Positions 1 through 64,000 of a DNA stretch of 64,000 nt are shown here, piece by piece. The first letter of the stretch is position 1. The number at the start of each line of letters is the position of its first letter. The translations under genes and the position numbers were made by a program. This DNA comes from Deltaproteobacteria bacterium GWA2_38_16 (GTDB lineage Bacteria; Bdellovibrionota; JACOXK01; 2-02-FULL-40-11): positions 1 to 64,000 of the forward strand of contig MGPE01000005.1 in NCBI GenBank assembly GCA_001797335.1, written 5' to 3'. Below the pieces are notes generated by a model that saw nothing but the letters and a program-made list of their open reading frames with translations, had not been told where the DNA came from and did no database searches.

Positions 1-88
1 TATTGCGATGGAGAAGGAGTTGAGATTTGCAGTGAGAGAAGGTGGTAGAACCGTAGGCGCTGGGGTTGTAACTCAGATTGTTGAGTAA
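1..88 (+). CDS. tuf: Elongation factor Tu, C-terminal end (partial)
   Basis: Only the last 28 codons and the TAA stop (86-88) lie in the window; the reading frame starts at base 2. The peptide contains [20 protein letters not shown] and ends VVTQIVE, the conserved end of domain 3 of EF-Tu, the GTPase that brings aminoacyl-tRNA to the ribosome. Its place five bases before rpsJ is the classic junction of the str and S10 operons, so fusA and rpsG/rpsL are expected upstream. Identity is secure despite the short length. Confidence 0.95.
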
Positions 89-93
89 AAACG

Positions 94-408
94 ATGGAAG
101 CACAAACACAAAAAATTAGAATTAGACTCAAAGCTTTTGATCATAAGCTTTTGGATCAATCTGTAGAAGAGATTGTAGAAACAGCTCGTCAAACAGGGGC
201 CAGAGTGATTGGTCCTATTCCTCTTCCAACAGAAATCAATAAATTTTGTGTTTTGCGTTCGCCTCATATTGATAAAAAATCTCGTGAGCAGTTTGAAATT
301 CGCACGCACAAACGGTTGTTGGACATTGTAGAACCAACACAACAGACCATTGATTCTTTGATGAAATTAGAACTTTCTTCTGGGATAGATGTGGAAATAA
401 AATTATGA
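94..408 (+). CDS. rpsJ: 30S ribosomal protein S10 (NusE)
   Basis: This 104-residue protein matches S10 in length and sequence: [23 protein letters not shown] at the N-terminus, then GPIPLPTEI and the H-rich [15 protein letters not shown] segment. S10 sits in the head of the 30S subunit and, as NusE, pairs with NusB in transcription antitermination. No clear Shine-Dalgarno precedes the ATG, so it is probably read in continuity with tuf. Its TGA overlaps the ATG of rplC by four bases, which suggests translational coupling. Confidence 0.98.
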
Positions 409-1031
409 GTGGAGTACTTGGAATTAAAGTAGGCATGAGCCAGATTTATTCTCCTGAGGGGGATAGAATTCCGGTAACACTGGTGAGCACAAAGGACTGT
501 TCTGTGGTGCAACTTAAGACCAAAGAAAAAGAAGGATATAATGCCGTTCAAGTTGGGGTTGGAAATAAATCGCTTCAAAAAGTATCTAAAGCGCTTAAAA
601 AACACTTTGAAAAAGCAAAGGTAAAACCAACACGTTTTCTTCGAGAATTTAAAGTAGACGATGTAAGTTCTTATTCCGTTGGGAGTTTGGTTTCTTTAGA
701 TATATTTAAAGTGGGAGATAGAGTAGAAGTTCGAGGAACTACGAAAGGGCATGGATTTTCTGGGGCCGTTAAGCGATGGGATTTTCAAGGTGGTCCGGCA
801 GCACATGGTTCTCGATTTCATAGACGAGGGGGTTCTATTGGAAACCATACCTACCCAAAACGAGTATTTAAGCGACGAAAAATGCCCGGACATTTTGGAG
901 TAGATGGGCGAACTGTATTAAATGTAAAAGTGATGGATATTTTAAAAGATGAAGGCCTTTTAGTTTTAAAAGGAGCACTTCCGGGGGCAAGCTCAGGTCT
1001 TTTAGAAATTCGCAAGAGTAAAAGGAAGTAA
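405..1031 (+). CDS. rplC: 50S ribosomal protein L3
   Basis: The 208-residue product opens [13 protein letters not shown] and carries the glycine-rich loop of L3 ([22 protein letters not shown] and the following RRGGSIG), which reaches toward the peptidyl-transferase centre and helps start 50S assembly. In E. coli the loop has GSIGQ, with the glutamine methylated by PrmB; here the same place reads GSIGN, so that modification is not expected. The ATG is inside the rpsJ stop. Second gene of the S10 operon. Confidence 0.98.
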
Positions 1032-1036
1032 TTACC

Positions 1037-1657
1037 ATGCCTGTTGTACCTTTATATGATAAAACAAAAAAGAAAGTAGGAGAAATTAATCTCGATGAGA
1101 GAGTATTTAATGTTCCTTTAAAAAAACATCTCTTATATGATGCCGTCATTGCACATGGGGTGAATGCAAGACAAGGAACGGCTTCTACTAAAACGAGAGC
1201 TGAAGTGAAAGGGGGAGGAAAAAAACCCTTTAGACAAAAAGGTACAGGAAGAGCTCGCCAAGGATCGAGTCGAGATGCACATCAGGTTGGAGGAGGAGTA
1301 GCATTTGGTCCTAGACCTAGAGAATATAAAGATGGTTTTTCTAAAGAAGCCAATCGAGGAGCTTTAAGAACGGTTCTTTCTCAACTTTGTAAAGAGGATC
1401 GAATTTTTGTTTTAAAAGATTTTACATTAGAAAAAATAAAAACAAAAAATGTGGTATCTATTTTAAAAAAATTCTCTTTAGAAAAGGGACTCATTATTGA
1501 TCAGCCCAATGAGCCTCTTCAAAAATCAACAGCCAATCTCAGACATTTTAAATTTTTAAGGCCTGAAGGTGTGAATGTTTATGATCTGATAAAATTTCAG
1601 CATGTGATGATTTCCGAACCTGCTATTTTACATATTGAAAAAAGGTTACAACCATGA
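1037..1657 (+). CDS. rplD: 50S ribosomal protein L4
   Basis: This 206-residue protein has the L4 core: VNARQGTASTKTRAEVKGGG, then KPFRQKGTGRARQGSSR and GGGVAFGPRPREY. These basic and glycine-rich loops line the polypeptide exit tunnel near L22. In gammaproteobacteria L4 represses its own operon by binding the S10 leader; no such leader is seen here because rpsJ directly follows tuf. Its stop overlaps the rplW start by four bases. Confidence 0.98.
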   Translation: MPVVPLYDKTKKKVGEINLDERVFNVPLKKHLLYDAVIAHGVNARQGTASTKTRAEVKGGGKKPFRQKGTGRARQGSSRDAHQVGGGVAFGPRPREYKDGFSKEANRGALRTVLSQLCKEDRIFVLKDFTLEKIKTKNVVSILKKFSLEKGLIIDQPNEPLQKSTANLRHFKFLRPEGVNVYDLIKFQHVMISEPAILHIEKRLQP

Positions 1658-1944
1658 ACACAGAATTTCAAATTATTCAAAAACCTCTCATTACAGAAAA
1701 AGGGACGGGATTAACTGCTAATTTAAATACCTATGTATTTAGGGTTGAGAAAAGTGCTAATCGACATGACATTAAGTATGCCATTGAAAAACTATTTAAA
1801 GTGAAGGTAGAAAAAGTAAGAACTATGATTGTTCGTGGAAAAACAAAAACAGTGAGACGATCCGTGAGCCGAGAGTCCAATTGGAAAAAAGCGTATGTAA
1901 CTCTTGCTCAAGGAAATAAAATTGAGATTATTCAAGGAGTATAA
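1654..1944 (+). CDS. rplW: 50S ribosomal protein L23
   Basis: At 96 residues this is a typical bacterial L23. The N-terminal [13 protein letters not shown] and the central [31 protein letters not shown] segments are family hallmarks. L23 lies at the tunnel exit and is the docking point for trigger factor and signal recognition particle. The ATG is within the end of rplD (ATGA overlap), and rplB follows after eight bases, in S10 operon order. Confidence 0.98.
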
Positions 1945-1952
1945 GTACACAC

Positions 1953-2789
1953 ATGGGATTAAAATTTTATAAACCAACATCTCCTGCAAGACGTTTTTAT
2001 GGAGTGGTTACCTCAGAAGATTTAACGAAGAAGAAGAAGCCTGAAAAACGTTTGTTAGAGCGACTCTTGCGAAAGGGAGGAAGAAATGCTTTGGGACGAA
2101 TTACGGTTCGTCATCAAGGCGGAGGGCATAAACAAAAATATCGTCTTATTGATTTTAGGCGAGATAAGTTTGATATTCCTTCAAAGGTAACGGCGTTGGA
2201 ATATGATCCAAATCGTACGGCCCGTTTAGCTCTCTTAACCTATAATGATGGTGAAAAAAGATATATTGTAGCTCCCGATGGATTAAAAGTAGGAGATGTG
2301 GTTATTTCTAGTGATACAGCGGATATTCGACCTGGAAATTGTCTTCCCATGAAGCTTATTCCTGTAGGAACGATGATTCATAATATTGAACTTAAAAAAG
2401 GCCAAGGAGGACAAATAGTTCGCTCCGCGGGTAATCAAGCACAGCTGATGGCAAAAGAAGGGGACTATGTTCAGGTAAAGCTTCCTTCGGGAGAAGTGAG
2501 AAAATTTTTAGCAGAATGTCGAGCGGTTATTGGGCAAGTGGGAAATCTTGATCATGAAAATATTACCATTGGAAAAGCCGGCCGGCAGCGATGGTTGGGT
2601 ATTCGTCCGACGGTACGAGGAGTTGCTATGAATCCTATTGATCATCCTCATGGAGGGGGTGAAGGAAAAGCCAAAGGGGGAGGACATCCTCGTTCGCCTT
2701 GGGGATGGCAGACTAAAGGACTTAAAACTAGAAATAACAAAAGAACTAATAAGTTTATAGTAACCCGAAGACCTAAAGGAGTTAGATAA
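1953..2789 (+). CDS. rplB: 50S ribosomal protein L2
   Basis: A 278-residue L2, the normal length. The OB-fold and SH3-like domains are recognisable ([20 protein letters not shown], then [23 protein letters not shown]). The highly conserved [14 protein letters not shown] near the C-terminus contains the histidine implicated in peptidyl transfer and subunit association. L2 is among the largest and most conserved 50S proteins. The last base of its TAA is the first base of the rpsS ATG. Confidence 0.99.
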
Positions 2790-3091
2790 TGCCACGTTCA
2801 ATTAAAAAAGGACCTTTTATTGATGATCATCTTTTAAAAAAGGTGAATATACAAGTTCAAGGAGGAGATAAAACTCCCATTAAAACATGGTCAAGACGTT
2901 CGACAATTATTCCAGAAATGGTGAGCTTTACCTTTTTAGTGCACAATGGGAGAAAATTTGTTCCTGTTTATGTGACAGAAAATATGGTGGGACATAAATT
3001 GGGAGAATTTGCTCCTACAAGATTATTTCATGGACACAGTGCTGTGAAAAAAGAAGAGACAACTCAAGCACCCGCTGGAGGAGCTTCGTAA
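2789..3091 (+). CDS. rpsS: 30S ribosomal protein S19
   Basis: This 100-residue S19 begins [18 protein letters not shown] and contains [27 protein letters not shown] and [11 protein letters not shown], all diagnostic. It binds the 3' domain of 16S rRNA with S13 in the 30S head. The last ten or so residues ([11 protein letters not shown]) are a short non-conserved tail. The start is fused to the rplB stop (TAATG), so the two are probably coupled. Confidence 0.98.
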
Positions 3092-3106
3092 CATAAAGGA
3101 TAAGCT

Positions 3107-3442
3107 ATGGCAGGCAGTAGAGCACATTTAAGTTATACATTTATTGGCCCTCAAAAACTAAAATTGGTTACAGATTTAGTAAAAGGGAAAAATGTTCAAC
3201 ACGCCCTCAATATTTTAAAGTTTACTCCTAAAAAGGGAGCTCAAATTGTTTCAAAAGTGATTCGATCTGCGGTTTCAAATGCAGATCAAAAGGGAAAGAT
3301 CGATGTGGATAATTTATATGTGAAACACATTCAGGTGGGGCAAGGCATGATGCACTATCGAGTACATGCCCGGGCTCGAGGATCAGCGGCGTGGATTCGA
3401 AAGAAAACAAGTCATTTAACGGTTGAGTTGGAGGAACGATAA
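3107..3442 (+). CDS. rplV: 50S ribosomal protein L22
   Basis: A 111-residue L22 with the opening region [21 protein letters not shown], the central AVSNADQK and the long extended loop ([21 protein letters not shown]) that lines the exit tunnel and is the site of some macrolide-resistance changes in other bacteria. A GGATAAGCT stretch precedes the ATG. It sits between rpsS and rpsC as in other S10 operons. Confidence 0.98.
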
Positions 3443-3443
3443 G

Positions 3444-4109
3444 ATGGGTCAAAAGACGAGCCCTATAGGATTTCGCCTGGGAGTAAATAAAACATGGGAT
3501 TCAAGATGGTATGCTGAGAAAGGGTATGCAGCTCAGCTTCATGAAGATTTAAAACTTCGAAGATTTGTAAAAGAACAGTTACACCATGCAGGGGTGGCGC
3601 GAGTTTTGGTGGATAGGATTGCAGATGAAGTTAAATTAACGGTTTGTACAGCAAGGCCGGGGATTGTGATTGGGAAAAAGGGAGCAGGTATTGATCAGTT
3701 AAAAGCAGAAATTCAAAAACTTACTCCTAAAAAAGTAACCGTCAATATTTTAGAAATCAGAAAAGCCGAACTGGATGCTCAATTAGTAGCTGAAAATATT
3801 GCATCTCAGTTGGAACGACGAATTGCATTTCGAAGAGCGATGAAGAAATCTTTAACAGCTGCATTTCGTTTTGGAGCCAAAGGGGTAAAAATTAAATGTG
3901 GTGGTCGATTGGCAGGAGCTGAAATTGCACGGAATCAGAGTTATCTAGAAGGATCTGTCCCTCTTCATACGTTAAGAGCCGACATTGATTATGGTTCAGC
4001 AGAAGCATTAACAACGTATGGACTCATTGGTGTAAAAGTATGGATTTATAAAGGGATGATTTTGGATACAGATAAAGCTAAGAAGAAGAAGGAGACTCAA
4101 AGTGCTTAG
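3444..4109 (+). CDS. rpsC: 30S ribosomal protein S3
   Basis: I take the ATG at 3444 ([16 protein letters not shown]), one base after the rplV stop, rather than the in-frame ATG at 3423, because MGQK-P-GFRLG is the universal S3 N-terminus. The product is 221 residues. It holds the type II KH domain with the GKKG loop ([12 protein letters not shown]) and the C-terminal domain ([25 protein letters not shown]). S3 lies at the mRNA entry tunnel. Its end overlaps the GTG start of rplP by eight bases. Confidence 0.97.
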
Positions 4110-4515
4110 TCCTAAGAAGATAAAGTTTAGAAAACATCAGAAGGGAAAAATGCGGGGGACTGCGTTTCGAGGATCTAATTTGGATTTTGGTGAATATGGT
4201 CTTAAAGCGTTAGAATGTGGGTATGTTACAGCCAAGCAAATTGAGGCTTCCCGAGTAGCCATGACGCGGTTTATTAAACGGGGAGGAAGAGTTTGGGTTC
4301 GAATTTTTCCGGATAAACCGATTACCAAAAAACCTGCGGAAACACGGATGGGAAAAGGAAAAGGAAATCCAGAAGAATGGGTAAGTGTTATTCGACCGGG
4401 TAGAGTGTTATTTGAAATGGGTGGAGTAACGCAAGATATTGCTGATGAAGCATTGAAATTAGCATCGTATAAATTGCCTATTAAGACAAAGTTTGTGATG
4501 AGAGAGGAATTTTAA
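4102..4515 (+). CDS. rplP: 50S ribosomal protein L16
   Basis: The 137-residue protein starts at GTG 4102 and reads [18 protein letters not shown], the typical L16 N-terminus. [28 protein letters not shown] is the conserved core that contacts tRNA in the A site; the arginine in this segment is hydroxylated in E. coli. GTG is chosen because it gives the family length and no ATG is nearby. It overlaps rpsC by eight bases. Confidence 0.98.
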
Positions 4516-4520
4516 AAGGT

Positions 4521-4721
4521 ATGCATGCAAAAGATATCAGAGAATTATCAGAAAAAGAACTTCAAATGAAAGAAGGGGAATTGACACAAGAACTCTTTAA
4601 TTTAAAATTTCAATTTCATTCAGGTCAATTAGAACATGCTTCTAAGATTAAAGGCACAAAAAAAGACTTAGCTCGCATCAAAACCATTTTGAGAGAGAAA
4701 AAAGGAGTAGCTCAGCCATGA
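4521..4721 (+). CDS. rpmC: 50S ribosomal protein L29
   Basis: A 66-residue, helix-rich L29: KDIRELSEKELQMKEGELTQELFNLKFQ followed by a K-D-ARIKTILREK ending, as in the family. L29 sits next to L23 at the tunnel exit and forms part of the trigger factor and SRP docking surface. The ATG follows rplP by five bases, and its TGA overlaps the rpsQ ATG by four bases. Confidence 0.97.
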   Translation: MHAKDIRELSEKELQMKEGELTQELFNLKFQFHSGQLEHASKIKGTKKDLARIKTILREKKGVAQP

Positions 4722-5002
4722 CGACAACTCAATTAAAGGAACAAGAAAGAGGGCATCGACGAGAATTACGAGGAGTAGTGGTGAGCGATAAAATGCAAAA
4801 AACCATTGTGGTGGAAGTTACACGTAGGGTACAACATCAAAAATATAAAAAGTTTATTAATCTTAAGAAGAAATATCATGTGCATGATGAAAAAGAAGAG
4901 GCAGGGTTAGGGGATTATGTAATGATGGAAGAATCCCGTCCCCTCAGTAAATTAAAACGGTGGACTTTAAAAGAAATTATTAAAAAGGGTGAAAGTGAAT
5001 AG
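4718..5002 (+). CDS. rpsQ: 30S ribosomal protein S17
   Basis: S17 of 94 residues; the OB-fold core is clear in RRELRGVVVSDKMQKTIVVEV, the H-KYKKFI-KKYHVHDE strand and MMEESRPLSKLKRW. About 15 residues precede the usual start (MTTTQLKEQERGHRR), a modest N-terminal extension. It binds 16S rRNA helices in the 30S body. Overlaps rpmC by four bases and is followed by rplN after three. Confidence 0.97.
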   Translation: MTTTQLKEQERGHRRELRGVVVSDKMQKTIVVEVTRRVQHQKYKKFINLKKKYHVHDEKEEAGLGDYVMMEESRPLSKLKRWTLKEIIKKGESE

Positions 5003-5005
5003 TTT

Positions 5006-5374
5006 ATGATAGGTTTAAGAACAAATTTAGAGGTGGCGGATAACTCCGGAGCACGCAAAATTCAGTGTATTAAAGTACTGGGGGGATCGAATCGTGTTTA
5101 TGGAAGTGTGGGAGATATTATTGTTGTGACAGTAAAAGAAGCACTTCCTACTTCCAAAATTAAAAAAGGTACGGTTGCAAAAGCCGTGATTGTAAGAACT
5201 GTAAAAGCAGTGGGTAGAAAAGATGGTTCTTTTATTAAATTTGATGATAATGCAGCGGTATTAATTGATAACCAAAAAGAACCTATTGGAACTCGTATTT
5301 TTGGACCTGTTGCAAGAGAGCTTAGGAATAAAGGATTTATGAAAATTATTTCTTTAGCTCCGGAGGTACTCTAG
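5006..5374 (+). CDS. rplN: 50S ribosomal protein L14
   Basis: L14 has its exact typical length of 122 residues. [21 protein letters not shown] near the N-terminus and [11 protein letters not shown] toward the end are diagnostic. It forms the intersubunit bridge with the 30S subunit and is the landing site of the silencing factor RsfS. It lies between rpsQ and rplX, as expected for the start of the spc operon, with no promoter evident in the three-base gap. Confidence 0.99.
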
Positions 5375-5376
5375 GA

Positions 5377-5703
5377 ATGTTTCAGACAGGACACCATATT
5401 AAAAAGAACGATTTAGTTCAAATTATCTCTGGAAAAGAAAAAGGGAAAACTGGGAAAGTTATTAATGTATGGGTGGAGGAAGGAAAAGTTATTTTAGAAA
5501 AATTAAATTTATCGAAGCGACATGTAAAACCATCTAAAAAGAATCCTCAAGGAGGAATTACAGAAGTTGAAAAGCCTCTAGAGGCCTCCAATGTCCTTTT
5601 GGTGTGTTCTAAATGTAAAAAAGGTGTTCGAACAGGTAAAAAAGTGGTAAAGGATAAAAAACTTCGTGTATGTAAAAAATGTGGAGAAGTATTAGATAAA
5701 TAA
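5377..5703 (+). CDS. rplX: 50S ribosomal protein L24
   Basis: This 108-residue L24 has the N-terminal KOW motif ([21 protein letters not shown]) that binds 23S rRNA early in 50S assembly. The C-terminal half carries two CxxC pairs (CSKC and CKKC, the second near the end as [11 protein letters not shown]), so it may hold a zinc ion; this is seen in some bacterial L24 but not in E. coli. Start is two bases after rplN. Confidence 0.97.
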
Positions 5704-5708
5704 ACACT

Positions 5709-6248
5709 ATGGCAAGACTAAAAAAACAATTTGAAAAAGAAGGCGTTGCAAAACTTAAAAGCGAACTTAAGTGTAAAAACACGATGCAAGTTCCCAGATT
5801 GAAAAAGATTTTGGTTGGCATGTGTTTAAACGAAGCAGTGCAAAATGTAAAAGTGCTGGATAAGGCTGCTCAGGATCTAGCAACGATTACTGGGCAAAAA
5901 GCAGTCATTACACGTGCTCGAAAATCGATTTCAAATTTTAAATTGAGACAGGGGCAACCTTTAGGAGCGCTCGTGACTTTAAGAAAAGAACGCATGTATG
6001 AATTTTTGGATCGATTGGTGAACGTAGCGCTTCCCCGGGTGAGAGATTTTAGAGGGATATCTCCAAAATCTTTTGATGGAAAAGGAAATTATTCTTTGGG
6101 GATTAAAGAACAAATTATTTTTCCGGAAATTAATTATGATACGATTGATAAAATTCGTGGAATGAATATAACCATTGTGACAACGGCAAAAAATAATGAA
6201 GAAGGAAAGGCGCTTCTTTACTATCTGGGTATGCCATTTAGGAGCTAA
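5709..6248 (+). CDS. rplE: 50S ribosomal protein L5
   Basis: L5 of 179 residues, the usual size. [40 protein letters not shown] and the C-terminal [20 protein letters not shown] are family hallmarks. L5 binds 5S rRNA with L18 and contacts the P-site tRNA. The signature [21 protein letters not shown] is intact. It is followed by rpsN after 15 bases that contain an AAGGAGAG ribosome site. Confidence 0.98.
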
Positions 6249-6263
6249 GGAGAGTTTAGATAT

Positions 6264-6446
6264 ATGACGCTTGCATGGAGAGTAAAACAAAAGAAGAAAC
6301 CAGCATTTAAAGTGCGACGATATACTAGATGCAATGTATGTGGACGATCTAGAGGATATCTTCGTAAATTTGATATGTGCCGGATTTGTTTTAGAACATT
6401 AGCCAATAAAGGGCTTATTCCAGGAGTCATTAAATCCAGTTGGTAG
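6264..6446 (+). CDS. rpsN: 30S ribosomal protein S14, zinc-binding short form
   Basis: A 60-residue S14 of the short type Z. Two CxxC pairs (CNVC and CRIC) are separated by [12 protein letters not shown], the pattern of the zinc-coordinating paralogue; the long cysteine-free form found in many proteobacteria is about 100 residues. [12 protein letters not shown] is conserved. The protein sits in the 30S head near S3 and S10. A zinc-independent paralogue may exist elsewhere. Confidence 0.98.
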
Positions 6447-6458
6447 GAGTATAAATAT

Positions 6459-6860
6459 ATGGTCGTAGATTCATTAGCAGATTTATTAACACAAATTAGG
6501 AATGCCAATCTCATTTATAAAGATTCTTTGGAAATCCCGGCCTCTAAAATAAAATGGGCGATGACTCTTCTTTTAAAAGAAGAAGGATTTATCAAAGACT
6601 GTTCTTTGATTTCCGATAAAGTGACAGGCAAAAATCTCATAAACGTGGTTTTGAAATATGGGTCTGGGAAAAGAAGAGTTATTTCCGGTATTAGAAGAAT
6701 CAGTAAACCCGGATGTCGAGTGTACTCTTCCTTGAAAGAATTAAAACAATATCGAAAGGGATTTGGAGTAACTCTTCTTTCAACTCCAAAAGGAATTTTG
6801 ACTGATAAATCAGCCTATCAGCAAAAAGTGGGTGGTGAAGTGCTGTGTGTGGTGTGGTAA
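6459..6860 (+). CDS. rpsH: 30S ribosomal protein S8
   Basis: S8 of 133 residues. D-LADLLTQIRNANLI at the N-terminus, RRISKPGCRVYSS in the middle and GVTLLSTPKGILTDKSA near the C-terminus are diagnostic. S8 binds the central domain of 16S rRNA and in E. coli represses the spc operon by binding the L5 message; whether that occurs here cannot be judged. AGGAGTATAAAT precedes the ATG. Confidence 0.98.
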   Translation: MVVDSLADLLTQIRNANLIYKDSLEIPASKIKWAMTLLLKEEGFIKDCSLISDKVTGKNLINVVLKYGSGKRRVISGIRRISKPGCRVYSSLKELKQYRKGFGVTLLSTPKGILTDKSAYQQKVGGEVLCVVW

Positions 6861-6864
6861 AAAA

Positions 6865-7416
6865 ATGTCTCGAATAGGAAAAAAAATAATTAATATTCCC
6901 GATAAAGTGAAAGTTGAGATGAAAGAGGGGGTCATTACTATTCAGGGTCCAAAAGGAACTTTGAGTCGTCGTATCTCAGATCGTCTTGAGGCCGTATTGT
7001 CGCCAAAGGAAATTCAGATCAAAAGAAAACAAGAGGGCAGGGAATTTCGTTCTGTTCATGGTCTTACAAGAACCTTAGTGGATAATATGGTAAAAGGGGT
7101 GACAGATGGATTTGAAAAAAGATTGGAAATGGTGGGATTAGGATATAAAGCGCAGGTTCAAGGGCAAGTGCTAAGTTTAAATTTGGGATATACGAATCCT
7201 ATTCAATTTGATTTACCCAAAGTGGTTCAGGCAAAAGTAGAAGCCAATACAAAAATTGTTTTAACCAGTCCAGATAAAGAAATATTGGGAGTGACGGCTT
7301 CTGAAATTAGAAAATTAAGACTTCCTGAGCCTTATAAAGGAACAGGAATTAAATATGAGGGAGAGGTCATTGTACGCAAAGTGGGTAAAACTGCGGCTGG
7401 GACCTCTGCAAGTTAA
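6865..7416 (+). CDS. rplF: 50S ribosomal protein L6
   Basis: The start is set at ATG 6865, [15 protein letters not shown], because this is the universal L6 N-terminus; an in-frame ATG at 6832 would add eleven unrelated residues encoded within rpsH. The 183-residue product has both L6 repeats and the C-terminal [17 protein letters not shown] motif. L6 lies near the sarcin-ricin loop where elongation factors bind. It starts four bases after the rpsH stop. Confidence 0.97.
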
Positions 7417-7421
7417 AAGAG

Positions 7422-7799
7422 ATGAGTACACGAATTAGAAAATCGCTATCAAAAAAAGAAGAATCTAGACTTCGTAGACACCGTCGAAGACGGGGGAAAA
7501 TATGGGGGACTTCTGAAAGACCAAGACTGTGCGTGTTTAGAAGTCAAAAACATATTTATGCACAAATCATTGATGATTCAGCTCAAAAAGTGTTGTTAGG
7601 AATTTCCACGGTGAGTAAAGATTTAGATATTAAAAAGGGATATACGGTAGTTAGTGCGACTCAGGTAGGAGAAACAACAGCGAAAAAAGCATTGGCTCAA
7701 AAAATAAAAAAAGTGGTTTTTGATGTAGGTGGATATAAATATCATGGTAGAATTAAAGCCTTGGCAGAAGGGGCTCGGAAAGGTGGATTGCAATTTTGA
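7422..7799 (+). CDS. rplR: 50S ribosomal protein L18
   Basis: This 125-residue L18 carries [20 protein letters not shown], the 5S rRNA-binding strand pair, and ends [25 protein letters not shown], the conserved C-terminus. The N-terminus ([26 protein letters not shown]) is strongly basic and contacts rRNA. Together with L5 it anchors 5S rRNA. The TGA overlaps the TTG start of rpsE by three bases. Confidence 0.98.
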
Positions 7800-8305
7800 G
7801 AACAGGAACTGAAAAGAAAATAGAAAAAAAAGAGTCAGAATTTACTGAAAAGATTGTATCTATCAATCGATGTACAAAGGTGGTTAAGGGAGGAAGAAGG
7901 CTAAGTTTTGCAGCTTTAGTAGTGCTGGGAGACAAAAAAGGAAGAGTCGGAATTGGATTAGGAAAAGATGATGAGGTGCCAGAAGCTATTCGAAAGGCTC
8001 AAGATCAAGCAAAGAAAAATTTTATGACAGTTCCCATGCTCAATAAAACCATTCCTCAAGAAGTGATGGGGAAATTTGGTTCCGGATTAGTGCTCTTAAA
8101 ACCAGCAGTAGAAGGAACGGGTCTTATTGCGGGTTCAGCTGTAAGAGCAGTTTTGGAATGTGCAGGCATTCAAGATATTTTAACCAAAAGTTTAGGTGCC
8201 TCAAATCCTCATAATGTTTTAAAAGCCACACTGGCTGCTTTGAAAAAATTAAGAAGTCGAGAGGAATATGCTGAGCTGAGAGGAAAAACATCTAAGGAAA
8301 TTTAA
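7796..8305 (+). CDS. rpsE: 30S ribosomal protein S5
   Basis: A 169-residue S5. [21 protein letters not shown] begins the double-stranded RNA-binding domain, followed by [18 protein letters not shown] and the C-terminal [20 protein letters not shown]5 acts in decoding fidelity and mRNA unwinding at the entry tunnel. The start is TTG at 7796, inside the end of rplR; it gives the family length, but a slightly later start cannot be excluded because the first dozen residues are poorly conserved. Confidence 0.96.
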
Positions 8306-8306
8306 T

Positions 8307-8507
8307 ATGGCAAAAATAACCACACAACAACCTAAAACTATTAAAGTTACGCTCATACGAAGTGGAATAGGTACTACTGAGCGCCAAAGATTAACCTTAC
8401 GAGGGTTAGGATTGACTCGATTGAATAAAACAGTTGAGCTTAAAAATACAGCTCCAGTTCGTGGAATGATTAATAAAATGATTCAATGGGTTCGATACGA
8501 GGTTTAA
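8307..8507 (+). CDS. rpmD: 50S ribosomal protein L30
   Basis: L30 of 66 residues: [27 protein letters not shown] and the conserved [17 protein letters not shown]. This is the short bacterial form, a non-essential 50S surface protein in some species. It begins one base after the rpsE stop and lies before rplO, as in the spc operon of most bacteria. Confidence 0.97.
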
Positions 8508-8510
8508 GAG

Positions 8511-8969
8511 ATGATTACATTATCTAATTTAGAGCGTCGGCGAGATGCAAGGCATAAAATAAAAAGATTGGGCCGAGGATCAGGATCGGGACATGGAGGT
8601 CATACCTCTACCCGAGGACATAAGGGACAAAAAGCTAGAACGGGTGGTTCTATTCATCCTGCCTTTGAGGGGGGACAAATGCCCTTACATCGTCGGCTTC
8701 CAAAACGAGGATTTAATCCCATTCGAAAAGAAAAAATTCAGATTGTCAATTTAGATAGATTTATTGATTTTTCAAAAGGTACTGTGGTGGATCCAGAGCT
8801 TCTTAAAAAAGAACGTTTAATTTCTTCTGTCAAAAAGAAAGTAAAAGTTTTAGGAAATGGTAAATTAAAACATTCTTTAACTATAAAAGCACATGCTTTT
8901 AGCGAAGAAGCCCGAAAAAAAATTGAAGATGTAGGTGGAAAAATAGAGGTCATTGGTGTCCGGAATTGA
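8511..8969 (+). CDS. rplO: 50S ribosomal protein L15
   Basis: The 152-residue protein has the glycine-rich N-terminal L15 segment (KRLGRGSGSGHGGHTSTRGHKGQKAR, partly quoted here as key motifs GRGSGSGHGG and RGHKGQ), FEGGQMPLHRRLPKRGF, and a C-terminal domain ending KIEVIGVRN. L15 joins late in 50S assembly. Its stop lies inside the N-terminus of secY, a 14-base overlap that makes coupling likely. Confidence 0.97.
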   Translation: MITLSNLERRRDARHKIKRLGRGSGSGHGGHTSTRGHKGQKARTGGSIHPAFEGGQMPLHRRLPKRGFNPIRKEKIQIVNLDRFIDFSKGTVVDPELLKKERLISSVKKKVKVLGNGKLKHSLTIKAHAFSEEARKKIEDVGGKIEVIGVRN

Positions 8970-10263
8970 AGGCTTAGCAAAGCTTCCAGAACTTCGTAAG
9001 CGCATTCTTATTTCCATTTTATTATTAGCCGTATATCGGATTGGTGTTTTTGTGCCAGCTCCTGGAATTGATGTGCAAGCGCTGAGTTCTTTTTTTAAAA
9101 TGGCTCAAGGAACTATTTTTGGTTTTTTTAACCTTTTTTCTGGGGGAGCCTTGGAGCGTTTTTCTATTTTTTCTCTTGGAATCATGCCCTATATCAGCGC
9201 TTCTATTATCTTGCAGCTTTTAACAGTTGTTGTCCCTCACTTAGAACAGCTTTCTAAAGAAGGAGATTTGGGTCGGAAGAAAATTACCCAATATACACGT
9301 TACGGTACAATTCTTCTATGTATGGTTCAGGGATATGGAATTAGTGTGGGATTAGAAAGCATCCACGCTCCTGGAGGGGCTTCTGCAGTGATGCATCCAG
9401 GGCTTGCTTTTCGTCTTATGACAACCATTACGCTTGCCACAGGAACCGCATTTATTATGTGGTTGGGAGAACAAATTAGTGAGCGGGGGATAGGCAATGG
9501 AATTTCTTTGATTATCTTTGCGGGTATTGCTGCTCGGATCCCAGCCGGATTTATGAATTCCATACAATTTGTTAAAAGTGGTGAATGGAGTGTAATCAAA
9601 TTATTGATCATTGTTGGTTTTATGGTGGTTGTGATTGGATGCATTATTTTTATGGAAACGGCCCAAAGAAGAATCCCAGTGCAGTATGCTAAACGCATTG
9701 TGGGAAGAAAAATGTATGGAGGCCAAGCAACTCATTTACCTCTTAAAATTAATACCTCTGGTGTCATCCCTCCTATTTTTGCTTCTTCTTTAATTATGTT
9801 TCCAGCAACCATTGCGACATTTATTACCATCCCACTCTTGGCTAATCTGAAAGATTTTTTAAGCCCTGGTTCGATGATTTATAATTTATCTTATGTGGGA
9901 TTTATTGTCTTTTTTGCTTTTTTCTATACGGCTATTGTTTTTAAACCTCATGAAATTGCAGAAAATATGAAAAAATGGGGTGGATTTATTCCTGGCATTA
10001 GACCGGGACAAAATACGGCAGATTACATTGACCATGTTTTAGGAAGAATTACTTTTGGAGGTGCGTGTTATTTATCGGTTGTGTGTGTTTTGCCAACGAT
10101 TCTTTCTCAACAGGCCAATGTTCCTTTTTATTTTGGAGGAACTTCACTTTTAATTTTAATTGGAGTGGCCTTAGATACTGTTCAGCAAATAGAATCCCAT
10201 CTTCTCATGCGTAATTATGAAGGCTTTATCAAAGATACCAGACTGAAAGGTCGAAGGGGCTAG
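8956..10263 (+). CDS. secY: Sec translocon channel subunit SecY
   Basis: SecY forms the inner-membrane channel for secreted and membrane proteins together with SecE and SecG. About 435 residues with ten hydrophobic segments fit the family; LRKRILISILLLAVYRIGVFVPAPGI is the first, and FNLFSGGALERFSIFSLGIMPYI follows the plug region. The cytosolic loops carry QLSKEGDLGRKKI and the TQYTRYGT motif. I choose GTG 8956; a TTG directly before it (8953) is equally possible. Both lie inside rplO. The gene sits at the end of the spc operon. Confidence 0.97.
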   Translation: MSGIEGLAKLPELRKRILISILLLAVYRIGVFVPAPGIDVQALSSFFKMAQGTIFGFFNLFSGGALERFSIFSLGIMPYISASIILQLLTVVVPHLEQLSKEGDLGRKKITQYTRYGTILLCMVQGYGISVGLESIHAPGGASAVMHPGLAFRLMTTITLATGTAFIMWLGEQISERGIGNGISLIIFAGIAARIPAGFMNSIQFVKSGEWSVIKLLIIVGFMVVVIGCIIFMETAQRRIPVQYAKRIVGRKMYGGQATHLPLKINTSGVIPPIFASSLIMFPATIATFITIPLLANLKDFLSPGSMIYNLSYVGFIVFFAFFYTAIVFKPHEIAENMKKWGGFIPGIRPGQNTADYIDHVLGRITFGGACYLSVVCVLPTILSQQANVPFYFGGTSLLILIGVALDTVQQIESHLLMRNYEGFIKDTRLKGRRG

Positions 10264-10268
10264 TTTTA

Positions 10269-10913
10269 GTGCATTCGACCAGATTGATTTTGTTGGGGCC
10301 TCCAGGTGTTGGCAAAGGGACTCAAGCTAATTTCTTAGTCAAAGAATATTGTATCCCAAAAATTTCAACCGGAGATATGTTTCGAGAAGCCATTTCAAAG
10401 AAAACGGCTTTAGGAAAAACAGCGCAAGAGTTTATTCAGCAGGGAAAATTAGTTCCTGATGATGCAGTGATTCAGATGGTTCATCAAAGACTTAAAAATG
10501 CCGATTGTAAAAAAGGGTTTATTTTGGATGGATTTCCGAGAACCCTTGTTCAGGCAAAAGCGTTATCAGAAATTATTCCTATCGATGGAGTTATAAGCCT
10601 TATGGTAGATGAACAGGAGCTTATTCAAAGATTAGAGGGAAGAAGAACCTGTGTAGGATGTACAAAAATGTTTCATGCTACTTTTAGCCCTCCTAAAAAA
10701 GATAATGTATGTGATGATTGCGGAGGGGAGTTAGTTCAACGTCAAGATGATTACCGCGAAACCATTCAGAAACGCTTTGTAGAGTATAGAAACTTAACGA
10801 AGCCTCTTTTAAAATACTATGAAGAGCAAAAATTGTTAAAAGAAGTAAATGGCTTAGGAACGCCCGAAGAAATTTTTGAAAGGCTTCTTTTAATCTTAAA
10901 GCAGCCATCATGA
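10269..10913 (+). CDS. adk: Adenylate kinase, zinc-lid type
   Basis: Adenylate kinase interconverts ATP + AMP and 2 ADP in the cytosol. The 214-residue protein has the P-loop GPPGVGKGTQ near residue 9, the AMP-binding STGDMFREA and DGFPRT motifs, and a LID with two CxxC pairs (CVGC and CDDC), which in the long-form enzymes bind zinc. Start is GTG at 10269. It follows secY by five bases and overlaps map by four, the secY-adk-map order of many deltaproteobacteria and Gram-positives. Confidence 0.98.
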   Translation: MHSTRLILLGPPGVGKGTQANFLVKEYCIPKISTGDMFREAISKKTALGKTAQEFIQQGKLVPDDAVIQMVHQRLKNADCKKGFILDGFPRTLVQAKALSEIIPIDGVISLMVDEQELIQRLEGRRTCVGCTKMFHATFSPPKKDNVCDDCGGELVQRQDDYRETIQKRFVEYRNLTKPLLKYYEEQKLLKEVNGLGTPEEIFERLLLILKQPS

Positions 10914-11674
10914 TTATTCTTAAATCACCTCAAGAAATTTTAAAGATGAAAAAAAGTGGTCAAATCGTGGCAACGATTCTTTCGGAATTGAAAATGCAAG
11001 TTAAGCCCGGGGTTTCAACTCTTTTTTTAGATCAATTTGCAGATAAACTTATTCAAAAATTTAAAGTTAAATCGGCATTTAAGGGGTATAAAGGGTATAA
11101 ACATTCGTTATGTACCTCTATAAATGACGAAGTGGTTCATGGAATCCCTTCTGCAAAAAGGATTTTAAAAGAGGGAGATATTATTGGGATGGATTTTGGG
11201 GTTGTCTGTGACGGATATTATGGAGATGCTGCTATTTCAGTAGGAGTGGGAAATATTTCTGAAAAAGCTCAAAAACTTTTAAAAGTAACAGAAGAGTCAT
11301 TGTGGAAGGGAATTGAATATATTAAAGCAAAAAATTATTTATCCGATGTTTCTTGTTCCATTCAAAATTATGTTGAAAGTCATGGCTATTCTGTGGTTCG
11401 TGAATTTGTAGGGCATGGGATTGGGCAATCTTTACATGAAGATCCTCCTGTCCCTAATTATGGAGAGCCTCATCAGGGTGTGATACTTGAAGAGGGAATG
11501 GTATTGGCCATAGAGCCCATGGTGAATATGGGGAAATCCGGAGTTCGAATTTTAGAGGATGGATGGACAGTGGTGACGCTAGATCATAGTTTATCGGCCC
11601 ATTTTGAACATACTATTGCCATTACAGAAAAAGGTGCAGAGATATTAACCAAACGGGGGGAAGAAAATGCCTAA
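10910..11674 (+). CDS. map: Methionine aminopeptidase type I
   Basis: MetAP removes the initiator methionine from new proteins. The 254-residue sequence has the pita-bread metal ligands in the right order: aspartates in [15 protein letters not shown], histidine in FVGHGIG, glutamates in AIEPMV and in the HFEHTIAI segment. [11 protein letters not shown] is also conserved. The ATG overlaps the end of adk by four bases (ATGA), and its own end overlaps infA by eight, so the three genes are probably coupled. Confidence 0.98.
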
Positions 11675-11885
11675 AGAAGATGCTATTGAGGTGGCCGGGA
11701 AAGTGACTGAACTTCTTCCCAATGCCAGATTTAGAGTGCTTTTGGATAATGGTCGGACCATTCTGGCCCATATTTCCGGGAAAATGAGGATGCATTATAT
11801 TAAGATATTGCCTGGAGATAAGGTCAGGATAGAGCTTTCACCCTACGATCTGACTCAGGGAAGGATTATTTATCGAGAGAAATAG
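11667..11885 (+). CDS. infA: Translation initiation factor IF-1
   Basis: IF-1, exactly 72 residues, is a single S1-like OB fold: [18 protein letters not shown], then [40 protein letters not shown], closely matching the family. It blocks the 30S A site during initiation. The ATG is eight bases inside map. After its stop there is a 73-base gap holding the promoter of the next unit. Confidence 0.99.
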
Positions 11886-11899
11886 GTGATTTAATAATG

Positions 11900-11927
11900 T
11901 TGACTTTGTGGTTAATATTTATATAAT
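11900..11927 (+). promoter_or_regulatory. Sigma-70 type promoter before rpmJ-rpsM-rpsK-rpsD-rpoA-rplQ
   Basis: TTGACT at 11900-11905 and a perfect TATAAT at 11922-11927 are separated by 16 bases. It lies in the only sizeable gap within the ribosomal block and would give the alpha operon its own supply of message in addition to read-through from upstream. Confidence 0.7.
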
Positions 11928-11958
11928 ATCACGTTTTTCTAAATAGTTAAAAAAAACG

Positions 11959-12072
11959 ATGAAAGTACGTTCTTCAGTTAAAAAGATTTGTGCGAAATGC
12001 AAAGTTATACGGCGAAAAAATGTCGTTCGGGTGATTTGCTCTAACCAAAAACATAAACAAAGGCAAGGATAA
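11959..12072 (+). CDS. rpmJ: 50S ribosomal protein L36, zinc-binding form
   Basis: This 37-residue gene reads [20 protein letters not shown] and ends [10 protein letters not shown]. Cysteines 11, 14 and 27 and histidine 32 are the zinc ligands of the usual L36. L36 is the smallest 50S protein and supports the tunnel base near the GTPase centre. Its position between infA and rpsM is conserved across bacteria. The ATG lies 31 bases downstream of the promoter -10 box. Confidence 0.97.
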
Positions 12073-12096
12073 TAAGCCTAGAAAATAGGAAAAATA

Positions 12097-12483
12097 ATGG
12101 CACGGATAGCGGGTGTTGATTTACCCAGAAATAAAAGAGTAGAAGTGGGATTAACCTATATTTATGGTATTGGACAATCTACTTCCAAAAAAATATTACA
12201 AGAAGCTAAAATTGATCCAAATCTAAAGACAGATAAGCTCACAGAAGAAAACGTTTCAAAGCTAAGAGAAATTATTGAAAAAAGACATGCCGTTGAAGGG
12301 GATTTGAGACGGCAAGTGTCTATGAATATTAAGCGTTTAGTTGATTTAGGTGCCTATCGTGGATTGCGACATCGAAAAAATTTACCGGTCAGAGGTCAAC
12401 GAACCAGGTCTAATTCTCGAACTCGGAAAGGACCTCGTAAAACCGTAGCAGTTAAAAAATCCATTAAAGCAATGAAGGGATAA
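12097..12483 (+). CDS. rpsM: 30S ribosomal protein S13
   Basis: S13 of 128 residues: [25 protein letters not shown] is the conserved helix-hairpin-helix start, and [25 protein letters not shown] the basic tail that reaches the P-site tRNA and the bridge to the 50S subunit. TAGGAAAAATA precedes the ATG. It begins the alpha cluster (rpsM, rpsK, rpsD, rpoA, rplQ). Confidence 0.98.
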
Positions 12484-12489
12484 GATAAA

Positions 12490-12939
12490 ATGGCAGAAGA
12501 AACTCAGCAAACGCCTCAAGAACCACAAGCTTCTGAAGGCAAAGAAACTAAAAAAGTAAAAACGCCTAAAAAGAAAAAAATAAAAGTAAATATTCCTTCA
12601 GGAAATGCCTATGTTCACGCTTCTTTTAATAATACAATTATTACCATTACTGATCCTAAAGGAGACGTGGTAGCTTGGTCGACCGCAGGTTCTAAGGGAT
12701 TTAAGGGATCACGAAAGGGGACTCCCTTTGCAGCACAGGTAGCCGCAGAAGATGCAGCCAGAAAAGCAGTTGAAGCCTGTGGAATGAAAATAGTTAATGT
12801 GATGGTCAGTGGTCCTGGGAGCGGGAGAGAATCTTCCTTAAGAGCCTTGCAAGCAGCAGGATTGAGGATTGCCTTTATTAAGGATATTACACCGATTCCT
12901 CATAATGGATGTCGGCCATCTAAAAGAAGGAGAGTCTAG
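12490..12939 (+). CDS. rpsK: 30S ribosomal protein S11
   Basis: The S11 core starts around residue 37 ([18 protein letters not shown]) and includes [22 protein letters not shown] and the C-terminal [18 protein letters not shown]11 forms part of the mRNA exit platform. At 149 residues it is about 20 longer than usual because of an acidic-then-lysine-rich N-terminal extension ([20 protein letters not shown]). The extension has the same base and codon character as the core, so I keep the ATG at 12490. Confidence 0.97.
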
Positions 12940-13565
12940 TGGGAGTGTTTCATGGATCGGCATGTAGCCATTGTCGACGAGAGAATTTAAAATTATTTTT
13001 AAAAGGGGACCGTTGTTATACAGAGAAATGTGCTTTTGAGCGACGTGCTTATCCGCCGGGGCAACATGGACAAAATCGAACCAAATTTTCTGAATTTGCA
13101 TTGCAATTACGGGAAAAACAAAAAGTTCGAAGACTTTATGGTCTTTTAGAAAAACAGTTTAAGAATTATGTTGGAAAAGCATTAAAAGAAACAGGAGTAA
13201 CAGGAGAAAAACTTCTGACCAATTTGGAAAGACGATTGGATGATGTAGTGTATAAAATGGGTTTTGCCAATTCACGATTGCAGGCAAGACAATTGGTGTC
13301 GCATGGGCATTTTTTGGTGAATGGGAAAAAAGTCACTATCCCTTCTTTTTTATTAAAAGAGACCGATGTGATTCAAGTACGTGAAAAAAGTAGAACCAGT
13401 ACGGCTATTTTAGCGGCTATAGACAGTGTTAAGCGAAGAGAAATCCCCCAATGGTTAGAATTAGATGCGCCGAATTTTAAAGGAACTGTAAAGCAACTCC
13501 CGAAGAGGGCAGATATTATGGTTCCTATTCAAGAAAATCTTATTGTTGAGTATTATTCAAGATAA
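12939..13565 (+). CDS. rpsD: 30S ribosomal protein S4, zinc-finger form
   Basis: S4 begins 16S folding and acts in decoding accuracy. The 208-residue protein has the N-terminal domain with four cysteines (9, 12, 26 and 31, in CSHC and CYTEKC), a zinc-binding arrangement, then YPPGQHG, the S4 RNA-binding domain (NLERRLDDVVYKMGFANSRLQARQLV, HGHFLVNGKKV), and the conserved end ENLIVEYYSR. Start is GTG at 12939, sharing its G with the rpsK TAG stop; this gives the expected length. Confidence 0.97.
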   Translation: MGVFHGSACSHCRRENLKLFLKGDRCYTEKCAFERRAYPPGQHGQNRTKFSEFALQLREKQKVRRLYGLLEKQFKNYVGKALKETGVTGEKLLTNLERRLDDVVYKMGFANSRLQARQLVSHGHFLVNGKKVTIPSFLLKETDVIQVREKSRTSTAILAAIDSVKRREIPQWLELDAPNFKGTVKQLPKRADIMVPIQENLIVEYYSR

Positions 13566-13584
13566 ATATTGAGGAGGAAAGTAT

Positions 13585-14613
13585 ATGTATAATGTGTGGA
13601 GAGATCTGATTAAACCTAAAAAGGTAGATGTTATTTCTGAGAAAAATTTATCCAATGTATTTGGAAAATTTGAAATTCGGCCTTTAGAACGAGGCTATGG
13701 AATTACATTGGGAAATTCATTAAGAAGAATATTGCTGGCATCGCTTTCTGGGGCAGCCATTACCTCTGTTCGTTTTGAAGGGGTTCTTCATGAATTTTCA
13801 ACCATTCCGGATGTAACAGAAGATGTGACAGATATTATTTTAAATTTAAAAGAAGTACGTTTTAAAATGGAAATTGGTACCACTAAAGTCCTTCGCATTG
13901 AAAAAGAAGGTGCTGGAGAAGTAACTGCTAAAGATATTTTAACAGATGGAACTGTAGAAATTCTAACTCCGAATCAGCATATTGCAACTCTCGGAAAGGG
14001 AGCAAAATTTAATGTGATGCTTACGATTAAACGAGGGCGTGGTTATGTTCCTGCAGAACAAAATAAATCTTCGGAAGATCCTATTGGATCTATTGCGGTA
14101 GATTCATTTTTTTCTCCGGTTAGAAAAGTAAATTATACAGTAACCAATGCTCGGGTGGCTCAGGTGACCGATTACGATGCATTAACCTTAGAAGTGTGGA
14201 CAGATGGGTCTATTTCTCCTCAAGATGCGGTTGGGGTTGGTTCAAAAATATTAAAGGATCAGCTTCAAGTATTTATTAATTTTGATGAAACAGAAGAACC
14301 TGTAGTTGAAGAAACGGCTCAAACTGTTCAAAGTACAGTGAATGAAAATTTATATAAAAGTGTTGATGAGCTAGAGCTATCGGTTCGGTCTGCCAATTGT
14401 CTTAAGAATGCTGAGATTCATTTAATTGGTGAATTGGTTCAAAAAACAGAACCAGAGATGTTAAAAACCAAAAATTTTGGTCGGAAATCTTTAAATGAGA
14501 TTAAAGAAATCTTAACCCAAATGGGACTTCACCTGGGAATGAAAATTGAAAGTTTTCCAGACCCTGAAGTCATTGCCCGATTAAAAGAAAAGAAAGAAAA
14601 AGAACAAGTATAA
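13585..14613 (+). CDS. rpoA: RNA polymerase alpha subunit
   Basis: Alpha dimerises to nucleate RNA polymerase assembly and its C-terminal domain contacts UP elements and activators. The 342-residue protein has the N-terminal domain ([42 protein letters not shown]), a linker around residues 230-255, and a C-terminal domain with [23 protein letters not shown] and [15 protein letters not shown] strong GAGGAGG ribosome site lies eight bases before the ATG, unlike the weak sites of most neighbours, in keeping with a need for independent translation. Confidence 0.99.
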
Positions 14614-14628
14614 AGTAAAGGTTGGTTT

Positions 14629-15246
14629 ATGCGTCATCAAGTATTAAGAGGTAAATTAGGGATACCTTCGGATCATCGAAAAGCGATGCTCAGAAATATG
14701 CTTTTGTCACTTTTAAAACATGAGCGTATTCAAACCACCATTGCCAGAGCTAAACAATTAAAACGTTTTGCAGAACCGGTAATTGAACTTGGAAAAGTGG
14801 GAAGTCTCCATGCAAAAAAACAGGTTCGAAAGCTGGTCCATGAAAAAGAAGCTTTTCATAAATTGTTTACTGTGTATGGCCCTCGTTTTAAAGATCGACA
14901 GGGCGGATATACTCGAATTTTTCATTTAGGACTTCGGGTGGGCGATGGTGCTCAAATGAGCTTAATTGAAATTCTACCAGATCCTTCCAAGGAAAATGAG
15001 CCCAGAATTATTCGTACAAAACGACCCGAAACAGAAGAAGAAAAATTAAAGGCCGAAGAAACAAAAAAATCTAAAAAAGAAGCAAAAAAACAAGATAAGC
15101 ATTTGAAAAAACAAGAAGCCACGGCCCAAGAAGAATCTAGACGAGCTCATCAAACCAAAGATATAACCCATTCTCATGTTTCCCAAGGTCGAAAAACTGA
15201 TAAAGGGACAGGGCGTAGTAGTAGTTCCAAAAAAGGCATTTCTTAA
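14629..15246 (+). CDS. rplQ: 50S ribosomal protein L17 with long charged tail
   Basis: Residues 1 to about 125 are a normal L17 (MRHQVLRGKLGIPSDHRKAM, RNMLLSLLKHERIQTTIARAK, then GGYTRIFHLGLRVGDGAQM and IEILPD). The protein is 205 residues, some 80 longer than the E. coli form, owing to a low-complexity tail rich in Lys, Glu, Gln and Ser (for example KKSKKEAKKQDKHLKKQEA) that is probably disordered and on the 50S surface. Last gene of the alpha operon. Confidence 0.96.
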   Translation: MRHQVLRGKLGIPSDHRKAMLRNMLLSLLKHERIQTTIARAKQLKRFAEPVIELGKVGSLHAKKQVRKLVHEKEAFHKLFTVYGPRFKDRQGGYTRIFHLGLRVGDGAQMSLIEILPDPSKENEPRIIRTKRPETEEEKLKAEETKKSKKEAKKQDKHLKKQEATAQEESRRAHQTKDITHSHVSQGRKTDKGTGRSSSSKKGIS

Positions 15247-15250
15247 AAAC

Positions 15251-15279
15251 TTGTTTTTTCTCATTTTTTAGGGTATATT
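15251..15279 (+). promoter_or_regulatory. Possible promoter after rplQ
   Basis: TTGTTT at 15251-15256 and TATATT at 15274-15279 with a 17-base spacer lie just after rplQ and could drive the small ORF at 15340. A short inverted repeat (AATCTG-TGAG-CAGATT, 15284-15299) follows, which could instead be a weak terminator. The 264 bases between rplQ and carD hold only these signals and the small ORF. Confidence 0.35.
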
Positions 15280-15339
15280 GCTTAATCTGTGAGCAGATTT
15301 TAACCCCTCTCCTGCCTACATAAAAGGAGTACTTATCTT

Positions 15340-15453
15340 ATGAAAGCAAGAACTATTGCAGCCTTTATCTTTTTATTCCTAGTAGGGATAGTGACCAGTG
15401 CACCGATTGGGAAAATTTTTCCTCCTCCTCCCTGGGGTGATGTAGGAATTTAG
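15340..15453 (+). CDS. 37-residue secreted or membrane micropeptide
   Basis: A short ORF with a good ribosome site (AAAAGGAGT, about nine bases before the ATG). The peptide starts MKARTIAAFIFLFLVGIVTSA, a classic signal peptide or single membrane helix, and ends IGKIFPPPPWGDVGI. If cleaved after SA only about 16 residues with a four-proline run would remain. I do not recognise a family. It fits neatly between rplQ and carD, and the ribosome site and signal-like start favour a real gene, but its shortness means chance cannot be ruled out. Confidence 0.55.
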   Translation: MKARTIAAFIFLFLVGIVTSAPIGKIFPPPPWGDVGI

Positions 15454-15510
15454 GGAATTAAATAGACTTTTCTGATGCGTTGTGTTATAAAAACGCTTTC
15501 TTAGGGGTGT

Positions 15511-16002
15511 ATGATGATGTTTAAAATTGGAGATAATGCTGTATATCCTGCTCACGGGGTGGGGGTTATTAAAGCAATAGAAACCCGTGAAATCTCAGGG
15601 AAAAAACAGTCTTTTTATATCTTAAAAATCCTAGATAACGATATGACCATTATGGTTCCAACCGATAATGTGGAATCTGTGGGGTTAAGAGAAGTCATCT
15701 CTCGAAGAGAAGTGACAGCAATCTTTAAGATTTTAAGGAAACGAAAAGTAAAACTTGATCATCAAACCTGGAATCGTAGATACCGTGAATACATGGAAAA
15801 AATAAAAACGGGATCTGTCTATGAAATTGCAGCCGTATTAAGAGATTTATTTTTACTGAAAGTAGAAAAAGAGCTTTCTTTTGGGGAACGAAAAATGTTG
15901 GATACAGCTCGGAGCCTTTTAGTGAAGGAATTATCGTTAGCCCGAAGAGTTAAAGAAGAGCTTGTCGAAAAAGAAATTAAAAAAATATTTAAAACAGCTT
16001 AA
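15511..16002 (+). CDS. carD: CarD/CdnL-type RNA polymerase-binding regulator
   Basis: The 163-residue protein opens FKIGDNAVYPAHGVGVIKAIETREI, the Tudor-like RNA polymerase-interacting domain of CarD/CdnL, followed by MTIMVPTDNVESVGLREV. The second half (residues 60-160) is helical and basic, with the NRRYREYMEKIKTGS and ELSFGERKMLDTARSLLVKEL segments of the DNA-binding domain. Members stabilise open promoter complexes at rRNA and other housekeeping promoters. Three consecutive ATG codons occur at 15511-15519; the exact start is uncertain by two residues. The stop overlaps ispDF by one base. Confidence 0.93.
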   Translation: MMMFKIGDNAVYPAHGVGVIKAIETREISGKKQSFYILKILDNDMTIMVPTDNVESVGLREVISRREVTAIFKILRKRKVKLDHQTWNRRYREYMEKIKTGSVYEIAAVLRDLFLLKVEKELSFGERKMLDTARSLLVKELSLARRVKEELVEKEIKKIFKTA

Positions 16003-17162
16003 TGGCAAATTTTGCAGTTATTGTTTGCGCCGGTCAAAGTACTCGCTTTTTAGCTTCCTCTTCTCCCAATTATCTTAAGAAACAATATATAGAAATAGAA
16101 GGAGTTCCCCTGTGGGTGAAAGCAGCTCTTCCCTTTCAGGCTTCTTCTTGTATAGATAAAATTCTAATTGTGTGTTTGGCTGAAGATGTTTTAAATGTCC
16201 AATCACAGCTTCCCCAGTATTCTCTTTCAAAAGTAGTGAGTGTTGTTTCTGGAGGTGAACAAAGACAAGATTCCGTGTACGAAGGATTAAAGTGGATCCA
16301 AAGCCATCAAGAATCGTGTGAATATGTTTTCATCCATGATGGTGCCCGTCCTTATGTGATGGGAACACTCATTCAAAGACTTTGGGATGAAAGAAAAAAT
16401 GGGGGTGTGATTCCGGTTATTTCAGTTACGGATACGCTTAAGTCCATAGAAGGTGAGTGGGTAAAGACAACCCTTGATCGTTCCACTATTGCTCGTGTTC
16501 AAACTCCTCAACTTTTTTTGTATGCCTGGATTTGGGAAGGATTTCAGTGGCTAAAAGAACATCCTCAAAAAGTCACCGATGAATCCACTATTTTAGAGCT
16601 TATGGGAAAAAAGATAAAAACCATTTTGGGTGAAGAAGAAAATATAAAGATTACTGTGCCTCAAGATTTACCTAAAGATCAGGGTATACAAATAGGGCAA
16701 GGGATGGATGTCCACCCTTTTTGTGAAGGAAGTCAAATTGTCTTAGGAGGAATAAATATCCCTTATTCAAAAAGCTTAAAAGGACATTCTGACGCCGATG
16801 TGTTAACCCACGCTATGTGTGATGCTGTGTTGGGAGGAGCTGGATTAGAGGATATCGGGACTTTTTTCCCAGATAATGATCCTCAATATAAAAATATTTC
16901 AAGTCTTATCCTTTTAGAGAAAGTCGTGGACAAGATAGAGGCAAGTGGTTATAAAATTAATCATATTGATGCGACGGTATTGGCCCAAATGCCAAAAATT
17001 AAACCGTATGTGCAAGAAATGAAAATTTGTTTGGCTAAAGTCATGAAACTATCACCTTCTCACATTGCCATTAAAGCGACTACTACGGAAAAGTTAGGTT
17101 TTATTGGACGAGAAGAAGGAATGGCGGCCATGGCAATAGCCACTCTCAGGAAAAAAGTGTGA
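16002..17162 (+). CDS. ispDF: Bifunctional IspD/IspF isoprenoid enzyme
   Basis: One 386-residue chain carries two steps of the MEP pathway for isopentenyl diphosphate. Residues 1-225 are IspD (MEP cytidylyltransferase): AVIVCAGQSTRF, a glycine-rich CTP loop, SGGEQRQDSVYEGL, and FIHDGARPYV. Residues 229-386 are IspF (MECDP synthase): IGQGMDVHPF with its metal-binding Asp and His, LKGHSDADVLTHAMCDA-LGGAGLEDIG, and IKATTTEKLGF. The intervening step (IspE) is not in the window. Fusions like this are known in alpha- and epsilonproteobacteria and some others. In E. coli the two are separate genes. Confidence 0.95.
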   Translation: MANFAVIVCAGQSTRFLASSSPNYLKKQYIEIEGVPLWVKAALPFQASSCIDKILIVCLAEDVLNVQSQLPQYSLSKVVSVVSGGEQRQDSVYEGLKWIQSHQESCEYVFIHDGARPYVMGTLIQRLWDERKNGGVIPVISVTDTLKSIEGEWVKTTLDRSTIARVQTPQLFLYAWIWEGFQWLKEHPQKVTDESTILELMGKKIKTILGEEENIKITVPQDLPKDQGIQIGQGMDVHPFCEGSQIVLGGINIPYSKSLKGHSDADVLTHAMCDAVLGGAGLEDIGTFFPDNDPQYKNISSLILLEKVVDKIEASGYKINHIDATVLAQMPKIKPYVQEMKICLAKVMKLSPSHIAIKATTTEKLGFIGREEGMAAMAIATLRKKV

Positions 17163-18628
17163 ATACTTCTAAGCCTATTCGTGTTCGGATGGCGCCAAGC
17201 CCAACGGGATATCTTCATATTGGAGGAGCTAGAACCGCTCTTTTTAATTATCTTTTTTCTAGACATTATAAAGGAACGTTTATTTTACGAATTGAGGATA
17301 CGGATCAAGAACGTTCTAAAGAAGAATTTGAAGATGCCATTCTTCAAGATCTTCGGTGGTTAGGGGTAGAGTGGGATGAAGGGCCTATTAAAGAGGGAGC
17401 ATATGGGCCGTATTATCAATCTGAGAGGTTGGATTTATACCGGAAATATCTAAAAAAATTACAAGAATTAGGAAAAGTATATGCCTGTTATTGCACGCCA
17501 GAAGAATTAGAGGCGGAACGGCAAGATTTACTGAAACGTCATAAGACTCCTAAATACTTGGGGAAATGTAGAAATCTAACAGAACAAGAAAAGAAGGCCT
17601 TGGAAGCCCAAGGGCGACCTTCGGTCATTCGATTCAGAATTGATGAAAAAGATCCCATTCAATTTCATGATCTTATTCGAGGAGATATTAGTGTAGATCC
17701 CTCTATTTTAGGAGATTTTGTCATTTGTAAGCCTGATGGATGGCCTCTTTATAATTTTGCCGCTGTAGTCGATGATTGTGAAATGAAAATTTCTCATGTT
17801 ATTCGAGGGGAAGAACATATTTCGAATACTCCTAGGCAAATTTTATTGGCTAAAACATTAGGATTAGAACTTCCTCAATATGCGCATGTTTCTATTATTT
17901 TGGCACCCGATCGAAGTAAGCTTTCTAAGCGCCATGGAGCCACAAGTCTGGGTGACTATCGAACGCAAGGGTTTTTAGCGGATGCTTTAAAAAATTACTT
18001 GGCTTTATTGGGATGGAATCCAGGTGATGAACGGGAAATTATGAGTGAAAAAGAATTGATCCAAGATTTTGTTCTTGAACGCATGGTTAAAAGCCCAGCT
18101 ATTTTTGATGTAGAAAAATTAAAATGGATGAATGGGATGTATATTCGTAATTCTGCCTTAGATACGATAGTCCATGAATCTTTACCTTTTTTAGAAGCTT
18201 CGGGGCTTTCAGTTAAAGATAAGCATCCGCATTGGCTAAAAAAAGTGATTGAAACAATTAGGGGGAATTTAGAAACCTTAAATCAGGTAGGATCTTTTTC
18301 TGAACTTTTTTTCGATGAAAAATTTACATTAGCCGAAGAAGCTAAAACACAACTTTTAAAAAATAAAAAGGAAGTATTAGAAGTCTTGAATGCTTTGGAT
18401 ACCTTATTAGCCAAAGCAGGGACGATAGATCTGGAAGGATTTCAAAAACTTCAGGAAGACTTAAAATCAAAAGTGACGGTTTCAGATAAAAAACTTCTTT
18501 TTCAATCCCAACGATTGGCATTAACAGGGCGATTAAAAGGGCCTGAAATGACTGTTGTTATGCCCATTTTAGGGGTGGATTCTTGCCGAAAACGAATTCA
18601 AATAACCAAATCTAAGCTCTCATTATGA
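17159..18628 (+). CDS. gltX: Glutamate--tRNA ligase
   Basis: GluRS charges tRNA-Glu. The 489-residue class I synthetase has the HIGH-type motif in APSPTGYLHIGGARTALFNYL, the KMSKS-type motif as KLSKRHGA, and FILRIEDTDQERS. Residues 110-150 hold a C-C-C segment (YACYCTPEEL and LGKCRNL). Start is GTG at 17159, overlapping the ispDF stop by four bases. It may be discriminating or not; that cannot be told from the sequence alone. Overlaps cysS by four bases. Confidence 0.97.
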   Translation: MNTSKPIRVRMAPSPTGYLHIGGARTALFNYLFSRHYKGTFILRIEDTDQERSKEEFEDAILQDLRWLGVEWDEGPIKEGAYGPYYQSERLDLYRKYLKKLQELGKVYACYCTPEELEAERQDLLKRHKTPKYLGKCRNLTEQEKKALEAQGRPSVIRFRIDEKDPIQFHDLIRGDISVDPSILGDFVICKPDGWPLYNFAAVVDDCEMKISHVIRGEEHISNTPRQILLAKTLGLELPQYAHVSIILAPDRSKLSKRHGATSLGDYRTQGFLADALKNYLALLGWNPGDEREIMSEKELIQDFVLERMVKSPAIFDVEKLKWMNGMYIRNSALDTIVHESLPFLEASGLSVKDKHPHWLKKVIETIRGNLETLNQVGSFSELFFDEKFTLAEEAKTQLLKNKKEVLEVLNALDTLLAKAGTIDLEGFQKLQEDLKSKVTVSDKKLLFQSQRLALTGRLKGPEMTVVMPILGVDSCRKRIQITKSKLSL

Positions 18629-20082
18629 CGCTTCTTCTTTATAATACCTTAACAGGTAAAAAAGAAGAATTTAAGCCTTTAGAAAAAAATAAAGTCAAAA
18701 TGTATGTCTGTGGTCCTACGGTCTATAATTTTATTCACGTAGGAAATGCTCGCCCCTTAGTTTTTTTTGATGTGGTGTATCGGTACTTACAATTTAAAGG
18801 CTACGAAGTGACCTATGTGCGTAATATTACCGATGTTGATGATAAAATTATTAAGCGTGCCCAAGAAGAAAAAAAGACGGCCTCTGAAATTTCAGAGATC
18901 TATATAAAGGCTTTTGAAGAAGATACTCGAGCCTTAAATCTAAAAGCGCCCACCTATTCTCCAAAGGCGACAGAATATATTCAAGAGATGATTCAGTGGA
19001 TTCAAACACTCATTGCTAAAGGCTATGCATATGAAGTGCAAGGTGAAGTATTATATTCCATTGATAAAATTAAGTTTTATAAACTCTCTAAAAAAAATAC
19101 AGAAGAATTATGGGCAGGAGCGCGGGTAGAAGTGGCAGGGCATAAAAAAAATCCTGGGGATTTTGTATTGTGGAAACCTTCTAAGCCACAAGAACCCTCG
19201 TGGGAAAGCCCGTGGGGAAAAGGCCGTCCAGGGTGGCATATTGAATGTTCGGTGATGTCGACAAAGTATTTGGGAGAGACCTTAGATATTCATGGAGCGG
19301 GGAGAGATCTTATTTTTCCCCATCATGAGAATGAAATGATTCAAAGCGAATCTTATACAGGGAAGCCATTTGTGAATGTTTGGATGCATAATGAAATGCT
19401 TTCTTTTGGAAAAGAAAAGATGTCAAAATCTTTGGGCAATATTATTACGATTCATGAGTTTTTAGAAAAATATCCTGCAGAAGTCTTGAAGTTTATCCTT
19501 CTTTCAAATCACTATCGGTCTTTATTGGAATTTTCTGAGCAAGCGATTTTTGAAGCTATTGGAAACTTAGAAAAAATTTATAAAACACTCTCCGCGGTTC
19601 AGGAACGATTAAAGCTAAAATCTGGCACTCAAGATAAGATCAAAAAAGAATTTTTAGAAGCTATTTCAAACTTTTGGGTGAAATTTGAAAAAGCCATGGA
19701 TGATGATTTTAATACTGCCGAAGCTTTGGGAGTGATTTTTGAGGTTTTACGAAGAGTGAATCGATATGTATCTGAGGTGGAAATGCCAGGGCCAAAGGGC
19801 AGAAAACTTTTAGAAGAATTCTTAAAAACAGTTAAAAAAATAAGTCATATTTGGGGACTATTTTCAGAAGAACCTACGGCTTTTTTAAATCAATTAAAAG
19901 AAAAATTAATCGTACAAAGCATACTTTCTAAAGTTCAAATAGAAAAGTTGATTTCTGAACGAGAGGAAGCTCGAAAGAAAAAAGACTGGAAGCGGGCAGA
20001 CGATATCCGTAAAGAATTAGAAGCCAATAAAGTTATTTTAGAAGATACTTCTCAGGGGACTAAGTGGAAGATTCAGACTTAA
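18625..20082 (+). CDS. cysS: Cysteine--tRNA ligase
   Basis: A 485-residue class I synthetase with MYVCGPTVYNFIHVGNARP, which joins the zinc-binding cysteine and the HIGH-type motif, RNITDVDDKIIKRA, WHIECSVMS, HHENE, and the KMSKSLGN loop. It charges tRNA-Cys. The C-terminal helical anticodon domain ends with a KKDWKRADDIRKEL segment typical of the family. Overlaps gltX by four bases and is followed by uvrB after three, so ispDF-gltX-cysS-uvrB are likely co-transcribed. Confidence 0.98.
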   Translation: MTLLLYNTLTGKKEEFKPLEKNKVKMYVCGPTVYNFIHVGNARPLVFFDVVYRYLQFKGYEVTYVRNITDVDDKIIKRAQEEKKTASEISEIYIKAFEEDTRALNLKAPTYSPKATEYIQEMIQWIQTLIAKGYAYEVQGEVLYSIDKIKFYKLSKKNTEELWAGARVEVAGHKKNPGDFVLWKPSKPQEPSWESPWGKGRPGWHIECSVMSTKYLGETLDIHGAGRDLIFPHHENEMIQSESYTGKPFVNVWMHNEMLSFGKEKMSKSLGNIITIHEFLEKYPAEVLKFILLSNHYRSLLEFSEQAIFEAIGNLEKIYKTLSAVQERLKLKSGTQDKIKKEFLEAISNFWVKFEKAMDDDFNTAEALGVIFEVLRRVNRYVSEVEMPGPKGRKLLEEFLKTVKKISHIWGLFSEEPTAFLNQLKEKLIVQSILSKVQIEKLISEREEARKKKDWKRADDIRKELEANKVILEDTSQGTKWKIQT

Positions 20083-20085
20083 GAT

Positions 20086-22077
20086 ATGTTTAAATTAGTT
20101 AGCCCTTTTGAGCCAAAAGGTGATCAGCCAAAAGCCATTGAATTTCTCTCTAAAGGTGTTTTGAGCGGTGAAAAGCATCAAGTGCTTTTGGGAGTCACAG
20201 GAAGTGGAAAAACTTTTACCATGGCCTATGTGGTTGAACGTATTCAACGTCCCACTCTGGTTATTGCACCCAATAAGGCTCTTGCCGCTCAGCTTTTTTT
20301 AGAATTTAAAAATTTATTTCCTCAGAATGCCGTTCACTATTTTGTCAGTTACTATGATTATTATCAACCCGAAGCCTATATTCCTCAAACCGATACCTAT
20401 ATTGAAAAAGATTCTGCCATTAATGATGAAATAGACAAAATGCGTCATGCAGCTACTCAATCGCTTTTGTCTAGGCCAGATGTGTTGATTGTGGCTTCCG
20501 TCTCTTGCATTTATGGCATCGGTTCCCCTGAAAGCTATCAATCCATGACGGTGGATATTGAAAAGGGGAAAATATTAAAAAGATCTCATTTTTTAGAAAA
20601 ATTAGTTGAAATTCAGTATCAACGAAATGATGTGGATTTTCATCGAGGAACTTTTAGAGTGCGAGGAGATATTGTGGATCTTTTCCCGACGAATGAAGAG
20701 GCCAGAGCTTTACGAATAGAATTTTTGGGAGATGAACTTGAAAACATCTATTGGATTGATCCCTTAAAAGGAGAAAAACTGGCTTCTCTAGAAAAAATGA
20801 CTATTTTTCCGGGAAGTCATTATGTGACTCCTAAGGAAAATTTAGAAAAAGCCATTGAGTCTATTAAAGAAGAACTGAAAGAAAGGCTTCAGGAACTGAA
20901 AGGCCAAAATAAACTCTTAGAAGCCGAGCGCTTGAAAACCAGAACCCATTTTGATTTAGAGATGCTAGAAGAAATGGGTTACTGTAATGGGATTGAAAAT
21001 TATTCTCGGCATTTAACAAGAAGAAAAGCAGGAGAACCTCCCCCCACACTCTTAGAATATTTTCCTTCAGATTTTTTGCTCTTTATTGATGAAAGCCATG
21101 TGACGGTTCCTCAATTGGGAGGGATGTATCGAGGAGATCGGGCTAGAAAAACAACGCTTGTGGAATATGGTTTTAGGCTTCCTTCGGCATTAGACAATCG
21201 TCCTTTAAATTTTGAAGAATTTAATACCCTTTTAAATCAGGCTATTTATGTTTCTGCAACTCCCTCTTCTTATGAATTTGAAAAAGCGAAATCGTATATC
21301 ACGGAGCAAATTATTCGCCCCACTGGACTTTCTGATCCTGAGATTACGGTTAAACCGGCCAAAGGGCAGGTAGAGGATTTACTCTCAGAAATTAAAAAGA
21401 CGTTGGCTCAAAAAGAACGGGCATTGGTGATTACGCTTACTAAAAAAATGGCAGAAGACTTAACCGAATATTATCAAGAAAAAGGAATTAAAGTAGCCTA
21501 TCTTCATTCTGATATTGAGACTTTAAAAAGGGTTGAAATTATTCGAGATCTAAGGCTTGGGAAATATGATGTGTTGGTGGGAATTAATTTATTAAGAGAA
21601 GGGCTTGATTTACCAGAAGTGTCTTTAGTGGCTATCTTAGATGCTGATAAAGAAGGTTTTTTAAGATCTGAAACATCGCTGATTCAAACCTGTGGGAGAG
21701 CTTCTAGAAACATTTCAGGCCATGTGATTTTGTATGGAGATTTTGTTACAAAATCGATGGAAAAAGCGATTTCAGAGACAAGCAGACGGCGAAAAATTCA
21801 ATTAGACTATAATCAAAAACATCACATTACTCCAGAAACCATTAAAAAAACAATTCACGAAACGCTGACTTCTATCTACGAACAAGATTATGTAGAAGTT
21901 CCTCTCCTTAAAGAATCCGAAATGACCTATAATTCCATTGAAGCCATTACCAAACAGATTCAAAAACTAAAAAAACAAATGTTGCGTCATGCCAAAAATC
22001 TTGAATTTGAAGAGGCTGCTCATCTTCGCGATGAAGTCAGAAAGCTTCAAGAAAAAGAATTAGAATTGAGGAATTAG
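20086..22077 (+). CDS. uvrB: Excinuclease ABC subunit B (UvrB)
   Basis: UvrB is the damage-verifying helicase of nucleotide excision repair. The 663-residue protein has Walker A GVTGSGKT (residue 39), the beta-hairpin [12 protein letters not shown], the DESH box (FIDESHVT), helicase motifs IV-VI ([34 protein letters not shown]), and a C-terminal UVR motif ([22 protein letters not shown]) that binds UvrC. Its TAG overlaps the end of the convergent gene by four bases, leaving no room for a separate terminator. Confidence 0.99.
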
Positions 22078-22535
22078 AGTTTTTTAAAAATTTTTTCTAA
22101 TAGTATTTTTGAGGTTTTATAGATTCCTGGCTGTTTTGATTCTCGGGGGCCGGCAAGATTGAGAACCTGCGGCTTTATTTTTTGAATCCATTCTAAAATA
22201 TCTTTTTCAATATGAGGATTTTTTAAATCAGATATTAAATAAGGCTTTTTGTGTTTGGTACAACACTCATAAGTAAATTGTGTTCCTCCATTCATAGGAA
22301 GATAGGTAAAAATAAGCGTAGCATCAGAGTGAATGACATTTTGCTCTGTGCGATAGGGATATTCTGGATGATCGCATTCGGTCAGTTTGTAGGTTAAGGG
22401 AACTTTGCCATCTTCAGACAAACGCCCTTTGGGGATAATACCCCCATAAAGAAATCCACAAGCAATGGCCGCATCGAGCGCTGCCCGATCAACACCGGTT
22501 TGTCCACCAGAAACAATTTTTAATTTATTGGGCAA
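22074..22535 (-). CDS. YpsA-like Rossmann protein (putative molybdenum carrier family)
   Basis: The 153-residue protein begins [19 protein letters not shown] and continues [16 protein letters not shown], a pattern of the cpYpsA/putative molybdenum carrier family within the SLOG/LOG Rossmann superfamily, whose members are thought to bind nucleotides or nucleotide sugars. Further conserved pieces are [15 protein letters not shown], the GGT turn ([12 protein letters not shown]) and [15 protein letters not shown]. Precise function is not known. The start overlaps the end of the HEAT-repeat gene upstream by 11 bases, so they are co-transcribed. Confidence 0.8.
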
Positions 22536-23583
22536 ATTTTATATCTGTAAACTCTAAATGTAGAGGATAAGAAAATCCTGTTCCTTTTCTAAAAAGATTA
22601 AAAGAACCTTGGGTGATGGTAATGATTCCACTCAACAATACTTCTTTCCCCCAGAAGTTATTATAGAGAGTATTTATTTTTTCTTTGGGAACATGAATTT
22701 GAACGATGGTATTATTATTTTTATCCTTCAAAGCAAATTGTCCGAGTCTTCCAATGAATTTTCCTTGGTCGTCTAGTCTGCCTTTTACGGTAATGGGAGA
22801 AGTGTTTAAGAGCTTTGTTTCTGGATAAAAATAAGCAAACTCCCATCGTATTTCTGGAGACCACTCATGAACCATGGTGTTTAAAAGTTCTGTAGAAACA
22901 CTGGGAGAAAGGATATGTAAAAATACCCATGCCGCTTCTTTTGCAAATTTATCACTGCCAAAGAAACTGCCATCACTTTCTCCTTTTAACACATGAGGGC
23001 CCCATTTTTTATAAAGAGTCAGACTGTTTTCTGGAGAGACTCCATTAAAGAGCGAAAAAAGGGCATTCGTTGCTTCCTCTCTAATGGCCCCTTCAAAAAT
23101 GGGACTGAACATGGGCTGGAAAAGAAAGTAAGCAAATGTATCTTCAATTAAAGAAACGGCTGTCTCTTCAGAAGGAGCCCCTAATAGACCAATGGTTTTA
23201 AAAGCCTGGGGGATGATAAACCATAGAGCCCGTATATCACTATCGGGTGGATAAGGTTCCCACAGCAGATTAGACATGATTTTTTCAGAAGCCAGTGGAT
23301 TTTCATGGGCTTCCAGGGAACTTAAAACAGTACCTAAGACCATGAAATCACCGTCATTTAAAGCCTGAATTAAGGCGTTAAAGGCTTTTTCATTGCCTTT
23401 ATATTTAGTACTTCCCAATTCCTGGGCGGCAATGGCTCTAGTATCCAAAGTGCCAGAAGATAAATCCTGGATCAATTGCTCTAGTTCTTGATCAGAGTTC
23501 TCGCCATTTTCATCTGCACGAACAATAGAAAGCGGAAGAATAAAAAATAAAACAATAAGACCTATAGAAAATATTTTTTTCAT
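22525..23583 (-). CDS. Secreted HEAT-repeat protein
   Basis: A 352-residue protein with a signal peptide (MKKIFSIGLIVLFFILPLSIVRADE). Residues 30-110 contain HEAT-like helical repeats (LIQDLSSGTLDTRAIAAQELG, ALIQALNDGDFMVLGTVLSSLE), a protein-interaction scaffold. Residues 110-250 are probably more helices. The C-terminal 90 residues are strand-rich (ITVKGRLDDQGKFIGRLGQFAL, KEVLLSGIITITQGSF) and could be an OB-like or beta-sandwich domain. No enzyme motif is visible. It is 24 bases downstream of the putative peptidase gene on the same strand, suggesting one unit. Confidence 0.7.
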   Translation of the reverse strand: MKKIFSIGLIVLFFILPLSIVRADENGENSDQELEQLIQDLSSGTLDTRAIAAQELGSTKYKGNEKAFNALIQALNDGDFMVLGTVLSSLEAHENPLASEKIMSNLLWEPYPPDSDIRALWFIIPQAFKTIGLLGAPSEETAVSLIEDTFAYFLFQPMFSPIFEGAIREEATNALFSLFNGVSPENSLTLYKKWGPHVLKGESDGSFFGSDKFAKEAAWVFLHILSPSVSTELLNTMVHEWSPEIRWEFAYFYPETKLLNTSPITVKGRLDDQGKFIGRLGQFALKDKNNNTIVQIHVPKEKINTLYNNFWGKEVLLSGIITITQGSFNLFRKGTGFSYPLHLEFTDIKFAQ

Positions 23584-23606
23584 TTATTGATACCCCTCTC
23601 TCTTAA

Positions 23607-24446
23607 TTAGTAAATGACGATGTTTTTATCAGAAAGATAATAGGGTGTAAAGGTCTTTTGTGCGAGTTGAATGTATTCTTTAGAAGGAAACTCCCATAAT
23701 AGTTCTACATGCCCTTTTTGAATCTCTAATTTCCAGGACTTATAATACCACCCATTTTGTTTTAGAGTTAAAATCTGAAGTTCCTCCGGATAGTTAGAAT
23801 CCAATACATAGAAATTGTTAACCTGATCTTCTTCCTGGGTATTTTGTTTAAATCCCACCAGAGTGAGTTGATGTGCAAATTTAACATTGGCAATGGCCAG
23901 AGTGATAGGGACTCCTTCAACAATAAAATTTTCAAATATTTTGGCTTCTTCTTCAAAAAGAGAAGGGCCTTTTTGAAAAAAATGATTTCTTTTTTCTATT
24001 TTTTGTTCAAAGAGTTTAAACGGAGGTTGGCTTACTTGAATTTTTTCAATGGCTTTCTTTAAAGGGTTATTTTTTTTGTGCCACTCTTCTTCCATGGTAT
24101 CAATAAATTCTTCGATAGAATCAAATCCTTGGATTGTTTGGGTTTTATTTTGGAAATAAGCAGTCAGTAATTTTTTTCGAATTTTTGAATTCGGTTCTCT
24201 TTCACCGGAAAGAAATTTTACTTTTGTTAGAAGCGTATAGTTGATTCTGTCAATACCAAAGCACACTCCATCGGGAGAACACTTGGCTCCATAATTTTCA
24301 ATGGTAAGCAGAGCTGCCAATTGATCTTCATTCATGGCCAGAACGATAATTTCATTTTGTTTAGGCTTGGGAACTTCGTAAGAAAAAAGAGGAAGGGTAA
24401 AGAGGAGGAATAAAAAAAATAACCACAACCTTAATCCCTTTTTCAT
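23607..24446 (-). CDS. Secreted protein, possible papain-fold cysteine peptidase
   Basis: I start at 24446, where MKKGLRLWLFFLFLLFTLPLFS forms a signal peptide, rather than at 24512; this gives 279 residues. The mature part contains CSPDGVCFGID (Cys62), an EGVPITLAIANVKFAHQLTLVGF segment (His192) and FYVLDSNYPEEL (Asp216, Asn218). The order Cys, G-P-hydrophobic strand with His, then D-S-N-Y-P matches the catalytic layout of papain-like peptidases such as the C39 and C58 groups. The family assignment is inference; the residue pattern is seen directly. Confidence 0.55.
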   Translation of the reverse strand: MKKGLRLWLFFLFLLFTLPLFSYEVPKPKQNEIIVLAMNEDQLAALLTIENYGAKCSPDGVCFGIDRINYTLLTKVKFLSGEREPNSKIRKKLLTAYFQNKTQTIQGFDSIEEFIDTMEEEWHKKNNPLKKAIEKIQVSQPPFKLFEQKIEKRNHFFQKGPSLFEEEAKIFENFIVEGVPITLAIANVKFAHQLTLVGFKQNTQEEDQVNNFYVLDSNYPEELQILTLKQNGWYYKSWKLEIQKGHVELLWEFPSKEYIQLAQKTFTPYYLSDKNIVIY

Positions 24447-24527
24447 CTGGGCTGATATAAAGCAAACACTGTGCCAATTGTTTGAGCTTGAAAACAGAGC
24501 TAAGGGCGACAAAGTCTTAAACGGTTT

Positions 24528-24542
24528 ATGTAATAATTACAT
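24528..24542. promoter_or_regulatory. 15-base palindrome in a divergent intergenic region
   Basis: ATGTAAT-A-ATTACAT is a perfect inverted repeat around one central base. It lies in the gap between the putative peptidase gene (minus) and the diguanylate cyclase (plus), where a dimeric repressor or activator could act on both. Confidence 0.4.
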
Positions 24543-24591
24543 TAAAGAAGATCTGTGTTTGTGTCGATAAGCAATGTAAGGGGAGGGGTTT

Positions 24592-25632
24592 ATGGTAAAA
24601 ACAGAAAAACCAACTTTAATTCAAAAGCTTTATAAGATGATGGATATCTTGGCGCTTATTAATTCTACCCAAGATTTAGATAATCTGCTTCATTTGATTA
24701 TGAAAACCATTAAAGATGTAATGGAAGCAGAGGCAAGCTCTTTAATGCTTTTAGACCCTGCCACCAATGAACTTTATTTTTCAACCGTAGAAGGCGGGAG
24801 TAATAAAGTAAAAGAAATTCGTATTCCGGCTGGGCAAGGCATTGCAGGGCAGGTGGTAAAAACCGCAAAGCCCATCATTGTAAATGATGTGTCAAAATCT
24901 GAATTCTTTTTAAAAACGGTAGATAAAAAAACTTCTTTTAAAACCAAAGCAATTATCTGTGTTCCTCTGATTTCAAGAAATAAAACGGTGGGTGTCTTAG
25001 AAGCATTGAATAAAATAAATGGAGAAGATTTTACAGAAGAAGATGTAAAACTTTTTACGGCATTTTCAAATCAAGTCTCTGTGGCCATTGATAATGCTAA
25101 ACTTTATAACATGGCGTTTTATGATGGGCTGACCAAAGTATTTGTTCGGCGGTATGTTGAAGCATGGCTCGAAACAGAATATGCCAGAGTGAAACGGTAT
25201 AAAACCAATCTGTCTCTTATCATGTTTGATATTGATCACTTTAAAAAAATTAATGATACCTATGGCCATCAAGCCGGAGACTATGTGTTACAAGAGTTGG
25301 CTCAAACCGTTAAAGCCAATGTTCGATCCGCTGATATTATTGGGCGATATGGTGGGGAAGAATTTATGATTTGTCTTCCTGAAACCCCCATTGATAAAGC
25401 GTTTAATTCTGCCCAAAGGGTTAGGCAGGCTGTTGAACAAAAAGAGTTTATCTATGAAGGTAAAAAAATTCCAGTGACCATTAGTCTTGGGCTCACGAGC
25501 TTTCATGAATCTCCCGAAGACACCGTAACGAAATTTGTGAAGGATACCGACACCGCCCTTTACTATTCCAAAGAACATGGACGTAATCAAGTGACGGTCT
25601 TTGGCCAAGAAAAACTCAAAAAAGCCGCATAG
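24592..25632 (+). CDS. GAF-GGDEF diguanylate cyclase
   Basis: Makes cyclic di-GMP from two GTP. Residues 10-170 form a GAF sensor (LDNLLHLIMKTIKDVMEAEASSLMLLD, IPAGQGIAGQVVKTAKPIIVNDV, VGVLEALNKINGEDFTEED). Residues 180-340 form the catalytic domain: DIDHFKKINDTYGHQAGDYVL, the active-site loop GGEEF, and the allosteric RxxD inhibitory site (RSAD) five residues before it, so both catalysis and product inhibition look intact. No membrane segment, so it is cytosolic. AGGGGAGGGG precedes the ATG. The GAF ligand cannot be deduced. Confidence 0.93.
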   Translation: MVKTEKPTLIQKLYKMMDILALINSTQDLDNLLHLIMKTIKDVMEAEASSLMLLDPATNELYFSTVEGGSNKVKEIRIPAGQGIAGQVVKTAKPIIVNDVSKSEFFLKTVDKKTSFKTKAIICVPLISRNKTVGVLEALNKINGEDFTEEDVKLFTAFSNQVSVAIDNAKLYNMAFYDGLTKVFVRRYVEAWLETEYARVKRYKTNLSLIMFDIDHFKKINDTYGHQAGDYVLQELAQTVKANVRSADIIGRYGGEEFMICLPETPIDKAFNSAQRVRQAVEQKEFIYEGKKIPVTISLGLTSFHESPEDTVTKFVKDTDTALYYSKEHGRNQVTVFGQEKLKKAA

Positions 25633-25646
25633 AAGTTTCAGTTGTG

Positions 25647-26969
25647 CTACAATTGTTCCTTCCCTAATTTAAAGAGAGCATAGAATGGCAGGGTTAAAAT
25701 TTTTTGATGAAATGAGAAATTCAAAGTTGAAACTTTTAATCCTTTTTCAATAAATTTCCCTTTTTCTTTCATAAACAAATGGAGGCTTTTGAGATGTTTT
25801 CCTTTTGTGCTCTTGACTTCGATGGGTAAAAGAAAAGAACGATACACAGTTAAAAAATCGATTTCAGCTTGAGAGGAGGGGAATTCCCTGTGCCAATAAT
25901 AAAGTCGAGGATAGTCATTAGGTTGAGTAAAACTTAAAAGTTCTTGAGCAACAAACTGTTCTGCCATGGCTCCTCTGTGCACGAGCAACTCCTTTCTTTC
26001 GAGAAAAAGTTGAGAGAGGGGTAGCCCCAAAATTCTTTGAGACAGTCCTATATCAAAGAAAAAGGTCTTAAATTTTTTGGGATTCAATTGAGCTTCAAGA
26101 GGAAGACCATTCCCTGAAGAGTGACTAATCTTATAGGCAAGCCCTGCTTTTTCAAGAAGAGATAAGGCCAAAGAAAGATCCCTGGATTTAATATGAGGAT
26201 CAATAAGGCTATATTTAAACTTTTGTCCTATTAGCCGAGGGATACCATGGAAGAGAAGACGTAAATATTCTACATTTACTTTAGGAGAATATTTATGAAA
26301 ATCTTCTCTAAGCGTTGTGATAATTATTTGCTGAATGTTTTGACATTTTTGAAAATCAGCCGTTTCTACATATGTTTTTAAAACTTCGGGCAATCCTCCC
26401 AAGAGGCAATACAAAGATACTTCTTCAAGTAGTTTTTCATGGATGGCCTGGGGTAATGGGTGAAGAATGTTTGCTTCCGAAATGGCTTGAATAAGATCTT
26501 CTCTATTGCGTGCTAACAGAAATTCTTCAAAATTCATGGGGAAAATGTGAAGAAATTCAATTCTTCCTACAGGATAGCTTACATCTTGAAAAGAAAACTC
26601 TAAAAGTGAGCCGGCAGCAATAACGGCTTGTTGTGGAAGATTTTCTTTAAAATATCGAAGAGAGAGCAAGGCTTCTTTACAGCCTTGTATTTCATCCAGA
26701 AAAAGAAGTGTTTCTCCTGGCTGAATTTTTTTCCCCATTATAAGAGATAAAGCATTTAAGAGCTCTTGGGGTTTTCCATACAAATCACGAAACAAAGGGA
26801 TGGTTTCAGGTAAAGCCTCAAGATTGATTTCAACAAAAGAGGGGTAAGAATGTGCATATTCTCTAATTAACCAGGTTTTCCCAACTTGTCTTGCTCCTCG
26901 AATTAAAAGAGGTTTTCGATCTTTTTGTTCACCCCATTGCTTGAGAAAATTTAAAGCAAGACGCTTCAT
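25647..26969 (-). CDS. AAA+ ATPase with DUF4143 C-terminus
   Basis: A 440-residue member of the AAA_14/DUF4143 group. Walker A is GARQVGKTW (near residue 25), Walker B LLFLDEIQG, then AAGSLLEFSF and PVGRIEFLHIFPMNFEEFL, both diagnostic. The DUF4143 half has LLGGLPEVL and ends with a nuclease-like strand pattern (FPSSQAEIDFLTVYRSFLLPIEVKS, split motif E-D-ExK) of the restriction-endonuclease fold. These genes are widespread and scattered, of unknown role. It stands alone, convergent with the diguanylate cyclase, 14 bases apart. A weak promoter (TTGTTT, 16 bases, TAAAAT) lies just before the ATG. Confidence 0.88.
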   Translation of the reverse strand: MKRLALNFLKQWGEQKDRKPLLIRGARQVGKTWLIREYAHSYPSFVEINLEALPETIPLFRDLYGKPQELLNALSLIMGKKIQPGETLLFLDEIQGCKEALLSLRYFKENLPQQAVIAAGSLLEFSFQDVSYPVGRIEFLHIFPMNFEEFLLARNREDLIQAISEANILHPLPQAIHEKLLEEVSLYCLLGGLPEVLKTYVETADFQKCQNIQQIIITTLREDFHKYSPKVNVEYLRLLFHGIPRLIGQKFKYSLIDPHIKSRDLSLALSLLEKAGLAYKISHSSGNGLPLEAQLNPKKFKTFFFDIGLSQRILGLPLSQLFLERKELLVHRGAMAEQFVAQELLSFTQPNDYPRLYYWHREFPSSQAEIDFLTVYRSFLLPIEVKSTKGKHLKSLHLFMKEKGKFIEKGLKVSTLNFSFHQKILTLPFYALFKLGKEQL

Positions 26970-27046
26970 ACTTTATATTTTAGCTAAATTTGGATAAAAA
27001 ACAAGGTAATTTTAGACAAAAGTGTATAAAAGTAGAATATTTAGGC

Positions 27047-28444
27047 TTAAGGTGAGACGGCAGTAGCTTCGGGATCTCCGATATTTAAAGAATAAAATTC
27101 ATTTTCTCGTGCGGTTTTAAAGGTAATCTCTTTTTGAGATGAAAGCCCTATTTTATGGCAAGTTGATGACCAGTATTCCCCACTGGATAAATCTTTTTGA
27201 CGAGGATCTGGAGTACATGAAAAAGAGGATTCATCTCCATACCAAAATATCATGTAGATAGAAGTGGTAGAAGGTCTGCAAAAGGGAGAGCAATTTTGGG
27301 TTGTCCCTTCATAGTGATATTTCTTGGCATAATTATATGCTTCAGAAACGGTAATGGTATATTGGGTGTCGGGTTCAAAAAAAGTATCAAAATAAAAAAT
27401 AGAAGAAATAGAATTTGTATGGCGTCCTGGGAGTTCTATTCCTGTTTTATTATTTTTTAATGTTACATTTCCAATGTATGCCGGATTTTCTCCCTCTCCT
27501 GGAAAAAGAATTTGAAAAGTGGTGTGCTCTTTGGCTAATTGACGAGCATTGGCATTGACATTGGGATCATTATTTTTATATTGCTCAATAAATTTTGGAA
27601 TACTGGTGTTAATAAGGCTAGAGAAGGCATCTACATCCATCAGTTCATGAAGCCTGACATTTTTTCTTCCTTGATGGGTAATATGAATAAGGGGCAATTC
27701 TCGAGGAATATCACAGGCAGAAGTGAAATAACTGGGATTGGAGGCAGGCATACTGGTCCTATCGGCTGTAAAAGATAAATTCGTTAAAGGTGTTTTTGTA
27801 GTGATGTTGGCTAGAGATTTTTCGAGTGAAAGATGAATCGTGAAGGGATTGCTTTGCTTATTGATGTAATCATAGTCTACAAAGCTATATTGAGCTAAAC
27901 AAACATCTTTAAAGATATTTCCATTGCTACACCCTTGTGAACCATTGCTTAAGGAATCGCTTGATTCTATCAGAGATGCAATTCGTTCAAAATCATTTCC
28001 CCATTCGTCTGTGTATATGTGGTTATATGTTTTTCGATCAAACCAAACAAAAGGAGTTCCCTCATGTCCACTTGTAAAAAGAGCTTCTTCACAAGAAAAG
28101 TTTTTATCCGATGGCCAGTATCCTAAGATTTTGGGTGCAGTGGATCTTGTGGTTTCTTTTTTATTAATGCATTCAAAGGTAATTTCTTGTTGTTCATCTT
28201 CTCCCCGATCATCGATAAAAATGGTTTTATAGAGGTACTGATCTTGAGTAAGGGTTAAAGGATCTTGATAGCCATCAAAATCACTGCAATCAAAAGTGGT
28301 GTTGTTATTGGTATCTACTTTTGTTGAAGAAATGTGAGAGGCATCTAGAAAATCTAAAAACTCTTGAGAAAAGTCTGCGTTGGCTAAATAAGGACTCAAA
28401 AATAAAGCCATCATGATGTTAAGAAAATATGTTCTTACTGCCAT
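27047..28444 (-). CDS. Secreted protein of unknown function, cysteine-containing
   Basis: Start is placed at 28444 (MAVRTYFLNIMMALFLSPYLANA, a signal peptide), with GGAGG four bases upstream; this gives 465 residues. The ATG lies inside the end of the lipoprotein gene upstream (10-base overlap), so the two are translationally coupled. Residues 320-400 include NVTLKNNKTGIELPGR and FFEPDTQYTITVSEAY, which resemble bacterial Ig-like domains of surface proteins. Several cysteines (such as QNCSPFCRP and FSCTPDP) suggest disulfides. No family recognised. Confidence 0.65.
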   Translation of the reverse strand: MAVRTYFLNIMMALFLSPYLANADFSQEFLDFLDASHISSTKVDTNNNTTFDCSDFDGYQDPLTLTQDQYLYKTIFIDDRGEDEQQEITFECINKKETTRSTAPKILGYWPSDKNFSCEEALFTSGHEGTPFVWFDRKTYNHIYTDEWGNDFERIASLIESSDSLSNGSQGCSNGNIFKDVCLAQYSFVDYDYINKQSNPFTIHLSLEKSLANITTKTPLTNLSFTADRTSMPASNPSYFTSACDIPRELPLIHITHQGRKNVRLHELMDVDAFSSLINTSIPKFIEQYKNNDPNVNANARQLAKEHTTFQILFPGEGENPAYIGNVTLKNNKTGIELPGRHTNSISSIFYFDTFFEPDTQYTITVSEAYNYAKKYHYEGTTQNCSPFCRPSTTSIYMIFWYGDESSFSCTPDPRQKDLSSGEYWSSTCHKIGLSSQKEITFKTARENEFYSLNIGDPEATAVSP

Positions 28445-29562
28445 GGGACCTCCCACTGGGTTTTCCACCAGGTATCTTGTCCCTGTTCCACATTAAAATT
28501 AGCGCCATCCCACGGAGCTTGTATTCCAGGAGGGAGGTATTCGTAACAACCATTGACCCTGGAATTTCCAGAAATTCCCTTAAAATCTGTGGGTTCAGAT
28601 CCCCACAACACTCGATGAACCATGACATTTCTAAAAATGACCTCTTGATAATGCCAATTGCCTTGAGGATCTTTCCTAAGAGGAATTTTCAAAGAAAGTT
28701 TTTTAAGAGTTGGAATATTTCCTGAGAGAGAAGGTTCTGTATGATTATTTTTAGCATCCATGGTTCGCCATAATTGTTGAGAGAAACGGGCTAAAACACC
28801 ACTTTTCATCAGACTTTGGGTATGAATTTTTGAAAAAGCATATCGATTTTGAATATTTTTAAACATCAATACATTTTGTGCAAGAGGAGGAATGCTCTCG
28901 GCAGGTCCTCTGGCCAAATCAAATTTTTTAGTTATGGTCAAATCTTCTTCAATGAGGGCTGAGCCTAGAAGGTCTTTTGTGTATTGAACTTTTCCAGAAA
29001 CAATTATTGGAACCACATAATTTGTTTCTGGAGAAGCTTGATATCCCAATTCATCTTTATCCCAATGTTGAAAATAAGAAGGCGTTAGGTAATTAACTTT
29101 AAAATTAATATAAATATTTTCAAATTTTTTTCCTTGTTTAATTTTTTGATAAGAACCCCCTATATTTTGAGGGGTGCCATCCATTGTAAATGCACAGACA
29201 GAAAAACTTGAACAGGGGATTTGAGGGGGAAATGTAACGCCTGGGAAACAGGTAGGGCCTCTATAGACTCCCGCTTCTTCTCCTCCACCGGCGGATCCAC
29301 TGCTTCCAGTATCTCCTCCATCATCGATAGAAGGCATGCCTGGATCCTCTATACCTTGAGGGTCATCTTGTGGCGGAAGAAGGGTACTTCCACTGCCATT
29401 GGGATCTATAGAATAAGCACCCGAGAGAAGAGAAGCCGAGGAAGTGACAGAACTGCCTCCACCGCCGCCTGTCCCCCCACCTCCAGTTTCTTTATCACCA
29501 CACGAAAGGATAAAGCAGCTAAGATTTATCAGTAAAATAAGGGTAAAAAACGAATTTTTCAT
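28435..29562 (-). CDS. Lipoprotein with Gly-rich linker, unknown function
   Basis: A 375-residue protein with a lipoprotein signal: hydrophobic MKNSFFTLILLINLSCFILSC, lipid-attachment Cys21 followed by GDK. Residues 26-110 are low-complexity Gly/Ser-rich (TGGGGTGGGGGSS and similar), a flexible tether. From about residue 110 there is a folded domain with paired cysteines (PTCFPGVTFPPQIPCSSFSVC). No family recognised. The gene is followed by, and overlaps, the secreted protein gene at 27047-28444; the two may be subunits of one envelope assembly. Confidence 0.68.
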   Translation of the reverse strand: MKNSFFTLILLINLSCFILSCGDKETGGGGTGGGGGSSVTSSASLLSGAYSIDPNGSGSTLLPPQDDPQGIEDPGMPSIDDGGDTGSSGSAGGGEEAGVYRGPTCFPGVTFPPQIPCSSFSVCAFTMDGTPQNIGGSYQKIKQGKKFENIYINFKVNYLTPSYFQHWDKDELGYQASPETNYVVPIIVSGKVQYTKDLLGSALIEEDLTITKKFDLARGPAESIPPLAQNVLMFKNIQNRYAFSKIHTQSLMKSGVLARFSQQLWRTMDAKNNHTEPSLSGNIPTLKKLSLKIPLRKDPQGNWHYQEVIFRNVMVHRVLWGSEPTDFKGISGNSRVNGCYEYLPPGIQAPWDGANFNVEQGQDTWWKTQWEVPWQ

Positions 29563-29584
29563 AAACGTGCAATGTTATATTTTT

Positions 29585-29612
29585 ATTGTACCATGATCTT
29601 TGGTGGTGGCAA
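29585..29612 (-). promoter_or_regulatory. Promoter for the lipoprotein/secreted protein pair
   Basis: On the minus strand TTGCCA (29607-29612) and TACAAT (29585-29590) are 16 bases apart and lie 22 bases before the lipoprotein ATG. Confidence 0.5.
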
Positions 29613-29654
29613 CTTTTTGAACATTAAAATTGGATGAGAAAATGGAAATGTTTT

Positions 29655-29682
29655 TTGACAAAAGAGAACAAGTAAGTATACT
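29655..29682 (+). promoter_or_regulatory. Promoter for the RCC1-repeat lipoprotein
   Basis: Perfect TTGACA at 29655-29660 and TATACT at 29677-29682, spacer 16 bases, 37 bases before the ATG at 29720. It is divergent from the promoter at 29585-29612. Confidence 0.65.
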
Positions 29683-29719
29683 TAAAAATGTAGAACGTTA
29701 GAAGAGGATTTAATTCTAA

Positions 29720-31831
29720 ATGAATAAGAAGTGCCCAATTTTTTTTGTTTTAAGTGCGACTCTTTTTTCTGTCCTCATTTTAGTAAATTGCGGTGGTAGC
29801 CCAAGTAATACAGAGAGCACCCTTGCGAGTCAGGAAAATACGATTTCAGAAGGAGAGAGAAAAGATACTATAATTGTAGATGAAATTGTAATTGTAGACC
29901 AGAATGAAGGAGACATTGTTTCTCCCCTCAGTGTTAATTCAGAAAATGTTGTGCTTGACTCAAGTACTCGGGAATATCCCATTTCTGTGAGTGGAGGGAT
30001 GCGTCCTTATACTTTTTCTTTGGGATCTTCTCCTAAAGGTTCTATTGCTATGGATGGGGATAGAGGAATTTATACTGCTCCTTTGGCTGGAGGAAATGAT
30101 ACGGTGACGGTGAGAGATTCAAAAGGAGCCTCTGTTACTGTACGAATATCGAGCCAAAACTCACAAACACAAATCATCTTAGATGATCTGGTGACTCCTT
30201 CTCCTTTGGTGATGAATCCTTCTCAGGTTACTCTGGTTTCAGGACGATATTTAACCGAATTCTTTCAATTTAATCCAAGCGGAGGAACTACTCCTTATAC
30301 TTTTTCCATATCATCTTCTTCTCCATTACATTTAGGATCTATTGATGCTAAAGGAGGATTTAGGTCATATACGAGGTCACCCAATGGAATGGATCCAACT
30401 TCAGATTTAGATTCTTCAGTTGCTCTTATCATTAGAGATAGTGCGAATCCACCTGCCTCTGTCACAGCGACTATCCATATAGTGGCGCCTTTGACACTGA
30501 AGCACACTATTTCAATTCCACAACGAGAAACTATTCGTCCAATCGTCATGGTTAACAGTGTTATTCATTTTTTGGCCAGTGGTGGGCATGCCCCATATCA
30601 ATTTTCAGTGTCTCAGGGAGCTGGGACTATTGATATTAATACAGGGGTATTTAGAGCTTCGCAAACTCCTGTCCAAGATGCTTTTGTGAGCGTAAAAGAT
30701 CAAGATGATAGGCAATACAAAATTTCATTTCATATTGTTAAAATCCAAGAAATTCAATTAGGCTATCTCCATAGCTGTGCTCTTTTAAATAACGGTACTG
30801 TAAAATGCTGGGGATGGAATCAGTATGGGCAACTGGGCATTGGAAATACCATCAATAGCTTAACTCCTGCTCAAGTTATAACTTCTAATGTTAAACAAAT
30901 ACAATTAGGCTCTTTGCATAGCTGTGCTCTTTTAAATGATGGTACCGTAAAATGTTGGGGTAATAATACTCATGGGCAATTGGGAAGTAACGGTGAGATG
31001 GGAGTTTCGCCTAATCTCACCCAGGTTAAAGAAATTCAGGTAGCCTCAGGCTCTAACCACAGTTGTGCTCTTTTAAATGACGAAACTGTAAAATGTTGGG
31101 GTGAAAATAATTATGGACAATTGGGAGATGGGACAACAATCAATAGATTTGAACCTGTTTTAGTAAAATTATCAGATAAAGAATTTTTAAATAATGTTAA
31201 AGAAATTCAATTAGGCACTGCTCACAGCTGTGCTCTTTTAAATGATGGTACTGTAAAATGTTGGGGTTATAATAGATATGGACAACTAGGTATTGTTGGA
31301 AGTGCTGCTAATAGTGCAGCTCTAGTGAATAGTTCAACTCCAGTTTCAGTTAAGGCGGATATAAATAATATGATATTAAGTAATGTTAAAGAAATTCAAT
31401 TAGGCGCTGATCACAGCTGTGCTCTTTTAAATGATGGTACTGTAAAATGTTGGGGAAGAAATTATTCTGGACAGTTAGGAAATGGAACTACAAGTGATAG
31501 CTTAACGCCGGTTCCAGTCACAGGACTGAGTAATATTCAAAAAATTCGAGTTGGGAGTGATTTTAGTTGTGCCCTTTTAAGTGATAACACCGTAAAATGT
31601 TGGGGTACTGGTGCGCGCGGACGATTGGGGAATGGAAGTATGGGTAATAGTTCAACTCCGATTCCAGTTACAGGATTGAGTGATGTTAAAGAAATTCAAT
31701 TAGGCACTGCACACAGTTGTGCCCTTTTGAATGATGATACTACAGTAAAGTGTTGGGGACTTAATGACCAGGGGCAACTGGGGAATGGAAATAATTCTGA
31801 TCGTTCAACGCCTTCTGATATTCAGTGGTAA
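29720..31831 (+). CDS. Lipoprotein with Ig-like repeats and a seven-bladed RCC1 propeller
   Basis: 703 residues. A lipoprotein signal ends at LVNC-GG (near residue 24). Residues about 80-335 hold three strand-rich repeats some 100 residues apart, each with an SGG-PY-FS motif (SGGMRPYTFSL, SGGTTPYTFSI, SGGHAPYQFSV), typical of surface Ig-like domains. Residues 343-703 hold seven RCC1 repeats, each with SCALL, VKCWG and G-LG; seven blades would close one propeller. Every repeat has a cysteine pair ten residues apart (eleven in the last), suggesting one disulfide per blade. Probably an outer-membrane binding or adhesion protein; ligand unknown. Confidence 0.88.
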   Translation: MNKKCPIFFVLSATLFSVLILVNCGGSPSNTESTLASQENTISEGERKDTIIVDEIVIVDQNEGDIVSPLSVNSENVVLDSSTREYPISVSGGMRPYTFSLGSSPKGSIAMDGDRGIYTAPLAGGNDTVTVRDSKGASVTVRISSQNSQTQIILDDLVTPSPLVMNPSQVTLVSGRYLTEFFQFNPSGGTTPYTFSISSSSPLHLGSIDAKGGFRSYTRSPNGMDPTSDLDSSVALIIRDSANPPASVTATIHIVAPLTLKHTISIPQRETIRPIVMVNSVIHFLASGGHAPYQFSVSQGAGTIDINTGVFRASQTPVQDAFVSVKDQDDRQYKISFHIVKIQEIQLGYLHSCALLNNGTVKCWGWNQYGQLGIGNTINSLTPAQVITSNVKQIQLGSLHSCALLNDGTVKCWGNNTHGQLGSNGEMGVSPNLTQVKEIQVASGSNHSCALLNDETVKCWGENNYGQLGDGTTINRFEPVLVKLSDKEFLNNVKEIQLGTAHSCALLNDGTVKCWGYNRYGQLGIVGSAANSAALVNSSTPVSVKADINNMILSNVKEIQLGADHSCALLNDGTVKCWGRNYSGQLGNGTTSDSLTPVPVTGLSNIQKIRVGSDFSCALLSDNTVKCWGTGARGRLGNGSMGNSSTPIPVTGLSDVKEIQLGTAHSCALLNDDTTVKCWGLNDQGQLGNGNNSDRSTPSDIQW

Positions 31832-31850
31832 ATAGGGTACGTCCCTATTT
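31830..31850. terminator. Bidirectional terminator hairpin
   Basis: AAATAGGG-TACGT-CCCTATTT forms an eight-base-pair stem with a five-base loop between two convergent genes. The A-run on one side and T-run on the other would let it act in both directions. It overlaps both stop codons. Confidence 0.6.
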
Positions 31851-34098
31851 ATTTCGTCTGCATGGTAAAAACACCATCCCAATTGGAAGCAGGGGGAGTT
31901 TCACCGTAGAGTTTACAGCGTTCGAGAAAAGTTTTAGTCGGACCATCTGTCGGAAATTTTTTTAAGAGAGTTTCAAATATTTCTAAAGCTTCAGCCCACT
32001 GTGTTTTTCGATAAAAAGAGAGGCCCTTTGAAAATTCTTCCAAAAGTTCAGGGGGTAGAGAGTTTGAACAGAGTTCATAAATTTGAACAGGTTTTGTTTT
32101 TCCTCGGGCACGAATGTAGTCTAATTCTCGGCAGGTGAATTTTCCTTGGAGTTGCTCATAGACATCTTGGCTAATAATAATATGGGTTCCATATTGTTTA
32201 TTGGTTCCTTCCAGACGAGAACCCAAATTCACAGAATCTCCAATAACGGTATAATCAAAAATTTTAGTAGATCCCATATTTCCCACAATCATGTCCCCCG
32301 TATGGATACCCACTCCGATATTTAAATGAGAAACTCCTTCTAGTGACCATTTTTGTCTTACGTCTTCTAGTTTTTGAATCATTTCTATGGCGCTTTGACA
32401 GGCATCCAGTACATGACTTTCGGTTTTTAGGGGGGCACCATACAGTGCCATGAGTTCATCTCCTACATATTTATCGAGCATGCCTTGGTATTTAAAAACA
32501 ATATCGGTCATGTCGGTGAGATAAATATTTAAAAGATGAGTAAGTTTTTCAGGCGAGATAGATTCTGAAAGGGTGGTAAATCCTCGGATATCTGAAAATA
32601 AAACGGTGAGTTTTCGTTTTTCCCCCCCTAAAGACAACTGCGTGGGGTGTTTTAAAATTTCATTGACGACAGCGGGAGACACATATCGTTGAAAAGCAGA
32701 TTTAATTTCCCGACTTTTCTTTTCTTCCCCAAAATATTTAAAGGCGTTTGTCGTCATAAAAACAAAGAGAAGGTGAAAGCCTGGAGTAAAAAAATTAGCG
32801 ATGATTCCTTTTTCAAAAAAGAATTTTTGATCGCAGACAGCATAAAGAATAATCATTCCTAGGGCAATGGTTCCGCACCAGACAGAACGGATGTAGGTAA
32901 ATAAAATTCCTAAAAAAAGTCCGATGATCAAAATAAAAAGCATTTCAGCAGGAACAGCTTCGGGCGGGCGGCCTAAATAGTGTTTATGAAGTAAATTTTC
33001 AATGATGGTGGCATTAATTTCAATGCCAGGGTGGGCATTGTCATAGGGGGAAACCCGAATATCTCCCACGGCTTTTGCGGTAACGCCCATTAAGACAATT
33101 TTATCTTTAAAAGTTTCAGGAGGTATTTTCCCGTTATAAATATCGGCAAAGCTAACCATAGGGAAGGTATAAGAAGGACCTACATAATTAATCCAAAACT
33201 CTCCTTGAAGATTGGTGGGGATGAATTCATTTTCTAAGAAAATATTTTCAATGCCATTAGAACCAAATTGGACCACAATTTCTTTATGAAGGGCCAGGGC
33301 TACTGTTTTTAGAGCAAAAGAGGGAAAAAGCGTATTTTTATATTTTCCGATGAGATGGGTTTTTCGAATAGTACCATCGATATCTGAAGAAATATCAAAA
33401 AAACCATGGTTGGAGGTAGCCTGGGCATAGGGCTTAATACTGGATTTGGCACCCATGCCGGTTGGGATTTCTTCCGGGGGATATCGAACCGTTGAAATTT
33501 TAGCAGTAATTTTAGAATCAAAAATATGTTCAAATTCTTTTTCCCAATCGGTTTTTAGTTCTTCAATATCTTTTTTTGAAAAATAAAAAAAGTAACCCAG
33601 CATAATGGGGGTTGTTTTATTAAGGTCATGAATGGTTTTTGAAAAATATTGATCGGTATCAGCTCGTTGAATTTGCTGGGATAGGGTTTCATAGAAAGAA
33701 TCTTTTGTATGGCTCTGCTGGTATTGGGTTTGAAGTTTTTGAAAGGTGGGAGCTTGAGAATTTGGATCTTGTTCTGAAAAAACCATATCTAAAGAGATGA
33801 CTTTTGGTTTGTCTTGGGTGTTTTTAGGAGCAATTTTTTTAAGGCCATCGGCCAACAAAGTTCTGTTCCATGGCCATCTGCCGAATTGCTCTAAACTTTT
33901 GTCGTCAATAGCGACAATGACAATATCATTAGAAATGGGTCTTTTCCCTCGGATATAAAACTTGGCATCCACATTGGTTTTAAGAGCTAGAGATTTAATA
34001 AAGGTAAAAGAAGTTGTTTTTTGATCGATTAAAAACGCAAAGGCCATAAAAATAAGAGTGATCACAAGAGAAATTTTAAAAACAGAAAGCTTAAACAT
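31849..34098 (-). CDS. CHASE2-domain class III adenylate cyclase
   Basis: 749 residues. One membrane helix (residues 8-25), a periplasmic CHASE2 sensor (about 40-370; VIVAIDDKSLEQFGRWPWNR, VISLDMVFSE, DKIVLMGVTA), three membrane helices (385-455), the class III cyclase domain (490-675) and a short TPR-like tail (685-730). Catalytic residues are all present: metal aspartates D503 (FSDIRGF) and D547 (YVGDELMA), the adenine-selecting pair K543 and D615, and transition-state N624 and R628. It should make cAMP in response to a periplasmic signal. The ATG lies eight bases inside the upstream phosphodiesterase gene. Confidence 0.93.
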   Translation of the reverse strand: MFKLSVFKISLVITLIFMAFAFLIDQKTTSFTFIKSLALKTNVDAKFYIRGKRPISNDIVIVAIDDKSLEQFGRWPWNRTLLADGLKKIAPKNTQDKPKVISLDMVFSEQDPNSQAPTFQKLQTQYQQSHTKDSFYETLSQQIQRADTDQYFSKTIHDLNKTTPIMLGYFFYFSKKDIEELKTDWEKEFEHIFDSKITAKISTVRYPPEEIPTGMGAKSSIKPYAQATSNHGFFDISSDIDGTIRKTHLIGKYKNTLFPSFALKTVALALHKEIVVQFGSNGIENIFLENEFIPTNLQGEFWINYVGPSYTFPMVSFADIYNGKIPPETFKDKIVLMGVTAKAVGDIRVSPYDNAHPGIEINATIIENLLHKHYLGRPPEAVPAEMLFILIIGLFLGILFTYIRSVWCGTIALGMIILYAVCDQKFFFEKGIIANFFTPGFHLLFVFMTTNAFKYFGEEKKSREIKSAFQRYVSPAVVNEILKHPTQLSLGGEKRKLTVLFSDIRGFTTLSESISPEKLTHLLNIYLTDMTDIVFKYQGMLDKYVGDELMALYGAPLKTESHVLDACQSAIEMIQKLEDVRQKWSLEGVSHLNIGVGIHTGDMIVGNMGSTKIFDYTVIGDSVNLGSRLEGTNKQYGTHIIISQDVYEQLQGKFTCRELDYIRARGKTKPVQIYELCSNSLPPELLEEFSKGLSFYRKTQWAEALEIFETLLKKFPTDGPTKTFLERCKLYGETPPASNWDGVFTMQTK

Positions 34099-34858
34099 GT
34101 AATAGTGATCCTGATTTTAAAATTTTAAGTCTGGGCATGTGAAGTTTTTTAATTTCAGCTTGGATTTTTTGAGCGTATACGGGTTTTAAATGGTATAAAT
34201 AAATAGGGACGGTTGGATGGTGTTTAATTTTTTTAATTTCTCGAATTACAGTTTCTACCGATAAATGGCGACTGGCCCAGGCAATGTCTGCTAAACCACT
34301 GGGAAAAGACACTTCTAAAAAAAGAGCTTTTAAATTTTTAAGGGTATTGACCTTTTCCCATAATTCTTCTGTGGGGCCTGTATCTCCACTAAAAACAATA
34401 GCTCCTTTTTTATCTGAAATGATATAGCCCAACGCTGCATGAGAATGAGTAACTGCAATAGCTTCTACTTTAAGTTCAGAAAGAGTAAGCGTGCTTTTAA
34501 TAGATCGAAGCTGATAGAGGGGATGTTCTAAAGAAGGGATTTTGGTAACATCTGGCCAAATGATGCCATTAAAAATATTTTTTTTAAGATCTGTCAAAAT
34601 GGCTTCAGAAGAGTAAATAGGAATGGTGGGATGCCCAGCTCCCGATAAGAAAAGATTATCTGCTAAAAAACACAGATCTTTAATATGATCTAAATGAGAG
34701 TGACTAATAATGATTTCTTTAATTTTAAGTTGTTCTTGAAGAGAAAGTTTGGAAGTGACAGAGCCTGCTTCAAAGAGCAGATGGTCATTGATTAGAAAAG
34801 CAACGGGGAAATATCCTTTTAATTCACCGCCATCGCATCCCAAGACCCTGATTTTCAT
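34091..34858 (-). CDS. cpdP: Class II 3',5'-cyclic-AMP phosphodiesterase (MBL fold)
   Basis: A 255-residue metallo-beta-lactamase-fold protein. HSHLDHI is the two-metal motif; then THSHAALGYII, FSGDTGPTEELW, LFLEVSFPSGLADIA and SRHLSVETVIREI. The last three reproduce the GDTG, (I/L)E-SF and HL pattern of class II cAMP phosphodiesterases such as yeast Pde1 and Vibrio CpdP, distinct from generic MBL hydrolases. It should hydrolyse cAMP to AMP in the cytosol. It is the first gene of a unit with the adenylate cyclase, overlapping it by eight bases. No Shine-Dalgarno is seen; a palindrome lies just upstream. Confidence 0.8.
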   Translation of the reverse strand: MKIRVLGCDGGELKGYFPVAFLINDHLLFEAGSVTSKLSLQEQLKIKEIIISHSHLDHIKDLCFLADNLFLSGAGHPTIPIYSSEAILTDLKKNIFNGIIWPDVTKIPSLEHPLYQLRSIKSTLTLSELKVEAIAVTHSHAALGYIISDKKGAIVFSGDTGPTEELWEKVNTLKNLKALFLEVSFPSGLADIAWASRHLSVETVIREIKKIKHHPTVPIYLYHLKPVYAQKIQAEIKKLHMPRLKILKSGSLLHV

Positions 34859-34862
34859 GAGA

Positions 34863-34882
34863 ATTTTAGTTTAAACTAAAAT
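34863..34882. promoter_or_regulatory. 20-base perfect palindrome upstream of the phosphodiesterase start
   Basis: ATTTTAGTTT followed by its exact reverse complement AAACTAAAAT. It ends four bases from the phosphodiesterase ATG (34858, minus strand), in the place where a ribosome site would normally lie. It could be an operator or an RNA hairpin hiding the start. Confidence 0.5.
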
Positions 34883-34968
34883 ACACTTTTATTACAAGGC
34901 CATTGTATAAAAGCCCATGATATTAAATTAGGCAAATTGGTTTAAACACTTGAAATTTAAGAAATAAT

Positions 34969-35019
34969 TTATCCACAGTTTTAAGTTATACCCTACTTTT
35001 CCACAGCTTATGTGGACAT
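34969..35019. promoter_or_regulatory. Cluster of three DnaA-box-like 9-mers
   Basis: A consensus TTATCCACA at 34969-34977, TTTTCCACA at 34997-35005 and, on the other strand, ATGTCCACA (35011-35019). The last two also form an inverted repeat TCCACA-N5-TGTGGA (35000-35016). They lie in the AT-rich 186-base gap before the pgpH-like gene. Confidence 0.4.
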
Positions 35020-35044
35020 TCAAAAATGCCGATAAATAGAATTG

Positions 35045-37441
35045 ATGAAGTCATTATTTGCACAAAAACAGCCAGAAGATTTTACTAAGTTATTGAAATT
35101 ACATAAGAATGTCCATGTTCAAAGCATTGGATTTAAGGGGACTCTTTTTCTTCTCTTTTTATCTTTAGCCTTGGCTTTTGTTCTCATGCCTACGTTTACA
35201 TTACCTCAAAAAACATTGGTAGAAGGAGAGCTTTCTCCTTCCAATATTAAGGCGCAGCGGAGTTTTGAAATTATAGATGAGGAATCTACTCAAAAACTCA
35301 AGGATGCTACCGAAAGTTCTATAAAATCTATTTATGATTATGATCCTGATTTATATGCCAATACAGTTAAAAAATTATTTAAAGCCTTTGAGCGGATTCG
35401 AAAAGATGGGGTTTCTTCAGCAGGGGCCAAAAAATCATTTGAAGATGCCTTAGGGGGCCTTCGAATTGAGGACTCTCTTTTTTCATTTCTCGCTCAAAAT
35501 AAATTTAATTGGAAAATATCATGGAGTGTGAATCGGCTCTTAAATCTTTTAAAAAATCGCTATGTTGTTTCTGAAAAACTTATTTTTGAACCGGATGTGG
35601 ATCGTGGCATTGCCATTCGAAATATGGAAGACAAAAAAGAAACGTATTTTGATGAATTTGGGCAAATTTTAGATGTCAGCGAAGCCAAAAAAAGGGTGTT
35701 TCAAGGAACTCCAAAAATTTATCAAGAATATAAAGGGGAAGAGCGAAAATTTGTAGGGAAGCTGGCTGAAAGTTTAATTTCTCCTAACATTTCTTTTAAT
35801 AAAGAAGAGACCATGAAACGAAAAGAGAGATCTGCTTTGGAAATTAAACCTATTGTCATTAAGCTTAAGAAAAATGAAATGATTATTCGAAAAGGAGATC
35901 CTGTTCAAAAAAGACATCTGGTCATTTTAAAAGGGATTAAAAAAGAATTAACAGAACAACGGCCGGGACTTTTTATGTTTTTTATGGCTGTCTTCTTTTT
36001 CTTTTTCTTTCAAATTTTAGGATATTTTCCCATGGTTAACTTTTTTCATTTTAAGCCCTCTCAAAAAGATGTTTTGGTGCTTACGTTATTGATGCTCCTT
36101 ATTCTTATTGTCTGTCGGGGGTACTTTTTTATTGCAGGGGCCATTTCTGATAAAGTCGCATGGCTTCCTTCCTCTATGTTTATGTATCTTATTCCCATTG
36201 CTGTTGGTGCCATGATGGCTCGTTTTCTGGCAGGCATGGAAGCGGCTCTCATTTTTTCAATTGTGATGAGTGTGGCCTTGGGGTTTTTCTTGGAAAGAAA
36301 TTTTTTATTTTCCATGTACGCGCTTTCCAGTTCTTTGGTGGCAATGAATGGAGTGGTATCGTGTAAAGCCATCACCGATATTTATAAGGCGGGATTTAAA
36401 ACAGGGCTTATTAATATGGCGGTTGTCTTTTCTATTGTGACACTGTCGGCTTTAGGAACAACACTGCCCTATGAAGCTTTGGCCCTAGAAATGCTTTTTG
36501 GTATTGGGGCTGCTTTCTTTTCAGGAATATTATCCTCTTTCTTTGTGGTCACGTTAACCCCTCTTTTTGAATATCTTTTTAATTACACAACGGATATTAA
36601 ACTTTTAGAGCTTTCTAATTTAAATAATCCTATTTTAAGGGATCTGATGATTCGCTCCCCGGGAAGTTATCACCACTGTATTATGGTAGGAACTTTATCA
36701 GAAGCAGCAGCGGAGGCGGTAGGGGGCAATGCCTTATTGGCTCGAGTGGGAGGGTACTACCACGACATTGGGAAGATGAAAAATCCTCATTATTATATTG
36801 AAAATCAATTTGCAGGAGTCAATATCCATGACAGGCAGCCTGCACACCTTAGTAAAACCATGATTATGTCGCATGTAAAAGAAGGAGTAAAAATTGGGCT
36901 AGAGCGCCAGCTTGGAAAACCTGTGATTGATATTATTGAACAGCATTTGGGAACAACCCTCATGACGTATTTTTATGAAAAAGCCAAAAAAGAGTATGAA
37001 GAACGGGTTCAAAAAGATGAATTGTTGCCAACGGTTCAAGAAAGTGATTTTAGATATCCAGGCCCAAAACCTCAAACCGTGGAAGCGGCCATTGTGATGA
37101 TGGCAGATTCTGTGGAGGCTTCGACTCGGGCATTAAATACCTCTAATCTTTCTCGATTAAAAAATGTTTGTGAAAGAATTATAAATCGTTTATTTACCGA
37201 TGGGCAGCTAGATGACTGTGAATTAACTTTAAAGGATTTACATAACATTGTAGATAGCTTTTATCATGTGTTGGTGGGGATGTATCACCGACGTATTGGG
37301 TATCCAGGATCTGGAGTACAGGCAGAACAATCTTATGATTCAAATTATAATCCAAAACAAACAAAAGAAGATACGGATTCCTCTGAAAAAAGTGAACCAG
37401 TGGATCAAAAAAATCCTCTTTTTAAAAAAATGGGGTCATGA
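35045..37441 (+). CDS. pgpH: 7TM-HD domain phosphodiesterase, PgpH-like
   Basis: Members degrade cyclic di-AMP to pApA at the inner membrane. The 798-residue protein has a first membrane helix (about 28-48), an extracellular domain (50-305), a bundle of membrane helices (about 305-505; ILGYFPMVNFF, GAMMARFLAGMEAALIF), then a cytosolic HD domain with SPGSYHHCIMVGTLSE (H542 region) and YYHDIGKM (H573-D574). ATG 35045 is preferred to the TTG just before it. The conserved part ends near MYHRRIGYPG; the last ~45 residues are a polar tail encoded in another frame over ybeY. c-di-AMP specificity is inferred from the family. Confidence 0.88.
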   Translation: MKSLFAQKQPEDFTKLLKLHKNVHVQSIGFKGTLFLLFLSLALAFVLMPTFTLPQKTLVEGELSPSNIKAQRSFEIIDEESTQKLKDATESSIKSIYDYDPDLYANTVKKLFKAFERIRKDGVSSAGAKKSFEDALGGLRIEDSLFSFLAQNKFNWKISWSVNRLLNLLKNRYVVSEKLIFEPDVDRGIAIRNMEDKKETYFDEFGQILDVSEAKKRVFQGTPKIYQEYKGEERKFVGKLAESLISPNISFNKEETMKRKERSALEIKPIVIKLKKNEMIIRKGDPVQKRHLVILKGIKKELTEQRPGLFMFFMAVFFFFFFQILGYFPMVNFFHFKPSQKDVLVLTLLMLLILIVCRGYFFIAGAISDKVAWLPSSMFMYLIPIAVGAMMARFLAGMEAALIFSIVMSVALGFFLERNFLFSMYALSSSLVAMNGVVSCKAITDIYKAGFKTGLINMAVVFSIVTLSALGTTLPYEALALEMLFGIGAAFFSGILSSFFVVTLTPLFEYLFNYTTDIKLLELSNLNNPILRDLMIRSPGSYHHCIMVGTLSEAAAEAVGGNALLARVGGYYHDIGKMKNPHYYIENQFAGVNIHDRQPAHLSKTMIMSHVKEGVKIGLERQLGKPVIDIIEQHLGTTLMTYFYEKAKKEYEERVQKDELLPTVQESDFRYPGPKPQTVEAAIVMMADSVEASTRALNTSNLSRLKNVCERIINRLFTDGQLDDCELTLKDLHNIVDSFYHVLVGMYHRRIGYPGSGVQAEQSYDSNYNPKQTKEDTDSSEKSEPVDQKNPLFKKMGS

Positions 37442-37778
37442 GTCTCCTCCAGAACTTTCCATTATCTTTGTTTCTGATGCGGTGATTCAAAAGATGAATA
37501 AACGCTATCGAGGAAAGAATAAGCCCACTGATGTATTATCTTTCCCCGCTCCGTGTCATTCTGAGGCAAAGCCGAAGAATCTCCTAGGAGATATTATGAT
37601 TTCTGCAGAGACAGCCAAAAGAGATTCTAGAAAATTTAAAATATCATTTGACGAAGAGCTAAAATTTTTATTAATTCATGGATTTTTGCATCTGTTAGGG
37701 TATGATCATGAAGCATCTAGAAAGGAAGAACTTCGGATGCAACGACAAGAGAGGAAATTATGGAAATATTTGAAATAA
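37335..37778 (+). CDS. ybeY: Endoribonuclease YbeY
   Basis: YbeY is a metal-dependent RNase in 16S rRNA maturation and ribosome quality control. I start at ATG 37335 (MIQIIIQNKQKKIRI), which matches the family N-terminus and gives 147 residues. NKRYRGKNKPTDVLSFP and the zinc motif HGFLHLLGYDH are intact. Residues 74-84 (CHSEAKPKNLL) are encoded by a dispersed repeat that fills a variable loop between VLSFP and LGDI. The first 107 bases overlap the end of the pgpH-like gene out of frame, and the last 19 overlap prfB. Confidence 0.93.
   Translation: MIQIIIQNKQKKIRIPLKKVNQWIKKILFLKKWGHESPPELSIIFVSDAVIQKMNKRYRGKNKPTDVLSFPAPCHSEAKPKNLLGDIMISAETAKRDSRKFKISFDEELKFLLIHGFLHLLGYDHEASRKEELRMQRQERKLWKYLK
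37554..37584 (+). repeat. Dispersed repeat copy 1, inside ybeY
   Basis: GTCATTCTGAGGCAAAGCCG followed by AAGAATCTCC. It matches copies at 55268 and 57365, with a few extra bases in the middle, and is translated as CHSEAKPKNLL within YbeY. Confidence 0.8.
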
Positions 37779-38858
37779 AAAATATATTGTCTCAATTTAA
37801 AATTCGCTTGAATAACCTTCGAGGTCGTCTTTGACTTCGACCAAAAAACAGCGCGCCTTCAAGAAATAGAAAAAGACATCTCTGATTCTCAAATTTGGAG
37901 CAATCAATCCAAGGCTCAGGCTCTTCTTCAAGAAAAAAAGCGATTAGAAGATGTTATTTCACAGTGGGAAAGTTTATCTTCAGAGCTTTCCGATATTGAA
38001 ACACTTTTGGAATTAGCCGAAGAAGCCAAAGATGAAGCTTCTCAAAAAGAAGTTGAAGCTCAGATAAAGTTAGTAGAGAAAAAATTGGGAGCTGTAGAAA
38101 TTGAGCAAATGCTTTCGGGCGAGCATGATGGGAATAATGCCATTCTTACTATTACGCCAGGAGCTGGTGGGACGGAATCCCAAGACTGGGCCCAAATGCT
38201 TCTTCGCATGTATTTAAGATGGGCGCAAATTCGTGGATTTAAAGCAGAGGTTTTGGATTTTCAAGCCGGTGAAGAAGCCGGGATTAAAGATGCAACCATC
38301 AGTGTCACAGGATCTTATGCTTATGGGTATTTAAAAGCAGAAGCAGGGGTGCATAGGCTTGTTCGTATTTCTCCTTTTGATGCCAATAAAAAAAGGCATA
38401 CATCTTTTGTGTCTGTATTTGTGTATCCGGAAGTGGAAGAAGATGTCGCAATAGATATTAATCCTGCTGATTTAAGAATTGATGTTTTTCGAGCTTCAGG
38501 CCCAGGAGGCCAAGGGGTGAATACCACGGATTCTGCGGTCCGTATCACCCACATTCCCTCTAAAATTGTGGTGCAATGTCAAAACGAGCGTTCTCAGCAT
38601 AAAAATAAAGCCTCGGCGATGAAGATTTTAAAAGCGCGTCTCTATGAACTTAAAAAACGAGAAGAAGAAGAAAAGTTATCTTCTATTCATGCAGCTAAAA
38701 AAGACATTGCCTGGGGTAGCCAAATTCGATCCTATGTGATGCATCCCTATAAAATGGTTAAAGACCATCGCACCAAACACGAAACGTCAAATGTGGATGA
38801 TGTGATGGACGGTGATCTTGACTCTTTTATCCAAGCCTATCTTTTGTGGAAGAAGTAA
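37760..38858 (+). CDS. prfB: Peptide chain release factor 2, with programmed +1 frameshift
   Basis: The ATG at 37760 (GAGAGGA upstream) starts MEIFEIKNILSQFKIRLNNL and reaches an in-frame TGA at 37832-37834 after 24 codons. The context CTT TGA C after GAGGTCGT is the classic RF2 slip site: a +1 shift at CTT reads GAC and continues to 38858, giving 365 residues (coding 37760-37831 joined to 37833-38858). The body has the GGQ loop (SGPGGQGVNTTDSAV) that triggers peptide release and the SPF motif (RISPFDANKKR) that reads UGA and UAA. Low RF2 favours the shift, an autoregulatory circuit. Confidence 0.97.
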
Positions 38859-38868
38859 GTTTGTTTTA

Positions 38869-40656
38869 TTATAGAGATTTTAAAGTCTTTTCAAGGATAG
38901 TAGGTTCGTCATCTATCATTATTTTACGCGCTTCTGCTAAAAGAGAAGGGTAGTGATTTTTAAATAGATCAATCTGCTGATCTACTAGCCATTTTACAGA
39001 AGCAGAAAAATTTTTCTGATGCTCTACTTGATAGCGCTGATGAACATCCATAAAAAGAGCATTCATTTTTTCTATGAGCTCTGTTTGATGTTTGGTAATT
39101 TTTAGCGTTAGAGCAGTCTTTGAAATAACGGCAATATCATGAGGAAGTGGTGGCGTAGAATGGAGTGCATTAACATAGGTAGTGAACGGGCGATCTTTTT
39201 CTTGTAGTTTTCTCTGGAGCTCTCCAAATTCAGTCCTAAAACGGTCGTAAAGAGAATTGATTTGAGAGACGATGCTATTGCAATGGGAATTCATCGTGGA
39301 TTCAGTGGTCCAAAAACTAGGTTCTGTACATATTTTATAAGAATCTGAATTTTTAAGTCTTTCTACTTCCACTACATATGAAGAAAGATTGATATTGAGC
39401 CAAGTATTAAGGACGGTTTCAAAAGAATGTAGTTTTTGTAAAAATTCTACTCTCATTGAGCGAAAACTATCCTCAGTGAGAGGGGGCAAAGAGTTGAAAA
39501 AAGAAAAATCAAATCCTGATTTTTGTGTATTATTGCAAAATTGGGTAAAAAGAGTGGAAATGGTTTTTTGATTTTCTTCAAGCATTTTTGGAAAGTCGGT
39601 TTCAAATGCGATCAGCATTTGAGTTACTAATTTTTTAGCAATGTAATCGAGAGGGTAATCGGGTTCTCCTTTTTTCCCAGCCGCTGCAGTCAGAAGATCT
39701 CCATTATAAGCTCCCATCAATTTAGTTAAGTGGAGCGTATTATACTGCTCCGTTGCCCAATGAAGACTTAAGAGCGCATAGAGTTGATGAGAAAATTCTG
39801 TAAGCGTTTCAAACCACCGTTGAAAATGAGCCTGTTGTTCAGAAAATCTTGAACGAGGATCCACTTTATCGGTAATGGTTTTTCTAAAAATAATGGGCAT
39901 GTTTTCAATAGTATCAATAATTCTTAGGCATGCACTTTTTATAGTGGATCTTTTTGTCCAAAATCCAGGAGCAATACAGGTTTGATAATCACGAGAAGCT
40001 TGAAGATCTTTTAATTTTTTGACAAAGGAGGCCGTGTCTGCTTCTTGGGGAGTTGCTTTGGGAAGGAGGTCAAAAAAAGAACGCATCTGTGAAATAAGTT
40101 CTGCTTTCAACTCTGAATCTGGTTTAACTCCTATTTGTATTTTATGATAAACACCCAAAATAGAAAATGCCATCTCTTCAATCTTAGCAAGCTGGCTATT
40201 GTCTTGGATATTTAGGTGGCGAGCCCCTTCCCGAGTGAGTAGAGCCGCGGATCCTTCTAGGGTGAGTTTAAGTTCTTCAGCTCTAGGTAAATTGGCATCA
40301 ATAGTACTTTGAGGCTGATGAATGGTTTTAAATGTTTTTTCTTCTCCTTCAATGATAAACGTTTTTCGATCTTCTTCTTGAAAAAAGAAATTTAAATTAG
40401 AGCCTTCAAGATCCTGAGCAATGGCTAAGCCTTGTTGTTGATAGAGTCCAACTATTTCTGGAGCAATATCATGATTTGTTAAAATTTCTACGGATACTGA
40501 TTTTAAAGCGGTAATGATGAGTTGTTTGGCTTCCCGAATTTTGGTTTCTCGATAATCTCCGCCGCCGGTGACATTGGATCCTCCTGCAAAGCTTACACCG
40601 GAGAAAGACATTAAAAGTAAGAGCGCCATAGAGTAAGTTATTGTGTTTCGGTTCAT
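38869..40656 (-). CDS. Secreted protein with a duplicated Cys-pair module
   Basis: 595 residues with signal peptide MNRNTITYSMALLLLMSFSGVSFA. The rest is helix-rich. Two segments are clearly related: residues 224-247 (Y--C--PGFWT--ST--S-C--I) and 440-463 (Y--C--PSFWT--ST--S-C--I), each with two cysteines 16 residues apart, preceded by matching FF-LP helical stretches, so about 215 residues appear duplicated. No known family recognised. It is the second gene of a unit with the TIGR02147-type regulator: GGAGGT lies in the regulator's last codons and its stop is two bases before this ATG. Confidence 0.7.
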   Translation of the reverse strand: MNRNTITYSMALLLLMSFSGVSFAGGSNVTGGGDYRETKIREAKQLIITALKSVSVEILTNHDIAPEIVGLYQQQGLAIAQDLEGSNLNFFFQEEDRKTFIIEGEEKTFKTIHQPQSTIDANLPRAEELKLTLEGSAALLTREGARHLNIQDNSQLAKIEEMAFSILGVYHKIQIGVKPDSELKAELISQMRSFFDLLPKATPQEADTASFVKKLKDLQASRDYQTCIAPGFWTKRSTIKSACLRIIDTIENMPIIFRKTITDKVDPRSRFSEQQAHFQRWFETLTEFSHQLYALLSLHWATEQYNTLHLTKLMGAYNGDLLTAAAGKKGEPDYPLDYIAKKLVTQMLIAFETDFPKMLEENQKTISTLFTQFCNNTQKSGFDFSFFNSLPPLTEDSFRSMRVEFLQKLHSFETVLNTWLNINLSSYVVEVERLKNSDSYKICTEPSFWTTESTMNSHCNSIVSQINSLYDRFRTEFGELQRKLQEKDRPFTTYVNALHSTPPLPHDIAVISKTALTLKITKHQTELIEKMNALFMDVHQRYQVEHQKNFSASVKWLVDQQIDLFKNHYPSLLAEARKIMIDDEPTILEKTLKSL

Positions 40657-40658
40657 AT

Positions 40659-41462
40659 TTATTTACCTCCTTCGGTCAGTTTAAAAAGATAGGTCGAAAG
40701 TTGATAGGTTTGGGTTTTTCTGCCACGACTTAAAAATTTTGCAAGTTCCAAGCGAAATACTTCCATGCGCTTTTCAGCTTCTTTCAGTTTAGAGGGATCT
40801 ATAGACATTGTAATATTGCCAAATTTTCTTTCTTGTACATCTTGGGTTCCTAGGCTTGCCAACGTTTTTTCAAGGACTTGTCTATGAAATTTTTTTAGAG
40901 CGTCATTTCTAAGATCAGATTTTACAGAAAAAAATTCATTGGTTTTTACCCAGGTTCCTTTTTTATTTTTGATGAGTTCAAGTCTTTCTAGGCGTTCAAT
41001 GGCCAGGTCGACTTCTGCTTTTGAAATTTTAAGGCGCTTGGCGATCCAGGCAGGATCGGATTTAAAGGTGTCCAGTTCTGTCATTTCTAAAATAGCGTAA
41101 TGATGCCAATCAGAAACAATCTTAAAGGCATCCAAGGTTAATGTATGAAATGTTTGCTTGGGGTGAAGGGTTTCTAATCTTTTTTGAATAAATTCTTTTG
41201 ATTGAACTGTTTTAGCCGATTCCAATCGGACCAAATGACAAAAATAATCAGCTTCTTTTTCGTCTAAGTGAAGGCGAGAAGCAATATTCAAGGCCGAGTC
41301 TTCAGAAATATGTTTTTTGCCTTGCAGTACCATACTGAGCTGCCCATGGCTGATGTTTAGGAATTTCGAAAAAGCTCTTAAAGAATACTGAGGGTTGGTT
41401 TTTAGTTTTTCGACCAAGGTCGTTTTTAAGTAGCTTCGGTAACTGGTGTGTTCAAAAATCAT
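40659..41462 (-). CDS. TIGR02147-family HTH transcriptional regulator
   Basis: I choose the ATG at 41462 (MIFEHTSYRSYLKTTLVEK), with AGGGG five bases upstream, giving 267 residues; the frame is open further but that part looks non-coding. YSLRAFSKFLNISHGQLSMVLQGKKHISEDSALNIASRLHL is an N-terminal Xre-like helix-turn-helix, followed by ADYFCHLVRLE and a winged-helix-like segment (PAWIAKRLKISKAEVDLAIERLERLELI) and the C-terminal E---MSID-SKL--A segment. The family is known mainly from Bdellovibrio-like and Fibrobacter genomes. It sits in one unit with a secreted protein and divergent from another. Confidence 0.85.
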   Translation of the reverse strand: MIFEHTSYRSYLKTTLVEKLKTNPQYSLRAFSKFLNISHGQLSMVLQGKKHISEDSALNIASRLHLDEKEADYFCHLVRLESAKTVQSKEFIQKRLETLHPKQTFHTLTLDAFKIVSDWHHYAILEMTELDTFKSDPAWIAKRLKISKAEVDLAIERLERLELIKNKKGTWVKTNEFFSVKSDLRNDALKKFHRQVLEKTLASLGTQDVQERKFGNITMSIDPSKLKEAEKRMEVFRLELAKFLSRGRKTQTYQLSTYLFKLTEGGK

Positions 41463-41498
41463 GACGCCCCTTGTATAGGGGAAAAAGAAACTTGTCAA

Positions 41499-41551
41499 GT
41501 TTTCTAGAAAACAATTCGGTTTCATATGGAAAACGGTTTCTAATAGAAACC
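41499..41551. promoter_or_regulatory. Three tandem TTTC-GAAA inverted repeats between divergent genes
   Basis: GTTTTCTAGAAAAC (41499-41512, perfect), TTTC-N5-GAAA within GGTTTCATATGGAAAAC (41518-41534), and GGTTTCTA-A-TAGAAACC (41535-41551, perfect 8-1-8). Their centres are about 20 and 17 bases apart, roughly two helical turns. They lie between the regulator gene and the divergent secreted-protein gene and are likely operator sites for the regulator. Confidence 0.6.
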
Positions 41552-41570
41552 ACTTTGTTTTCAACCTATA

Positions 41571-41599
41571 TTGACAGGGCGTTCTTTTGTCTTTATATA
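41571..41599 (+). promoter_or_regulatory. Sigma-70 type promoter for the secreted protein at 41640
   Basis: Perfect TTGACA (41571-41576), 17-base spacer, TATATA (41594-41599). The inverted repeats end 20 bases before the -35 box, a position suited to activation or looping repression. Confidence 0.7.
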
Positions 41600-41639
41600 T
41601 GGGCGCCATGACGTACCCCAAAAAAGGAGGAAGAAAAAA

Positions 41640-42764
41640 ATGAAACAACAGATAATATATTTTTTAAACTGTCTTATAATGATGCTTACTTTAGAGGTAA
41701 GTGCAGCGGATTTTGAAAGTTTAAAAGCCACTCTAAGTAGATGGGAAAGTTGTGCTACTGAAATACATTCAGCCCTTATTGCGCAAGATGATACCCGTAT
41801 TCAATCACACATAGGTGAACTGAGGAATATTTTAGTAGATGCGCCTTCCCTTCAAGCGAACATTCAGTCAATGGTGCAACAATGGGATATGAAGCCAGAA
41901 CTGAAGACTGAATTTTTGAAAAGAGTAGAAGGGCAATTAGAATTTTTAAGAGATTTAGGACGTCAAGCAGAGATGATGCTTCCTTTAATATTAAGAAAAA
42001 AAGCTTTAATCCAAGAACGGGAGAGATTATCAAACCAGCGTGAATCGGCATGGCAAAGGTATAAAGAGCTCAATGACCAAGATAATGCTCATGAACGAGA
42101 AATTAATGGTCGAATAGCAGAAAGCTGGGAATGGAAAACATTTGGGAAAATAGCTCCTCGATTTAAGGAAGAGCTAAGCTATGTTGGACATATTGGGCGT
42201 CCTTTTAAAGATCATCCAGGTAATGCTGCTTTAATTGCAGCGGACCATGCATATTATAATTTAAAGGGATCTATAGAGCCTCAAATAGCCAGTTTAGAAA
42301 CACAAATTAAAACTGTAGTTCCCTCTATGGAGCCTATTTCTCAGCTATATGGAGTGCTTCAAAAGCAAGCACGGATTTTAGATGGAATGCTGGTTGTCAT
42401 AGAAGGAGGCGGAGGATTAGCCGGTGCTTTAGTTAGGACCGGAGAGGTTGTTCAAAGTTTAAGTGGAGTTGAAGATGTGTTTATGGATTCTGTGAGTGAG
42501 CGTGCGGCTAGAAGTGTTCTTGAAATGGTTTCCAGGGATTCTTCTTTATTTCAACCTGGCAGTATTAATTCCAAAACACTAGAAGCTATGCGTACAAAAG
42601 TGTTTGAAGGGATGGATCCACGAGTTATAGACGCTGAAAGAGCGGATATGTTGATTGCGCAGCATTTTTTAAGAATGAAAGAGGGTGCTCCTTGGTCTTT
42701 AGAAACTTTAAAGCCTTTCGTAAAAACACTTTTCACCGAAGCCATTCGACGCCCCAAGATGTGA
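41640..42764 (+). CDS. Secreted coiled-coil-rich protein, unknown function
   Basis: The ATG at 41640 follows AAAGGAGGAAG and starts a signal peptide (MKQQIIYFLNCLIMMLTLEVSA); an earlier in-frame ATG (41571) is inside the promoter and is rejected. The 374-residue protein has charged helical stretches (for example LILRKKALIQERERLSNQRESA and LNDQDNAHEREI, residues 115-160) likely to form coiled coil, then a glycine-rich segment (VIEGGGGLAGALVRTG). No family recognised. Divergent from the TIGR02147-type regulator with shared operators, so probably its target. Confidence 0.65.
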   Translation: MKQQIIYFLNCLIMMLTLEVSAADFESLKATLSRWESCATEIHSALIAQDDTRIQSHIGELRNILVDAPSLQANIQSMVQQWDMKPELKTEFLKRVEGQLEFLRDLGRQAEMMLPLILRKKALIQERERLSNQRESAWQRYKELNDQDNAHEREINGRIAESWEWKTFGKIAPRFKEELSYVGHIGRPFKDHPGNAALIAADHAYYNLKGSIEPQIASLETQIKTVVPSMEPISQLYGVLQKQARILDGMLVVIEGGGGLAGALVRTGEVVQSLSGVEDVFMDSVSERAARSVLEMVSRDSSLFQPGSINSKTLEAMRTKVFEGMDPRVIDAERADMLIAQHFLRMKEGAPWSLETLKPFVKTLFTEAIRRPKM

Positions 42765-42846
42765 GATTGTTTTTAGATGTGACGTTTTTGAAGTGCTTTT
42801 AACCCTTCCTTTAAGATAAAGTAAAAAAAGTAAAGGGGGGATGATA

Positions 42847-43377
42847 ATGAAATATAGTTTCATTTCTCGAATTATTTTTTGGGGGCAAAAGATAAAATAT
42901 GGGAAAACGTTACAGCCTGCCTATTGGTGGGGAAAATCCCCCTGGCTTTTACTGGGGCTACAAATTTTTTATCGCTGTTTGGATAGACGAGGCTCTTCGT
43001 TAGATTCTTCTTTAAAAGCACTGGTGTCTCTTAGGGTTTCACAGCTTAATCACTGTGCTTTTTGTTCTGATATCAGTTTTTCAAAATTACAAAAGTTGAA
43101 TATCTCAGAGCAAAAAATTAAAAGCCTCTCAGAGCATGTTTTAAGTTTAGATTTTACAAAAATTGAACATACAGTACTGGCCTATGCAGATGCAGTTACC
43201 CAAAATACTTCCACAGAAGAGGTATTAAAAACCCTTCGTACGCTATTTTCAGAAAAAGAAGTCATAGAGCTTACTGCCTGGATTGCATTTCAGAATATGT
43301 CGAGTAAGTTTAATGCTGCTTTAAACATTCCCGCACAAGGCTTTTGTACACTTCAGTATCACCTTACAAAAGAATGA
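42847..43377 (+). CDS. AhpD/carboxymuconolactone decarboxylase-like protein
   Basis: 176 residues from ATG 42847; the ATG at 42841 directly abuts the GGGGGG ribosome site and is less likely. The core LDSSLKALVSLRVSQLNHCAFCSDISF has the CxxC pair of AhpD-like proteins, which act as alkyl hydroperoxidase or disulfide reductases; LSEKEVIELTAWIAFQNMSSKFNAALNIPAQG is the matching second helix pair. The substrate is unknown. It ends 14 bases inside the convergent vapC gene. Confidence 0.82.
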   Translation: MKYSFISRIIFWGQKIKYGKTLQPAYWWGKSPWLLLGLQIFYRCLDRRGSSLDSSLKALVSLRVSQLNHCAFCSDISFSKLQKLNISEQKIKSLSEHVLSLDFTKIEHTVLAYADAVTQNTSTEEVLKTLRTLFSEKEVIELTAWIAFQNMSSKFNAALNIPAQGFCTLQYHLTKE

Positions 43378-43747
43378 GTTGGGGGATAGTGGCAAAGTGC
43401 TTATCGGAAGATAGAAGCGCTAAATCATGTTGTAAACAAAGAGCGCCTATCCACAGATCATTGGTTGGGATAGGAGTCCCCTGAGATCTAAGTTGTTGAA
43501 ATAATTTTGCGTAATGATGTGTGGTGTCTTCGTCGGGAAGTAATATTTCAGTTCGAGGAGAGCCTAGAAAGCGAGTCAGAAGCTTTTCATTTTCTAGCCC
43601 TTTTTTCCCGCACAAAAATCCTGCTCTGAGCTCTGCAATAACAATGAGTGGGGTATAGATTTTTTCATGTTTTTGGAGCTCAAACTTAATAGGAGTTTTT
43701 CCACGAAAAAAATCAACCAGGGCATTGGTATCTATGGCAATGTTCAT
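43364..43747 (-). CDS. vapC: VapC-like PIN-domain toxin RNase
   Basis: The 127-residue protein has the PIN-domain acidic residues in order: Asp in IAIDTNALVDFF, Glu in VIAELRAGF, Asp in PTNDLWIGALC and Asp in LLSSDKHF. PIN toxins of the VapC type cleave tRNA or rRNA when freed from their antitoxin. Start ATG overlaps the end of the antitoxin gene by four bases. The family assignment is good; whether the toxin is active cannot be told. Confidence 0.9.
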   Translation of the reverse strand: MNIAIDTNALVDFFRGKTPIKFELQKHEKIYTPLIVIAELRAGFLCGKKGLENEKLLTRFLGSPRTEILLPDEDTTHHYAKLFQQLRSQGTPIPTNDLWIGALCLQHDLALLSSDKHFATIPQLILL

Positions 43748-43998
43748 TTCCAGAGTTCTTCATCAATTTGATGTTGTTCTGCTAAAGCTTTTAGAATGGC
43801 TTTATCTTCTATCCACTGACCAGATAAATAGTCGAGGTCATGATAACGACATTCTTCTTCTCCGAGTCCAAGAGAGCGGGTGAGGGTTTCTAAGACCCAC
43901 GTATTTAAACTTTGGGCTTTTTTGTGTGCCAATTTTTTGATTTGTTTATCCAGGGATTCATTAATCCCACGGATAGTATATTGTTTTGAATACTTCAT
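43744..43998 (-). CDS. vapB: VapB-like antitoxin
   Basis: I start at 43998 (MKYSKQYTIRGINESLDKQIKKLA), 84 residues; an earlier ATG at 44031 overlaps the promoter -35 box. The N-terminal 45 residues fit a ribbon-helix-helix DNA-binding domain (YTIRGI strand, then two helices, AQSLNTWVLETLTRSLG). The acidic C-terminus (WIEDKAILKALAEQHQIDEELWK) would wrap the toxin. Located directly before vapC. Confidence 0.82.
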   Translation of the reverse strand: MKYSKQYTIRGINESLDKQIKKLAHKKAQSLNTWVLETLTRSLGLGEEECRYHDLDYLSGQWIEDKAILKALAEQHQIDEELWK

Positions 43999-44007
43999 TA
44001 TGCCTAC

Positions 44008-44036
44008 AGTATATTCTAAAAATGCATGCAAGTCAA
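44008..44036 (-). promoter_or_regulatory. Promoter of the vapBC operon
   Basis: On the minus strand TTGACT (44031-44036), 17-base spacer, TATACT (44008-44013). The -10 box is only nine bases from the vapB ATG, so the transcript would start within a few bases of the start codon. Confidence 0.6.
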
Positions 44037-44043
44037 GTTACTT

Positions 44044-44541
44044 TTAGTGTAGCTCGACTTCTTCTGGGGAAACGCCTTCTAGTTTGGCAATGGCAGCTCT
44101 CACACTTTCTAAATCTGGTCCGATGATAAAACGAACAAAAGCAACATCGGCTCCGAGGGCTAATAAATCTCCTCCTAAGACAGATAAAAATCCACTATTT
44201 CCATATAAAAAGGCAACATTTACTCCTGCTACGAGATAGGCATCTGCTCTCAATCCATAATAAGTGCCTGCGATATCTGATGAAAAACCAAAATATTGTA
44301 AAAATATTCCTTCTAATGCAGAAGCACTGGCTCCAATCCCAATTCCGGAGAAAGCAACTTTATAGTATGTAGGAGTATATCCATCGCTGCAATCCATTGT
44401 ACCGTATTTACCTCCACCATTAATGACAAAGAAGGATGTAACGCCATCTAGGGAACAGGTGAGTCGGGTATGCCCTGCATAGGAATAGTTAGAGATGAAT
44501 AGTGTTAATAGAACGAGACTTGATAGAAAGATTTTTTTCAT
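44044..44541 (-). CDS. Small secreted Gly/Ala-rich protein
   Basis: Start at ATG 44541 after GGAGGT; an upstream in-frame ATG (44601) is before the promoter. 165 residues: signal peptide MKKIFLSSLVLLTLFISNYSYA, then LTCSLDGVTSFFVINGGGKYGTMDC and repeated small-residue stretches (GIGIGASASALEG, FLSVLGGDLLALGADVAF). The layout loosely recalls DUF992 or DUF1134 secreted proteins, but the match is weak and no function can be given. Confidence 0.65.
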   Translation of the reverse strand: MKKIFLSSLVLLTLFISNYSYAGHTRLTCSLDGVTSFFVINGGGKYGTMDCSDGYTPTYYKVAFSGIGIGASASALEGIFLQYFGFSSDIAGTYYGLRADAYLVAGVNVAFLYGNSGFLSVLGGDLLALGADVAFVRFIIGPDLESVRAAIAKLEGVSPEEVELH

Positions 44542-44563
44542 AAACGATACCTCCAAATTCAAA

Positions 44564-44591
44564 ACAATATGTGATGGCATGATTTTGTCAA
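44564..44591 (-). promoter_or_regulatory. Promoter for the small secreted protein
   Basis: On the minus strand TTGACA (44586-44591), 16-base spacer, TATTGT (44564-44569), 23 bases before the ATG. Confidence 0.5.
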
Positions 44592-44651
44592 TATGTTTCA
44601 TTTCACTAAGCCTTGACTCTGTTTATTCATTTAGATAGTTTGAGAAGAATT

Positions 44652-46133
44652 ATGGAAGAAATTTCAGAACAAACCAAACAGCGGTTAACAAAACTTCAAA
44701 AAATAAAAGCCAAGGGGGAAAATCCTTATCCTAATGATTTTTTTCCCTCTGTGACAGCGCAAAAACTTCATTCTCAGTATGATGCTCACACCCGAGAGAC
44801 TTTAGAAAACAATAAAGAAACTTTTTCAATGGCAGGCCGCGTGTTGGGAGTGAGAGCGTTTGGGAAAGCCGCTTTTTTGCAACTTCAAGATCGTACCGGA
44901 AAAATTCAAGCCTATGTGGCGCAAGATCTTTTGGGAGAGGAAGCCTTTAAAGCCTTCATGGAGCTCATGGATATTGGAGACATTGTGGGTATTTGTGGCT
45001 CTCCCTTTAAAACCAAAACCAATGAATTGACGTTAAAAACTACTTCAGCCCGTGTGTTATCAAAATGCCTTCATCCGCTTCCTGAAAAATGGCATGGGCT
45101 TCAAGATATCGAAACCCGTTATCGCCAGCGTTATTTGGATTTAATTGTAAATCCAAAAGTGAAAGAAGTATTTCAAGTTCGTTCAAAACTTATTCAAGAA
45201 ATTAGAAATTTTTTTATTGCTAGAGATTATTTAGAAGTCGAAACGCCGATGATGCATCCCATCGCCGGTGGAGCTTTGGCCAAACCGTTTGTCACTCATC
45301 ACAATACGTTAGATATGGACCTTTATCTTCGAATTGCCCCAGAGCTTTATTTAAAGAGGCTTGTGGTGGGAGGATTAGAGCGTGTGTTTGAAATTAACCG
45401 AAATTTTAGAAATGAAGGAATTTCTATTCAACACAATCCCGAATTTACGATGATTGAATTTTATGAAGCCTATGCAACGTATGACCGGTTGATGAATCTT
45501 ACAGAAGAGTTAATTGTGCATCTTGCAAAAAGTGTTTTAGGAAAAGAAGAAATAACCTATCAAGGAGAAACAATTTATCTTAAAAAACCTTGGGCCAGAT
45601 ACACCTTAAAAGAATCGGTTCTAAAATTTACAGACTTTAAGGAAAAAGACTTGGATGATCCTAAAAAAATTATTTCTTATTTGGAAAAGGAGAGGGTTAA
45701 TTTACCGCTGAATCGAGAGCTGGGATATTTACAAACTGCGTTATTTGAAGCAGCAGTAGAGAAAAAACTTATTCAGCCTACGTTTATTTATCAATATCCC
45801 TTGGCGGTGTCGCCACTCTCTCGTAAAAACGATCAAGATTCGCAATACGTGGATCGATTTGAGCTTTATATCTATGGTCGGGAAATGGCCAATGCATTTT
45901 CAGAGCTCAATGACCCGATGGATCAAAAAGAGCGCTTTTTAAAACAAATGGAAGGAAAAGCCTCTGGCGATGAAGAATCTCATGAAATGGATGAAGATTA
46001 TGTGCGAGCCTTAGAATATGGAATGCCACCCACGGCAGGAGAAGGCATTGGTATTGATCGGCTGGTGATGCTTTTTACGGACTCTCCCTCCATTCGAGAT
46101 GTAATTTTATTTCCTCAACTTAAAAAAGTGTAA
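44652..46133 (+). CDS. lysS: Lysine--tRNA ligase, class II
   Basis: The ATG at 44652 (MEEISEQTKQRLTKLQKIKAKGENPYP) gives 493 residues; the earlier in-frame codon at 44613 would add residues without family match. Residues 50-150 are the OB-fold anticodon domain (SMAGRVLGVRAFGKAAFLQLQDRTGKIQ). The catalytic core has class II motif 2 (FEINRNFRNEGIS, HNPEFTMIEFYEAYA) and motif 3 (AGEGIGIDRLVMLF). It charges tRNA-Lys. It directly abuts the lolC/E-like gene. Confidence 0.98.
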   Translation: MEEISEQTKQRLTKLQKIKAKGENPYPNDFFPSVTAQKLHSQYDAHTRETLENNKETFSMAGRVLGVRAFGKAAFLQLQDRTGKIQAYVAQDLLGEEAFKAFMELMDIGDIVGICGSPFKTKTNELTLKTTSARVLSKCLHPLPEKWHGLQDIETRYRQRYLDLIVNPKVKEVFQVRSKLIQEIRNFFIARDYLEVETPMMHPIAGGALAKPFVTHHNTLDMDLYLRIAPELYLKRLVVGGLERVFEINRNFRNEGISIQHNPEFTMIEFYEAYATYDRLMNLTEELIVHLAKSVLGKEEITYQGETIYLKKPWARYTLKESVLKFTDFKEKDLDDPKKIISYLEKERVNLPLNRELGYLQTALFEAAVEKKLIQPTFIYQYPLAVSPLSRKNDQDSQYVDRFELYIYGREMANAFSELNDPMDQKERFLKQMEGKASGDEESHEMDEDYVRALEYGMPPTAGEGIGIDRLVMLFTDSPSIRDVILFPQLKKV

Positions 46134-47255
46134 ATGAATCTGGAAGCTAAGATTGCGGTTCATCAACTTCTTCGTGGGACCTCTTTTATTTCTTTTACGG
46201 CATGGATAACCCTTTTAGGCATTAGTATTGGGATTGCTTCTTTAATTGTGGTGATGTCGGTCATGAATGGATTTGAAAAAGAATTACAAGCCAATACGAT
46301 TCAAGCAGAGTCTCATATTATTTTATATCGAAAAGATAAAGGAATTGAAAATTGGCAGCAGATGAAAGCCAAAATTTATGAAGCAGATCCTTCTATCGAA
46401 GAAGTGATGCCTATTACTTATAACGAAGTTTTATTTATAAAAGAGGGGAGAGTCCATGGAGGTATTTTAGAAGGGCAGGAAAAAGAATTTTCTTCGGACG
46501 GGGCTTTTTTGGGAAAAGAATTAGCTCATAAACTTCAGGCTCGTCCCGGAGAAAATATTAAAATTTTATTATCTCAAAAATTAGTTGCCCTTAAAATGAT
46601 TAATACCTTTGATTCGGGTCTTTATGAATATTCTTCCCGGTATGCCTATGCACCGTTAAATTTTACCCAAAAAAATCTGGGATGGGGAAATGCCGTATCG
46701 GCATTTAAAGTAAAAGTGAAAGATCCCTCTCAGGTAAAGACACTTGCTCGAAAAATTAGAAACCACATCTCCTTTCCTTTTTTTGTGAGAACCTGGATGG
46801 ATATGAACCGAAATATTTTAATTGCTTTAAAAATGGAAAAAGTGGTGATGAGTATTATTTTAGGGGCCATTATTTTAGTGGCTCTCTTTAATGTGGTGAG
46901 CTCTCTTCTCATGATTGTGATTGAAAAAACCAAAGAAATTTCTATTTTAAAGGCCATGGGGATGCAGCAAAAAAATATTGCTCGGATTTTTTTATGGCAA
47001 GGAACCTTTGTGGGATTATCTGGGACTGTTTTTGGAATTCTTCTGGCATTAGGAATTTCATGGCTTTTAAGAACATTTCATTTTATTTCTTTAAGTCCGG
47101 ATATTTATTATTTATCGTATTTACCTGTGGAGGTGAGGGGAGTGGAGGTGATGATGGTTTGTATAGGAATGTTTTTAGTTTCGTTATGCGCTTCTATTTA
47201 TCCTGCTAAACGAGCGGCCAAGCTCTATCCAGTTGAAGGAATTCGATATGAATGA
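46134..47255 (+). CDS. lolC: Lipoprotein-releasing permease LolC/LolE
   Basis: 373 residues with one membrane helix near residues 20-45 (WITLLGISIGIASLIVVMSVMNGFE), a periplasmic domain (45-225) and three C-terminal helices (VMSIILGAIILVALFNVVSSLLM, LGISWLLRTF, VMMVCIGMFLVSLCA). The VEKTKEISILKAMGMQQKNIARIF loop is the cytosolic coupling helix of FtsX/MacB-type permeases. With LolD it releases lipoproteins from the inner membrane to LolA. Only one permease gene is here, so it may act as a homodimer (LolF-like). It starts one base after the lysS stop. Confidence 0.92.
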   Translation: MNLEAKIAVHQLLRGTSFISFTAWITLLGISIGIASLIVVMSVMNGFEKELQANTIQAESHIILYRKDKGIENWQQMKAKIYEADPSIEEVMPITYNEVLFIKEGRVHGGILEGQEKEFSSDGAFLGKELAHKLQARPGENIKILLSQKLVALKMINTFDSGLYEYSSRYAYAPLNFTQKNLGWGNAVSAFKVKVKDPSQVKTLARKIRNHISFPFFVRTWMDMNRNILIALKMEKVVMSIILGAIILVALFNVVSSLLMIVIEKTKEISILKAMGMQQKNIARIFLWQGTFVGLSGTVFGILLALGISWLLRTFHFISLSPDIYYLSYLPVEVRGVEVMMVCIGMFLVSLCASIYPAKRAAKLYPVEGIRYE

Positions 47256-47928
47256 TCTTTTAAGAGTTGAAAAATTGCATAAATCTTTTTGGATTGATCA
47301 TAAAGAAATTCAAGTGATTAAAAATGTTAGTTTTCAAGCGCAAGAAGGAGAAATGATTTCTATTGTCGGAGCTTCCGGGGCAGGAAAAAGTACGCTTCTT
47401 CATATTTTAGGGGCCCTAGATCGGCCGACCTCTGGGGAAGTATTTTTTGAAAATGAATCCCTCTTTCAAAAAAGAGATACAGAACTTTCTTTGTTTAGAA
47501 ATAAAAAAGTAGGGTTTATTTTTCAATTTCATCATTTGTTGCCAGAATTTAATGCTGTGGAAAATGTGATGATGCCTGCTCTTATTTCTGGGATGAATAA
47601 AAATATGGCGCGGGGTTTAGCAGAAAAAAAATTAGAAGAAGTAGGCCTTTCGCATCGCTTACGTCATAAACCGGGAGAACTTTCAGGGGGAGAACAACAA
47701 CGGGTGGCTATTTCTAGAGCGCTGATGCTTCATCCAAAGTTATTATTGGCCGATGAACTGACTGGAAATCTCGATACAAAAACAGGAGAACAAATTCAAG
47801 AACTTTTGTTAGGACTCAATCAAACCTATCGAATGACCGTGATTGTGGTGACTCATAATGAGGCATTAGCCCAAAGACTTCCTAAACGATTTCAAATGGT
47901 AGATGGAAATTTGCTTTACAAAGGATGA
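47248..47928 (+). CDS. lolD: Lipoprotein-releasing ATPase LolD
   Basis: An ABC ATPase of 226 residues from ATG 47248 (MNDLLRVEKLHKSFW); an alternative upstream start at 47233 lies deep in lolC. Walker A is GASGAGKST, the signature LSGGEQQRVAIS, Walker B LLLADELTGNLDTKTG, with a conserved H-switch in VVTHNEALA. It powers LolC/E-type release of lipoproteins. The start is eight bases inside lolC, and the two are followed by outer-membrane assembly genes. Confidence 0.95.
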   Translation: MNDLLRVEKLHKSFWIDHKEIQVIKNVSFQAQEGEMISIVGASGAGKSTLLHILGALDRPTSGEVFFENESLFQKRDTELSLFRNKKVGFIFQFHHLLPEFNAVENVMMPALISGMNKNMARGLAEKKLEEVGLSHRLRHKPGELSGGEQQRVAISRALMLHPKLLLADELTGNLDTKTGEQIQELLLGLNQTYRMTVIVVTHNEALAQRLPKRFQMVDGNLLYKG

Positions 47929-48001
47929 AGTGTTTGCTACGATCCACCAGTTTTATCAAAAAAGATCAATTATATTAAGGACTTAGTTGTAAAGAATAAC
48001 C

Positions 48002-50257
48002 ATGCTGTTGAATAAAAAAGTTTTTATTTTTAGTCTCCTTGTTTTTTCCCTCCACTCGCCTCTCTATGCAGAGCAAATTATTCATCGGGTATCTATTGAA
48101 GGAAATCGTCGAGTTGAAAAAGATGCGATTTTAAATCAAATTAAAACAAAGCCTCGTACCCCGTATTCTCAGGATCAAGTGAAAAGCAGTATTCAGTCCA
48201 TTTATAACTTAGGGTTTTTTGATAATATTGAAGTGGATTTAGTATCCGAAAAAGAAGGGGTTCATCTTATTTATCGGGTGTGGGAAAAGCCTGCCATTCG
48301 AAAAATTGAATATGAGGGGTATAAAAAATTAGATTTATCAGACATTCGGGCCGTTGTAGAGCTTAAAGAATATTCTATTTTAAATCTGCATAAAATTACT
48401 GAAACCAAAGAAAAGATTTTAAAACTCTATGAACAAAAAGGTTTTTTTCTGGCCCAGGTTAAACACACAATTACGGAAGATAAAAAAGATAATGAAGTAG
48501 ACCTTACCTTTCATATCGACGAACTGGATAAAGTTAAAGTCCGAAAAATTAATTTTATTGGGAACCATGCTTTTTCAGATGATGAACTCAAAGGCTTTAT
48601 GGCCACGAAAGAAAGTGGTGTATTTTCCTGGCTCACCAAAAGTGATAATTTTCAAGAAGAAGTGCTTAAAGGGGATATGGGAAATATCGCCTATTTTTAT
48701 AATATTAAAGGCTATGTAAAAATTAAAGTTGATCCACCGGTTGTCACCATTTCTCCAGATAAAAAATGGATTTATATTGTAGTCCCTCTTCAGGAAGGGG
48801 AGCTTTATAACATTGGCAATATTGATTATGCAGGAGAGCTTATTTTTTCAAAAGATGAATTAAAAAAAGAAAGAGGGATTCAATCGGATGCGCTGTTTAA
48901 TGGAGATATGCTTCGCCAGGAAGTCTTACGATTAGCCGATCTTTATAAAGATCAAGGCTATGCATTTGCAAACGTTAATGTACAATCCAGCACTCGGGAT
49001 AAAGATAAAAAAGTGGATCTCATCTTTGATTTTGAAAAAGGGCAAAAAGTGTATTTTGGAAATATTAATGTGGTCGGGAATACCTCTACCCGAGATAAGG
49101 TGGTCCGTCGCGAACTATCCATTCATGAAGGAGATTTGTATAGTGAAACCAAGCTTCGAAAAAGTATTGATCGGGTTCGGGCGTTAGGATTTTTTAGTGA
49201 AGTGACCTATACAAAACCTCAAGGAAAGAGTTTAGATGTGGTGGATTTAGAAGTCGCAGTGAAAGAGCGTTCTACGGGGGCACTGACGGTGGGGGCGGGA
49301 TGGAGTTCTGTGGATAAATTTGTGGCTAATGCACAAATTTCTCACAGTAACCTCTTTGGAAGAGGGCAAGAAGTCGCTCTCAATGCTCAGTTGTCTACCG
49401 GAGACAATGGAACGTCGACTTACAGCACCAGTTTTACGGAACCCTATACCCTAGATACGCTGTGGAGCTCTGGATTTGATGCGTATAATGTAAAAACCGG
49501 AACCACCAATTATGATGAAATAAAAACCGGAGGAGATGTTCGCATTGGGCATCCCATCGGTGAGTTCATGAATACGTATCTCACCTATAAGTTAGAGAAT
49601 ACCAGATTAAAAGAGGTTACTACCACCGATGATGCACTTATTCCCTCGCGGAGAGGGATTACTTCTGCGGTGGTAGGGACATTTATTTATGATGGCAGAG
49701 ATGATCGACAACGGCCCTCTAAAGGTTTTTATGAGACCTTTTCTACAGAATTAGCAGGCTTAGGGGGAGATTATCATTATTCTAAAAATATTTTACGTTC
49801 TCGTTTTTATTACCCCATGTTTTTTAATGGGGTGTTTAGAGTCAATACAGAACTGGGTGGATTACTTCCAACGACGAATGAAGCGGTACCGGTAGGAGAG
49901 CGTTTTATTTTAGGGGGGGTTAATACCCTACGGGGATATATGCCTCAATCCGTAGGACCGCTGAAACAAGATAAAGATGGAAAGTCTGTTTTGATTGGGG
50001 GAGATCGCGAGTGGTTTACCAATATAGAATATGAAATTCCTCTGATTAGTTCTATGGGAATTAAAGGAGTTACTTTTTACGACGCTGGAAATGCCTTTGA
50101 TGGCCTAGATATGGGTCGAATTAGGCAAGATATAGGCTTTGGATTTAGATGGTTTTCACCGTTTGGGCCCCTTCGCGTAGAAGTGGGGTTTCCGGTTAAA
50201 CCCGAATCGGGAGAGAAAAGACAAGTAGTCCAATTTGCAATAACACCACCCTTTTAA
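48002..50257 (+). CDS. bamA: Outer membrane protein assembly factor BamA
   Basis: 751 residues: signal peptide MLLNKKVFIFSLLVFSLHSPLYA, five POTRA domains (about 27-350; for example IEGNRRVEKDAILNQI, INFIGNHAFSDDELKGFM, VVGNTSTRDKVVRREL), then a 16-strand barrel. The VRGF-equivalent loop reads GGVNTLRGYMPQ. The final strand ends RQVVQFAITPPF, with a terminal aromatic, the outer-membrane targeting signal. BamA folds beta-barrel proteins into the outer membrane. Intergenic bases 47929-48001 hold no clear promoter. Confidence 0.97.
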   Translation: MLLNKKVFIFSLLVFSLHSPLYAEQIIHRVSIEGNRRVEKDAILNQIKTKPRTPYSQDQVKSSIQSIYNLGFFDNIEVDLVSEKEGVHLIYRVWEKPAIRKIEYEGYKKLDLSDIRAVVELKEYSILNLHKITETKEKILKLYEQKGFFLAQVKHTITEDKKDNEVDLTFHIDELDKVKVRKINFIGNHAFSDDELKGFMATKESGVFSWLTKSDNFQEEVLKGDMGNIAYFYNIKGYVKIKVDPPVVTISPDKKWIYIVVPLQEGELYNIGNIDYAGELIFSKDELKKERGIQSDALFNGDMLRQEVLRLADLYKDQGYAFANVNVQSSTRDKDKKVDLIFDFEKGQKVYFGNINVVGNTSTRDKVVRRELSIHEGDLYSETKLRKSIDRVRALGFFSEVTYTKPQGKSLDVVDLEVAVKERSTGALTVGAGWSSVDKFVANAQISHSNLFGRGQEVALNAQLSTGDNGTSTYSTSFTEPYTLDTLWSSGFDAYNVKTGTTNYDEIKTGGDVRIGHPIGEFMNTYLTYKLENTRLKEVTTTDDALIPSRRGITSAVVGTFIYDGRDDRQRPSKGFYETFSTELAGLGGDYHYSKNILRSRFYYPMFFNGVFRVNTELGGLLPTTNEAVPVGERFILGGVNTLRGYMPQSVGPLKQDKDGKSVLIGGDREWFTNIEYEIPLISSMGIKGVTFYDAGNAFDGLDMGRIRQDIGFGFRWFSPFGPLRVEVGFPVKPESGEKRQVVQFAITPPF

Positions 50258-50273
50258 AGGAGGAGATAATCGT

Positions 50274-50789
50274 ATGAAAAAAATAATCGTGATAACAGGA
50301 ATAGGGATTAGTAGTTTATTTCTAATCAGTGGATCGCTTCAGGCGATGAATGTAGGTTATGCCGACATTCAACAAGCCATTCAATCGGTGAAAGCCGGTA
50401 AAAATGCCAAAGAACGTGTTGAAAAAGAAGTTGCGAAACGTAAAAAAACTTTGGATAAGATGCGTGGAGAAATTGAAAAATTAGAAGCAGATTTTAAAAA
50501 GCAAGAATTGGTATTGAGCGAAGAATCTAAGCAGAAAAAAAGAGCAGAATATACAAAAAAAGTTCAAGAGCTTCAAGAATCTGTGTCTAAAAATCAGCAA
50601 GAAATGCAGCAAGAGGAGCAAAAAGCTCTAGCCCCTATTTTAGATAAAATGAGTGATGTGCTTAAAAAACTCAGTAAAGAAAAAGGGTATGATATGGTGG
50701 TCATGAAAGGGGCTCTTCTTTATGCCGAAGATTCTCATGATTTGACCAGTGAACTGATTAAAGCTTTTGATAAGGAATATAAGAAATAA
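50274..50789 (+). CDS. skp: Periplasmic chaperone Skp/OmpH
   Basis: 171 residues with signal peptide MKKIIVITGIGISSLFLISGSLQA, then NVGYADIQQAIQSVKAGKNAKERVEKEVAKRKKTLDK, a long helical arm of Lys/Glu coiled coil and DMVVMKGALLYAEDSHDLT strands at the end, as in Skp trimers. It shields unfolded outer-membrane proteins on their way to BamA. A strong AAAGGAGGAGA precedes the ATG; it is 16 bases after bamA, the usual bamA-skp pair. Confidence 0.93.
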   Translation: MKKIIVITGIGISSLFLISGSLQAMNVGYADIQQAIQSVKAGKNAKERVEKEVAKRKKTLDKMRGEIEKLEADFKKQELVLSEESKQKKRAEYTKKVQELQESVSKNQQEMQQEEQKALAPILDKMSDVLKKLSKEKGYDMVVMKGALLYAEDSHDLTSELIKAFDKEYKK

Positions 50790-51290
50790 GTGACTAAGTC
50801 TCATCAATTTACAGAGCTCTCTCCAGAACAAATTAGAGGGATTTTGCCTCATCGGTATCCTTTTTTGTTGGTGGATCGAATTTCAGAAGTGAAGATTTCG
50901 GCCACCTCTCCTGTGGGGGATCAAATTGTTGGCTATAAAGGAGTGACCCAAAATGAACTTTTTTTCCAAGGGCATTTTCCCGATCGACCAGTCATGCCAG
51001 GGGTTTTGATTATTGAAGCGTTGGCGCAGGTATCTGCACTTCTTATTTATCGGAATGTAACGGCGACCAAAGAAGATTTTCATTTGTATTTGGGAGGGAT
51101 AGATGGAGCAAAATTTCGAAAACCCGTTCTTCCTGGAAATTTATTGCGATTGGAAGCCACTGTCAAAAAGGTAAGTATGAAAAAGTTTTTTATGACTCAA
51201 GTAAAAGCTTTTATTGTGCAAAATAACAAAGAAGATTTAGTGGCTGAGGCTAGCCTTTCTTCTGCCATCGTTTTAAAGGAGCCTTCATGA
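50790..51290 (+). CDS. fabZ: 3-hydroxyacyl-ACP dehydratase FabZ
   Basis: 166 residues starting at GTG 50790, directly after the skp stop. [14 protein letters not shown] is the hot-dog-fold start; the catalytic histidine is in [15 protein letters not shown] and the glutamate in [13 protein letters not shown]. FabZ dehydrates 3-hydroxyacyl-ACP in fatty acid synthesis and competes with LpxA for the same substrate, which is why the two are commonly neighbours. It overlaps lpxA by four bases. Confidence 0.97.
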
Positions 51291-52204
51291 TGATTCATCC
51301 ATCCGCCATCATTCATCCAAAGGCAACCCTTTCTCCCTCTGTTGAAGTGGGGCCTTATGTGGTAATTGGTGAAGGAGTGAGTGTGGGAGAGGGAACCCAA
51401 ATTTTAGCCCATTCAATTATCGAGGGGCCAAAAGTCGTGATTGGAAAAAATAATGTGATTGGTCCTCATGCTCATGTCAGAAGTCATACACAGGTAGGAG
51501 AGGGAAATCGATTTCTTCCTTTTTGTGTAATAGGAGGAGAACCTCAGGATTTAAAATTTAAAGGAGAAGAATCCACTCTTGAGATTGGAAGTTTTAATGT
51601 ATTCCGAGAATCTGTAACGGTGAATCGGGGAACGGCCCATGGGGGTGGCGTGACCAGAGTGGGAAATCATAATTTGATCATGGCCTATGCACATGTGGCC
51701 CATGACTGCCAGATTGGAAATTATGTGGTGATGGCCAATAGCGTGGGGTTATCGGGGCATGTGGAAATTCAAGATCATGCTATTTTAGGAGGATTGGTCG
51801 GAGTTAGTCAATTTTGTCGCATTGGACAATTTGCTTATGTTGGAGGATGTAGTTCAACGGATAAAGACCTTCCTCCCTTTATGATTTCGGCAGGAGCCAT
51901 TCGAAATGATATTAGTGTGAGAGGAGTGAATGCGATTGGATTAAAGCGTCATGGAGTGGATCTTGAAGACATTCGTGCTTTAAAAGAAGTGTATAAGCTT
52001 TTATATGTGAGTGATTTATTGTTTCAAGAAGCGTTGACGATTGTTAAACGTCAATGGCTTCATATCCCCCAGGTCAAACAACTGGTTGAGTTTATTGAAA
52101 GCTCAACACAAGGTGTAGTCATACGTGAAAGAAAATCTCAAAGACAGCCAGAAGATCAATATTGCCGTGATAGGAGCGGGATATCTGGGGAAGTTTCACG
52201 CTGA
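51287..52204 (+). CDS. lpxA: UDP-GlcNAc (or analogue) O/N-acyltransferase LpxA, with out-of-frame tail
   Basis: LpxA transfers 3-hydroxyacyl from ACP to the sugar nucleotide, the first lipid A step. 305 residues, a left-handed hexapeptide beta-helix ([36 protein letters not shown]), the catalytic His in [11 protein letters not shown], and a helical C-terminus that matches the normal end at [14 protein letters not shown] (about residue 280). Some 26 residues follow (from ERKSQRQ) because the frame has no stop there and runs on over the next gene to TGA 52202-52204. The real end may lie at this stop, but the tail is not conserved. Confidence 0.93.
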
Positions 52205-53132
52205 AAAATATTCAAAACTTCCAACCGTTAATTTAGTAGGCGTTATCGATCTTGATAAAGACCGAGCAACCGCTATTGCCGAGTTGCATCACACGCAGGC
52301 TTTTACCCAGTACCAAGATATTTTAACAAAAGTGGATGCGGTGAGCATCGCAGTTCCTACAGATCAGCATTATGCCGTTGCGAAAGAGTGCTTAGAAGCG
52401 GGGCTTGATGTCCTCATTGAAAAACCCATTACGCATAAAATTTGGGAAGCCCAATCACTTCTGCGTTTGGCCAAAGAAAAAGACAGAATAATTCAAGTGG
52501 GGCATTTAGAGCGATTTAATCCAGCGATTCAAAAATTGACGACTATTTTAACCCGTCCTTTATTTATTGAGTGCCACAGACTTCATTCTTTTGTTCAACG
52601 AGGAACGGAAGTCGATGTGATTTTAGATCTCATGATCCATGATTTAGATATTATTTTAAGTCTTGTTCGATCTCCGGTTTCTAAAATTCATGCCATTGGG
52701 GTAACCGTTTTATCAAATCATTTGGATATTGCAAATGTGCGACTTGAATTTGAAAGTGGGTGTGTGGCTAATATCACAGCCAGCCGGGTATCTTTAAAAG
52801 CCATTCGAAAAATTCGTTTGTTTCAGCCGGATTGTTATGCGGCAGTGGATTTTCACAAATCTGCCATTGAAATCTATAAAAAAACTGTATCTCAAGGAGA
52901 ACAACCCGAAATTTCTGGAGACATGATCGAGTTTGATAAAAAAGATGTTTTAGAAGAAGAAATTAAAGCATTTGTGAACGCTATCCAAACCCGAACTCCA
53001 CCCTTGGTGTCTGGAAAGGAAGCCTTAGAAGCTTTAAAACTGGCACATGATATTTTGGGGACCATCCGGAAATCTGCACATCAACAGTATCCCGATTTGG
53101 TTACTCAGATATCGGATTTTCGTTTGTTATGA
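52125..53132 (+). CDS. Gfo/Idh/MocA-family oxidoreductase, GnnA-like
   Basis: 335 residues, start GTG 52125, inside the end of lpx[20 protein letters not shown] is the NAD-binding Rossmann motif; VSIAVPTDQHYAVAKECLEAGLDVLIEKPI has the EKP motif of the family; VGHLERFNPAIQ and LDLMIHDLDIILSLV include the catalytic-site His-Asp. In Acidithiobacillus and Leptospira the GnnA member oxidises UDP-GlcNAc at C3 ahead of transamination by GnnB to give amide-linked lipid A. Its location between lpxA and lpxB supports such a role, but no gnnB is in the window. Overlaps lpxBK by four bases. Confidence 0.8.
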   Translation: MKENLKDSQKINIAVIGAGYLGKFHAEKYSKLPTVNLVGVIDLDKDRATAIAELHHTQAFTQYQDILTKVDAVSIAVPTDQHYAVAKECLEAGLDVLIEKPITHKIWEAQSLLRLAKEKDRIIQVGHLERFNPAIQKLTTILTRPLFIECHRLHSFVQRGTEVDVILDLMIHDLDIILSLVRSPVSKIHAIGVTVLSNHLDIANVRLEFESGCVANITASRVSLKAIRKIRLFQPDCYAAVDFHKSAIEIYKKTVSQGEQPEISGDMIEFDKKDVLEEEIKAFVNAIQTRTPPLVSGKEALEALKLAHDILGTIRKSAHQQYPDLVTQISDFRLL

Positions 53133-55369
53133 CACAGCCTTCTCGAAAATCTATTTTTATGGTAGCAGGTGAAGCCTCTGGAGATCTACACGGAGCTTCC
53201 CTCATTCAAGCTCTTCTTAAAAAAGATCCTTCGCTCAGAATTTATGGGGTTGGAGGAGAGGCGATGAAACAAGCGGGGATGGAAATTCTTTTTCATTCTT
53301 CCGAGCTTGCGGTAACAGGTTTTTTTGAAGTTATATTTAAATTTAGAAAAATTTTATCTATTTTTTCTTCTATTGTAAAACACTTAAAAAAATCTTCTCC
53401 TGATGTGGTTATTCTTATTGATTACCCAGATTTTAATTTGCGATTGGCCAAAAAATTACATCGTCTTTCTATCCCTATTTTTTATTATATTAGTCCTCAA
53501 GTGTGGGCATGGAGGCGATATCGTGTTTATTCTATCCGAAAGTGGATCAATCGAATGTTTGTGGTTTTTCCCTTTGAAGTCGATTTTTATAAAAAATATG
53601 GAGTGGAAGTAGATTTTGTTGGGCATCCGTTATTAGAGGTAGTTCATACTACAGTCATCCCCCGACCTGATCCCCGAAAAACCATTGGCCTTCTTCCCGG
53701 GTCTCGACACAATGAGATTCAATATTTATTAAAACCAATGTTAGAGGCTGCACGGTTGATGTATGATCGTTATCCACAGGTTCAATTTTTATTACCCGTA
53801 GCGCCTACCCTCAAGGCAGAAGACATGGCGGTAGAAGTAAAAAAATATAATGTTCCTATAGATATAGTTACAGGGAGTTCTTTATATGATGTGGTTTCAC
53901 GGTGTGATGTGGTGGTGAGTTGTTCTGGAACTGCAACATTGGAAACAGCTATTTTGGGAAAGCCCATGGTTATTATTTATAAGTTAAGTGCACTGTCTTA
54001 TTATCTGGGGCGGTTGATCATTCGACATTTAGAGTTTTTTGGAATGCCCAATATTATTTTAGGCAAGAAAGTAGTGCCGGAGCTTCTTCAGTCCGAGGTA
54101 ACCGGAGAAAATATTGCTTCTCAAGTGTTTCGCTATCTTGGGGATCCGGTACTTTGTGAAAAGACCTCTCAGGAATTATTACAGGTGAAAACAAAACTTG
54201 GGGAACGTGGGGCGAGTCAAAGGGTGGCGGAGAAAATTTTAAAGGAGTTAGATAACAGTAGCGTGTCTCGAGGAATTGATGGATATCCCTCCTTATTTAG
54301 ATTACTTCATTATATTTCCTCTCCTCTCCTCTGGCTGGCCTCTTTAGGCTATGGTGTGGGAGTGCACCTTCGCCATGCACTCTATCGCCTGGGGATTTTT
54401 AGACGTAAAAAAGTACCTGCCAAAGTCATCTCCATTGGAAATATTACTGTTGGAGGTACTGGGAAAACCCCTCTCACGCTTTATTTGGGAAAAGCTCTTC
54501 AGGAGCGAGGGAAAAAAGTAGTAATCTTGAGTCGTGGTTATAAGCGAAGAAGTAAAAAATCCTGGGACTGTGTTTCCGATGGAGAAAAAGTGCATTTGTC
54601 TGCCCAAGAAGCCGGGGATGAACCCTATCTTATGGCTTCAAAATTAGAAGGTATTCCCATTTATGTCGGAGCCAAGCGCCTTCAGTCAGCCCAAGAAGCC
54701 TTAAAACGCCATGCGGTGGATGTATTTTTACTGGATGATGGATTTCAACATACAAAACTTCATCGCGATTTTGATTTTGTAACGATCGATGCAACTTCTT
54801 TTAAATATTCTGCTCATTTACTTCCCTATGGATTATTTCGTGAACCTCTTTCATATTTAAGAAGGGCCGATTGTTTAATTTTAACCCGAACTCATCAAAT
54901 TAATCCTATTCAAAAAGAAAATATTAAAAAAAGATTAAAATATTTTAATCCCTCAGCTCCTATTTTAGAAGCTAATTACCGTCCTGTGGGGTTAAAGCAC
55001 ATGGTTTCTCAAGATAGCCTGCCTATTGAAGCACTTTCCGGAAAAAAAGTATTTGCTTTTGCAGGGATTGGAAATCCTACTTCCTTTCAAAAAGTCATCC
55101 GAGATTTAAAAGCAGATGTTGTTGGATTTAAACGGTATTTAGACCATCGTGCCTATACCATAAAAGATATAGAACGAATTTTAGCTAAAGCGCAGGAGAA
55201 AAAAGCAGATTTAATTTTAACAACAGAAAAAGATGCTGTGCGAATTTTAGGATTTATCCCCACCTCTGTCATTCTGAGCAAAGCGAAGAATCTCCCCCTG
55301 TATTCTCTTTCCGTTGACTTACAATTTACTTCACCCCATCAGATTGCTGATGTATTAAATGCCATATGA
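53129..55369 (+). CDS. lpxBK: LpxB-LpxK fusion (lipid-A-disaccharide synthase / 4'-kinase)
   Basis: A single 746-residue frame encodes two consecutive lipid A enzymes. Residues 1-380 are LpxB: VAGEASGDLHGASLIQAL, VILIDYPDFNLRLAKKL, VWAWRRYRV, GLLPGSRHNEI, CSGTATLETAILG. Residues 385-746 are LpxK: SLFRLLHYISSPLLWLASLGY membrane-associated helix, P-loop VGGTGKTP (441-448), SRGYKRRS, AGDEPYLMA, LLDDGFQH and TEKDAVR. The first makes the disaccharide 1-phosphate that the second phosphorylates. No stop or frameshift lies between. Residues 714-723 (VILSKAKNLP) come from a dispersed repeat. Overlaps the GnnA-like gene and lpxL by four bases. Confidence 0.93.
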   Translation: MTQPSRKSIFMVAGEASGDLHGASLIQALLKKDPSLRIYGVGGEAMKQAGMEILFHSSELAVTGFFEVIFKFRKILSIFSSIVKHLKKSSPDVVILIDYPDFNLRLAKKLHRLSIPIFYYISPQVWAWRRYRVYSIRKWINRMFVVFPFEVDFYKKYGVEVDFVGHPLLEVVHTTVIPRPDPRKTIGLLPGSRHNEIQYLLKPMLEAARLMYDRYPQVQFLLPVAPTLKAEDMAVEVKKYNVPIDIVTGSSLYDVVSRCDVVVSCSGTATLETAILGKPMVIIYKLSALSYYLGRLIIRHLEFFGMPNIILGKKVVPELLQSEVTGENIASQVFRYLGDPVLCEKTSQELLQVKTKLGERGASQRVAEKILKELDNSSVSRGIDGYPSLFRLLHYISSPLLWLASLGYGVGVHLRHALYRLGIFRRKKVPAKVISIGNITVGGTGKTPLTLYLGKALQERGKKVVILSRGYKRRSKKSWDCVSDGEKVHLSAQEAGDEPYLMASKLEGIPIYVGAKRLQSAQEALKRHAVDVFLLDDGFQHTKLHRDFDFVTIDATSFKYSAHLLPYGLFREPLSYLRRADCLILTRTHQINPIQKENIKKRLKYFNPSAPILEANYRPVGLKHMVSQDSLPIEALSGKKVFAFAGIGNPTSFQKVIRDLKADVVGFKRYLDHRAYTIKDIERILAKAQEKKADLILTTEKDAVRILGFIPTSVILSKAKNLPLYSLSVDLQFTSPHQIADVLNAI
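55268..55295 (+). repeat. Dispersed repeat copy 2, inside the lpxK part
   Basis: GTCATTCTGAGCAAAGCGAA followed by GAATCTCC, matching the copies at 37554 and 57365. Read in frame as VILSKAKNLP near the end of LpxK. Confidence 0.85.
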
Positions 55370-56232
55370 TGTACCGATGTGCTTTGTGGGTATGTGATGG
55401 ACTGAGCGTATTTTTAAATTTTCTACCTAAATCTTTTTTAAAATTTTTAGCCAGAGGGATTGTGTTTGTTTGGTATTGGATCATTCCCTTTCGAATCAAT
55501 GTGGTTCAACGGACTTTAACCATTGCTTATGGTCAGGAAAAAACAAAAGAAGAAATTCAGCATCTTTTAAAACAAAATCTACTTCATTATGTGTATTTAC
55601 TCATTGAATTTATTCAATGGCGAACGCTCTCACTTGAAACTATTCAAAAACGAACTCAGATGGAAAATCTTTCTGTCTTGCTAGAGGCTCTTAAAGAAAA
55701 TAAAGGAGTTATTCTTTTAACGGCGCACCTTGGTAATTTTGAATGGATGGCGGGAGTGGCTCCATTGTTTAACCTGCCTTTACATATTATTGTGCGCCCG
55801 ATGAAAAGTAAATTATTTGAGCATATTATTTCGAGTCAACGTCAGAAAACAGGAGTGAGTTTAATGGGTCCTGAAAATTCAAATTGGCACATCTTAGATC
55901 TCTTCAAAAAAAATCAAATCGTAGGTGTTATTTTTGATCAACGCAGAGGATCTGGAATTTTGGTTGATTTTTTTAAAAAGCCCGCCTTAACCACCCAAGG
56001 GTTAGCGTATTTACTGGAACGTTCAGAGGCGATTGTGGTTCCGGTTTATACCTATAGAAGTGACTTAGGGGAAATGGTTGTTCATGTGGATCCGGCTGTT
56101 TCATACAAAAAGGTTGGCACCCGTAAAGAAAATATATATTATAATACTCAGAGGTATACGGATGTTGTGGAACAGATGGTGCGATGTCACCCGGAACAAT
56201 GGTTTTGGATTCATGATCGATGGAAAATGTAA
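55366..56232 (+). CDS. lpxL: Lipid A acyltransferase, LpxL/LpxM (HtrB/MsbB) type
   Basis: 288 residues; ATG 55366 overlaps the lpxBK stop. A membrane anchor lies near the N-terminus (LARGIVFVWYWIIPFRI). The catalytic H-x4-D/E appears as HLGNFEW in VILLTAHLGNFEWMAG, followed by the R in IIVRPMKS, the GVIFDQRRGSGILVDFFKKPA segment, and a C-terminal WFWIHDRWK. It adds a secondary acyl chain to Kdo-lipid A or its precursor. Which position and chain cannot be told. Confidence 0.9.
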   Translation: MMYRCALWVCDGLSVFLNFLPKSFLKFLARGIVFVWYWIIPFRINVVQRTLTIAYGQEKTKEEIQHLLKQNLLHYVYLLIEFIQWRTLSLETIQKRTQMENLSVLLEALKENKGVILLTAHLGNFEWMAGVAPLFNLPLHIIVRPMKSKLFEHIISSQRQKTGVSLMGPENSNWHILDLFKKNQIVGVIFDQRRGSGILVDFFKKPALTTQGLAYLLERSEAIVVPVYTYRSDLGEMVVHVDPAVSYKKVGTRKENIYYNTQRYTDVVEQMVRCHPEQWFWIHDRWKM

Positions 56233-57184
56233 GCTTTTTATAAGCATTGGTGTTCTTTTTCTCTTTTTATCTTGTGGCGGCGGTTTCCAATCCATTGAAA
56301 AATTAGAAAAAATTGAGCCTCCGAAAGATATTGAAAGTGCTATTCGCATTGAACCCGCTAAAAAACCTTCTAAAAAAACAAAAACAGTTTTTCAAGTTAC
56401 AAGACAACTTTCAGCATTTGAAACCAAAGAGGCTAAAAAACGAGCCAAACAATTTTCTCATCTAAACGTTTTTAGGGTGGGAGAAAAAGTAACCATGGCT
56501 TTAACGTGGTTTGCCATTAAAGCTGGGGATGTGACGTTAGAAGTTCATCCCTTTGTTTATGTGGGAGATCGCAAAACCTATCATTTTGTGGGTACAGCCA
56601 AAACCTCTGGGGCCATGAATCTGATTCATAGTGTGGATGATTCGATAGAAAGCTATGTGGATCAAGAAACTTTTTATCCTTATAAAGCGGAACTTCATGG
56701 AAAAGAAACCGATCGCATTCGAGAAGGGCTTGTCCTTTTTGACTATATAACGAAAAATATTGAATATTGGATGAAGGTCGTGCATGTCAAAAAAGGAATT
56801 AAAGAAAAGCGCAGAACCGATCCTTTTGTTCCAGGAGTGATTGATATTTTTACCTCAGCATTTTATTTAAGAGCACAGGATCTAAAAGTAGGCGAAATTT
56901 ATCATGCAGAAGTATATAATGCGGGAAAACGTATTACGGTTGATGCGGAAGTATTACGAAAAGAAAAATTAGAAACGGAAATTGGGGAATTTGATACCTT
57001 GGTCGTTCGACCTATTGCCAAATTTGAAGGAATTTTACAAACCTCGGGAGATTCTACCATTTGGGTGACCGATGATGACCGCCATTTCGTTTTACAACTT
57101 GAAACGAAAATTAAAATAGGCTATGTAGTGGCCAAGCTTAAAAAAATTGAAGACTCAGAATACCAGTTACCCAAAAAGGAGTAA
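56213..57184 (+). CDS. DUF3108-domain lipoprotein
   Basis: The ATG at 56213, 20 bases inside lpxL, gives 323 residues with a lipoprotein signal (KLFISIGVLFLFLSCGGG, Cys about residue 18). From about residue 80 the sequence fits the DUF3108 beta-barrel-like domain: EKVTMALTWFAIKAGDVTLEV, TAKTSGAMNLIHSVDDSIESYVD, FDYITKNIEYWMKVV. Family members lie near LPS or cell-envelope genes but have no proven role. An upstream start at 56078 would place the signal peptide internally and is rejected. Confidence 0.85.
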   Translation: MIDGKCKLFISIGVLFLFLSCGGGFQSIEKLEKIEPPKDIESAIRIEPAKKPSKKTKTVFQVTRQLSAFETKEAKKRAKQFSHLNVFRVGEKVTMALTWFAIKAGDVTLEVHPFVYVGDRKTYHFVGTAKTSGAMNLIHSVDDSIESYVDQETFYPYKAELHGKETDRIREGLVLFDYITKNIEYWMKVVHVKKGIKEKRRTDPFVPGVIDIFTSAFYLRAQDLKVGEIYHAEVYNAGKRITVDAEVLRKEKLETEIGEFDTLVVRPIAKFEGILQTSGDSTIWVTDDDRHFVLQLETKIKIGYVVAKLKKIEDSEYQLPKKE

Positions 57185-57187
57185 GTT

Positions 57188-57355
57188 ATGGCCATTAGCC
57201 CAGAATTATTAGAAGTGATTGCCTGCCCACAATGTAAAGGAGATTTAGAGTTAACAGCAGCCCAAGATTGGTTTATTTGCCATGCCTGTCAACTTAAATA
57301 TCCCATTCGCGATGATATCCCGATTATGCTTATTGAAGAAGCAACGTCTTTTTAA
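57188..57355 (+). CDS. Trm112/YcaR-like small zinc-binding protein
   Basis: A 55-residue protein: ISPELLEVIACPQCKGDLEL, then WFICHACQLKYPIRDDIPIML. Two CxxC pairs (CPQC and CHAC) form a zinc ribbon; the final RDDIP-ML is typical of UPF0434/Trm112. In E. coli the homologue ycaR lies between lpxK and kdsB, the same LPS setting. Function in bacteria is uncertain; it may partner methyltransferases. It starts three bases after the DUF3108 gene. Confidence 0.92.
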   Translation: MAISPELLEVIACPQCKGDLELTAAQDWFICHACQLKYPIRDDIPIMLIEEATSF

Positions 57356-57364
57356 TGAGGGAAT

Positions 57365-57391
57365 GTCATTCTGAGCGAAGCGAAGAATCTC
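57365..57391 (+). repeat. Dispersed repeat copy 3, directly before the waaA start codon
   Basis: GTCATTCTGAGCGAAGCGAA followed by GAATCTC. The waaA ATG (57392) abuts it. A Shine-Dalgarno-like GAGGGA (57357-57362) lies on the far side of the repeat. Confidence 0.9.
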
Positions 57392-58663
57392 ATGTTTATC
57401 CTTTACAATATTCTTTTAACTTTGCTTTGTCTTTTAGGACTTCCTTATTTTTTATTTAAACTTGCTTTTGAAAAACGCTATCAATATGGGGTGTGGGAGA
57501 GACTGGGGTTTCTTTCAAAAGACAAAAAAGAAAAAATTTTAGATCAATGCCCCATTTGGTTTCATGCGGTATCTGTTGGAGAGGCATCTGCCGTTTATCC
57601 TCTCTATAAAGCCTTTAAAGAAAAATATCCTCATCAGATGGTTCTTTTTTCAACTACCACAAAAACCGGTCAAGATTGGATGGAGCATAAATTATTTTCA
57701 AAAGATGTATTGATTTATTTTCCTATCGATCTGTATTGGAGTGTGAGACGGGTTTTAAATGTTGTTCGACCTACCGCTTTTATTGCGGTTGAAACGGAAA
57801 TATGGCCTAATTTTTGGTGGTTGGCGCAAAAATACCATCAAACAAAACTGGCTTTAATTAATGGAAGGCTGTCCGATCGTTCTTTTCATCAGTATACTAA
57901 GGTTCGTTTTTTCCTAAAGCATGTTTTAAATAAAGTAAGCATGGTTAGTTGCCAAACTGAACGAGATCAAGAACGGTTTATTGCCTTAGGAGCTCCCTCT
58001 GCACGTGTGGCGGTGGGAGGAAATCTTAAATTTGAAGTTTCTATCAATGATGCCTCAAAAAAACAATTGGGAGTAGGGGATGCCCCTATTTTGGTAGGAG
58101 GCAGTACACATGCGGGAGAAGAAGAAATTTTAATTCGATGTTATCAGGAACTTAAATCTTTTTTTCCATCTCTTTGTTTAATTTTGGCTCCCCGTCATCC
58201 GGAACGATTTAAAGAAGTAGAAAATTTAATTCTTCAAATGGGGGAAGCCTGCTTTTTAGAATCGCATATAGAAAAAGAGCCATGGCCCAAAAATTCTATT
58301 TTATTAATTGATGGGATGGGGAAACTTCCTTCATATTATTCCTTGGCAACCATTGTCTTTATGGGTAAAAGTTTAACCGCTGAAGGGGGACAAAATTTTT
58401 TAGAACCTGCCGCCTTAGGAAAAGCTATTATTTTTGGGCCTCATATGGAAAATTTTAGACAGAGTGCAGAGGAATTTTTAAAGAAAGAAGCAGTGCTTGA
58501 AGTTCGCTCTGAAAATGAATTAAAGAATGCGCTTCAAAAACTCTTAGATTCAACAGTATTAAGAGGAGTTTTAGAAAAAAGAGCAAAAGAATTGGTGAAT
58601 AAAAATAAAGGTGCTCTGGCATTAAACTTAAAGTATATTGAAACCTATGTTCAAAACCATTGA
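57392..58663 (+). CDS. waaA: Kdo transferase WaaA (KdtA)
   Basis: 423 residues. The N-terminal FILYNILLTLLCLLGLPYFLF is the usual membrane anchor, then GVWERLGF; IWFHAVSVGEASAVYPLY carries the catalytic region, VETEIWPNFWW and LINGRLSDRSF the acceptor side, and APILVGGSTHAGEEE, LAPRHPERF, EGGQNFLEPAALGKAI the GT-B donor domain. It transfers one or more Kdo sugars from CMP-Kdo to lipid A precursor. No Shine-Dalgarno is close to the ATG because of the repeat; the protein N-terminus fits this start. Confidence 0.96.
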   Translation: MFILYNILLTLLCLLGLPYFLFKLAFEKRYQYGVWERLGFLSKDKKEKILDQCPIWFHAVSVGEASAVYPLYKAFKEKYPHQMVLFSTTTKTGQDWMEHKLFSKDVLIYFPIDLYWSVRRVLNVVRPTAFIAVETEIWPNFWWLAQKYHQTKLALINGRLSDRSFHQYTKVRFFLKHVLNKVSMVSCQTERDQERFIALGAPSARVAVGGNLKFEVSINDASKKQLGVGDAPILVGGSTHAGEEEILIRCYQELKSFFPSLCLILAPRHPERFKEVENLILQMGEACFLESHIEKEPWPKNSILLIDGMGKLPSYYSLATIVFMGKSLTAEGGQNFLEPAALGKAIIFGPHMENFRQSAEEFLKKEAVLEVRSENELKNALQKLLDSTVLRGVLEKRAKELVNKNKGALALNLKYIETYVQNH

Positions 58664-59669
58664 ACAATTTCCAAATGCCTCTCTTTTAGTATTGGGAGAT
58701 GTTATTTTAGATTGCTACCTTTGGGGACAAGTTGAGAGAATTTGTCCTGAGGCTCCCGTTCCAGTTGTGGAAGTGACCCGCGAATCGATGATGCTCGGAG
58801 GAGCGGCTAATGTGGTGACCAATTTAAAATCTTTAGGTGCTCAGGTATCTTTGTGTGGAGTGGTAGGGAAAGACGAGGCGGCTCAAGAAATTTCTAAAAA
58901 ATTAAAAGAAATGGGAGTAGATTCCCATGGTTTAATTTGTGAATCTCATCGCCCGACATCTAAAAAAACCCGTATTGTCGCTGGGCATCAGCAGGTGGTT
59001 CGATTTGATCATGAAACCAAAGCCTGTGTGGCATCAGAAACAACACAAAAAATTTCTGCCTTTTTAGAGAAAAATTGGAAAAAATTTGATGCCATTATTA
59101 TTTCTGATTATGGGAAAGGGATGATTACTCCTCTTCTTTTAGAAAAAATAACAAAACTTCATGAGAAAAATTCAAAACTTATTTCTGTCGATCCCAAAGA
59201 ACGTAATATGGAATATTATAAAGGTGTATCCTTAATAACCCCTAATAAAAAAGAAGCTTCTTTTGCAGCCCAAAAAGATATTGAAACAGAAGAAGATTTA
59301 AAGGAAACGGGAAGAAAAATTATTCATCGGCTTCAATGTGAAAACTTGGTGATTACTCTGGGGGCCGATGGAATGGCATTGTTTAAAAAATCAGGTGAAT
59401 TTTTAAAAATTCCAACCTTTGCCAAAGAAGTGTTTGATGTGAGTGGAGCTGGAGATACAGTGGTCAGTGTCTTAACGTTGGCCTTAAGCTGTGGTGCATC
59501 CTTAGAAGAAGCTGCTGTGTTGGCTAATTTTGCAGCTGGGATCGTGGTGGGAAAAATTGGAACAGCTTCTGTGACCCCCGAAGAGCTTAAGAAATATATT
59601 CAGGTTGAAAAAAAACGTATTTCTCCCACAAAATTATCTTTTGAGTCCTTGACATCCCCTGTTTTGTGA
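58647..59669 (+). CDS. hldA: D-glycero-beta-D-manno-heptose-7-phosphate kinase
   Basis: A 340-residue PfkB-family kinase from ATG 58647; a TTG nine bases earlier is possible. ASLLVLGDVILDCYLWGQVERICPEAPVPVVEV is diagnostic of HldA/RfaE1, GGAANVVTNLKSLGAQVSLCGVVG the sugar-binding part, and FDVSGAGDTVVSVL the ATP site with catalytic Asp. It phosphorylates heptose 7-phosphate at C1 for ADP-heptose, used in LPS inner core. It lacks the nucleotidyltransferase domain of the E. coli HldE fusion, so a separate HldC is expected. Overlaps waaA by 17 bases. Confidence 0.93.
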   Translation: MFKTIEQFPNASLLVLGDVILDCYLWGQVERICPEAPVPVVEVTRESMMLGGAANVVTNLKSLGAQVSLCGVVGKDEAAQEISKKLKEMGVDSHGLICESHRPTSKKTRIVAGHQQVVRFDHETKACVASETTQKISAFLEKNWKKFDAIIISDYGKGMITPLLLEKITKLHEKNSKLISVDPKERNMEYYKGVSLITPNKKEASFAAQKDIETEEDLKETGRKIIHRLQCENLVITLGADGMALFKKSGEFLKIPTFAKEVFDVSGAGDTVVSVLTLALSCGASLEEAAVLANFAAGIVVGKIGTASVTPEELKKYIQVEKKRISPTKLSFESLTSPVL

Positions 59670-59676
59670 TTAATGT
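59649..59676 (+). promoter_or_regulatory. Possible promoter at the end of hldA
   Basis: TTGACA (59649-59654), 16-base spacer, TAATGT (59671-59676), spanning the hldA stop. It would drive the secreted-protein gene at 59706, whose ATG follows AAAAGGAG. Confidence 0.5.
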
Positions 59677-59705
59677 AAATCAAACTTTTTAAAAGGAGTA
59701 CAAAT

Positions 59706-60560
59706 ATGAAAAAAATAGTGTTTAGTTTGTTGTTCTTAATTATTTCTCTTCCCGTATTTTCTGCAGAAAATCGTGAAATTCAAAAAGGATTTGTTGAAGA
59801 CATGTATTTAGGAGAAATGGATCCTTTTGTAGTTGGAGATGCGTGTATTTTGAATGTTCGAACAGAAGATAAACTTTATGGATTGGTTCAGGCGGATGAT
59901 TCTTGCTATGGTAAGGAACAAGAGCTGAAGTCTTTAAAAGGAAAATGGATTTCTATTTCCAATTCTCATTTAACGACCATAGATAATAAAGAAGCGATTA
60001 GAGTTTTGAAAGAGTTTGATTCAGAACCTTTTTATCTTTGGTGGGATGGAGAGCTTGACCAAGTACTTACTGTTTCTTTTGAAAAAGCAAAAAAATTAAA
60101 ATCTCCTGGGCTGGAGAAGCTTAGAGAGTTGGGGAAGAAAATGCTCAATGAAGAGATTGGTGGGAATGCAGCCAACGTTTCTCTTTTTAAATGGGTAGCT
60201 TTTGAATCCCCTCTTTCTTTAAAAGATGCGATTCGCAATCTAATTTATGCTGAAGATGGGTCAGAGTATTTAGAAGAGGTCAGTGTCTATGATGTGCCAG
60301 CTAATGATAAAAGTCTTGAAGAAGCTGCCTTTAAATTGATCCCATCGGAAGATAGAGATGGCTGGACAGAATTTAGAGGAGAACTGACGGATGTACTTAT
60401 AGATCTCTCTCGAGAAACTACTCGATATGAAAAAGAGTGGAGATATATTTTCTTTAGCGGTGGATTAGGAGGAGCTTTTGACTATTCTACCTCTTTTATT
60501 GCTGTCTTTGATCGAGCAACCGATGAAGTGATTATCCTTGTTCAAGGATATAGCGAATAG
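59706..60560 (+). CDS. Secreted protein of unknown function
   Basis: 284 residues with signal peptide MKKIVFSLLFLIISLPVFSA. The mature part has two early cysteines (Cys47 and Cys67, in GDACILN and DDSCYGKE) that may pair, a mainly charged helical centre, and a strand-rich end (WRYIFFSGGLGGAFDY, FIAVFDRATDEVIILVQGY). No family recognised. It has its own likely promoter and terminator, so it appears to be a separate unit within the LPS gene block. Confidence 0.68.
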   Translation: MKKIVFSLLFLIISLPVFSAENREIQKGFVEDMYLGEMDPFVVGDACILNVRTEDKLYGLVQADDSCYGKEQELKSLKGKWISISNSHLTTIDNKEAIRVLKEFDSEPFYLWWDGELDQVLTVSFEKAKKLKSPGLEKLRELGKKMLNEEIGGNAANVSLFKWVAFESPLSLKDAIRNLIYAEDGSEYLEEVSVYDVPANDKSLEEAAFKLIPSEDRDGWTEFRGELTDVLIDLSRETTRYEKEWRYIFFSGGLGGAFDYSTSFIAVFDRATDEVIILVQGYSE

Positions 60561-60585
60561 TTCTCTTTATTTACTTATTTCTTAA

Positions 60586-60625
60586 AAAGCGCTCATTAAG
60601 CTAAGTTCTTATGAGCGTTTTTTTT
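60586..60625 (+). terminator. Rho-independent terminator after the secreted protein
   Basis: CGCTCATTAAG (60590-60600) and CTTATGAGCG (60608-60617) form a ten-pair stem with one bulged base, followed by a run of eight T. Confidence 0.85.
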
Positions 60626-60632
60626 AATTTTT

Positions 60633-61169
60633 ATGAGTATTCCAAAAGAACCGAGTCGAGTGAAATTGATTGTGAGCAGTATTTATTCAGATCAAGTGGC
60701 GTGTGAAAAAGTCGTCTCTTTACTCAAAGAAAAATTTGGTCTTATCGATATCATAGAGGCGCACTTTCCCTTTACCTTTACGACGTATTATCACAAAGAA
60801 ATGGGAGAGCCTCTTTTTCGATCTTTTTTGAGTTTTCAAAAACACATTTTAAGAGAAGCGTTGCCGGATATTAAACTTTTTACCAACGAAATTGAAAATA
60901 GTCTTGCAAAAGAAGGGGGGCGGCGTACTATAAACATTGATCCAGGATACATCAATGATGCGCAGCTTATTTTAGCAACTGGGAAAAATTTTTCGCATCG
61001 GATTTACTTGGGAAAAGGTATTTTTGGGGATTTAACGCTTATTTATTCAAAGGGTGAGTTTCATGCACAGCCATGGACCTATCCGGATTATCAACAAGAA
61101 CCTATTTTAGGACTTCTAAAGAAAATGAGAGAGCGTTATTTAATTGAGTGTGAGGAGAATAGGGGATGA
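60633..61169 (+). CDS. DUF4416 family protein
   Basis: 178 residues. SRVKLIVSSIYSD, LIEAHFPFTFTTYYHKEMGEPLFRSF-SF (abridged as FPFTFTTYYHKEMG) and RRTINIDPGYINDAQLILATGKNFSHRIYLG-GIFGDLTL are the conserved segments of DUF4416, a family of unknown function common in deltaproteobacteria and other diderms. Conserved polar residues in NIDPGYIN and a final E-Y-Q-EP-L pattern suggest an enzyme. It overlaps kdsC by four bases, so a role linked to Kdo or LPS is plausible but unproven. Confidence 0.85.
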   Translation: MSIPKEPSRVKLIVSSIYSDQVACEKVVSLLKEKFGLIDIIEAHFPFTFTTYYHKEMGEPLFRSFLSFQKHILREALPDIKLFTNEIENSLAKEGGRRTINIDPGYINDAQLILATGKNFSHRIYLGKGIFGDLTLIYSKGEFHAQPWTYPDYQQEPILGLLKKMRERYLIECEENRG

Positions 61170-61705
61170 ATCAAAAACTTAAAAAAATAAAAATGATTAT
61201 TTTAGATGTCGATGGCGTCTTAACCGATGCGGGGCTTATGATTGGATACAATGGTTTTGAATATATGAAATTTAATGTTCAAGATGGCGCGGGCATCGTG
61301 TTGGCTCAAAAAATAGGATATCGCTTTGCGATGATCACAGGGAGAAATACCGCCATTATTTCCCGAAGGGCCAAAATGTTACATATTAAAGATGTATATC
61401 AAAATAAACTTTATAAAATGGATTCTTATAAAAAAATATTAAAAAAATACAAACTGAAAGATGAACATATTTGTTATATTGGAGATGATATTTTAGATCT
61501 GCCCATTTTAATGCGGGTTGGATTTTCAGCTGCTCCTCAAGACGCTGTGCCTGATGTTAAAAAACGAGTAGATTATGTTGCTAAACGTTTAGGGGGATGT
61601 GGGGCGGTACGAGAAATTATTGATATTATTTTAGATGGTGCAGGAGTCAAAGATCAGTTTGTTAAAGATATTATGAAAGGCTACAAAGCAGGAAAACCGG
61701 CATGA
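61166..61705 (+). CDS. kdsC: Kdo-8-phosphate phosphatase KdsC
   Basis: 179 residues in the HAD C0-cap group. Motif I is MIILDVDGVLTDAGL, motif II FAMITGRNT, and motif IV YIGDDILDLPIL; the family signature GYNGFEYMKFNVQDGAGI is present. KdsC removes phosphate from Kdo 8-phosphate to give Kdo. The ATG overlaps the DUF4416 stop by four bases, and its own stop overlaps kdsB by four. C-terminal loop RLGGCGAVREI is typical. Confidence 0.95.
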   Translation: MNQKLKKIKMIILDVDGVLTDAGLMIGYNGFEYMKFNVQDGAGIVLAQKIGYRFAMITGRNTAIISRRAKMLHIKDVYQNKLYKMDSYKKILKKYKLKDEHICYIGDDILDLPILMRVGFSAAPQDAVPDVKKRVDYVAKRLGGCGAVREIIDIILDGAGVKDQFVKDIMKGYKAGKPA

Positions 61706-62490
61706 AAGTCACGGTCATCATTCCTGCCCGCTACGCCTCTAGTCGATTTCCGGGAAAACCTTTAGCGCTTATTTCTGGAAAACCCATGGTTTGGCATGTG
61801 TATGAACGAGCTTCTAAGGCATCACTGGTAGATGAAGTTTTTGTGGCGACTGAAGATCATCGGGTGGAAGAGTGTGTTAAAAATTTTGATGGAAAAGTGG
61901 TGATGACTTCTTCAAATCACCAAAGCGGTACAGATCGTATGGCAGAAGTGGCAAAAAATATTTCATCAGATATTTTTATTAATGTACAAGGGGATGAACC
62001 TCTTATTTCTCCCGATCTGATTGATCAGGTGGCCTCAGCATTGATTAACTCTGAAAAAACGGTAATGAGTACCGCTAGAATTCCTTTTAAAACCAAAGAA
62101 GATTTTTTAAATCCCAATATGGTAAAAGTATTGTGTGATCAAGAAGGATACGCGCTTTATTTTTCCAGGTATCCCATTCCTTTTTTAAGAAAAACATGGA
62201 CAGAAACCCGAAATTGGAATGATTTATTGGGATCTTATTCTTTATCTCACATTGAAGAGGCCCACGTTCAAAAACATTTGGGAATTTATGGATTTAAACG
62301 ACAACTTCTATTGAATTTTTCAAGCTGGACGCCTACTTCTCTTGAAAAAATGGAAGAACTAGAACAACTGCGTGCGTTGGAACATGGAGTAAAAATAAAA
62401 GTAGTCACAACAACGCATGAATCGGTGGCTGTAGATACGCCTGAAGATTTAAAGAAGGTCAATGAGCTTTTTAGTCCCAAACATTCGTAG
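61702..62490 (+). CDS. kdsB: CMP-Kdo synthetase KdsB
   Basis: 262 residues. VTVIIPARYASSRFPGKPLALISGKPM is the nucleotide-binding start, TSSNHQSGTDRMAEVA, INVQGDEPLISPDLID and YFSRYPIPF are all conserved. It couples CTP and Kdo to CMP-Kdo, the donor used by WaaA. The C-terminus ends [18 protein letters not shown], as in family members. Overlaps kdsC by four bases and the aroA start by 29. Confidence 0.97.
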   Translation: MKVTVIIPARYASSRFPGKPLALISGKPMVWHVYERASKASLVDEVFVATEDHRVEECVKNFDGKVVMTSSNHQSGTDRMAEVAKNISSDIFINVQGDEPLISPDLIDQVASALINSEKTVMSTARIPFKTKEDFLNPNMVKVLCDQEGYALYFSRYPIPFLRKTWTETRNWNDLLGSYSLSHIEEAHVQKHLGIYGFKRQLLLNFSSWTPTSLEKMEELEQLRALEHGVKIKVVTTTHESVAVDTPEDLKKVNELFSPKHS

Positions 62491-63748
62491 AATTTACGGA
62501 CGTCTGATCCCTCCCCCCGATAAATCTATTTCTCATCGGGCGTTGATGTTGTCTGCCCTGGCTCAGGGAAAATCAGAAATTAAAAATTTTTTAAGAGCCG
62601 AAGATTGTTTGGCCACGGCTCGAGCTTTAAAAATGATGGGGGTAGAAATTATTGAAGAGAAAAATAATTTATGTGTTTCGGGACAAGGTCTTTTTTCTCT
62701 TAAAAAACCGTCTCATGTTTTGGATGTGGGAGATTCGGGAACTACTCTTCGACTCTTAACGGGTATTTTATCTGCCCAAAAATTTTCTTCGGTGATTACC
62801 GGAGGGGATTCTTTGGTAAGACGTCCTGTGAAAGAACTGCTCTATCTTCTTCGAAGTATGGGAGCGCATGTCGAAGGACATGAGGATGATTCTTATCCTC
62901 CCGTGCATCTCTATCCGGTGACTAAAAAACTGGTAGCTATCACCTGTAAACCTTCAACTGTCTCTGCCCAAATTAAATCAGCACTTCTGTTGGCCGGTCT
63001 TTATGTCGAAGGACAAACAGTGATTCAAGAAACTATTCACACAAGAGATCATACGGAACGATTGCTCAAATTGTTTGGGGCTGCCGTTCGAGAGGTGGAT
63101 TCCAAGGTACAATTAACTCCCTCAGAGCTTCAAGGCCAATCCGTAACGATTCCCGGAGATATTTCAGCGGCTTCTTTTTTTATAACCCTGGCATTGCTAT
63201 TACCAGAGTCTGAACTGGAGGTGGAAGAAGTAGGGCTTAATTTTACACGAACCGGATTTTTAGATGTCATTCAAGCCATGGGAGCCACGTGTGAGATAGA
63301 TCCCTTGATCAAAGATTCCTATGAGCCTACGGGAAGAATTTTTGTCAAAGCATCGCCACTCAAGGGAGTAACGGTTTCTAAAGAACTTACGATTCGTACT
63401 ATCGATGAATTGCCTCTGGTTGCCTTATTGGCTACGCAAGCTCATGGAGAAACCAAAATTTTAGATGCTGGGAATCTGCGATTTAAAGAAAGCGATCGTT
63501 TAAAAGCAGTTGCTTTAGAACTTTCCAGGCTGGGGGCCCATATTGAAGAAGAGGAGTCTGGGCTTGTTATTCAGGGGCCAACTCCTTTAAAGGGAGCAAA
63601 AGTCAAAAGTTATCACGATCATCGAATGGCCATGATGCTGATGCTTGCCGGAATGATTTCAGAGGGAGAAACCCAAATTGATTCTATTGAGTGTATTTCA
63701 AAATCATTTCCTAATTTTTTGATGGTTCTAGGAAAATTGTCAGAATGA
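62462..63748 (+). CDS. aroA: 3-phosphoshikimate 1-carboxyvinyltransferase (EPSP synthase)
   Basis: 428 residues. [38 protein letters not shown] and [15 protein letters not shown] are the shikimate- and PEP-binding loops; [20 protein letters not shown] and [10 protein letters not shown] complete the active site. It makes EPSP for aromatic amino acids. The ATG at 62462 is inside the end of kdsB; the alignment start around residue 8 fits either this ATG or a later one. The final residues overlap cmk by four bases. Confidence 0.97.
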
Positions 63749-64000
63749 AAAAAATAACCATTGTCATAGATGGTCCTGCTGGATCGGGAAAAAGTACCGT
63801 CAGTCAAAAATTAGCCAAGAAATTGGGATATACATATCTCGATAGTGGGGCACTGTATCGTTCTATAGCCTTAAAGGCGAGCCATAAAAAAGTAAAATCT
63901 CAAAACTCACAACAACTCTATCGTTTGTGTAAAAACAGTATCATTGCTTTTAAAAAAAAAGAGGGGAAGCAGCATGTTTTTTTAGATCACAAGGATATTA
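63745..64000 (+). CDS. cmk: Cytidylate kinase (partial, runs off the window)
   Basis: The first 85 codons of Cmk: [20 protein letters not shown] with the P-loop, then [17 protein letters not shown], the conserved CMP-site start. It phosphorylates CMP and dCMP. The window ends at codon 85 and an extra base, so the rest (about 135 residues) is missing. aroA-cmk is a common pair, usually followed by rpsA. Confidence 0.96.

Follow-up and report, generated by a model that had tools for sequence, protein, structure and literature searches.

The window, the 64,000-nt stretch of DNA analyzed here (contig MGPE01000005.1, genome G000), comes from an uncultured bacterium that is related to the predatory Bdellovibrio and has a genome of 2 Mb. 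Two minus-strand genes overlap in it by eight bases (ATGTTTAA), as the first-pass annotation had read, and both open reading frames begin and end where it had placed them (Table 1). One PF00211 protein and one PF02112 protein were found in the whole genome. A promoter and terminator scan gave no signal over the shuffled expectation.

Table 1. Positions in the window of the overlapping genes, their motifs and domains, and a candidate partner gene.
Feature	Position	Strand	Basis or remark
255-aa MBL-fold protein, class-II cyclic-nucleotide phosphodiesterase type (proposed cAMP sink)	34858-34091	-	PF02112, PF12706, AlphaFold, Foldseek
749-aa CHASE2-transmembrane-class III adenylate cyclase	34098-31849	-	Pfam; nearest PDB chain CyaB
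Overlap of MBL and cyclase genes, 8 bases (ATGTTTAA)	34091..34098	-	
HSHLDH metal-binding motif, MBL residues 53-58	34685..34702	-	H53, H55, D57 and H58 invariant in 64 family members
NGIIWPD motif, MBL residues 97-103	34550..34570	-	Common to class-II PDEs
HLKP motif, MBL residues 223-226	34181..34192	-	HIK in class-II PDEs
CHASE2 extracytoplasmic sensor domain, cyclase residues 42-396	32911..33975	-	PF05226, 182 bits
Class III cyclase catalytic domain, residues 495-670	32089..32616	-	PF00211; K543/T617 purine, D503/D547 metal, N624/R628
GAF-GGDEF protein, candidate downstream partner	24592..25632	+	Convergent with cyclase in five relatives

Convergent with the cyclase is a gene for an RCC1-repeat protein of 703 aa whose N-terminus resembles that of a lipoprotein (29720-31831), which, together with two genes at 27047-29562, stands between the cyclase and the GAF-GGDEF gene. 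Divergent from the MBL gene, positions 35042-38858 hold a gene for a PgpH-like 7TM-HD protein (c-di-AMP phosphodiesterase type) followed by YbeY-like and prfB-like genes; the PgpH neighbor is retained in other genomes of the window's family, f1.

Pfam scanning of the 749-aa protein matched both profiles proposed for it in the first-pass annotation, CHASE2 (PF05226) at 182 bits and PF00211 at 90.6 bits, and its closest PDB chain was Pseudomonas aeruginosa CyaB (E = 5e-40). The likeness to CyaB lies in the catalytic domain, where the DYT...GxxVN..SR region is the same in both proteins; the membrane domain of CyaB is MASE2-type, whereas the sensor of the window cyclase is CHASE2. One hydrophobic segment upstream of CHASE2 and further ones downstream fit an extracytoplasmic position of the predicted sensor. 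Residues D503, D547, K543, T617, N624, and R628 were invariant across 35 cyclase homologues. All but T617 had already been listed as catalytic, along with D615, which did not hold up: position 615 varies among D, S, N, A, and E, and it is T617 that is conserved instead. Because it lies seven positions before N624, we take T617 as the purine-specifying residue. In class IIIb cyclases a Lys/Thr pair predicts ATP use, and K543 and T617 thus form a Lys/Thr class IIIb site for which ATP is the expected substrate. The domains, these residues, and the match to CyaB support the original identification as a CHASE2 adenylate cyclase.

For the 255-aa protein, the first-pass annotation had proposed a class-II cAMP phosphodiesterase (PDE) and named RNase Z among the MBL groups that might prove a better match, and here the outcome depended on what was searched. 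PF02112 scored 42.3 bits, above its cut-off of 23.7, and was matched by all 24 family members scanned. With the single protein as query, however, PF12706 (Lactamase_B_2) scored higher (57.8 bits), Lactamase_B was also matched, and the top NCBIfam match was RNase Z, at 45.6 bits against a cut-off of 293 bits. A profile built from the 24 family members, by comparison, had yeast PDE1 as its best PDB match (E = 1.9e-17), followed by RNase Z (3e-14), YhfI (4e-11), and Apyc1 (1.5e-7), the last an MBL-fold anti-Pycsar nuclease. The AlphaFold model (pLDDT 95.8) matched the same four proteins by Foldseek. RNase Z came top by E-value, and YhfI, yeast PDE1, and Apyc1 trailed it by a few orders of magnitude at most; because these values are so close, the fold alone is not decisive. 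A search for phage relatives of the MBL protein by tblastn found none, and a relation to phage anti-Pycsar proteins such as Apyc1 was set aside.

Short motifs are more informative. The HxHLDH motif that defines class-II PDEs (PMC4222275) is present as HSHLDH at residues 53-58. Two further elements, N-x-x-x-W-P-[DN] and E-x-S...H-[LH]-[TS], are common to the family and yeast PDE1, and both occur together with a late H-[LI]-K in class-II PDEs of Microvirga and Novosphingobium; the segment reads FNDLIWPD in yeast PDE1, NWKAWPN in Microvirga, and NGIIWPD in the window. None of the three elements was found in 10 other MBL proteins of the phylum that we compared, and the WPD segment falls in a gap in Bacillus subtilis RNase Z and YhfI when these are aligned to the family. 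Ten residues (H53, H55, D57, H58, N97, W101, P102, H138, H198, and K225) were invariant in 64 family members. The HLKP motif is altered in one of these members, encoded in genome G002 (L034 6588-7370, identical to L024 5980-6762), where the metal-ligand residue H223 is replaced by Ala to give AMKP; it is the sole such case among the 64, and the adjoining cyclase is intact.

Typical class-II PDEs (PF02112: yeast PDE1 and CpdP of Aliivibrio and Yersinia) share with the family the MBL fold and a matching order of motifs (HxHLDH, NxxxWP[DN], DTG, E-x-S, H-[LI]-T/S, H-[IL]-K). The window protein differs from them in being shorter (~255 aa, where the Microvirga protein has 329 and the PDE1 chain 369), with no signal peptide seen, and in its PF02112 score of 42 bits vs. 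179 for a typical bacterial member; the family also differs in being encoded beside a cyclase or an HD-GYP protein. Compared head-to-head with the family, the Novosphingobium PDE scored no better than unrelated MBL proteins. Typical class-II PDEs are regarded as belonging mainly to unicellular eukaryotes, and Rv1339, YhfI, and Corynebacterium glutamicum CpdA have been described as atypical class-II PDEs that belong to PF12706 (PMC9293780). The window protein resembles the atypical group in size, MBL fold, and [T/S]HxHxDH (Foldseek E = 4.7e-16 to YhfI), unlike YhfI in having the IWPD segment, and only weakly matches the NCBIfam model for a cyclic nucleotide-degrading phosphodiesterase (NF041851, 26 bits of 400). 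The PF02112 match, the rank of PDE1 in the profile search, and the shared motifs support the prediction of a divergent branch of the class-II PDE type, which qualifies the earlier assignment, and a protein of this branch may hydrolyze 3′,5′-cAMP.

That RNase Z heads both the Foldseek list and, below cut-off, the NCBIfam list leaves some room for a divergent RNase Z or other tRNA- or RNA-processing enzyme whose place beside the cyclase is incidental. We tested this reading because the window's genome yielded no RNase Z match that reached the NCBIfam cut-off, although CCA is not encoded in 23 of the 30 tRNA genes examined there (loci L153-L182). In the phylum's divergent RNase Z proteins (L183-L186), a tRNA-binding arm of ~30 additional residues is inserted between the fifth His and the bridging Asp, whereas the corresponding residues of the MBL protein, H138 and D159, have 20 residues between them and no insert. 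The family has HLKP where arm-bearing RNase Z proteins have HxSxRY, and both kinds of protein occur together in five genomes (G179, G252, G275, G310, and G154); a further genome, G034, has neither. Other phylum proteins that came up as RNase Z candidates, at E ~1e-12, belong to other MBL groups. Given the missing tRNA-binding insert and the coexistence in five genomes, RNase Z was rejected as the main identity of the MBL protein. It is retained as a very improbable alternative because RNase Z went undetected in G000, in the other f1 and f2 genomes tested, and in the majority of the f9 genomes tested, and because many tRNA genes of G000 do not encode CCA.

The survey of genomes for adjacent CHASE2-cyclase and PDE genes that had been suggested at the outset turned up the pair well beyond the window. 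Among 369 genomes of the phylum searched, ~120 encode a family member at E < 1e-50, nearly always in one copy, and the family is sharply bounded, with other proteins at 1e-15 or weaker. We read the MBL loci of 59 phylum genomes and of four from elsewhere. Of the 59, 18 have the two genes next to each other, across 10 families and in two opposite gene orders: MBL-then-cyclase in G000-G007 and G018 (families f1, f2, and f11), and cyclase-then-MBL in G179, G251, G252, G275, G288, G310, G322, G112, and G321, the last with a GAF-HD-GYP gene between the two. Where the contig extends far enough, cyclase-then-MBL loci lie behind an rsmI or STAS gene. A class III cyclase was found in 18 of 19 MBL-bearing genomes tested; in the one genome without a cyclase match, G001, the MBL gene adjoins a CHASE2 open reading frame cut by the contig end. 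When 35 cyclases were placed in a tree, the two gene orders fell in different parts, the cyclase-first type in several. Recurrence in 10 families and two orders puts the layout beyond chance and, with the separate positions in the tree, makes a one-off accident unlikely; the association is either old or has been re-made.

The partners also occur apart. Many genomes have the MBL gene with no adjoining cyclase, and many have a cyclase at the rsmI locus with no MBL gene. At the remaining loci, the MBL gene lies mostly between rsmI and accD/folC, and in about one-fifth of genomes it directly follows a GAF-HD-GYP gene. In two genomes outside the phylum (L025 and L026, 4091-8056), trpA, GAF-HD-GYP, MBL, and folC genes overlap one another in a single run, which ties the MBL family to c-di-GMP-type signaling. 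Part of this pattern would be expected if the linkage were a side-effect of a conserved housekeeping block (rnhB, STAS, rsmI, accD, and folC) that signaling genes happened to enter, with the cyclase and the MBL protein not acting together: in most f9 genomes the MBL gene sits between rsmI and accD/folC with the cyclase absent, and in other families related cyclases stay by rsmI or STAS without an MBL gene. In f1 (the window's family), f2, and f11, however, the pair stands in the reverse order and outside the block, so that the association either withstands rearrangement or is restored afterwards, and we consider the housekeeping explanation improbable. The linkage supports a role of both proteins in one pathway; a self-limiting module set by a periplasmic signal, as the first-pass annotation suggested, would go beyond what it shows.

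Taking the two genes together, we think it fairly probable that they form a conserved module for cAMP synthesis and turnover. From its place outside the inner membrane, the CHASE2 domain would sense a signal and control the cytoplasmic class IIIb cyclase, which would convert ATP to 3′,5′-cAMP; the cytoplasmic zinc MBL protein, as a divergent class-II PDE, would convert the 3′,5′-cAMP to 5′-AMP. Carried on one message, as the genes probably are, maker and breaker would be produced in a fixed ratio, which would keep resting cAMP low and let the signal decay quickly, and neighboring GAF-GGDEF or GAF-HD-GYP proteins, as candidate effectors, may pass cAMP on to c-di-GMP. The pair combines known kinds of protein and needs no separate category. 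Bacterial cAMP breakdown is poorly understood, and if the proposal is right, the only class III cyclase/PF02112 pair found in a 2-Mb genome would offer a clean system in which to study the effect of turnover on cAMP signals, and a phylum with predatory members would gain a cAMP phosphodiesterase.

To our knowledge, one-transcript pairs of a cAMP maker and breaker are not well described. The first-pass annotation likewise knew of no well-described pair, a statement that must be qualified by Sinorhizobium meliloti, in which one locus encodes CyaD1 (a CHASE2 cyclase), Clr, and a phosphodiesterase, SpdA (PMC4222275, PMC13001267). Although the prediction for SpdA was that it would switch the cAMP signal off, it cleaves 2′,3′-cAMP and not 3′,5′-cAMP (PMC4222275, PMC13001267). 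Like the window, this locus brings together a CHASE2 receptor cyclase and a phosphodiesterase gene; unlike the window, it has a CRP-type regulator (Clr), and its phosphodiesterase is class III. It is, in our assessment, the nearest precedent and also a warning about the substrate of the MBL protein. A Microvirga terrae plasmid (L121 4845-9164) also carries a gene for a typical class-II PDE and, ~1.5 kb away on the other strand, one for a class III cyclase, which adds to the case for the module.

The MBL protein could instead be a phosphodiesterase of the signaling neighborhood that acts on something else, be it 2′,3′-cNMPs, cGMP, or a breakdown product of c-di-GMP. Besides the finding that the enzyme at the cyaD1 locus acts on 2′,3′-cNMPs (PMC4222275), across much of the phylum, as in L025 and L026, the MBL gene comes after one of the GAF-HD-GYP kind (c-di-GMP phosphodiesterase type) rather than after a cyclase, and Apyc1 is among its structural relatives. 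If 2′,3′-cNMPs were the substrate, the MBL protein might protect the 3′,5′ channel, as has been proposed for SpdA. SpdA, however, is a class III metallophosphoesterase of a different fold, and the class-II PDE motifs of the MBL family and the rank of PDE1 as best PDB sequence match weigh against this reading; we regard another substrate, all three versions taken jointly, as rather unlikely.

If the pair is a cAMP module, candidate effectors are the GAF-GGDEF and GAF-HD-GYP proteins and one of two cNMP-binding proteins found in the genome (L089 and L090). No canonical CRP was found in G000, a point against the module. L089 (1369-2067), which recurs in f1 and f2 genomes, belongs to the CRP/FNR family and was set aside as a CRP-type effector because it has an FNR-like Cys pattern and lacks the phosphate-cassette Glu/Arg. 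In five relatives the GAF-GGDEF gene directly adjoins the cyclase gene in convergent orientation; in the window three genes intervene. A precedent for such an output is Bdellovibrio Bd1971, a cAMP-gated c-di-GMP phosphodiesterase (PMC6717892), which shares the phylum and the link from cAMP to c-di-GMP but has a cNMP domain and EAL where the window's neighbors are of the GAF-GGDEF or GAF-HD-GYP type. More speculatively, and with low probability, the make-and-break unit and its new bacterial class-II branch may feed cAMP directly into c-di-GMP control through GAF-GGDEF and GAF-HD-GYP proteins, forming a non-transcriptional cAMP circuit in Bdellovibrionota-type bacteria that have no canonical CRP. 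The other cNMP-binding protein, L090 (454-1821, minus strand), has 455 aa and is the one protein of the genome with a canonical cNMP-binding cassette, FGEAALLTGAPRNA, close to that of Bd1971, FGEMALIDNQNRSA (PMC6717892). Its cNMP domain is joined to two segments that score under the Pfam cut-off, one PqqD-like and one resembling an M50 peptidase (HEMAH), and the protein is possibly a cAMP-gated membrane protease.
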